Shown one piece after another: positions 1-32,029 of a stretch of 32,029 nt of DNA. The stretch is from a virus. The notes under the pieces were generated by a model, which saw nothing but the letters and a program-made list of their open reading frames with translations, had not been told where the DNA came from and made no database searches. The stretch is from IMG/VR virus record IMGVR_UViG_3300012920_000144, positions 1 through 32,029 of that record; one strand, 5' to 3'. Both the position numbers and the translations under genes were made by a program. Each line of letters begins with the position of its first letter. Within the stretch, counting starts at the first letter, position 1.

Positions 1-1
1 A

Positions 2-385
2 ATGTGGACCGCATTGATAGGACCGATAAGTAATCTAGCTGGCACATGGCTAGAGGGCAAGGTCGAAGAAAAGAAAGCACAGTCAGCGACTAAAGTAGCA
101 AAGGCACAAGCCGAAGCTGTCATAATGCAGAAAAAAGCTACGGGAGAGATTGATTGGGACTTGGAAGCAATAAAAGGTGCTTCTACTAGCTGGAAAGATG
201 AGTGGCTAACTATCTTATTTAGCATCCCACTCATCCTAGCATTCATACCCGGAATGGAACAGGTGGTTGCAAATGGATTCGCACAACTCCAAGCTATGCC
301 AGAATGGTATCAATATTCTTTGGGGGTTATCGTTGCTGCCTCATTTGGTGTTCGTTCAGCTACTAAGTTCTTTGGGAAGAAGTAG
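2..385 (+). CDS. Holin, GTA_holin_3TM type
   Basis: Probable holin: it would permeabilise the inner membrane so that the lysozyme encoded just downstream can reach the cell wall. The 127-aa protein has a hydrophobic/amphipathic N-terminus (about residues 2-18), a charged Lys/Ala/Glu-rich helical stretch (19-60), the conserved SWKDEW segment (63-68), and two strong membrane segments at about 69-85 and 104-121, with an EWYQY motif before the last one. This matches the three-TM holin family first described in gene transfer agents of alphaproteobacteria. The ATG lies one base inside the window, so a longer upstream start cannot be excluded, although the MWTALIGP beginning looks natural. It is followed after 2 nt by another small membrane protein and then the lysozyme, a normal lysis cassette. 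The family is recognised from memory, not from a search. Confidence 0.8.
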   Translation: MWTALIGPISNLAGTWLEGKVEEKKAQSATKVAKAQAEAVIMQKKATGEIDWDLEAIKGASTSWKDEWLTILFSIPLILAFIPGMEQVVANGFAQLQAMPEWYQYSLGVIVAASFGVRSATKFFGKK

Positions 386-387
386 AC

Positions 388-591
388 ATGGCCGAAGTCA
401 CTATGGAAAGAATACTGAAGTGGAAGATACTCCCCCGTTTAATGATGCTGGGGATGTCCCTGTCGGCGTGGAGGGTTGTGGAGTGGTTTATGACGTTGCC
501 CGACCCTACGTCACAGCAGGCTGCACTTGTAAGTGTTGTAACAGGGGCGATGACAGGTGCGTTTGCTGTATGGATGGGACATGAAAAATGA
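388..591 (+). CDS. Small two-TM membrane protein in lysis cassette
   Basis: A 67-aa membrane protein with two hydrophobic segments, about residues 14-35 (LPRLMMLGMSLSAW onward) and 45-62 (AALVSVVTGAMTGAFAVW), joined by a short Asp/Pro/Thr/Gln loop. It starts 2 nt after the holin stop, and its stop overlaps the lysozyme start as ATGA, so the three genes are probably translationally coupled. Similar small proteins next to holin genes occur in marine phages. By position it may be a second holin, an antiholin or a holin partner. No family function can be assigned from the sequence alone. Confidence 0.8.
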   Translation: MAEVTMERILKWKILPRLMMLGMSLSAWRVVEWFMTLPDPTSQQAALVSVVTGAMTGAFAVWMGHEK

Positions 592-1079
592 AATACAATA
601 AAGACGATTTAATTAAAAAACTGATTTCCCATGAGGGTTTACGTTTAGAAGTGTATCAAGATACGCTAGGCATCAACACCATTGGGATTGGCAGAAATCT
701 GGATGACCGGGGTATTACAAAAGATGAACTAGATTGGATGGACTATCCTTCCATCGACTATGTTTATTCTGATGGCATTACCGAAGCGGATGCTATGTAC
801 CTCGCAAAGAATGACGTACAGATAGTCGAGGATGAACTGGTTCGCGCACACCCTTGTGTCGAGGAGTTAGACGCTGTACGTCAACTTGTACTTGTAGACA
901 TGGCATTTAATCTTGGCGTACCGCGCCTCTGTAGGTTCAAGAAAATGTGGGCCGCTGTACACACAAAACAATTTGACATAGCGGCAAAAGAAATGCTTGA
1001 CAGCAGGTGGGCAAGGCAGGTAAAATCTCGTAGTACAAAACTTGCTCATGCCATGCATCATGGAGAGTTTGATGGCTAG
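588..1079 (+). CDS. Endolysin, T4-type lysozyme (GH24)
   Basis: A 163-aa muramidase predicted to cut the beta-1,4 bond between N-acetylmuramic acid and N-acetylglucosamine at the end of infection. The T4 lysozyme catalytic triad pattern is intact: Glu16 in HEGLRLEVYQD, Asp25 nine residues on and Thr31 six further, the same spacing as E11/D20/T26 of T4. The GIGRNL segment follows directly. The C-terminal SRWARQVKSRSTKLAHAM helix region is also typical of the family. No signal peptide or membrane segment is present, so it should depend on the holin for export. Length is typical. It overlaps the preceding gene by 4 nt, and its end overlaps the small terminase start. Confidence 0.95.
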   Translation: MKYNKDDLIKKLISHEGLRLEVYQDTLGINTIGIGRNLDDRGITKDELDWMDYPSIDYVYSDGITEADAMYLAKNDVQIVEDELVRAHPCVEELDAVRQLVLVDMAFNLGVPRLCRFKKMWAAVHTKQFDIAAKEMLDSRWARQVKSRSTKLAHAMHHGEFDG

Positions 1080-1446
1080 ACAACTAACAGGAAAACAACA
1101 GGCGTTCTTGAATGTTCTTTTTGATGAGGCCGGTGGCAACATGGTCATGGCTAAGAAGATGGCTGGTTATTCAGATGCCACAACTACCACAGAGATTGTC
1201 AAAGGTTTGAAGGAAGAAATCCTTGAGGCCACGCAGATGTACATGGCACAGAATGCACCGAAGGCTGCAATGGCTATGACGGGTGCGTTGTTTGATCCAA
1301 CGGAACTTGGCATCCGTGATAAGATGTCTGCCGCCAAAGAACTGCTTGATCGTGTTGGTCTTGTGAAGACAGAGAAGATGCAAGTGGAAGCAAGCGGCGG
1401 CGTTATGCTTATGCCACCTAAAGCACCTGTTGAGGACGATGAGTAG
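1072..1446 (+). CDS. Terminase small subunit
   Basis: A 124-aa protein expected to recognise the packaging start on phage DNA and deliver it to the large terminase. It begins MARQLTGKQQAFLNVLFDEA, with a helix-turn-helix-like section (MAKKMAGYSDATTTTEIV), a central helical segment, and a C-terminal section containing LGIRDKMSAAKELLDRVGL that resembles small terminases of marine phages. I chose the ATG at 1072 over an upstream in-frame start at 1042, because GGAGAG lies 4 nt before it and the upstream residues look unrelated. It overlaps the lysozyme by 8 nt. The large subunit is encoded shortly downstream, which supports the call. Confidence 0.85.
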   Translation: MARQLTGKQQAFLNVLFDEAGGNMVMAKKMAGYSDATTTTEIVKGLKEEILEATQMYMAQNAPKAAMAMTGALFDPTELGIRDKMSAAKELLDRVGLVKTEKMQVEASGGVMLMPPKAPVEDDE

Positions 1447-1846
1447 AAGCATAGGTAAGTGGAAACTGCCACAGCCGACAGATATTAAAGAAGAAAACGA
1501 ATGGGTGCAGATACCTCGCATTGCAAGGACTGTACCCTTTGGTTATAAGCAGAGTGAAGAAGACCCCGACATTCTTGACCCTATCAAAGTTGAACTGGAC
1601 TTACTAGAGAAAGCACGTAAGTACGTCAATCAGTATTCATACCGTGAGGTAGCTAACTGGCTGACAGCCAATAGTGGCAGGTACATTTCACACGTAGGAT
1701 TAAGGAAACGTCTACAATATGAGCGACAGCGTAAGGACACAGCTAAAAGCCTCCGCAAGTGGGCAGAGTATGCGGAAACGGCAATCGCCAAGGCGAAAGA
1801 AATCGAAGAAGCAAGAACCGGAGCAAGAGCAGCAGCCACAGATTGA
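1439..1846 (+). CDS. Conserved HTH-like protein between terminase subunits
   Basis: A 135-aa basic, helical protein of unknown function. Residues about 66-91 (QYSYREVANWLTA, then SHVGLRKRL) read like a helix-turn-helix of the kind used by recombinases or regulators to bind DNA. The C-terminal third is Lys/Glu/Ala-rich and probably a long helix. The ATG at 1439 overlaps the small terminase stop (coupled start). A TTG three codons earlier is possible but less likely. Its position between the terminase subunits suggests a role in packaging-site recognition or in control of the packaging genes, which is inference. Its last roughly 128 nt overlap the annotated start of the large terminase in another frame. 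Confidence 0.75.
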   Translation: MSRSIGKWKLPQPTDIKEENEWVQIPRIARTVPFGYKQSEEDPDILDPIKVELDLLEKARKYVNQYSYREVANWLTANSGRYISHVGLRKRLQYERQRKDTAKSLRKWAEYAETAIAKAKEIEEARTGARAAATD

Positions 1847-3278
1847 TGAGGTTTCATATGAAACATCTGACGTTGAGGAACATGCTAATGTATTGTTCAA
1901 GCCTAATCCGGGGCCGCAGACAGAGTTTCTAGCCGCAAGTGAGCGAGAGGTATTATATGGCGGAAGTGCGGGTGGCGGTAAAAGTTACGCCATGCTGGCA
2001 GACCCGCTCCGCTACATGGGGCATCCACAATTTAGTGGATTGTTATTAAGACATACAACTGAAGAACTGCGAGAACTTATTTTTAAATCGCAGGAGTTGT
2101 ACCCCAAAATCTGGCCCGGTATAAAGTGGTCAGAAAGAAAGATGCAGTGGACCGCGCCATCTGGCGCAAGGTTGTGGATGTCTTATCTGGATAGAGATGA
2201 GGATGTCTTGCGTTATCAGGGTCTAGCGTTTAGCTGGATAGGCTTTGACGAGTTGACTCAATGGGCCACACCGTATGCATGGAATTACATGCGATCTCGT
2301 TTACGGTCCACTGCACCTGATTTGCCTATCTTTATGAGGGCTACTACCAACCCCGGTGGACGAGGCCATCAGTGGGTTAAGAAAATGTTTATTGACCCCG
2401 CACCATATAATAGGCCATTTGATGCAACAGACACGGAAACAGGAGAGGTTCTTCGATATCCCTATGGGCATAGCAAAGCAGGAAAATCTTTATTTAAGAG
2501 ACGCTTTATCCCAGCAAGACTCTCTGACAACCCATACCTTTCAACAGCAGGAGACTATGAAGCAATGCTTCTCTCTCTTCCTGAACAGCAGCGTAGGCAA
2601 CTTCTTGAAGGCGATTGGGACATCAAAGAAGGTGCAGCGTTTACTGAGTTTAATAGGGATATCCATGTTGTTGAGCCTTTTCATATCCCTGCTAACTGGG
2701 TCAAGTTTCGTGCCTGTGACTATGGTTACGGTAGTTATTCTGGGGTTCTTTGGTTTGCAGTGGCACCTGATGAACAACTCATCGTATATAGAGAGCTATA
2801 TGTCAGCAAAGTCCTCGCCACAGACTTGGCTGATATGATACTAGATTTAGAGGCCGAAGATGGAAATATTAAGTACGGTGTTTTGGACAGTAGTCTTTGG
2901 CACAAGCGTGGTGATACTGGTCCTTCTCTTGCGGAGCAAATGATTGCAAAGGGCTGTCGTTGGCGTCAGTCAGATCGCAGTAGAGGAAGTAGGGTTGCCG
3001 GTAAGAACGAAATACACAGGCGTTTACAAGTAGACGAGTTTACAGAGGAGCCAAGGCTTGTATTCTTTAATAACTGCACAGAGACAATATCACAGTTACC
3101 GGCCATCCCTCTGGACAAGAAAAATCCAGAAGACGTTGACACGAAGTCTGAAGACCACCTTTATGACGCGCTACGGTATGGGATTATGTCCCGACCCCGG
3201 TTCTCTATTTTCGACTACGACCCGCATGGCAGACCATCGTCAGGTATGCAAGTAGCCGATTCTACATTTGGATATTAA
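1719..3278 (+). CDS. terL: Terminase large subunit (ATPase/nuclease)
   Basis: Packaging motor that cuts concatemeric DNA and pumps it into the prohead through the portal. ATPase domain: Walker A GGSAGGGKS at residues 81-89, Walker B WIGFDE at 173-178, coupling motif ATTNPGG at 208-214. C-terminal RNase H-like nuclease: likely metal-binding Asp334 (CDYGYGS), Asp390 (VLDSS) and Asp483 (HLYDALRYG). The 519-aa length is normal. The start is uncertain. ATG 1719 lies 128 nt inside the preceding gene, with AAGGAA about 12 nt upstream. The first 45 residues are low-complexity Lys/Arg/Gln-rich, so initiation at ATG 1770 or TTG 1893 is possible. All motifs lie well after these options. Confidence 0.97.
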   Translation: MSDSVRTQLKASASGQSMRKRQSPRRKKSKKQEPEQEQQPQIDEVSYETSDVEEHANVLFKPNPGPQTEFLAASEREVLYGGSAGGGKSYAMLADPLRYMGHPQFSGLLLRHTTEELRELIFKSQELYPKIWPGIKWSERKMQWTAPSGARLWMSYLDRDEDVLRYQGLAFSWIGFDELTQWATPYAWNYMRSRLRSTAPDLPIFMRATTNPGGRGHQWVKKMFIDPAPYNRPFDATDTETGEVLRYPYGHSKAGKSLFKRRFIPARLSDNPYLSTAGDYEAMLLSLPEQQRRQLLEGDWDIKEGAAFTEFNRDIHVVEPFHIPANWVKFRACDYGYGSYSGVLWFAVAPDEQLIVYRELYVSKVLATDLADMILDLEAEDGNIKYGVLDSSLWHKRGDTGPSLAEQMIAKGCRWRQSDRSRGSRVAGKNEIHRRLQVDEFTEEPRLVFFNNCTETISQLPAIPLDKKNPEDVDTKSEDHLYDALRYGIMSRPRFSIFDYDPHGRPSSGMQVADSTFGY

Positions 3279-3287
3279 GGAAATATT

Positions 3288-5426
3288 ATGGCAGATGATG
3301 AACTGATGATTGAAGACGACGCGATTGCGTTAGAAGATAGTGACGATACTGTTATAGAAGACGCGGACGTTAGTAATATTATTCCATTTGTAGTGGAACG
3401 ATATAAACGTGCAGAAGATTATCGTTATCAAGATGAAGAGCGTTGGCTAAGAGCTTACCGTAATTATCGTGGTTTATATGGACCTGATGTTCAGTTTACA
3501 GAGTCCGAAAAATCTCGCGTTTTTATTAAAGTTACAAAAACCAAAACACTAGCTGCGTATGGTCAAATTGTGGATGTGTTGTTTGCTAACAATAAATTTC
3601 CACTTTCGATAGAGCCTACAGAATTACCAGAAGGTGTAGTAGCAGACGTTCACTTTGATCCAAAAGAACCACAAGAATTACAGGGCGTTTTGTCTGAAGC
3701 TCCAAATCCATACGGGTTTGCAGGCGATGGTAAAGACTTGCCACCCGGAGCCACTGCGCAAACTTTACTTGAACAGCTTGGCCCACTTAGTAATAAATTA
3801 GAAGCTGTAGAAGATAAACTAAAAGAAGGACCGGGTAAAACTCCTACCTCTATTGACTTTAGTCCCGCTATGGTCGCGGCTAAAAAAATGGAAAAGAAAA
3901 TACACGATCAACTTGAAGAGTCCGGGGCTAATAAAAATTTGCGCAGCAGTGCGTTTGAGATGTCATTGTTTGGCACTGGAATTATGAAAGGTCCATTTGC
4001 TGCAGATAAAGAGTACCCTAACTGGGGTGAGGACGGAAACTACGATCCTGTATTTAAAACAGTTCCACAAGTAAACCATGTATCAGTATGGAATTTTTAT
4101 CCTGATCCTGATGCTAATAACATGGACGAGGCACAGTTTGTAATTGAACGTCACAAAATGTCTCGCACACAGTTACGCAATCTTAAAAAGCGGCCTTACT
4201 TTAGAGATCAAGTAATTGACGAAGCAATTAGCTTTGGCGAAAATTATGATAAAAAATACTGGGAAGACGATTTGTCCGACTACGCGCCGGAGCATGGTAT
4301 TGATCGTTTTGAGGTGCTTGAATACTGGGGCATGGTCGATACAGAAATGCTTGAGGAAAATGGCGTCACTATTCCAGATGAGTTAAAAGACTTTGACGAA
4401 TTACAAGCAAACATCTGGATTTGTAATGACAAACTTATTCGCATGGTGTTAAACCCATTCAAGCCAGCCAAGATTCCGTATGTGGCCGCGCCGTATGAAC
4501 TCAATCCGTACAGTTTCTTTGGTGTAGGCATTGCAGAAAATATGGACGACACGCAGACGTTGATGAATGGCTTTATGCGTATGGCCGTAGACAATGCTGT
4601 ATTGTCAGGCAATTTGATTGTAGAGGTAGATGAAACTAATTTAGTACCGGGACAAGATTTGTCTTTATATCCGGGCAAGATATTCCGCCGTCAAGGTGGC
4701 GCACCGGGTCAGGCTATCTTTGGTACAAAGTTTCCAAACGTGTCTTCTGAAAACATGATGTTATTTGACAAGTCCCGTCAACTTGCTGATGAAAGCACCG
4801 GGATGCCTTCTTTTGCTCACGGTCAAACGGGTGTTACAGGAGTTGGGCGGACAGCGTCAGGCATCTCTATGCTAATGGGTGCAGCTAGCGGCAGTATTAA
4901 AACTGTAATTAAAAACGTAGACGATTATCTGCTACGACCATTAGGTGAAGGTTTCTTCCGTTTTAATATGCAGTTCGACTTTGACTCTTCTATGAAAGGA
5001 GATTTAGAAGTTAAGGCACGCGGCACAGAAAGTTTAATGGCTAACGAAGTGCGCAGTCAACGACTAATGCAGTTTTTAAGTATTGCAAGCAATCCTGTAT
5101 TAGCACCGTTTGCAAAGTTTCAGTATGTAATCCGCGAGATTGCAAAGTCTCTTGATCTAGACCCCGATAAAGTAACCAACAATATGAATGAAGCTGCATT
5201 ACAAGCTGAAATGATGAAGCAGTTTCAGGCTCCCCCAGAACAACAGGGCGCACCTGCTGGTGTAGACGCTGGTGATCCTACAGGTGCAGGTGGGGGCAAT
5301 ATAGGCACGGGACAAGCTCCAGTGCCGGGTGAACAAGGATTTAGTGGAAATGGCAGACAAGCAGCAGATACTCAGCAAGCTCAAGCCGGTGGTCAACAAC
5401 AACCGCCAGTGGCAAGCATTCAGTGA
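3288..5426 (+). CDS. Portal protein
   Basis: A 712-aa portal: the dodecameric ring at the head vertex through which DNA enters and leaves. The N-terminus is very acidic (residues 1-30), followed by RYKRAEDYRYQDEERWLRAYRNYRGLYG-type helices. The middle contains a hydrophobic, Tyr/Phe/Gly-rich stem-like region (YSFFGVGIAENMDDTQTLMN, then DNAVLSGNLIVEVD), typical of portals of short-tailed marine phages. The last about 90 residues are a Gln/Gly/Pro/Ala-rich tail likely to be disordered. AAGGAA precedes the ATG. Its place right after terL is the standard packaging-head order. Its 3' end overlaps the next gene by 77 nt, which falls entirely within the low-complexity tail. Confidence 0.9.
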   Translation: MADDELMIEDDAIALEDSDDTVIEDADVSNIIPFVVERYKRAEDYRYQDEERWLRAYRNYRGLYGPDVQFTESEKSRVFIKVTKTKTLAAYGQIVDVLFANNKFPLSIEPTELPEGVVADVHFDPKEPQELQGVLSEAPNPYGFAGDGKDLPPGATAQTLLEQLGPLSNKLEAVEDKLKEGPGKTPTSIDFSPAMVAAKKMEKKIHDQLEESGANKNLRSSAFEMSLFGTGIMKGPFAADKEYPNWGEDGNYDPVFKTVPQVNHVSVWNFYPDPDANNMDEAQFVIERHKMSRTQLRNLKKRPYFRDQVIDEAISFGENYDKKYWEDDLSDYAPEHGIDRFEVLEYWGMVDTEMLEENGVTIPDELKDFDELQANIWICNDKLIRMVLNPFKPAKIPYVAAPYELNPYSFFGVGIAENMDDTQTLMNGFMRMAVDNAVLSGNLIVEVDETNLVPGQDLSLYPGKIFRRQGGAPGQAIFGTKFPNVSSENMMLFDKSRQLADESTGMPSFAHGQTGVTGVGRTASGISMLMGAASGSIKTVIKNVDDYLLRPLGEGFFRFNMQFDFDSSMKGDLEVKARGTESLMANEVRSQRLMQFLSIASNPVLAPFAKFQYVIREIAKSLDLDPDKVTNNMNEAALQAEMMKQFQAPPEQQGAPAGVDAGDPTGAGGGNIGTGQAPVPGEQGFSGNGRQAADTQQAQAGGQQQPPVASIQ

Positions 5427-5574
5427 TTATCTTGACTTTATAATAGCTCAACAGCATAAGGCATTAGAACAAGCTGACGATAATGTTATGATGTATAGGT
5501 CACAGGGTGCAATTGCCGCACTTCGTAAACTTAAATATCTTAGGGATGAAATAAATGGAACTACCAACTCCTAA
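5350..5574 (+). CDS. Small conserved helical phage protein
   Basis: A 74-aa all-helical protein beginning MADKQQILSKLKP. Its recognisable core is W-x(2)-F-x(2)-YLDFII near residues 21-32 and a C-terminal YRSQGAIAALRKLKYLRDEI segment. Small proteins of this pattern, placed after portals in many short-tailed phages, are usually of unknown function. The ATG at 5350 is preferred to a GTG at 5329 because the residue run before it looks unconserved. No strong ribosome binding site is visible, so it may depend on coupling to portal translation. It overlaps the portal by 77 nt and the following gene by 20 nt. Confidence 0.75.
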   Translation: MADKQQILSKLKPVVNNNRQWQAFSDYLDFIIAQQHKALEQADDNVMMYRSQGAIAALRKLKYLRDEINGTTNS

Positions 5575-7975
5575 ATCAAGTGAAGAAGTAGCGGCTGTAA
5601 AAGCACGCAGACAACAAAGATATAAAGATAACCGCCAGCGTATAATTGACCATTTAAAAAAACGGCGTCTTAGTAATGCTGCCATTGCAGGTATCGTTGG
5701 CAATATTGATATCGAAACAGGTGGTACATTTGACTTTCAACAGCGTCAAACAAAATCAGGTGATCCGCGTGATCCTAACATTGTTCCGGGTGGTGCATAT
5801 GGGCTGTTTCAATTTGATAACCCCGGAAAAAAAGCAGGACATGAAACTTGGTATAAACAATATCTACAAAAAACAAATAAACAAGATAGTGCAGAATCGC
5901 AACTAGATTATTTTCTTGACACGATTAATGCTGGCGGGGATACACAAGACCCATTTTATTCATTTTCAAAAAATGTAGGGGCAGGAAATACAGGCACAAT
6001 TAAAGGTTACTTTAAAAGTAGCGAAGACCCAAAAACAATTGCGGACAGTATTACTGATAGATTTTTAAAACCGGGAAAACCACATTCAGATAAACGTCGT
6101 GCGTCTGCCGCAGAAACTTTTGCTGAACTACAACCTGTAGACCGCACCGATGTGGACCCAGAAAATCAAAACATAGATCAAGCTGCACCCATTGCTGATG
6201 TAGGAGATGACGTACCCTCTCCTGAACAAAACGATAAAAGTTTTCTAGACTATATACCTGTGGTGCGCCAGATTAAAAAAGAGTTTTTCGCAGAGGGTGG
6301 AAGTGTAAACATGGAAAAACAAATGGAATTATTTGAAGATGGTGGTCTTAAAGACGAAGGCGGCACAGTAGACCCTGTGTCTGGCAATGAAGTACCACCG
6401 GGTTCTACGCAAGAAGAAGTACGAGATGATATTCCAGCCCAATTAAGCGAGGGTGAGTTTGTTATTCCGGCTGACGTAGTACGTTTTATTGGTCTTAATA
6501 ATCTAATGAAGATGCGGCAAGAAGCTAAGATGGGCCTAAAACAAATGGAAGCTATGGGTCAAATGGGCAACAGCGAAGAAGCTACTATACCAGATGATCT
6601 ACCTTTTGATATTAATGACCTTGACATGGAAGACGAACCAGAGTATAATGTAGGTGGTTTTGTTCCGGGTACACCACAACAACAACAGTTTGGTATTAGT
6701 GGTTTTCAACAGGCAACAGTGCCGACAACAGGCATAGCACAAGACCCTATGCAGGCAGCATCACAGCCGTTTGTACAGCCGCCTACACGCCCACAGCAGG
6801 CTCCTGTGCCTATAATGCAGGAGTATAAGCCACAAGACATACCTACGTTCCAGCAAACTATTGGTCAAACGCCGGGTCAGTATGATGAACTGCGTACCTA
6901 TAAAAACGAAGCTGGCATGACTATGCAGATTCCGTTTAAGAATGGACAGCCTATCTACCCTATTCCTGAAGGCTATACATTTGTAGACCCCGAAGCCATT
7001 AAGGCAGAAACAGTAACAACGACGCCGACAACGCCTCAAACAACTTCTGTTCGACGGCCTGAAGACGATAATAAATCTCCATTTGACCCTGAAGAATCTG
7101 CTATTTACAAACAGCGTATAGATATTGCAAAAAGCCTTGGATTAACACTCGAAAGTTTTGGCGAAGGGCTTTCAGGTAATTTTGGAAGCGGGTATAAAAA
7201 TCCTGAAATGATAGGAAAGTTTACAGGCACGGGTTTGATTATTGGTAAAGATGGTGTGCTTATTGATCCTATTACAATGAGTATCCACGAACAATCTGGC
7301 GGAGGTATCTTAGGCGGCATTTCACGATTTGGTGATAAAACAGGTGGACTAGACCCAGCACCGTATAGTGGTGATTTCTATAAATATTTGCCTCCGGGTC
7401 TTGGTGAAAAGATTGACAATAGGAACATGGCTGCAAAACAAGAGGCTTGGTCAAATTACTTTGAAAAAGATAGTAACCCAGAACAAAAAGAAGATGACCT
7501 CTTAACATGGATTACTGAAACGTATAGAGATGTTTCAGATTTTGGTAGCGGGTCAATGGCTGCAGGAGCAGAGATTACCAAAGAAGATATAGACGCTGGT
7601 ATTAAAGCTGCAAAAGAAAGAGCAGCAGAAAGGGCAGCAGCGGCACAGGCAAAAGCAGGCAGAGTTAGAGAGTCTTTCCCAACTCGTTCAGAGTCTAAAG
7701 CAAAAGCAGCATCCGATGCTGCAATTAGAGCAGCGGCAGCACAGAGAGAGTATGAAGAGTCTATTGCCCCTTCGATTGATCGTAGAACGCAACAAGACGA
7801 AGACCCCGGAGAAAGTGGCGATCCCACTAGTTACAGTTTTGAATCTGCACGTGGGCCTCAAGATGGATACGGTGGAGGTTCTATGGGAGGCAGGGCAGAA
7901 GGCGGCTTAATTAAGAAACCAAAACCCAAAACAAAAAAGAAGATGAAGCGCGGTGGACTAGCTTCTAAAAAATAG
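5555..7975 (+). CDS. Virion protein with phage lysozyme domain
   Basis: An 806-aa multidomain protein. Residues about 30-180 match the phage tail-lysozyme/peptidoglycan hydrolase fold (Phage_lysozyme2 type). AAIAGIVGNIDIETGG carries the probable catalytic Glu54, followed by GGAYGLFQFD at 79-88. The rest is largely low-complexity, with a recognisable block EEVRDDIPAQLSEGEFVIPA that recurs in marine phage structural proteins, Gln/Pro/Thr-rich linkers, an Ala/Arg/Glu-rich helix, and a very basic C-terminus (KKPKPKTKKKMKRGG). The likely role is local cell-wall opening during DNA entry, from inside or at the neck of the virion. Position between portal and scaffold fits a head-carried protein. The stop follows a run of six A at 7967-7972, and the frame beyond can be continued by a +1 shift (see findings). 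Confidence 0.8.
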   Translation: MELPTPKSSEEVAAVKARRQQRYKDNRQRIIDHLKKRRLSNAAIAGIVGNIDIETGGTFDFQQRQTKSGDPRDPNIVPGGAYGLFQFDNPGKKAGHETWYKQYLQKTNKQDSAESQLDYFLDTINAGGDTQDPFYSFSKNVGAGNTGTIKGYFKSSEDPKTIADSITDRFLKPGKPHSDKRRASAAETFAELQPVDRTDVDPENQNIDQAAPIADVGDDVPSPEQNDKSFLDYIPVVRQIKKEFFAEGGSVNMEKQMELFEDGGLKDEGGTVDPVSGNEVPPGSTQEEVRDDIPAQLSEGEFVIPADVVRFIGLNNLMKMRQEAKMGLKQMEAMGQMGNSEEATIPDDLPFDINDLDMEDEPEYNVGGFVPGTPQQQQFGISGFQQATVPTTGIAQDPMQAASQPFVQPPTRPQQAPVPIMQEYKPQDIPTFQQTIGQTPGQYDELRTYKNEAGMTMQIPFKNGQPIYPIPEGYTFVDPEAIKAETVTTTPTTPQTTSVRRPEDDNKSPFDPEESAIYKQRIDIAKSLGLTLESFGEGLSGNFGSGYKNPEMIGKFTGTGLIIGKDGVLIDPITMSIHEQSGGGILGGISRFGDKTGGLDPAPYSGDFYKYLPPGLGEKIDNRNMAAKQEAWSNYFEKDSNPEQKEDDLLTWITETYRDVSDFGSGSMAAGAEITKEDIDAGIKAAKERAAERAAAAQAKAGRVRESFPTRSESKAKAASDAAIRAAAAQREYEESIAPSIDRRTQQDEDPGESGDPTSYSFESARGPQDGYGGGSMGGRAEGGLIKKPKPKTKKKMKRGGLASKK

Positions 7976-8046
7976 TCCCATATATGTTGGCTACCTAATC
8001 CCCCACCCCGGCGTGGCTACGGTTGGCCCCAACTAGGAGAAAGTAA
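7976..8046 (+). promoter_or_regulatory. C-rich scaffold leader with TGGCTAC direct repeat
   Basis: A 71-nt spacer before the scaffold gene. TGGCTAC occurs at 7988-7994 and again at 8014-8020. The intervening stretch is C-rich, unlike the A-rich coding DNA on both sides. A small GTTG/CAAC hairpin with loop GCCC lies at about 8022-8033, and TAGGAGA supplies the ribosome binding site just before the ATG at 8047. No convincing -10/-35 pair is seen. In one frame (codons from 7971) it reads without stop to TAG at 8034-8036. It could be an RNA regulatory element, a frameshift-encoded extension, or both. Confidence 0.45.
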
Positions 8047-8922
8047 ATGGCAGAGACTGCTAAAATTATGGCTGAAGAAATGCAGCCGGAAAAGAAAGTA
8101 GCGTTTGCGCAACGCAAATATACTAATGAAGAAAAGCGCAAGATGGAAGAAGAAGAACTTGAGCAAATGCTCAAAGAACAAAGAGGCGAAGTAGAAGAAA
8201 CTGCAGAGCCTGAAGAGGATGAACCTACAACAGCAGAAGAAAAGACGTTTAAGAAACGCTACTCTGATTTGCGTAGGCATCAACAAAAGCAGGCAGAAGA
8301 ATTTAAAACAGAGCTTGCAGAGTTAAAGCGTCAACTATCAGACGCCACAAAAAAAGAAATGAAGTTGCCCAAGTCTGATGAAGACATTGAACAATGGGCA
8401 GCAGACTATCCTGACGTAGCAGCTATCGTTGAAACAATCGCAATGAAAAAAGCAAGTGAGCAATCTAGCGCACTTGAAGAACGCATTAAAGCTATTGACG
8501 AACTGCAAATGTCTGCGACTAAAGAGAAAGCAGAAGCAGCATTAATGCAGATGCACCCTGATTTCGGAGAAATTCGTGACAGTGATGAGTTCCATGAGTG
8601 GGCAGATCAACAACCAAAGTGGGTGCAAGATGCGCTATACGAAAACGACAACGACGCCCGTTCTGCTGCTAGGGCGATTGACCTCTACAAAGCTGATATG
8701 GGTATTAGCAAAAAGAAACCCAAGTCAGACAAAGACGCAGCCAAGTCTGTGTCCACAAAGAATAGTCGCAGTAAACCGCAAGAGAATGAAGCTGCGTCGT
8801 ACTTGAAAGAGTCGGAAGTACAGAAGATGTCACCGCAAGAGTATGAATCGAGGTCTGACGAGATCATGGAAGCTATCCGTTCTGGAAAGTTTGTTTATGA
8901 TGTGTCGGGTAATGCCCGATAA
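8047..8922 (+). CDS. Scaffold (head assembly) protein
   Basis: A 291-aa very charged, almost entirely helical protein rich in Glu, Lys, Ala and Gln, directly upstream of the major capsid gene, as expected for the internal scaffold around which the prohead assembles. Residues about 25-60 form an acidic/basic coiled coil (EEKRKMEEEELEQMLKEQ). Around 75-110 there is another coiled-coil stretch. The middle contains the better folded EDIEQWAADYPDVAAIVETI and MHPDFGEIRDSDEFHEWADQ segments, which are typical of scaffolds in marine short-tailed phages. The C-terminal helix after a Lys/Ser-rich linker probably binds the capsid protein (as in the P22 family; inference). TAGGAGA before the ATG gives a strong start. 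Confidence 0.85.
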   Translation: MAETAKIMAEEMQPEKKVAFAQRKYTNEEKRKMEEEELEQMLKEQRGEVEETAEPEEDEPTTAEEKTFKKRYSDLRRHQQKQAEEFKTELAELKRQLSDATKKEMKLPKSDEDIEQWAADYPDVAAIVETIAMKKASEQSSALEERIKAIDELQMSATKEKAEAALMQMHPDFGEIRDSDEFHEWADQQPKWVQDALYENDNDARSAARAIDLYKADMGISKKKPKSDKDAAKSVSTKNSRSKPQENEAASYLKESEVQKMSPQEYESRSDEIMEAIRSGKFVYDVSGNAR

Positions 8923-8929
8923 AAAAGTG

Positions 8930-8957
8930 TTGACAAATAGTTATTTGTAAGTATAAC
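8930..8957 (+). promoter_or_regulatory. Sigma70-type promoter for capsid gene
   Basis: TTGACA at 8930-8935, a perfect -35 hexamer, is followed after 16 nt by TATAAC at 8952-8957, one mismatch from the -10 consensus. The spacer is AT-rich. Transcription would start near 8964, just before the hairpin at 8971. This is the best promoter match I saw in the window. It lies immediately after the scaffold stop, so the abundant major capsid protein likely has its own host-RNA-polymerase promoter in addition to read-through from upstream. Confidence 0.75.
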
Positions 8958-8970
8958 TATACACAACAAA

Positions 8971-9001
8971 GGTGTAAGTGGGTTCGCTACCTGCTTGCAC
9001 C
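8971..9001 (+). ncRNA. 12-bp hairpin with T-loop-like loop, capsid 5' leader
   Basis: GGTGTAAGTGGG (8971-8982) pairs with CCTGCTTGCACC (8990-9001) as a continuous 12-bp stem with three G-T wobbles, closing the 7-nt loop TTCGCTA. Stem length (7+5) and loop size match the acceptor-plus-T-arm half of a tRNA, and the loop starts TTCG as tRNA T-loops do. It would sit about 7 nt from the predicted transcript 5' end. A stabilising 5' stem-loop or a processing site is the simplest role. It is not a complete tRNA: no D or anticodon arm is present. Confidence 0.6.
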
Positions 9002-9157
9002 AAAACCGCAAACAGCCAAGTCTTACGGATTACCTGACGAACATGGCCCGTTGAATGGTAGGGCGGCCACCCTCCAGAATACGCACCCAATGTGAATCAG
9101 CCTCCTGATTAGTCTTGCGAGTTTGTATCTGTAAAATGCTAAATAGGAGATAATATC
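9002..9157 (+). promoter_or_regulatory. Rest of capsid leader, with AATCAG/CTGATT hairpin
   Basis: Untranslated leader of about 155 nt between the first hairpin and the capsid start. It holds a perfect 6-bp hairpin, AATCAG (9095-9100), loop CCTC, CTGATT (9105-9110). A GC-rich patch around 9046-9075 (GGGCGGCCACCC) could form a further weak stem. TAGGAG, 8 nt before the ATG at 9158, is a strong ribosome binding site. The long structured leader is unusual in a genome where neighbouring genes overlap or nearly abut. I see no convincing small gene in it. Confidence 0.5.
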
Positions 9158-10234
9158 ATGGCATTCACTACTGCTAGTGGTTATGGTAATCTTCCTAACG
9201 GTAATTTTTCTCCCGTAATTTACAGCAAACAGGTGCAACTTGCTTTCCGCAAGTCTGCTGTTGCTGAAGCAATTACCAACTCTGACTACTTTGGTGAAAT
9301 TGCTGCTATGGGTGATTCCGTTAAGATTATCAAGGAACCCGAAATCACAGTTAAGGCTTACGCCCGTGGTACAACCATCACGCCGCAAGACCTTGACGAT
9401 GAAGATTTCAGCCTGACAATTGACAAAGCTAACTACTTTGCATTTAAGGTTGATGACATTGAAGAGGCGCACAGCCACGTAAACTTCCAGTCTCTGGCAA
9501 GTGACCGTGCTGCGTACCGTTTGGCTGACCAGTTTGACCAAGACGTTCTTGGTTATATGTCAGGCTTTAAACAGTCTGCAATTCATGGTGCAGCCGACAC
9601 AGCTAACACAACCGTAAATGGTTCAAAGGCTGTATCTACTGCTGGTTCAGACGAACTGCTTGCATCAATGAAGTTGGACGCATCTGACTTCTCTGACGGT
9701 GCAGGTTCAGTAGGATCATCAGGTGCTGCTATTGCTATCCAGCCTCGTACTGGTGGCGCAACTGACGCAACTCCTGCTGCTGGTGATACACACCCATTGA
9801 CTCTGATTGCACGTATGGCTCGTCTTCTTGACCAGCAAAATGTGGACTCACAAGGTCGCTGGATTGTGCTTGACCCAGTGTTCATGGAAGTATTGAAGGA
9901 TGAGGATTCTCGTCTGTTCAACGCTGACTTTGGTGGTTCTGGGCTTCAAAATGGTCAGATTTCTACTCAAATTCACGGCTTCCAAGTGTATCAGTCTAAC
10001 AACCTACCTTCAGTTGGTACTGGTTCGTCATTCGCTGGCGCAAACAGCACAACTAACTACGGTGTGATTGTTGCAGGACATTCTTCTGCTGTTGCTACTG
10101 CAGAGCAGATTAATAAGACTGAAACCTACCGTGACCCGGACAGCTTCGCTGACATTGTCCGTGGTATGCATCTGTATGGCCGCAAGATTCTTCGTCCTGA
10201 AGCACTTGTTAACGCCATCTACCACTTGGCATAA
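9158..10234 (+). CDS. Major capsid protein
   Basis: A 358-aa major head protein, likely of the HK97 fold used by nearly all tailed phages. It starts MAFTTASGYGNLPNGNFSP. The following segment contains FRKSAVAEAITNSDYFGEI and KIIKEPEITVKAYARGT, with the alternating strand/acidic-loop texture (LDDEDFSLTIDKANYFAFKVDDIEEAH) common in capsid proteins of marine short-tailed phages. An Ala/Gly/Ser/Thr-rich loop lies around residues 150-205. The C-terminal part includes DRILxx-like GRWIVLDPVFMEVLKD and a closing LYGRKILRPEALVNAIYH. It has its own promoter, a long structured leader and a strong ribosome binding site, as expected for the most abundant virion protein. Its position after the scaffold supports the call. 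Confidence 0.93.
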   Translation: MAFTTASGYGNLPNGNFSPVIYSKQVQLAFRKSAVAEAITNSDYFGEIAAMGDSVKIIKEPEITVKAYARGTTITPQDLDDEDFSLTIDKANYFAFKVDDIEEAHSHVNFQSLASDRAAYRLADQFDQDVLGYMSGFKQSAIHGAADTANTTVNGSKAVSTAGSDELLASMKLDASDFSDGAGSVGSSGAAIAIQPRTGGATDATPAAGDTHPLTLIARMARLLDQQNVDSQGRWIVLDPVFMEVLKDEDSRLFNADFGGSGLQNGQISTQIHGFQVYQSNNLPSVGTGSSFAGANSTTNYGVIVAGHSSAVATAEQINKTETYRDPDSFADIVRGMHLYGRKILRPEALVNAIYHLA

Positions 10235-10248
10235 GGGAGGGTTAAACA

Positions 10249-10731
10249 ATGGCACTTGGTGATAACACACTACGTTCTGCTGCTGGCAACTCCCAGCGCG
10301 GACGCAACCCGTACATGGTTCAGACTACTTTGAACTGGGCAACTGCATTGTCAGACAAAGGCAGCGCACTTGCTGCTTCTGATGTCGTTCCTGTAATCGC
10401 TGTTCCAAAAGGGACAATGGTTCTCAATGCAGGTATTGAAGTTGACACGCAAACCGACGGTTCTACATTTACTGTAGACTTGGGTATGGTTGATGCTGAC
10501 GTGTTTGTTGACGGTTTTGATGCTACTTCTGCCGCTGGCGTAGTTGCTCAAAATCCTGCAGCTTACCAGCCTGTAATGGCTGTTGCTGACGACAACATTG
10601 ACGTAACGATTGCTACCCTTTCAGGTGGTGCAGTTTCTTCAGGCAAATTCCGTATCTGGGCAGTTCTTATGGATTGCACCGATATGGGCGACACTGCTGC
10701 TGATGAAGTAGATCGTGACGCACTCGCATAA
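10249..10731 (+). CDS. Probable head decoration/stabilisation protein
   Basis: A 160-aa protein encoded 14 nt after the capsid gene behind GGGAGGG, one of the strongest ribosome binding sites here. It is predicted to be mostly beta: KGTMVLNAGIEVDTQTDG, FTVDLGMVDADVFVDGF, ISGGAVSSGKFRIWAVLMD-like strands. It is acidic, with no membrane segment. A small beta protein co-transcribed with the capsid gene and followed by a terminator-like hairpin is most simply a capsid-surface decoration protein made in similar amounts. The exact family is not recognised, so the role rests on position and fold texture. Confidence 0.65.
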   Translation: MALGDNTLRSAAGNSQRGRNPYMVQTTLNWATALSDKGSALAASDVVPVIAVPKGTMVLNAGIEVDTQTDGSTFTVDLGMVDADVFVDGFDATSAAGVVAQNPAAYQPVMAVADDNIDVTIATLSGGAVSSGKFRIWAVLMDCTDMGDTAADEVDRDALA

Positions 10732-10739
10732 CTAAAATA

Positions 10740-10763
10740 GGGGGCAGCTTTCGGGTTGCCCCT
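10740..10763 (+). terminator. Terminator-like hairpin after capsid/decoration pair
   Basis: GGGGCAGC (10741-10748) pairs with GTTGCCCC (10755-10762) around loop TTTCGG, one G-T wobble, with a further G-T pair at 10740/10763. The following bases TCTATCTA are pyrimidine-rich but not a clean T run, so termination is probably partial. It would lower expression of the fibre genes downstream relative to capsid and decoration protein. No new promoter is visible before 10796. Confidence 0.55.
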
Positions 10764-10795
10764 CTATCTAGATGCCATGATACAGGAGAAACAAG

Positions 10796-11251
10796 ATGGC
10801 AATTACAACCTCAATTTGTAACAGTTTTCTAGGCGAACTGCTTGGTGGTGTTCACGATCTTGATACGCATACTATTAAGATGGCGTTGATTAAACCAAGC
10901 ATGTCGGGAACATACAATGATGAAACCACTAACTATAGTGACGTTACTGGAAACAGTGATGAAGCAACTGGTAGCAATTATTCTGCTGGTGGGCAAACAC
11001 TAGACAGCGTTACCATTACAACTAGTAACGCAGGCAATCGTGCTTTTGTAGATATTGCGGATGAGGTGTTTTCAAACGTGACTACATCTGCGCGTGGATG
11101 TATTATATATAATTCATCTGCAGCTAACAAAGCTATAGCTGTGTTTGATTTTGGTAGCACTATTTCTGCTACCGCTGGTGATCTTACCGTTACTATGCCA
11201 GCTACTGGCACTAACGGAGATGCTGCAGTTATTCGTATCGCCAATAGCTAA
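10796..11251 (+). CDS. Conserved beta-rich phage structural protein
   Basis: A 151-aa protein of a pattern common in phage structural regions: an N-terminal helix (MAITTSICNSFLGELLGGVHDL), the strand DTHTIKMALIKPS, the Tyr/Ser/Thr-rich GSNYSAGGQTLDSVTI segment, and a C-terminal beta half (ARGCIIYNSSAANKAIAVFDFG). Relatives are usually annotated hypothetical or tail/head-surface proteins. CAGGAG precedes the ATG by about 9 nt. It is the first gene after the hairpin at 10740, so it opens the fibre/surface block. Likely a surface or fibre-associated protein; the specific role is unknown. Confidence 0.7.
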   Translation: MAITTSICNSFLGELLGGVHDLDTHTIKMALIKPSMSGTYNDETTNYSDVTGNSDEATGSNYSAGGQTLDSVTITTSNAGNRAFVDIADEVFSNVTTSARGCIIYNSSAANKAIAVFDFGSTISATAGDLTVTMPATGTNGDAAVIRIANS

Positions 11252-11262
11252 GGGCCAGTACA

Positions 11263-11994
11263 ATGGCCCTAGTTCTTGCTGACCGCGTAAAAGAAACGAC
11301 TACGACCACCGGAACCGGCACGTATACACTTGCTGGTGCTGCAACCGGGTTCGAGTCGTTTTCTGCTGTAGGCAATGGAAATACGACATACTATTGTTGC
11401 ACTAATGGTACGGACTTTGAGATAGGTATTGGTACGTATACCGCATCCGGCACAACGCTTGCTCGTACAACCATACTACAGTCAAGTAATTCTGATGCAG
11501 CAGTAAACTGGACTTCCGGCACACGAGACATCTTCATTACCCAGCCAGCAGGAAAGGCTGCGTTTTTAGATGCTAGTAATGTTTTAGAAACTACTGGCGG
11601 CGTTGTCTCTATAAAAAATGGCGGCACACAATCAGAAGTTCGGCTGTACTGCGAAAGTTCTAATGCACACTATGCAGCATTAAAAGCGCCTGCACACGCA
11701 GACTTTGCAGGCGATGTAACCTCTACACTACCATCTGTTACTGGCATTTTGGTAGGCACGGCAAACGCAGATGCTCCTGCAACAACTACTAGTTCTAGTG
11801 ATGCCGATCATGTTTTGATTAATGACGGCGGGGTTATGAAAAAAATAACGCCTACTAATCTAGGCATAGGTAGTGGTGGTGGTGGTGGTGGCAACGCAGA
11901 TACAGTAGACAACAAACACGTTTCAGTACTTACCCAAGCGGCCTATGACGCACTTTCTCCCGACAGCAATACAATTTATTTTATATCAGGATAA
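11263..11994 (+). CDS. Tail fibre / surface protein, short
   Basis: A 243-aa beta-rich protein. The N-terminus MALVLADRVKETTTTTGTGT and the next 80 residues (TGFESFSAVGNGNTTYYCC, IGTYTASGTTLARTTI) match a module found at the start of many phage tail fibre or surface proteins. A Gly run (about residues 205-212) is a flexible linker to a short C-terminal unit ending AYDALSPDSNTIYFISG, a motif common at ends of phage tail and minor structural proteins, probably used for docking. AAGGG lies 8 nt before the ATG. It probably forms a short fibre or an adaptor that joins fibres to the virion. Confidence 0.7.
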   Translation: MALVLADRVKETTTTTGTGTYTLAGAATGFESFSAVGNGNTTYYCCTNGTDFEIGIGTYTASGTTLARTTILQSSNSDAAVNWTSGTRDIFITQPAGKAAFLDASNVLETTGGVVSIKNGGTQSEVRLYCESSNAHYAALKAPAHADFAGDVTSTLPSVTGILVGTANADAPATTTSSSDADHVLINDGGVMKKITPTNLGIGSGGGGGGNADTVDNKHVSVLTQAAYDALSPDSNTIYFISG

Positions 11995-12003
11995 AAATTT
12001 AAA

Positions 12004-12222
12004 ATGTATGTACATCTTGGAACAGACTACGAATTAAATAGTGTTGCCTTACCTGTCGTACAGATAATTTGTATAACAGAAAGTCATGAAGAAAAAACTA
12101 GAATTGATGCAGATATTATAACTGTTACGGAAGACTGCACAGGATGGAATCTAATCAGCGTTTTAGATGCCTGTGAGAATACCTATAAAATGTGGAAAGC
12201 TGATAGAGAGGGTAAAGAGTGA
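12004..12222 (+). CDS. Small hypothetical protein
   Basis: A 72-aa protein of unknown function: an N-terminal beta-like half (YVHLGTDYELNSVALPVVQI) and a helical, charged C-terminus (DACENTYKMWKADREGKE). It contains three Cys (about residues 24, 45 and 57). No membrane segment is present. The ribosome binding site is weak: AGGA lies about 12 nt before the ATG. The stop overlaps the GTG start of the next gene (GTGA), which supports a real, coupled gene. It may be a chaperone or cap for the large surface protein that follows, but nothing in the sequence shows this. Confidence 0.6.
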   Translation: MYVHLGTDYELNSVALPVVQIICITESHEEKTRIDADIITVTEDCTGWNLISVLDACENTYKMWKADREGKE

Positions 12223-14324
12223 CTGTATATTGGCTAGACCCTTTTCTTGAGGCTACTACGCAGGGTAATGGTACAACTGATACCACTACCAAAAACGGCA
12301 CGTATGCTGCCCCCTTTTCGCTTAGTCAATTTTGGAGTACTACAAGTACTACGTTTGGTACAGTAAACGGCGTGACGCTTGCGGATGGTGATGAATTAAG
12401 AATGAAAGGTCTTCCTTTTTCTACACTTTTTGAAAGTAAAGGAAATGTTCATTGTCCTAGTAACCAAAGTGCAAATTATGTTTCTCTTCAACCTGTAACG
12501 GGTAACAGTAGTTTTGACGCCACAATAAGTGCTACTAAATCAAGTACATTTGCTCTTCAAAGTAGCGATATTTCAGCATATCTTACAAATCATTCACATC
12601 CGTTTTTTATGGCCGCTAGATATAATAGTACTAGTAGTGCTTTATATGTATGTTCTGCTAATTTTTTAGTAGCCATTGTAGCGATACAGTTAGGACATAA
12701 TAGTTCAAGTGATACGGGGATTGAACTTTTCAGGTTAAAAGATACGTACGCTAATCTTCAAGACTTTGCTGGAAATTATAACTATGCTTTTGCTATGGCT
12801 AATAAAGTTAAAATAAGTGCAGGTTGGACGAGTACAACTGAACAAGCCGGTTATAGTATTTATGAAGGGTCTAGTTCTAGTAGCTACAGATATATGAATA
12901 TTAATGGTAATACCAATTCTAAAACCGAATTTGATTGTGAGCGTTTAATCTGTAATTATTCTCCGCGTACTTCAGGCGGCAATAATAATAATGTACAAGC
13001 CTATATGCACTATAGTTCTGCTCGTGCCGTAGTAACAAATCATGTTTTTCCTATGTTTGTTTCTTCAACAGGTAGATCAGATTATTATTACGGTGTTCGC
13101 TACCCCGGAGACACGGGAGTTTATCCATTTATTTCGGGAAGTGGCGATAGTTCTAGTGACGGCCTTTATTTAAATTTTGAAAATTTAAGTTCGGCTACAA
13201 CTCTTTCGACCTCATTTAAAAATATAGCAACTACTGGTAACCTGCTTCTTAATAACGGAAACAGTAAACATAATATTAAAATAGGAAGTTTATATTGTAG
13301 AGCATATAGTGGTGCGAATGATAACGACGGCTTAAATAGATGTTTTCGACATTACAATCTTTCAGGCGGCAGGAAAGGAACATATACTTTTTTACAAAAT
13401 AGTAAATATTATTTTTATCGTGGTTATGATACAGACCCTGAAGATAATGTCTTACAACCTTATCCCGCGCAGACAGAGTCGGTAACGTACGAAACAGGAC
13501 TAGTAAGGCCGGGGATTGCCCCTCTAGATAACATGTCTCCCAGCCTTACGGGTTATGGGCCTCTTAGTGCGGGAATAACTTCATCTCAACCTATGTTCCT
13601 AGCAACAAGAGAAGTAAGCGCAAATAATACTTGGTTTACATCAAAACTTGACTCTGTGGGTACTAATCCTATAGAATATTGCTCGTTAGGTAAGTTAATT
13701 TGTAATAGTAATGATTATAGAAATACGGCCCATAATATAGGAACAGACAACTCCACGGTTCTTGCTGCGGATTCCATTCCAAAATTTAAAATATGGAGTG
13801 CAGAACACAATGACTTCGATAGCAATCCTATTTCAATTATAGGCAATCCATATTATACTGGTTCTAGCACTGTTTATGGCGCACTTGTGTATAATGATGT
13901 TGTAAATAACACAAGTGTTTTAGTAGTTCAGGCAAGTGGAACTGCTACGGGAGACGCCTACGTGTGGTTGCCTATGGAACTTCCTGTGCCAACTTACACC
14001 GCAGGATCAGATAATCTTAGGGTTACTGTATCAGCGGCTTATGCTGATGGTGGCAGTAATAACACAGCCGGAACATTGCAAATAAAGGCTTATCATAGAG
14101 ATACTACACAAACTGAAAATTTTAGATATTATCTAACTCCCACCAGTATAGCAGCAGGAGGTGACCCCACTTCTACTACCACAGTAACACGTACTTTGCC
14201 TAATGTACCCACAACAGGTCAAAAAAATATAACTAACGTCATTGTTAATTTAGGTTTTAATATATACACTAGTGCTGTTATAAGAAAATTTTATATAACA
14301 AATGTTGCAATAGAGACTTACTAA
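12219..14324 (+). CDS. Large beta-rich tail/surface protein
   Basis: A 701-aa protein starting at GTG, coupled to the preceding gene through GTGA. It opens TVYWLDPFLEATTQGNGTTD and continues as a Ser/Thr/Asn/Tyr/Gly-rich chain with many short predicted strands, the texture of beta-helical or beta-sandwich receptor-binding proteins. No enzyme motif is recognised. The C-terminal 150 residues (DAYVWLPMELPVPTYTAG onward, ending FYITNVAIETY) look like a separate beta-sandwich domain. The DNA is visibly AT-richer, with many TTA, AGT, AAT and ATA codons compared with the capsid gene, suggesting an exchanged host-range cassette. Likely a tail spike or surface adhesin (inference). Confidence 0.65.
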   Translation: MTVYWLDPFLEATTQGNGTTDTTTKNGTYAAPFSLSQFWSTTSTTFGTVNGVTLADGDELRMKGLPFSTLFESKGNVHCPSNQSANYVSLQPVTGNSSFDATISATKSSTFALQSSDISAYLTNHSHPFFMAARYNSTSSALYVCSANFLVAIVAIQLGHNSSSDTGIELFRLKDTYANLQDFAGNYNYAFAMANKVKISAGWTSTTEQAGYSIYEGSSSSSYRYMNINGNTNSKTEFDCERLICNYSPRTSGGNNNNVQAYMHYSSARAVVTNHVFPMFVSSTGRSDYYYGVRYPGDTGVYPFISGSGDSSSDGLYLNFENLSSATTLSTSFKNIATTGNLLLNNGNSKHNIKIGSLYCRAYSGANDNDGLNRCFRHYNLSGGRKGTYTFLQNSKYYFYRGYDTDPEDNVLQPYPAQTESVTYETGLVRPGIAPLDNMSPSLTGYGPLSAGITSSQPMFLATREVSANNTWFTSKLDSVGTNPIEYCSLGKLICNSNDYRNTAHNIGTDNSTVLAADSIPKFKIWSAEHNDFDSNPISIIGNPYYTGSSTVYGALVYNDVVNNTSVLVVQASGTATGDAYVWLPMELPVPTYTAGSDNLRVTVSAAYADGGSNNTAGTLQIKAYHRDTTQTENFRYYLTPTSIAAGGDPTSTTTVTRTLPNVPTTGQKNITNVIVNLGFNIYTSAVIRKFYITNVAIETY

Positions 14325-14325
14325 A

Positions 14326-15303
14326 ATGGCTATACCTAGAGTAAGCGCATTAGGGTTTAGTGACACTCTAACGGTATCTGCCTTAGGCTTTGAAGATGGC
14401 ACTTATACTCCTCCCGCTTCTAGTGGGGTAACAGGTGTAAATGCCACGGCTTCAGCAGGTACAATTTCCGCTCAAGGCACTGTTATTGAACTGTCAGGTG
14501 TTAACGCTACTGTTAGTGACGGTAATATTACTGCCAAGGGACCAGCAATTATTGTTCCCATTTCAGGTGTAAATTCTACTACATCTGCGGCCAGAATAAG
14601 TAGCCCTTTAGTACTTATGACCAACATCAAAGTTGGATCATCGGCAGTTGACAAACTTTATGTGGGAGGAACAAGGGTATATAAAGCATATTCTGGATAT
14701 GATTTAGTGTGGTATCAACAAGCACGTGCTACACAATATCGTGGAAGCAATAGCGGTCTTACTACTGGCACTACAGCTGCCTATCCAGCTAACGCTTATT
14801 GGCGTAGATACTTATTAGCATTCACGTACACGGCAGCAGAGTTAGCTTCTTTTGACCTAATTAGTGGTTCTGTCATAAGTAAATTACGTTGGTACGTATT
14901 TAATCCACCACCGGCAAACCGCTCTCCGTTTCCCAATTATGCGATCCGCATGATGCACATAACAAACGGCACAAACACGACAAACCCCACCAATCTCGTC
15001 GGGTTGTCCAGCAGCAATGTCACAGATGTAAAAGCACAGCATAACTACACAAATACAAGTGTTGGCTATACTGAAATGACTTTAGATAATAACTTTACGT
15101 ATAATGGTACTGACGCTATTGGGTTTATATTTGCGTGGGGGCAGATTCCCACAGGCTACATATCAGACGGACAAGGCTATAGATTAAGTGATGGAACTTT
15201 ACATTATGCACGAACCGATAGTTCAGGAACATGGCTTGTTACAAGTACTGCAACGCTTACTGCAGCCAATAGTCGCCCCGTTATAGGGATGTATAGCACA
15301 TAG
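14326..15303 (+). CDS. Tail fibre protein with three GVNAT repeats
   Basis: A 325-aa fibre-like protein. The N-terminus holds a small internal duplication (VSALGFSD and VSALGFED, residues 7-24). Residues about 34-93 contain three copies of the GVN-(A/S)-T repeat that makes up most of the next protein. Then comes IKVGSSAVDKLYVGGTRVYK (96-115), a module often preceding receptor-binding domains in phage fibres, and a C-terminal beta-rich domain of about 190 residues with many aromatic residues (YWRRYLLAFTYTAAEL, GFIFAWGQIPTGY). It starts 1 nt after the previous stop with only a poor ribosome binding site, so coupling is likely. It probably forms a fibre with a distal host-binding domain. Confidence 0.7.
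   Translation: MAIPRVSALGFSDTLTVSALGFEDGTYTPPASSGVTGVNATASAGTISAQGTVIELSGVNATVSDGNITAKGPAIIVPISGVNSTTSAARISSPLVLMTNIKVGSSAVDKLYVGGTRVYKAYSGYDLVWYQQARATQYRGSNSGLTTGTTAAYPANAYWRRYLLAFTYTAAELASFDLISGSVISKLRWYVFNPPPANRSPFPNYAIRMMHITNGTNTTNPTNLVGLSSSNVTDVKAQHNYTNTSVGYTEMTLDNNFTYNGTDAIGFIFAWGQIPTGYISDGQGYRLSDGTLHYARTDSSGTWLVTSTATLTAANSRPVIGMYST
14425..14604 (+). repeat. Three coding repeats shared with next gene
   Basis: Residues 34-93 of the protein at 14326 contain three degenerate copies of the unit V-x-G-V-N-(A/S)-T-x-S/A-x(2)-I-(T/S), about 20 aa each. The same unit is repeated about fifteen times in the neighbouring gene, so the two fibres share a building block through duplication or recombination. 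Confidence 0.75.
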
Positions 15304-15312
15304 GATTAATAG

Positions 15313-16593
15313 ATGTTTGGCTTTTCCGCATTTAGTGAGCAACCATTTTCAGCATTAGTAGATGATGCAGTTAGTGCGGTAACGCTTACTGGTGTAGGAT
15401 CAACCGCCGCTGATGGTTCTGTATCTGCTGGTGGTAAAGGTAATATAACTATTGCGGGAGTGGGTTCAACCGCTTCTAATGGTTCTTTATCTGCAAATAT
15501 AGTAGTCAGTATTATTATCACAGGCGTCAATGCCACTGCAGCAGATAATACTTTAACAGCTAGTAATACATCTTCTGTCGAAGTTGTAGGCGTCAATTCT
15601 ACAGCATCGAATGGTACACTTTCTGTAGCATCAAACGGCACTACACTAACAGGTGTTAATGCTACCACAGCAAGTAACCCGGTTACGTCAACGGTTACGG
15701 ATAACATTACTCTTGCCGGTGTTAATAGTACAGCAGCAAATAGCGCAGTTACGTCAGCGGGTACGGGTAATGTTACTATTGGTAGTGTCAACTCTACAGC
15801 AGCAGATGGCACACTAACAGCAACAGGTAAGAGTAATACCACTCTCGCTGGTGTTAATGCTACTGCCGAAGATAATTCTGTCACCGCATCGGGCAAAGGT
15901 AACGTCACTCTAGGTAGCGTTAACTCAACTGCCACAGACGGTACTGTAGGTGCCATTAACAACGGTAGTCATCTATCAGGTGTTAACTCCACAGCAGCCA
16001 CAACGGCAGTTACAGCCAGCAACGACTCCAACATAACACTGACAGGTGTTAACTCTACCGCTGCAGATAGCGATGTATCTGTAAGTGTATCAGATGGAGT
16101 AACCTTAACCGGCGTTAATTCAACTGCGGCTGATGGTACTGTAAGCGCCATTAACAATGGCACACATCTGTCAGGTGTAAATGCAACTTCATCTACTGAA
16201 GCGGTAGTAGCAAGTAATGACTCTAGCATTGCTATTACAGGTGTTAATACCACTGCTGCTGATAACGACGTTACTGCAAATGGTACAGCTAACACCTCTA
16301 TAACTGGCGTTAACTCTACTGCTGCTAAGAACGATGTCAGTGCCGCCGGAGTTGCCTTTGACTTTGAGGCTATTAAAGAAAACTACGACAGAGGTAGAGT
16401 TGTATATATTGACAAGATTACGGTCAGTTCGCAAAACCGTACCGCTAATGCCGCAAACGAAAATAGAAAAGTATATGTCAGTGGCGTCACTGTAAGTTCT
16501 AAAAATCGCACTGTGCATGTCATGCAAGAAGATAGAAAAGTATATGTTGAAAGGTTCTCTACTTCAGCCGAAAGAAGAGCAAGAGCAGCATAG
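15313..16593 (+). CDS. Repeat-shaft fibre protein
   Basis: A 426-aa protein with three parts. The head, residues 1-23 (MFGFSAFSEQPFSAL), is probably a docking tip. The shaft, residues 24-348, is about fifteen tandem units of 21-22 aa on the theme (T)LTGVNSTAADGTVSAxxN, each likely a short beta hairpin. The tail, residues 349-426, is basic with a different short repeat: RVVYIDKITVSSQNRT, RKVYVSGVTVSSKNRT, RKVYVERFSTS. No catalytic residues are present. A thin fibre or spacer whose length varies by repeat number is the natural reading. AGGA lies about 7 nt before the ATG. The repeats create long spurious open frames on the other strand, which should be ignored. Confidence 0.8.
   Translation: MFGFSAFSEQPFSALVDDAVSAVTLTGVGSTAADGSVSAGGKGNITIAGVGSTASNGSLSANIVVSIIITGVNATAADNTLTASNTSSVEVVGVNSTASNGTLSVASNGTTLTGVNATTASNPVTSTVTDNITLAGVNSTAANSAVTSAGTGNVTIGSVNSTAADGTLTATGKSNTTLAGVNATAEDNSVTASGKGNVTLGSVNSTATDGTVGAINNGSHLSGVNSTAATTAVTASNDSNITLTGVNSTAADSDVSVSVSDGVTLTGVNSTAADGTVSAINNGTHLSGVNATSSTEAVVASNDSSIAITGVNTTAADNDVTANGTANTSITGVNSTAAKNDVSAAGVAFDFEAIKENYDRGRVVYIDKITVSSQNRTANAANENRKVYVSGVTVSSKNRTVHVMQEDRKVYVERFSTSAERRARAA
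15382..16356 (+). repeat. Tandem repeat, about 15 units of 63-66 nt
   Basis: Fifteen in-frame units encode G-V-(N/G)-(S/A/T)-T-(A/T)-A-x-(D/N)-x-x-(V/L)-(T/S). Most differ by several substitutions. Units 9 and 12 (both ending AINNG) and units 10 and 13 (both starting HLSGVN) are more alike, pointing to duplication of a block of about three units. At DNA level GGTGTTAA(C/T) marks the start of most units. Confidence 0.9.
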
Positions 16594-16602
16594 GAGATTT
16601 GA

Positions 16603-16947
16603 ATGTCATTTAGGTGGCCCATAAAAGACCCAGACGAAACCTTAGACTATAGTGTAGATTGGTCACGATTTCTTGGCAGCGGCACTATCAGTTCCGTTAT
16701 CTGGTTTGTACAAACATCAGAGATTGGTAAGACACAGATTAATGCTGGACAGACATTGACCACTGCTTCTAGTAGTGCAGTGACTGACAGCATTCAGAAT
16801 GTATCGCAGACCAATACAAACACTGTAGCGACCATTAACATTGGCAGCGGGGTGCTAAACAGAGAATATACATTTACATGTCAGATGACTGACACAAATG
16901 CAAATGTAGCTGAACGTACCATCAAATTACCGATAAGGCAGAAATAA
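16603..16947 (+). CDS. Small Ig-like structural protein
   Basis: A 114-aa beta protein beginning MSFRWPIKDPDETLDYSVDW. The sequence SSVIWFVQTS, NVSQTNTNTVATINIGSG and YTFTCQMTDTNANVAERTIKL fits the alternating strands of a single Ig-like or BACON-like domain. Relatives with the WPxKDPDExLDYSxDW start are frequent beside tail adaptor genes of marine phages and are of unknown function. A role in head-tail joining or virion surface is plausible. GGAG lies 9 nt before the ATG. The stop shares one base with the next start (TAATG). Confidence 0.75.
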   Translation: MSFRWPIKDPDETLDYSVDWSRFLGSGTISSVIWFVQTSEIGKTQINAGQTLTTASSSAVTDSIQNVSQTNTNTVATINIGSGVLNREYTFTCQMTDTNANVAERTIKLPIRQK

Positions 16948-17678
16948 TGGCTTACAATTATCTTGGACTTGTAAACGAAGTAAACCGCAGAGTGAACGAA
17001 GTTGAGTTAACGTCTTCCAACTTTTCTACCTCTACAGGTTTCTATGCCCACATTAAGGATGCCGTTAACGCATCTATTCGTGACATCAATCAGACAGAGT
17101 TTAACTGGCCGTTCAATCATGTGCAGCAGGAAGAAACGCTGTCAGCTAATGTGACACGGTATGCATTTCCGCATGACGCCAAGCTGCTTGACTTTGACAG
17201 CTTCCGCATCAAAGAAGACAGCACACTTGGAAATGCCACCACTCGTCTGGGAGTTGTCACCTACGAAGAGTATCTAGACAAGTATGTAGATCAAGAGTAC
17301 AACAGCACAGGACGGCAGGGTGTACCACAACTGGTGGCACACGGCCCAGCACTTGAGTTTATCCTCACCCCTGAACCAGATGCTGCATACACTCTGGTGT
17401 ATGAATACTACCGCATTCCTGTAGACCTTGAGTTGCATGATGACGTACCGGCAATACCGGAACGCTTCAAGCATATCATTGTAGACGGTGCTATGCACTA
17501 TGCATATCTGTTCCGGGGCAACACACAAGACGCACTGGTAGCAAAGGAGAAGTTTGAAGAGGGCATTAAGAACATGCGTTCCATGCTAATCAACCGCACA
17601 TACTATGTGAGGTCTTACATGATCCCACAGAACACCGGTGGTGGTGGTAGGACGGGCTATGCGAGGTTGCCCATCTAA
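16947..17678 (+). CDS. Tail adaptor (tail tubular protein A-like)
   Basis: A 243-aa protein of the T7 gp11 / P22 gp4 kind, forming the ring that joins portal to nozzle in short-tailed phages. It shows the expected pattern: helical start (YNYLGLVNEVNRRVNEVEL), an HIKDAVNASIRDINQTEFNWPF segment typical of the adaptor fold, a beta section with RLGVVTYEEYLDKY, and a final helical bundle starting at PERFKHIIVDGAMHYAYLF with FEEGIKNMRSMLINR. Its overlap of one base with the nozzle gene downstream matches the A-B gene order of these phages. Assignment is from pattern memory, supported by the neighbour. Confidence 0.8.
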   Translation: MAYNYLGLVNEVNRRVNEVELTSSNFSTSTGFYAHIKDAVNASIRDINQTEFNWPFNHVQQEETLSANVTRYAFPHDAKLLDFDSFRIKEDSTLGNATTRLGVVTYEEYLDKYVDQEYNSTGRQGVPQLVAHGPALEFILTPEPDAAYTLVYEYYRIPVDLELHDDVPAIPERFKHIIVDGAMHYAYLFRGNTQDALVAKEKFEEGIKNMRSMLINRTYYVRSYMIPQNTGGGGRTGYARLPI

Positions 17679-19207
17679 TGGCTGACGCATGGCAAACTTA
17701 TCCTTTTGAGTTTCGCGGTGGGTTGATTACTAATCTTGCTCCCACCCAACAGGGTGTGCAAGCGCCGGGGTCAGCACGTATCCTGCGTAACTTTGAACCG
17801 TCCATCTTCGGTGGGTACAGAAGGATTGAAGGGTTTACCAAGTTTGATACAAACGCAGTAAGCAATACTGGTGAAGTTCGTGGTCTAACTAGATATAACA
17901 GTCAGGTATACGCAGTAAGAGGCGATGACCTATTCAGGTCTGGAGGATCGGGTTGGACGCAGATAAGTGACAATGCTTCATTTAGCAGTGCCGGTGTTAC
18001 AATCGGTGGGTCAGGCAAAGTACGTTTTCTGAAGTACGATTTTGACGGCACAGAAAAGCTGATGCTTGTGGATGACACGGGCAAGCCGTTTAGGTTTGAT
18101 GGTTCGACCTTTGCCCAATTATCGTCTTTGCCTAGTGATACCTCTGGTGCAAGTTTCATTGTCAACTTTAAGAACCACATTGTTCTGGGTAACGGAAAAA
18201 AGATAGTTTTTTCTGCGCCATATGAAGATGATGACTTTACAGTTGCCAATGGTGGTGGTATAATAAATGTTGCGGATGAAATTACAGGACTTACTGTATT
18301 CCGTGAGCAACTAATTGTTTTCTGTAAGACCAGTATCTTTGTACTTAATGGCAACAGTGTGGCAGACTTTACACTACAGCCTGTGTCTCGTGACTTAGGT
18401 TGTGTGGCCCCAGATACAATTCAGGAAATTGGTGGAGACATTATATTCCTTGGTCCTGATGGCTTGCGTCTGTTCTCTGCAACTGACAGGATTGGCGACT
18501 TTAGTCTTGGTGCTGTATCAAAAACCATACAGTCGGAAATGCTTGACCTGATTAGTAGCGGTGGTAGTGGCTTTACAAGCACGGTCATTCGTGAGAAAAG
18601 CCAGTATAGAATATTTGCATTTTTATCTTCTGGTGCTGTTGAGGGTGCAAAAGGAATTGCTGCTACACAGTTGCAAGAAGGTGTAGTCTTCAACGATCTA
18701 CGTGGCATTAACGCACATGTAGCCCACAGTGAGTACGAAGGATTTGAAGAGTTAGTATATTTTGCCAACAGTGATGGCTACGTATATCAAATGGAATCAG
18801 GCAATACATTTGACGGAACAAATATTATTGCCAGCTTTGCTACACCGTTTGTCCCACTGAATGATCCGTCTGTTCGCAAGACCATATACAAAGGCACAGC
18901 TTATCTAAAGATTAATGGTGCGTTTGAATTACGTCAGACACTACAGTTTGACTACGCACAAGCTGGGTCTAATCAAAGTTCTGAACAGCTAGACAGTTCT
19001 GATTCAGCGACAGTTACATATGGCTCTGCCACGTATGGCGCATCTACTTCTATTTTTGGAACAGCACCAGACGCAATCTTTAATGTACAGACACGAGGTT
19101 CAGGATTTGTCGTGTCAATATTGTACGAAACATTAGGCAGCAGCACAGATGCTGTATTTACAATTGACTCTGCTACTTTGCAGTATATAACAAACGCTAG
19201 GAGATAA
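17678..19207 (+). CDS. Tail nozzle (tail tubular protein B-like)
   Basis: A 509-aa beta-propeller-like protein forming the tail nozzle, comparable to T7 gp12 or P22 gp10. The N-terminal FEFRGGLITNLAPTQQG and ARILRNFEPSIFGGYRRIEG segments are the usual opening of this group. Repeated blade-like strands follow (YNSQVYAVRGDDLFRSG, LMLVDDTGKPFRFDG, FREQLIVFCKTSIFVLNG, IGGDIIFLGPDGLRLFSA). The last 150 residues are a beta domain ending FTIDSATLQYI. It is immediately preceded by the adaptor and followed by the main fibre gene, which probably attaches at the adaptor-nozzle interface. Length is close to expectation for marine relatives and shorter than T7 gp12. Confidence 0.82.
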   Translation: MADAWQTYPFEFRGGLITNLAPTQQGVQAPGSARILRNFEPSIFGGYRRIEGFTKFDTNAVSNTGEVRGLTRYNSQVYAVRGDDLFRSGGSGWTQISDNASFSSAGVTIGGSGKVRFLKYDFDGTEKLMLVDDTGKPFRFDGSTFAQLSSLPSDTSGASFIVNFKNHIVLGNGKKIVFSAPYEDDDFTVANGGGIINVADEITGLTVFREQLIVFCKTSIFVLNGNSVADFTLQPVSRDLGCVAPDTIQEIGGDIIFLGPDGLRLFSATDRIGDFSLGAVSKTIQSEMLDLISSGGSGFTSTVIREKSQYRIFAFLSSGAVEGAKGIAATQLQEGVVFNDLRGINAHVAHSEYEGFEELVYFANSDGYVYQMESGNTFDGTNIIASFATPFVPLNDPSVRKTIYKGTAYLKINGAFELRQTLQFDYAQAGSNQSSEQLDSSDSATVTYGSATYGASTSIFGTAPDAIFNVQTRGSGFVVSILYETLGSSTDAVFTIDSATLQYITNARR

Positions 19208-19209
19208 TA

Positions 19210-21903
19210 ATGGGTACAGGTTACACTCGTAATGATACCGCTAACAATATTGCAGACGGGAACGTAATCAACGCCTCTGATCTAGATGGTGAGTTTGATG
19301 CGGTTCAAGCTGCTTTTCATGCTTCAACTGGTCACAGCCACGATGGTACGACAGGTGAAGGTCCACAGATTGACGCATCAGGCATTGCCAACAATGCTGT
19401 TGCACTTGGTACAAAGACTACAGGTAACTATGTAGCAAGCCTGACAGCAGGTGCTTTGATTGACCTGCAAAACAATTCTGGCGAAGGTGCAACGCCAACC
19501 ATTGACGTTGACCTCACAGAACTTACGGACATGACAGAAACTGCTGTAGGCGCAGATGAACTGGTCATTCTCGACGGCGGTACTGCACAAAAGCGTAAAG
19601 CCATTAGCGAGATACCTCTTAGTATTTTTAACAACGATAGTGGATTTGCGGCAGGTGACATTACAGGTGTTACTGCAGGCACAGGTTTGTCAGGCGGTGG
19701 ATCATCAGGTGATGTAACACTTGCCCTTGACTTTAGCGAACTAACTGACATGACAGGTGCTGCTTCTGGTACTACAGAGTTTATTCTGCAAGACGGTACA
19801 ACGGAGTCACGCAAGCCTGCTAGCGAAATTAATTTAAGTATCTTTAATAATAATCTTTCTATAGACGCCGACAGCACGGCGGTATCTAATCTTGAAGTAG
19901 ACAATTTTAAGTCTGGGGTTTTAGATACAGACATATCATCCGTAGCTGGAACAGACACAACCCTAGCCTCTGCAAAAGCAATTAAGACATATGTTGATGC
20001 ACAAGTGTCTGGGGCTAGTGATCTAGTTAACGACGGAAGCCCACAACTTGGTGGTGATCTGGATTTAAATAACAACAACATTACAGGCACTGGTGACATT
20101 CCTGCCGCTAATCTTACAGGCACATTACCTGCAGTATCAGGCGTAAACCTGACGGCACTGAACGCAACTAATCTTGGGTCAGGAACAGTACCTGACGCTC
20201 GTTTTCCAGCAACATTGCCAGCCCTCAACGGTTCTGCCTTAACTAACTTATCTGCCGCTAATCTTACAGGTACGCTACCTGCCATTGATGGTTCTAATCT
20301 TACTGGTATAACTAGCGGTGTAACTGTTCAAGACGATGGATCAGCATTAAGCACTACTGGAACAACCCTTAACTTTACAGGAGATGGTGTTACCGCAAGT
20401 GGTACAGGAGCAACTAAAACAATTAATATTCCCAGCGGCATTTCAGTAGCTGGAACAAATAATACTGCTTTAGGTACTAATGCTTTAGATAATGCGGGTT
20501 CTCTCGCGCAGGATAATACTGCAGTTGGTGTTAACGCGTTGCAAAATGTACAGAGCGGCGATGATAACATAGGAATTGGACATGATGCTGGAAAATCTAT
20601 AAATTCAGGAGGTTTTAACATAGCAATTGGTAATAGTGCATTAGATAATGAAGACACAGGCGCTGGACACACTGCGATTGGTCATTTAGCACTTAGTACT
20701 GTAGACAATACTACTAGCAATGTTGCTGTTGGTAATAGTGCTATGAGGGATTCTGAATCTGCCAGTGAGAATGTTGCAGTAGGGGGAAACGCGTTAAGAA
20801 GAAATAACTCTGCCTATAATACTGCTATTGGGCATAATGCAATGTATGGCACCAATTCAGGGCCAAACTCCGACATTGCCGATCATACTGGTAATCGTAA
20901 TGTTGCAGTTGGGTATAACGCAGCTTTCAAACTTACCTCTGGCAATGATAATGTTGCCATTGGGTATAATAGTATGACGGATGTTACTGTTGGTTTTGAT
21001 AATGTTGCAGTTGGACACGAAGCAGGCCATGCTATAGTTGACGGCCACAGCAATACAGTGGTTGGACACGACGCGCTGAAGACTAATATTAGTGCAGATG
21101 ATAATACTGCTATAGGTGAGGATGCTCTTAAAGTTCTCACAGGTGGAAATAGTAATACTGCAATTGGCGCACACGCTGGTAGTCTTATTACTTCAGGTGG
21201 CAAAAATACACTTATCGGTTCTTACGACGGAAACAGTGGTGGCTTAGACATCCGCACATCCAGCAACAATATTGTGCTGTCGGATGGTGATGGTAACATT
21301 CGTCAGTATATCGACAGCGACGGTGGGTTGAGGGTCGGAACTACTACTAACCTTTTTAACACGGCTGCTACTGAACAGGCTTCAATCAAAAACCCCGGAA
21401 CTGGCAATGCTCTTACTCTGCAATCAACAGACATTACCGGCGGTTTTCCTATTCTTTATTTGTCCAGTACGGATACGGCAACCAACCAGAACGCTGTTAC
21501 TTTCCAGCGTATTGATGGTGGAGGCAGCACTGTTGGCGTCGGCACAATATCAACTACCGCCTCGTCTACGGCATATAACACCTCTTCCGACCATCGTCTC
21601 AAGGAAAACGTAACCGACATGACCGGTGCGATTGCTCGTGTGAAGCAGCTTGCACCGAAGCGGTTTAACTTCATTGTAGACGCCGACACGACCGTAGATG
21701 GTTTCCTTGCACATGAGGCACAGACTGTTGTGCCAGAAGCTGTCACCGGTACACACAACGAGGTGGATAATGATGGCAACGCAGTCATGCAGGGCATCGA
21801 CCAAGCCAAGCTAGTGCCGCTGCTGACCGGCGCACTGCAGGAAGCAATCGCCAAGATCGAAACTCTTGAGACGAAAGTCGCAGCACTAGAAGCTGGTAAC
21901 TAA
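19210..21903 (+). CDS. Tail fibre with S74 self-cleaving chaperone
   Basis: An 897-aa fibre. The N-terminal adaptor, residues 1-55 (DGNVINASDLDGEFDAVQAAF, GHSHDGT), occurs on many marine phage fibres. Residues about 55-410 are repeated beta modules (LTELTDMT and ELTDMTGAA duplicated; AANLTGTLPA copies) resembling trimeric fibre shafts. Residues about 411-677 are a run of N-x-A-(I/V/L)-G repeats spaced 14-25 residues, like the YadA-type left-handed beta roll. The C-terminal 105 residues are the intramolecular chaperone: TSSDHRLKEN with likely nucleophile Ser793 and partner Lys798, spaced as in endosialidase, and a final coiled coil. The chaperone should assist trimer folding and then cut itself off. 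AGGAG sits 7 nt before the ATG. Confidence 0.88.
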   Translation: MGTGYTRNDTANNIADGNVINASDLDGEFDAVQAAFHASTGHSHDGTTGEGPQIDASGIANNAVALGTKTTGNYVASLTAGALIDLQNNSGEGATPTIDVDLTELTDMTETAVGADELVILDGGTAQKRKAISEIPLSIFNNDSGFAAGDITGVTAGTGLSGGGSSGDVTLALDFSELTDMTGAASGTTEFILQDGTTESRKPASEINLSIFNNNLSIDADSTAVSNLEVDNFKSGVLDTDISSVAGTDTTLASAKAIKTYVDAQVSGASDLVNDGSPQLGGDLDLNNNNITGTGDIPAANLTGTLPAVSGVNLTALNATNLGSGTVPDARFPATLPALNGSALTNLSAANLTGTLPAIDGSNLTGITSGVTVQDDGSALSTTGTTLNFTGDGVTASGTGATKTINIPSGISVAGTNNTALGTNALDNAGSLAQDNTAVGVNALQNVQSGDDNIGIGHDAGKSINSGGFNIAIGNSALDNEDTGAGHTAIGHLALSTVDNTTSNVAVGNSAMRDSESASENVAVGGNALRRNNSAYNTAIGHNAMYGTNSGPNSDIADHTGNRNVAVGYNAAFKLTSGNDNVAIGYNSMTDVTVGFDNVAVGHEAGHAIVDGHSNTVVGHDALKTNISADDNTAIGEDALKVLTGGNSNTAIGAHAGSLITSGGKNTLIGSYDGNSGGLDIRTSSNNIVLSDGDGNIRQYIDSDGGLRVGTTTNLFNTAATEQASIKNPGTGNALTLQSTDITGGFPILYLSSTDTATNQNAVTFQRIDGGGSTVGVGTISTTASSTAYNTSSDHRLKENVTDMTGAIARVKQLAPKRFNFIVDADTTVDGFLAHEAQTVVPEAVTGTHNEVDNDGNAVMQGIDQAKLVPLLTGALQEAIAKIETLETKVAALEAGN

Positions 21904-22103
21904 TGAAGATGTCAATGGAACCCACACTCAAGACACAGATGGAACTAGAGGCGCATGAAAAAGAATGTGCCATCCGGTATGCTAACGTGCAGGAAAAGTT
22001 AGAGGCACTTGATAAACGCATGTGGCGATTAGAAGCAATGATTATGGGTAGCACTATTCTTGTAGTAGCAATGGTGGTATCAGTATTTATGGGATTTAGA
22101 TAA
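21903..22103 (+). CDS. Small coiled-coil/TM protein, XhlA-like
   Basis: A 66-aa protein with a charged coiled-coil N-terminal half (LEAHEKECAIRYANVQEKLEALDKR region, residues 15-40) and one C-terminal membrane helix (about 46-64, IMGSTILVVAMVVSVFMG). This architecture resembles haemolysin XhlA-type and other holin-associated or virion membrane proteins. It overlaps the fibre stop and the next start by one base each. Lying far from the lysis cassette, between the fibre and ejection proteins, it could be a second lysis factor or a membrane-contact protein used at DNA entry. The sequence does not settle which. Confidence 0.72.
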   Translation: MKMSMEPTLKTQMELEAHEKECAIRYANVQEKLEALDKRMWRLEAMIMGSTILVVAMVVSVFMGFR

Positions 22104-23935
22104 TGGCAATGTTCAAAGCATTTAAGCCTAGCGGCATGGAAAAGATAGCACGTGCTATGGGCTATCAGGGTAATATGCAAGGGTTTCAAGATTATCTTGC
22201 TCAAGACCCCATGCGTCAACAGCAGATGCAGACGTATCAAAATAAAGCTATGCAGATGGCAAACGGCGGTGCGGTACAAAAACCTAAAATTGGAGATGTA
22301 ACTACGCAACGTATGTATTCACCTGCTGTGCCGGTGGGTGGTGTAACGCAAGCAGCTTTGACACCAGTAACTCCCCAACAAGAGATACAACCTGTTACTG
22401 GACAATTAACAGGTGCTGTAGCAGTACCAACTGCTATGGCTAGTACAACACAAGCTGCGCCTGTAGAAGAGCGGCAGGCAGCGCAAATGCAAGCTGCTAC
22501 TGTAGCACCTGCCGTAGATGTAGCACTGGCATCTGCACGCGCAGCACAAGTACAGCCTGATGATCCTCGTGCGCAGGTTACTGCCGCACAACAAACTGCT
22601 TCTAGTGTAGGCAATGTCACTGCAGCACAAGGAAATGCTGTGCTGATTGACAATCCTGTACAGCGCAATATACAAGACGGTGAACTTATCTCTGGTGCCG
22701 CTGCTGATGCACAGACTGCTGCCACCTTTACTGAACAGATACAAGCCGCTGAAGCAACGCCTAGCACACAAGCTACTGTACAAGGTCAGCTTGCACAACT
22801 TACTGCTAACTTTGACGCCGCTAATCCACCTGCGTGGGCTGCAGGTGCCATGCGTAATGCAACAGCAAAGATGGCACAGCGCGGTCTTGGCGCAAGCAGC
22901 ATTGCTGGTCAGGCTATTGTGCAAGCAACCATTGAATCAGCACTACCGATTGCACAGGCAGACGCTTCTACTATAGCACAGTTTGAGGCACAGAACCTGT
23001 CTAACCGACAGCAGCGTGCCATGCTTGCTGCACAGCAACGTGCGCAGTTTATTGGTCAAGAGTTCGATCAGGCTTTCCAAGCACGTGTGCAAAACGCTGC
23101 GCGTATCTCTGATATTGCCAACATGAACTTTACTGCAGAGCAACAGGTACAGCTTGAGAATAGCCGTATTGCAAATACCATGAACCTAAACAATCTGTCT
23201 AACCAACAAGCTATGGTTATGGCAGAAGCTGCAGCACTAGCACAGATGGACAGCAGCAATCTTAATAATCGTCAGCAGGCTGCTGTAAATAACGCGCAGA
23301 ACTTTCTTCAACGCGACATGGCAAACATGTCTAACGTACAGCAGATGGAACTGTTTAGCGCACAACAACGCACGCAAGCACTGTTCACAGATCAAGCTGC
23401 TACCAATGCTGCACGTCAGTTTAATGCAGCAAGCCAGCAACAGACAGATCAATTCTTCTCTAATCTTGCACAACAAGCTACGCAGTTTAACGCCACACAG
23501 GCTAACGCACAGGCACAGTTCAATGCAGGACAGGCAAACACTGTCGAAAGATTTAATGCTGAAATGAATAATCAGCGTGACCAGTTTAATGCACAGAACC
23601 AACTTGTAATTGCACAGAGTAATGCACAGTGGCGCAGGCAGCTTGCTACTGCTGACACTGCTGCAGTCAACCGTGCAAACGAAATAAATGCAGCGGCTGT
23701 TCTTGACATCAGCAAGACTGCATATGATAATCTCTGGCAGTATTATGGTGACACTATGGAGTGGGCATGGAAGTCTGCAGAGAATGAACTTGACCGTATT
23801 AGCGCACTTGCCATTGCTGAACTTGATGCAAAGGTACAAAGTGAGGTATCGTCTAAGCAGGCTTCATCGGCTTCTGGTAAAGCTATTGGCAGCCTTATTG
23901 GTACGCTTGGCAGTGCATGGATTGGGAGTCTATAA
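22103..23935 (+). CDS. Internal virion (ejection) protein with hendecad repeats
   Basis: A 610-aa Ala/Gln/Asn-rich protein. The N-terminal 60 residues are helical with an MANGGAVQKPKIGDVT patch. Residues 60-240 are low-complexity and Thr/Ala/Gln/Val-rich. Residues about 250-300 carry WAAGAMRNATAKMAQRGLGASS, a recurring element of marine phage virion proteins. Residues 298-430 show a 22-residue period marked by N(L/M)(S/N)N-x-QQ, and 439-515 an exact 11-residue period marked by QFNA. The C-terminus has a WxYYGDTMEWAWKSAENELDRI helix and a Gly/Ser end. It begins the ejection block next to two large internal proteins, like the T7 gp14-gp15-gp16 group, so a role in forming the trans-envelope channel is likely. 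No enzyme motif is seen. Confidence 0.75.
   Translation: MAMFKAFKPSGMEKIARAMGYQGNMQGFQDYLAQDPMRQQQMQTYQNKAMQMANGGAVQKPKIGDVTTQRMYSPAVPVGGVTQAALTPVTPQQEIQPVTGQLTGAVAVPTAMASTTQAAPVEERQAAQMQAATVAPAVDVALASARAAQVQPDDPRAQVTAAQQTASSVGNVTAAQGNAVLIDNPVQRNIQDGELISGAAADAQTAATFTEQIQAAEATPSTQATVQGQLAQLTANFDAANPPAWAAGAMRNATAKMAQRGLGASSIAGQAIVQATIESALPIAQADASTIAQFEAQNLSNRQQRAMLAAQQRAQFIGQEFDQAFQARVQNAARISDIANMNFTAEQQVQLENSRIANTMNLNNLSNQQAMVMAEAAALAQMDSSNLNNRQQAAVNNAQNFLQRDMANMSNVQQMELFSAQQRTQALFTDQAATNAARQFNAASQQQTDQFFSNLAQQATQFNATQANAQAQFNAGQANTVERFNAEMNNQRDQFNAQNQLVIAQSNAQWRRQLATADTAAVNRANEINAAAVLDISKTAYDNLWQYYGDTMEWAWKSAENELDRISALAIAELDAKVQSEVSSKQASSASGKAIGSLIGTLGSAWIGSL
23417..23647 (+). repeat. Seven 33-nt (11-residue) coding repeats
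   Basis: Seven consecutive 11-residue units start QFNA, QFFS, QFNA, QFNA, RFNA, QFNA and QSNA without any insertion. They are preceded by a 22-residue period (298-430) in the same protein. Eleven-residue periodicity indicates a long, slightly right-handed or straight helix rather than a heptad coiled coil. Confidence 0.9.
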
Positions 23936-23937
23936 TT

Positions 23938-24174
23938 ATGTCTATGTATGGTTCTACACGTGGGTACAATCCCGGCGTCACTATGTATAAAAATATGGAT
24001 ATAGAGAATATGCCAAAGCAGCAAGAGCCACAAAAAACAGGTGGGCTATTGGCGCGTAAGCCTATGGATATGATGAGTAAAAATATGAACTACTCTAATC
24101 CTGCTATTCGTGTAGCAAAACAGATGGAAGTAATTCGTAACTTTAGGAACAGGATGAAAAATGGTGATGCTTGA
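23938..24174 (+). CDS. Small basic conserved phage protein
   Basis: A 78-aa basic, Met-rich protein: MSMYGSTRGYNPGVTMYKN, then TGGLLARKPMDMMSKNM, then a helical C-terminus (AIRVAKQMEVIRNFRNRMK). Start 23938 is preferred to the in-frame ATG at 23917 because GGGAG lies 9 nt before it and it avoids an overlap with the preceding gene. No membrane segment or known domain. It lies in the ejection block and shares the GL-x-AR-(K/R) motif with the next protein, so it is probably a minor virion component (inference). Confidence 0.7.
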   Translation: MSMYGSTRGYNPGVTMYKNMDIENMPKQQEPQKTGGLLARKPMDMMSKNMNYSNPAIRVAKQMEVIRNFRNRMKNGDA

Positions 24175-24670
24175 AACAAATGAGCCAATGTTTGATGGCC
24201 CTATTCCGGGTGAGTCTCTTACCGCAGAACTAGGCGCACGTCCGTGGCAGTCACCCCCACAATACTCTAACGTAGACGAGGTGTTGGACTATTATTTATC
24301 TCGCATGAGCCAAGAAGACTTCATGGTTCAGCTTGTTGATGTATTAGAAATGGGTGTTCCGGTAAGTGCCATTGCTAACAGCATACAACTTTCTGGTGTT
24401 ATGCAAGGACTGCACACTATTGATAGCGGCATTCTTGTCATGCCTGCACTCATGGAAATGATTATGATGCTGGGCGATGCCGCAGACGTTAAGTATGAAA
24501 CTGGTCTGGACAATCCTAACAAGGGTGTGACACGTGATACACTGTTGGCTAAAGTGGCTTCGCAGTATAAAAAGAAGCTAGAAGATACAGATATTAAAGA
24601 AGCTGTAGAAGAAAAAGATGATGAGCCAGAAGAACAATACTCTTCTGGTCTAATGGCACGGAGAAAATAA
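24161..24670 (+). CDS. Conserved virion-module protein, unknown function
   Basis: A 169-aa protein. It opens METNEPMFDGPIPG-like (MVMLETNEPMFDGPIPGESL), followed by ELGARPWQSPPQYSNVDEV, a central hydrophobic helical region (DVLEMGVPVSAIANSIQLSG; GILVMPALMEMIMMLGDAAD) and an acidic C-terminus ending GLMARRK. Proteins of this pattern occur between internal virion genes of marine phages. The function is unknown. The hydrophobic centre could be a helix bundle or a membrane-interacting segment. ATG 24161 overlaps the previous gene by 14 nt, and ATG 24167 is an alternative start. The stop shares one base with the next start. Confidence 0.75.
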   Translation: MVMLETNEPMFDGPIPGESLTAELGARPWQSPPQYSNVDEVLDYYLSRMSQEDFMVQLVDVLEMGVPVSAIANSIQLSGVMQGLHTIDSGILVMPALMEMIMMLGDAADVKYETGLDNPNKGVTRDTLLAKVASQYKKKLEDTDIKEAVEEKDDEPEEQYSSGLMARRK

Positions 24671-26244
24671 TGGGATTGTTTAGTGGTGATTTTGGTTCCG
24701 GTCTTGTTGAAGGTCTAGCTGAAAGCGTAGATCAGTCCTTAAAAAGCGCAATGGAAAAGCGCGAGAAAGAACTAAGCCGTGCCAGAGAGTTCTGGATGAC
24801 ACGTCAGGCGCAGAAGATGGACTTGGCAGACGATCACGACAAACGTGCAGGTGATGCACTAGACGCATTCATCACTGAATTTAATGGTGATGTAGCCAAG
24901 GGACTCGCTGCATACAAACACTTTAAGACAGTGGACGGTGCAGAGGCAGGACTTAAAGAGATTGAAGACAGCCGTGCTGCACTTGGTCAATTTGATGTAA
25001 ACGATTACTTTAGCTTTGAAGGTATTGATCTTGGTCAGTTTGCTGATCTTAGTAGAGAGGATGCCTTTGCATCTATCCGTGCAGAAGTCAAGCCTCTGGA
25101 TATCCAGATGCAAGACACTGGCCTGCTCTCCAAGATTGGCTTGGGCGACAGCGATATGGGCGGAAAAGTATCTTCGCAGATCAACGAACTTATCCCCGCA
25201 CGTACACGTACAGCTATCAAGGGTCTTACTGGTGCAGCGTTTGATCGCTCTGGTACAATCACAAGCATCACACAGAAGCAGGCTATCGAAAGCAATATTC
25301 TGCGTGGTGAAGACAGACTGTTCCAGCTTTCTGGGTATATTGCATCAAAACAAGATGGCTTTGGTAATACCCTAGATGAGCATGACATCTTACAGTATCA
25401 AAAAGAGAGTTCACAGATACTTGAAGATATGAGTAGGATGTCTGTAGCGAAGGCAGCAGGTGACAAAACATCTACTGGCCCCACTTCTGCAAGTATTCTT
25501 AGTGGACTTACTAAACAGTTAACGCAGTTAGAAAACGATTTGCAGTTTAGTAAAACTGGCAATGTAGTTAGCATCGTTAAAAGGGGTGAGAATGACCCTA
25601 CTGTCGATGGTGCTATGGATTACTGGAGCCAAGAAAGCACTCGTACAAAGGTTGACTTTATCAAGACTAATATTCTTGATGCTGATGGTGAGTTTATAAG
25701 CACAGAGGCACAAGAGGCTGCTAACTTGGGTATGCTTGCTGATGAAGTTACTCTTGCACAACAGGAGATCAAAGAGGCTAAGGCTGCATCTGAAGCAGAA
25801 GGTGAAAAACCAGAGTCTGAGGACAATGAAGCTGCACAAGCTGAAGAAGCGGCTAGTGCTGAAACAGAAAATACATTTGAACCTGTAGTAGTAGGTACTG
25901 GTGACTTTACTGTTAACAGTGCAGAACAGCTTGATAGTTACATAAAGAACCAGCCCATAGATTTTATTAAAGGTGCTTTACAAAGGGGTAGACCTATTGA
26001 CAAAGAAGTTTACAGAAAAAAACTTACTGAACTTGGAGTTAAACCTGACATTATTGAAGAAGCACTGGCCTTGATCCCTGATCCTTCTGTAAGCACAGAA
26101 GGGCTTGAGCCTGTGGCTGCTCGTCCAACTATGAATATCAATGTACGTGATGCTTCTGAGGCAACACGCATCAGAAAGGAACAGGCTGCTTGGGATGCTC
26201 AATACGGACAAACACATAATAGTGACGGATCAGTAAAGGGGTAA
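24670..26244 (+). CDS. Internal virion protein, helical
   Basis: A 524-aa mainly helical protein, starting MGLFSGDFGSGLVEGLAES, with coiled-coil charged helices (MEKREKELSRAREFW; YQKESSQILEDMSRM). Residues about 365-400 are an acidic Ala/Glu linker. The C-terminal 150 residues include a small helical domain with DFIKGALQRGRPIDKEVYRK and LTELGVKPDIIEEALALIP. No enzymatic motif is recognised. It sits between the hendecad protein and the largest protein, in the same order as T7 gp15 between gp14 and gp16, and is probably part of the ejection channel. CGGAG lies 8 nt before the ATG. Confidence 0.7.
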   Translation: MGLFSGDFGSGLVEGLAESVDQSLKSAMEKREKELSRAREFWMTRQAQKMDLADDHDKRAGDALDAFITEFNGDVAKGLAAYKHFKTVDGAEAGLKEIEDSRAALGQFDVNDYFSFEGIDLGQFADLSREDAFASIRAEVKPLDIQMQDTGLLSKIGLGDSDMGGKVSSQINELIPARTRTAIKGLTGAAFDRSGTITSITQKQAIESNILRGEDRLFQLSGYIASKQDGFGNTLDEHDILQYQKESSQILEDMSRMSVAKAAGDKTSTGPTSASILSGLTKQLTQLENDLQFSKTGNVVSIVKRGENDPTVDGAMDYWSQESTRTKVDFIKTNILDADGEFISTEAQEAANLGMLADEVTLAQQEIKEAKAASEAEGEKPESEDNEAAQAEEAASAETENTFEPVVVGTGDFTVNSAEQLDSYIKNQPIDFIKGALQRGRPIDKEVYRKKLTELGVKPDIIEEALALIPDPSVSTEGLEPVAARPTMNINVRDASEATRIRKEQAAWDAQYGQTHNSDGSVKG

Positions 26245-26250
26245 GCTGCA

Positions 26251-29200
26251 ATGGCAAAGCCCTTTGATCCATATGCGTTTCTGTATGCAGATCAGGAACC
26301 AAAAGAGGAGGTTGAACAGGAAGAAGTAGTATCTCCTCCTGTTGAGCAGCCCGATGAGCCGTTTGATCCGTATTCTTTTTTGTATGCCGATCAAGAAAGT
26401 GATCTTCCTGCTCCTGAAGACCTACTCCCCAAACCCCCTAAACAAACTGATGATCCAGAGATAGACGAGAAGCAGACATACGAACAGATGTCTGCCGACA
26501 CGGACTATATGGACATGTTGCGTGAATATCAAGAGAAACGCTTTGGCGAAGACGGTAAGCAGCGTGACGATGAAACTGACGAAGAGTATCTTCGCCGGTT
26601 TGTTTCTGATGTCCGTGAGTTTGAGTGGAACAGCATCGACCTTGGTCAGCAGATTAACTGGATACGTAGTGCTGACGAAGAAGATCGTATTAAGTTTGGC
26701 TATTTGTACAGTGAACTTGATAACCTGCAATCGTTCATGGAAGAAGGCACGACATCTGCGTATGTAGGTGCTTTCCGTGATATTGGTAAGGCACTTGTGA
26801 CTGACCCTCTTTCGTATCTAGGCTTTGGTGCAGGTAAAGTTGCTACGATTGCAGGCACCCGCACTATCACACAGATACTGAAACAACAGGGCAAGTCTGC
26901 TGCTGTAAAAGAGTTGGCTAAACAGGCCGGAAAGAAACGTGCTAGGAAGATTGTTGCAGGTGGCCTTGCTGCAGAAGCGGGGCTTCTTACAGTAGAGAAC
27001 TTAAAGCAACAGGAACTTGAGGGTCTAGCAGGCATACGTGTTGACGAAGAGGGTAATCCTCTGCCTAAGTCTTATGGCGAGGCTGCTCTTCTTGGTGCTG
27101 GTGGCACACTTCTATTTGGTGCGCCTGCCCTAAGAGGTCTTCGTGCTGATAAGATGACAACAAATGCTCGTAAGGGTCTTATCAGAAAAACCAAGCTGGC
27201 TAAAGAACTTAACTCACGCAACAAAGCAATCAAAGATAAAGCCAAGAAAGAGGCTGGACAGCGTGTAGCAGAGGCAGGCAAGAATGCACCCAAGGTATTT
27301 GATGTAGACGAGGGCCGTAAGGTTCTTGACAAGCTGGGTGAGATTGATGCCAACGCCACAGAACTGGCACAGATTGAATTTAATACGCAGCTTATGAAGC
27401 GTGTTGGGCGTGTTGTGCAAAACGTCGTAGAAGATTTGGCTGAAAGTGGTAAGCTGGGTGAGGTTGTAGATGTAGACCTCAAGGCATCTGAAGTCATAGG
27501 ACAGATTGTTAAGGATTCGCTGGACAGGACTACAGGTAAGTCATCCAGAGAGATTGCAGAGCAGACAGAGAAGCTGCTTGTGGGAGATGATACAACCAAA
27601 GGTATTCTTGACAAGCTAGATAAAGACTTCTCTGGTGATGTTTTGCAGGCAGCAATCTCTCGTGCTGGCTTGACCAACAAACAATTTGTGGATGCGTTTG
27701 GCGCAAGTTATACAAACGCTGGTCAATACCTGCAGACTGCTAGTGGTGTAGGTAAAATATTGAAGAAGGTACGGGAGATTGATCCCAAGCTGGCTAAAGA
27801 AATTATACCTAACTCTGAGATGGATAAATCCGCTGGTATGATGGGTGGTCTGTACGACTTCCTAAAGCGCGTGGACGCAGAGCGTCGTGCGCTTATGGTT
27901 AGTATGCCCGGAACCACTGTTCGTAACGTCCTAACTGGTGGTATGCGTCTAGGCTTTGAAGGCACAGCCAACATGATTGATGCCTCTATCTATCAGATGG
28001 CTAAAGGCATCAGTGCTGCGGCTACAGGACGTTCCACCTTCGCAGAGGCTTTCAGCGCACAGGATATCGTGCGTGAGTCCTTTGGCCGGTTGAACAGGCT
28101 GCGTGACACAGTAGGCACTGCCAATCTGGCTGATGACCTGCTTGCACACAACCCACAGCTTGCATCTCGTATGGACAGATCGCTGCAGGACTTGGGCGAA
28201 GAGCGTTCACAAGAACTGCTTGGTGTTACTAAATGGCTTAACGGTCTTAACATGGCGCAGGATATCATGTTCCGTCGTGCGGTGTTTACAGACCATATTG
28301 ATAACAAGCTCCGTCGTGCCGGTATCATTGTAGATAATCCAACAAAGGTTGGTCAGTTCAAAAGCCTTGAAGAGCTAGCTGCATCTGGTAAGCAGATTCC
28401 TGCAGACATCCTTGCTGATGGTGTAGATGAAGCCCTGTACTTTACCTTTTCTCGTATGCCAAAGGCAGGCGGAGGAAAGCCGGGTGACAGCGTAGGTAAT
28501 ATGTTCGTAAAGATTACCGAAGGTCTGCCTATGGTGCCGGGTATCGGTACTGGTTCGCATCCGTTCAGTAGGTTCATGGTCAATGCCATGCAGTTCCAGT
28601 TCCAGTACAGCCCTCTTAGTGTGATGCCTGCTATTCAGCGGACTGTTGTGGGACTGCAAGCAGGCAAAGCAGCTAAGGCAGCGGCTGCTATGGGTGACGA
28701 GGCTTTGTCTGCTGCCAAAATGCGTGAGGCAAAGACAGCGTACCAAGCGGCAAGCAAGAACTTGTCTCAAGGTATTGTAGGTAGTGCTGCACTGTATGCT
28801 GCTATCAAGTATCGTGCGGAGAACCAAGACACTAACTTCTGGCTGTCGAAGAATGATGACGGATCAAAGAGTGACCTGCGTCCTTTGTTCCCACTCGTGC
28901 CTTATCTTGCCATTGCTGATATGATTGTAAAGGCAGGACTGACTGAGCAAGCAACTCTTGGTACAATAGAACAGCCTGAAGTATACTCTAGCAGCGACAC
29001 GAAGGAAATCATTGAGGCAGTGACAGGTATTCAGTCACGTACTGGTACAAGTAACTTTGTATTGGAGAATGCTGAAGAGGTAGTGAAGGGGCTAATCGGT
29101 GCGCCTAGCGACCAGATCACTGCGCAGCGGCTGAATGAGATTATGGGTGGGTATGTAGGCTCTCTCGTAGGGGGTGTGACTACACCGGCTCGTGTCGTCC

Positions 29201-29880
29201 GTGACGTTCTTGCTGCCTTTGACACAGAATCTGCTATTGTTCGTGACGCAAGGCAGACAGAGGGTCTGACCAGTGGTGATAGGTTTGGAAGTGCGGTAAA
29301 GAATACTGTGATGAAAGACCTGCCGGGGCTGGCTACTAAACTGCCTCAAATTGAAAGTCCTACACGTGAAGGGCCGGTGATCCGTCAGGGGCCACTGGAA
29401 GGGCAGACAACAGGTGTCCGTCGTGAGATGGTGCAGAATGTTATCGAAGCAGAGACTGAACGTCTAGGCATCAAACCATTCAGGCTTGCCCCAAGCACAG
29501 GTGATAAGACTGCAGATGCTTTGATTAAGGGTGAACTTGGTACGCTGCTTGAAAGTGAGTTAGATAACTTTATAAAGAGTGACAGGTATCAGAACATGAG
29601 TACTGCCAAACAGCGTGCTAGCCTGAAAACACGTATTTCGTTCTATCGCTCAAGGGCGAAGAACGTGGCTGAGATTGAAGAGCGTTACAAGACGGAAGGA
29701 TATACACCGTTTGACCGTGCTACGTTTGCTAAACTGACAGACGACCAGACACGTATAGCAGACGAGTACTACATGCAAAAGTATGGTATGACTGTGCTGG
29801 AAAAACAAATGGAAGAACCCGACGTTAATCACCTTATGACAGGCACTAACATCGGGCGTCTGTTAAGTAAGGGTGACTAG
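26251..29880 (+). CDS. Large internal virion (ejection) protein
   Basis: A 1209-aa protein, the largest here, positioned like T7 gp16. A short duplication opens it: FDPYAFLYADQE at residues 5-16 and FDPYSFLYADQE at 38-49. Next comes a conserved charged block (YMDMLREYQEKRFGED, then EFEWNSIDLGQQINWIRSAD). Glycine/alanine-rich hydrophobic segments (about 190-215, KARKIVAGGLAAEAGLL region, and AALLGAGGTLLFGAPAL near 280) could insert in a membrane. Long helical regions follow, then a conserved centre with RALMVSMPGTTVRNVLTGG and RFMVNAMQFQFQYSPLS. I see no lytic transglycosylase motif; the lysozyme activity is instead on the 5555 gene. It probably enters the cell with the DNA. The stop overlaps the convergent operon at CTAG. 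Confidence 0.8.
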   Translation: MAKPFDPYAFLYADQEPKEEVEQEEVVSPPVEQPDEPFDPYSFLYADQESDLPAPEDLLPKPPKQTDDPEIDEKQTYEQMSADTDYMDMLREYQEKRFGEDGKQRDDETDEEYLRRFVSDVREFEWNSIDLGQQINWIRSADEEDRIKFGYLYSELDNLQSFMEEGTTSAYVGAFRDIGKALVTDPLSYLGFGAGKVATIAGTRTITQILKQQGKSAAVKELAKQAGKKRARKIVAGGLAAEAGLLTVENLKQQELEGLAGIRVDEEGNPLPKSYGEAALLGAGGTLLFGAPALRGLRADKMTTNARKGLIRKTKLAKELNSRNKAIKDKAKKEAGQRVAEAGKNAPKVFDVDEGRKVLDKLGEIDANATELAQIEFNTQLMKRVGRVVQNVVEDLAESGKLGEVVDVDLKASEVIGQIVKDSLDRTTGKSSREIAEQTEKLLVGDDTTKGILDKLDKDFSGDVLQAAISRAGLTNKQFVDAFGASYTNAGQYLQTASGVGKILKKVREIDPKLAKEIIPNSEMDKSAGMMGGLYDFLKRVDAERRALMVSMPGTTVRNVLTGGMRLGFEGTANMIDASIYQMAKGISAAATGRSTFAEAFSAQDIVRESFGRLNRLRDTVGTANLADDLLAHNPQLASRMDRSLQDLGEERSQELLGVTKWLNGLNMAQDIMFRRAVFTDHIDNKLRRAGIIVDNPTKVGQFKSLEELAASGKQIPADILADGVDEALYFTFSRMPKAGGGKPGDSVGNMFVKITEGLPMVPGIGTGSHPFSRFMVNAMQFQFQYSPLSVMPAIQRTVVGLQAGKAAKAAAAMGDEALSAAKMREAKTAYQAASKNLSQGIVGSAALYAAIKYRAENQDTNFWLSKNDDGSKSDLRPLFPLVPYLAIADMIVKAGLTEQATLGTIEQPEVYSSSDTKEIIEAVTGIQSRTGTSNFVLENAEEVVKGLIGAPSDQITAQRLNEIMGGYVGSLVGGVTTPARVVRDVLAAFDTESAIVRDARQTEGLTSGDRFGSAVKNTVMKDLPGLATKLPQIESPTREGPVIRQGPLEGQTTGVRREMVQNVIEAETERLGIKPFRLAPSTGDKTADALIKGELGTLLESELDNFIKSDRYQNMSTAKQRASLKTRISFYRSRAKNVAEIEERYKTEGYTPFDRATFAKLTDDQTRIADEYYMQKYGMTVLEKQMEEPDVNHLMTGTNIGRLLSKGD

Positions 29881-30128
29881 ACGTACTCCAATATTCCCAC
29901 CGCAAGGATGGCAGCGGAGATAGCATTCAACACGATGATTGATCTGTCGTGCCACATGAATCCTACCCATGCCCACAATCCCATTCCAATGACGCCAAGC
30001 ACCATGTCCATAAGATGTGAGTAGTCCGCTGCTCGTATCACGATTGCTGTTAGTATAAAAAAGCTGGCAGTCCACTTGACATACCACGTGATATCCTTAT
30101 AAGGCGTTACCTTATTAACTGTCTTCAT
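29877..30128 (-). CDS. Small 3-TM membrane protein next to Na/Pi gene
   Basis: An 83-aa membrane protein with three hydrophobic helices, about residues 17-36 (VKWTASFFILTAIVI), 40-57 (MVLGVIGMGLWAWVGF) and 62-82 (SIIVLNAISAAILAVGIL), separated by short polar turns that include HDRS. Similar tiny three-helix proteins are frequent in marine phages, with no known function. It starts 1 nt after the Na/Pi gene stop and is the last gene of the operon, so the two are likely made together. It has no QSSS or GANIG motif and so is not the missing half of the transporter. Its TAG overlaps the TAG of the gene on the other strand. Confidence 0.8.
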   Translation of the reverse strand: MKTVNKVTPYKDITWYVKWTASFFILTAIVIRAADYSHLMDMVLGVIGMGLWAWVGFMWHDRSIIVLNAISAAILAVGILEYV

Positions 30129-30129
30129 G

Positions 30130-30606
30130 TCAGAACCTACCTAGCCATCGTGCTATGTGTGACACAAACGGTAACAAAGTAGCTGCCATAAACAAGTTCA
30201 CACCTGTGTGTGCCATTGCAATACGCAACGTATCTCCTTTAGGCATACCGTCTGACACAAACAAACCTGCCAGCCAAATTGTACCTGTTGTACCTATGTT
30301 CGCGCCTAACACTGCGGCGATGGCTGCTGGTAAAGGCAAGGCACCAGAGGCAACCAGTGCAATAATAGCTGTGGTGGACAGGCTGGACGATTGCCACAGC
30401 AGTGTCATTATGATACCACCTGCAAACATGTACAACGGGTTGCCCAAGAACCATGAAAGATGTTCTATGTTGCCCATAGATTTCATGCCACCAGAGAATG
30501 TCTTCAAGCCTACGTAGAAGATAATTAAGCCTACTATGGCTGTTATCACAGGGTTTCCTAAGTCCATCTTACTTACTCTCTTCCACAGTTTCTTTCCCTC
30601 CGTCAC
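30130..30606 (-). CDS. Half-size Na+/phosphate cotransporter
   Basis: A 158-aa inner-membrane protein of the Na_Pi_cotrans (PNaS/NptA, SLC34-like) family. It contains one complete half-repeat: helix NPVITAIVGLIIFYVGLKTF (about 18-37), then GGIIMTLLWQSSSLSTTAI with the substrate/ion motif QSSS (72-75), LGANIGTTGT (99-108), and the closing IAMAHTGVNLFMAATLLPF. Full-length members carry two such inverted halves; here the gene stops after one. It should import phosphate with sodium if it assembles as a dimer. The GTG start at 30606 overlaps the MazG stop (GTGA); ATG 30567 is the alternative, just before the first helix. Phosphate supply for phage DNA synthesis is the likely benefit (inference). 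Confidence 0.85.
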   Translation of the reverse strand: MTEGKKLWKRVSKMDLGNPVITAIVGLIIFYVGLKTFSGGMKSMGNIEHLSWFLGNPLYMFAGGIIMTLLWQSSSLSTTAIIALVASGALPLPAAIAAVLGANIGTTGTIWLAGLFVSDGMPKGDTLRIAMAHTGVNLFMAATLLPFVSHIARWLGRF

Positions 30607-30986
30607 CTGTTATCACCTGATCCACTTATTTTCCCACGCTTGTGTCTGTCCGCTAGTTTCTCTAAGTTCTTCTCCATGATGTGTCCAAGGTTCATCTCTA
30701 GTTCTTCTGCTAGTACAGCACAGTACCACAACACATCACCAATCTCGTATCCAATCTCAATACGCTTGGCAAGGTACTCGTCCTTGGCTGCACCGTCACG
30801 GATGAACTTCTTCACTTTGTTTGCAATCTCTCCTGCCTCTCCGGTCAGGCCAAGAGTAAGATACTCCATAGCCTGTTTCTTTGGGAAGATTGCTGTCTCA
30901 CACGCGCGAGACTGATACTCTGCTGCGGTAATACTACTCAACTGCCTCTCCTTCATCCACTGTTTAGCTTCTAGTTCCAAGTTCAT
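30603..30986 (-). CDS. mazG: MazG-like nucleotide pyrophosphohydrolase
   Basis: A 127-aa all-alpha NTP-PPase of the MazG type, converting (d)NTPs or related nucleotides to monophosphate plus pyrophosphate with Mg2+. The metal-binding pattern is complete: Glu50 and Glu53 in GLTGEAGEIANKVKK, Glu81 and Asp84 in YEIGDVLWY. Length is typical of single-domain phage MazG. The physiological substrate in phages is debated: ppGpp reduction was proposed, while biochemical work on a cyanophage enzyme favoured dNTPs. GGAGA lies 7 nt before the ATG. It overlaps the upstream small gene by 23 nt and the transporter start by 4 nt, so all are one coupled operon with RNR at the upstream end. Confidence 0.92.
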   Translation of the reverse strand: MNLELEAKQWMKERQLSSITAAEYQSRACETAIFPKKQAMEYLTLGLTGEAGEIANKVKKFIRDGAAKDEYLAKRIEIGYEIGDVLWYCAVLAEELEMNLGHIMEKNLEKLADRHKRGKISGSGDNR

Positions 30987-31176
30987 TTAGTTTCTCCAAG
31001 TTCTTAAAGTAAGCAGCTTCCCACCCCCGCTGCCACTCCCGATAAGGAGTGGTTTTGGGTTTCATTGGATTGGCTATCTGCCGATAGCGTTTACCAAAAC
31101 GTGGGCTATCGAACTGCTCTACTCTGCCGAAGGCTTTAAAGCCTGCTGCAAAGTTGTCAGCTAGATTCTTGTTCAT
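30964..31176 (-). CDS. RMF-like small basic protein
   Basis: A 70-aa basic protein. Two motifs in order, FAAGFKAFGR (residues about 8-17) and REWQRGWEAAYF (about 47-58), resemble the two helices of ribosome modulation factor (RMF), with GYxAGxxGR and W-x-GGWR-type signatures, and of the related CrpP-like phage proteins. The linker contains ANPMKPKTTPY. RMF dimerises ribosomes to hibernate them in host cells. Whether this protein binds ribosomes is inference. Start 31176 is chosen over 31194 because GGAG lies 10 nt before it and AAAGAGG directly abuts it. It overlaps the flanking genes by about 20 nt on each side. Confidence 0.65.
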   Translation of the reverse strand: MNKNLADNFAAGFKAFGRVEQFDSPRFGKRYRQIANPMKPKTTPYREWQRGWEAAYFKNLEKLNELGTRS

Positions 31177-31393
31177 CCTCTTTAGTCTCCACATTAGTTT
31201 GCCACAGGTTCAACATTGATAGTCTGTCTTCGTGCATAGCCATCTTATCTAACTCTGCCTGTATAGCTTCCATTATGTCAGAGTGTTCACCAATACCTAC
31301 TGGGTTAGCTAGATATATGTCTATGTTAGTCCTATGCAGATTGATATTTCCAATCGCATGTTGCCTAAGAACTTCTAGCATCTGATTTTTCAT
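31157..31393 (-). CDS. Conserved small phage protein (VGIGEHSDIMEAI type)
   Basis: A 78-aa helical protein: MKNQMLEVLRQHAIGNINLH, then NIDIYLANPVGIGEHSDIME, then a helix with ELDKMAMHEDRLSML and an acidic tail. The NPVG(I/V)GEH-x-DI(M/L)E signature is widespread among marine phages near nucleotide-metabolism genes. Its function is not known to me. GGAG lies 7 nt before the ATG, a strong start. No membrane segment. It is co-transcribed with RNR and MazG. Confidence 0.8.
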   Translation of the reverse strand: MKNQMLEVLRQHAIGNINLHRTNIDIYLANPVGIGEHSDIMEAIQAELDKMAMHEDRLSMLNLWQTNVETKEDEQESS

Positions 31394-31490
31394 CTTGTTT
31401 CTCCTTCTCTCGTAGCTTCATCCACTCTTCGTAGCAGGGGTGGTGGCGAGGTGGGTTATACTGCACCCACCCCTCACCTTGTTTCCACAC
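31365..31490 (-). CDS. Small 41-aa protein overlapping next gene
   Basis: A short open frame found by reading the gap after the RNR gene: GTG at 31490 to TAG at 31365, 41 aa, starting (V/M)WKQGEGWVQYNPPRH, then HPCYEEWMKLREKEKQ. It has a high share of Trp, Tyr, His and Pro and a C-terminal charged helix, unlike random antisense sequence. It fills an otherwise empty gap in a tightly packed operon and starts 8 nt after the RNR stop. It overlaps the start of the following gene by 29 nt. The ribosome binding site is weak, so the start is uncertain. Function unknown. Confidence 0.55.
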   Translation of the reverse strand: MWKQGEGWVQYNPPRHHPCYEEWMKLREKEKQDEKSDARSS

Positions 31491-31497
31491 CTTACCA

Positions 31498-32029
31498 CTA
31501 TGCTGCGGCAATGTCAACTACCTCACACACTCCAGCAGTACAGGCTAACTCACGACCACCTGACGTAGTGTCTTCCTTCTCGTACTCACGAAGCAATTCC
31601 CAGTTTACTTTCTTTGGCATTTGCTTCAGCATCTCACCGTACTCTTCAACAGTGCAGTCCTGATAAGGTGCTTGCTTGTACGTATGCTCACTGAATGGCA
31701 GGAAGCTAATGCCTGATACCTCATCAAAGTGTTCGTATACCCACGCTCCTACTTCCATCCACTCATGCTCTTTCACAGAGATGGTGACAGATGGCTTGTG
31801 TTCACACCAGTGACGCTGATACAAGAGCCACAGTTCAAGCTGTTCAATGGCAGACATGTCGAACCTAGTGACTGCACTGTGTGGTGACTTCATTGGAAAG
31901 CTGAACACTGTTGTGCTGTCTGGCTTCATCACATCTGGCTCTGCTGGGATGCCTTCAGAGACAAGGAACTGCGTGATGGGGTCTTTGTTATCCCCACGTA
32001 CCGTGCGAATGTAGTACGGGTTGTGACGA
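31498..32029 (-). CDS. nrdJ: Class II ribonucleotide reductase, C-terminal part
   Basis: C-terminal 176 residues of an adenosylcobalamin-dependent ribonucleotide reductase, which makes deoxynucleotides from ribonucleotides without oxygen or a second subunit. The frame is open through to the window edge, so the start and the central active-site region lie outside. Visible hallmarks: TTVFSFPMKSP, then MSAIEQLELWLLYQRHWCEHK, VTISVKEHEWMEVGAWVYEH, SGISFLPFSEHTYKQAPYQD, and the C-terminal CTAGVC cysteine pair, spaced five residues apart as in the Lactobacillus monomeric enzyme, where it relays electrons from thioredoxin to the active site. An apparent GTG/ATG at about 31927-31932 is internal. It opens the visible part of the coupled operon. 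Confidence 0.93.
   Translation of the reverse strand, partial: RHNPYYIRTVRGDNKDPITQFLVSEGIPAEPDVMKPDSTTVFSFPMKSPHSAVTRFDMSAIEQLELWLLYQRHWCEHKPSVTISVKEHEWMEVGAWVYEHFDEVSGISFLPFSEHTYKQAPYQDCTVEEYGEMLKQMPKKVNWELLREYEKEDTTSGGRELACTAGVCEVVDIAAA

Follow-up and report, generated by a model that had tools for sequence, protein, structure and literature searches.

A complete single-repeat Na/Pi cotransporter-family gene with a candidate internal translation start in a marine podovirus

Background

Transporters with inverted repeats are thought to have arisen from ancestors with a single repeat, two copies of which paired head to tail in the membrane, and living single-repeat forms are known for few such families. 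A viral gene that encodes just a single Na/Pi cotransporter-family repeat raises the question whether such a half is a genuine gene and, if so, how it could work. The gene studied here lies in a window of 32,029 bases, which is the whole of the single virus record IMGVR_UViG_3300012920_000144. An initial annotation, made from the sequence, had proposed a minimal, virus-encoded Na/Pi transporter that works as a homodimer whose copies insert in opposite orientations, as in EmrE. A common phage protein consisting of exactly one Na/Pi repeat would be a living single-repeat form, small enough for testing, and for a phage phosphate gene that has been published already, the mode of working of a full transporter could not be assumed.

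The presence of PF02690 in phages of the HMO-2011 type is already known. Qin et al. 2022 (PMC9038755) found it in eight subgroup I genomes of these phages and, in the parts of that report considered here, the product is called a sodium-dependent phosphate transport protein and is taken as an ordinary Na/Pi cotransporter. Phage group and Pfam family are thus the same as for the gene described below, whereas those parts of the report do not mention half size, topology, an internal start or any spread of the gene to myovirus-like contigs. Our literature search found no report of a half-size Na/Pi protein. What is new here is a candidate internal start at residue 14, preceded by a Shine-Dalgarno signal stronger than synonymous codons predict.

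Results and discussion

Gene content of the locus

The window is a marine podovirus of the HMO-2011 type: genes for terminase, portal and coat were named by PHROGs, and Puniceispirillum phage HMO-2011 matches the searched part of it at about 75% nucleotide identity over 64%. In HMO-2011 the structural genes come straight after MazG. The gene of interest, hereafter called the half-transporter, is listed with its neighbours and features in Table 1. As had been annotated, its start and the stop of MazG share the bases GTGA, the frame is complete from GTG to TGA, and within its 158 codons the QSSS and GANIGTT motifs are each found once.

Table 1. Coordinates of the half-transporter, its predicted elements and its neighbours in the window
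Feature	Position	Strand	Remarks
Single-repeat Na/Pi cotransporter-family gene (half-transporter)	30130..30606	-	158 aa, GTG start, TGA stop included
QSSS motif	30382..30393	-	residues 72-75; sole copy in half-transporter
GANIGTT motif	30286..30306	-	residues 101-107; sole copy in half-transporter
TM1 (predicted)	30475..30552	-	residues 19-44, AF2 model m2aac9c992be7
Re-entrant hairpin (predicted)	30346..30438	-	residues 57-87; AF2, analogy with NaPi-II models (PMC6325988)
TM2 (predicted)	30256..30333	-	residues 92-117, AF2; carries GANIGTT
TM3 and C-terminal helix (predicted)	30139..30234	-	residues 125-156, AF2
Basic N-terminal segment of long product	30568..30606	-	residues 1-13, five K/R
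Shine-Dalgarno-like AGGTGA before long (GTG) start	30613..30618	-	duplex energy -4.8 kcal/mol
Shine-Dalgarno-like GGAAGAGAG before internal start	30576..30584	-	-4.5 kcal/mol
Proposed internal start codon ATG	30565..30567	-	residue 14
MazG gene	30603..30986	-	PF03819 3.7e-9, phrog_229 1.3e-33; 4-base overlap with half-transporter start
DUF6552 (PF20189) gene	29877..30128	-	downstream neighbour of half-transporter, Pfam match; no second repeat

Pfam recognises one PF02690 (Na_Pi_cotrans) stretch in the product, at residues 29-140 (58.1 bits, E 1.3e-15, cut-off 29.1). This is the only PF02690 match in the record, so that a profile search of its whole length did not turn up the second repeat that would have spoken against the annotated half transporter. 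The NCBIfam cut-offs for Na/Pi symporters are missed, narrowly for NF037997 (48 against 50 bits) and widely for TIGR00704 (42.2 against 210.1) and TIGR01013 (34.5 against 306.15), and the two repeats of the solved SLC34A2 (9z60) match the half-transporter about equally, with 41.0 and 36.8 bits. As its chain does not hold two inverted repeats, we file the protein as a PF02690 member and not as an SLC34/NptA transporter. Codon differences from relatives lie far more at third than at first and second positions (23 against 1 in the comparison with L002, 67 against 13 with L065), which identifies the half-transporter as a real gene; its dN/dS against relatives, about 0.01-0.04, indicates strong purifying selection. 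We consider it almost certain that it is a genuine and complete half-size member of the Na/Pi family.

In close relatives that lack the half-transporter, MazG and DUF6552 overlap directly and leave a clean empty site, and in the window, L281 and L287 the half-transporter sits exactly between these two genes; it is thus an inserted cassette rather than one half of a split gene. The split-gene reading was rejected on DUF6552 itself, which carries no family motif, as annotated, and which follows MazG directly, with no half-transporter, in L276, L277, L279, L284 and others; DUF6552 is not the missing half. Most half-transporter copies elsewhere have no DUF6552. With respect to positions 29877-30986 of the window, the relatives with the empty site (L276, L284, L286, L289 and L292-L298) form a presence/absence polymorphism. 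Across half-transporter loci the neighbouring genes fall into 252 clusters, the largest with 27 of 810 genes, and since none is constant, a phage-encoded partner is not evident.

Distribution among viruses and bacteria

A scan of IMG/VR gave 549 stretches with a relative. All 242 viral copies that were read, which correspond to 134 distinct frames and include some contigs counted twice, are single-repeat, with 145-202 aa from stop to stop and two QSSS motifs in none. QSSS is kept in 133 of the 134 distinct frames and GAN[IVL]GTT in every one, a near-invariance that continued use of the binding site would lead one to expect, and the PF02690 profile matches 58/58 scanned relatives. When 31 records were searched whole (30 viral ones of 28-177 kb, podo- and myovirus-like, and the MAG holding L083), PF02690 was matched exactly once in each, by a frame of 152-188 aa, and the window record adds a further single match. 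Records of IMG/VR may be incomplete pieces of genomes. The half-transporter also occurs, in varied contexts, in large contigs that are presumably myovirus-like, a label given from their size and from recognised neighbour sequences, and the protein is 66-99% identical between very different phages. Half size is therefore the rule and not a recent truncation. The collection of phage homologues that had been suggested as a check thus bears out a virus-encoded single-repeat form, a complete PF02690 protein that is neither split nor freshly truncated.

No PF02690 frame in 300 Chloroflexota genomes is shorter than 355 aa, apart from a weak 267-aa match and a frame of 165 aa in the MAG of L083. L083 (PAAV01000031.1), a contig in this Chloroflexi MAG, encodes a half-transporter protein 99% identical to that of viral contig L110 and is probably a binned virus. 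In view of the full-size Chloroflexota frames and of this identity, the half form looks viral, with marine alphaproteobacterial genomes lying outside the sample. In tblastn searches the half form had no match among isolated phages and plasmids. Candidates for a double-repeat phage form were rejected: a bacterial double-repeat profile found contigs L269-L273 in IMG/VR, the flanks of which look bacterial, and double-repeat matches in GenBank phages were unannotated records that at first sight look bacterial. L269-L273 carry YjbB-like double-repeat genes beside bacterial-looking genes and are likely bacterial or host flank sequence.

Predicted fold and charge distribution

The half-transporter was modelled by AlphaFold2 (AF2) with 58 viral sequences, giving a best model with pLDDT 85 and other models from 78 to 54, the five versions disagreeing with one another. 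Next to the elements of Table 1, the model has a short N-terminal helix and a further helix at residues 48-54, and its hairpin is formed by residues 57-71 and 74-87, with QSSS near the tip. A fold search with this monomer gave no PDB match at E <= 0.001 and nothing usable in BFVD, for which reason just the helix order is used here. This predicted order is similar to that within a single repeat of NaPi-II models for which VcINDY was the template (PMC6325988). SLC34, NptA and YjbB share with the half-transporter the PF02690 repeat, the QSSS and GANIGTT motifs and the predicted TM-hairpin-TM-TM order, but they contain two inverted repeats where the half-transporter has one, and the latter has no PhoU domain. 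Its N and C termini are predicted on opposite sides of the membrane, as an invertible unit needs.

With sides assigned from the AF2 helices, on which all charge counts given here depend, the full-length product of the window is biased towards N-in, with a K/R value of +3. Of 130 distinct viral sequences, 115 have values of +2 to +8 (N-in) and 15 values of -1 to -4; 0 and +1 do not occur. EmrE has no positive-inside bias, and an N-terminal RRR has been used to force it N-in (PMC4560821); Fluc singletons have balanced Arg/Lys (PMC3755343). Being biased where EmrE and the Fluc singletons are balanced, the full-length chain fails the usual test for dual topology. The count of Lys and Arg in loops that the initial annotation had advised thus gave +3 in the window and no value of 0 or +1 in the family. 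Its dual-topology proposal is supported in part only: the simple EmrE form finds no support, since this protein and most relatives have a basic N-terminus giving +2 to +8, while the single-repeat, complete, virus-encoded protein stands.

Most distinct viral sequences have 4-7 basic residues at the N-terminus. Fourteen of the 130 have a short N-terminus in which K/R occurs once at most, several of these having no room for the long form, and such short N-termini are scattered over several places in the tree. The sign flips of the bias correspond to gain or loss of the basic N-terminus. In the myovirus-like group the bias is mostly positive when counted from a conserved upstream start and -3 to -4 from an internal Met. 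K35 and K42 may have a functional rather than a topological role.

Bacterial YjbB-like proteins, taken as a control, have a bias of -6 to -8 in repeat 1 (18/19) and a mostly positive one in repeat 2, and NptA-like proteins have the reverse charge order of their two repeats. This opposite repeat order of YjbB-like and NptA-like proteins (L090-L108 against L109, L345 and L346) looks as if the pair had been assembled both ways in evolution. In a tree of repeats the viral halves lean to the repeat-2 side, with weak support and long branches.

A candidate internal translation start

Of 120 distinct variants, 113 have Met at residue 14, although the flanking residues are variable, and several of the natural short forms start at this very place. 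In a clade with T for M, a TTG preceded by AGGAG stands one codon upstream; the other variants without Met14 have a TTG or GTG start close by. Pairing of the upstream bases with the 16S tail was compared with the pairing expected from synonymous codon choice. Before the internal start its energy is -5.38 against a synonymous null of -3.76 in 45 representatives (z -7.7, descriptive and no strict probability, as are the other z values, because the viral sequences are related). In 32 representatives of less than 80% identity, a set chosen differently, it is -4.91 against -2.99 (s.d. 0.28), none of 3000 samples being as low. Other Met codons, used as negative controls, gave z values from -1.8 to +5.6, and none of 25 evenly spaced positions fell below -2.3. 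Upstream of Met44 (30475-30477, z +5.6) and Met67 (30406-30408, z +3.7) the codons apparently avoid Shine-Dalgarno pairing.

Without selection, about three times more nonsynonymous than synonymous differences are expected. Over all pairs, the upstream extension has 2338 synonymous and 1990 nonsynonymous codon differences in one viral group, and 1818 and 1716 in the other; these counts indicate that it is constrained as protein in both. Given this constraint and the excess of pairing over the synonymous null, the long product and the internal start both appear to be under selection. From these sequence signals, it is more likely than not that the internal start at Met14 is used. A product beginning there would be without the five K/R of the N-terminus, and its bias would be a modest -2. 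Two products would not be obligatory in every lineage, as the short-only members without room for the long form indicate.

Possible modes of assembly

The mechanism that we propose departs from one gene with two putative translation starts 13 codons apart. The long product, with its basic N-terminus and bias of +3, would be expected N-in and the short one, with neither that N-terminus nor a positive bias (-2), N-out; from these opposite biases, opposite orientations are expected. Long and short products would then pair antiparallel and rebuild the inverted repeat pair of full Na/Pi transporters, and in infected cells the putative transporter so formed would move phosphate across the inner membrane of the host. 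That the half-transporter works as such an antiparallel self-pair is a conjecture that we hold tentatively, at somewhat less than an even chance. The conserved motifs, the occurrence of one copy per record and the lack of any phage-encoded partner that is constant agree with it, and the opposite charge bias of the paired bacterial repeats may, by analogy, be counted in its favour. The fuller claim, that the choice between two starts of one gene sets opposite orientations and so yields a complete inverted-repeat Na/Pi symporter, would be less likely, though a possibility of some weight. If true, it would be a new route to opposite topologies from one gene, without duplication or balanced charge.

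In EmrE and Fluc/CrcB, small single-gene proteins, inverted repeats come about by antiparallel pairing of the chains (PMC4560821, PMC3755343), which for the half-transporter is only proposed. Like them, it is small and encoded by one gene, and with one copy per record it has no paralogue of opposite bias; they have balanced Arg/Lys, in contrast to its long product, which is unbalanced and whose gene has a second start signal. Products from two nearby starts that differ in N-terminal positive charge occur in the lambda holin, S105/S107. The holin is, however, a lysis protein without sequence kinship to the half-transporter, the two products of which are only predicted.

Four other explanations were weighed against start-site-directed pairing. 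A protein fixed N-in might pair with, replace half of, or alter a full-length host Na/Pi transporter, giving a hybrid or regulated unit. Most sequences are biased N-in, the viral halves lie, with weak support, on the side of repeat 2, which in bacterial YjbB-like proteins is mostly N-in as well, and a constant phage-encoded partner is absent; yet a protein 66-99% identical in very different phages implies different hosts, to which a matching host partner would be hard to fit, and 15 of 130 sequences have the opposite bias. We consider this explanation rather unlikely. It is marginally ahead of an oligomer of single orientation, a parallel dimer or larger, acting as a channel or other non-symport device or on the host, for instance by signalling or by blocking later phages. 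The unbalanced charge would suit such an oligomer, and small membrane proteins are often parallel oligomers; a plain pore, however, would have no need of the symporter family's motifs for substrate and sodium, which are almost always kept, and a comparison with defence models, a weak test, gave no match. This explanation, too, is unlikely.

The classical dual-topology homodimer, in which the full-length chain inserts both ways like EmrE and the internal start has no role, is improbable. A single gene with one half repeat and an odd number of spans is what it would predict, and the bias changes sign within the family, neither orientation signal being fixed; but no distinct sequence has a bias of 0 or +1, most carry 4-7 basic N-terminal residues, and the Shine-Dalgarno signal at the internal start is left unexplained. 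That the half-transporter is a decaying gene, a split gene or a sequencing artefact, for which half the usual length is the sole point, is hardly credible given half size in 242/242 copies, purifying selection, one copy per record and the empty site in relatives.

Other genes of the window

The DUF6552 product, of 83 aa, is predicted to form a three-helix membrane bundle (pLDDT 88), and related genes are present in Pelagibacter phages HTVC008M and Mosig. It was considered as a SemiSWEET half-transporter and rejected, the likeness being weak (NCBIfam 19.2 against 80 bits, Foldseek E 0.86). An open reading frame at 31498-31932 on the minus strand matches just the C-terminal part of phage ribonucleotide reductase (phrog_367, positions 568-699); as it lies near the edge of the record, it is probably the last part of a gene that is truncated there.
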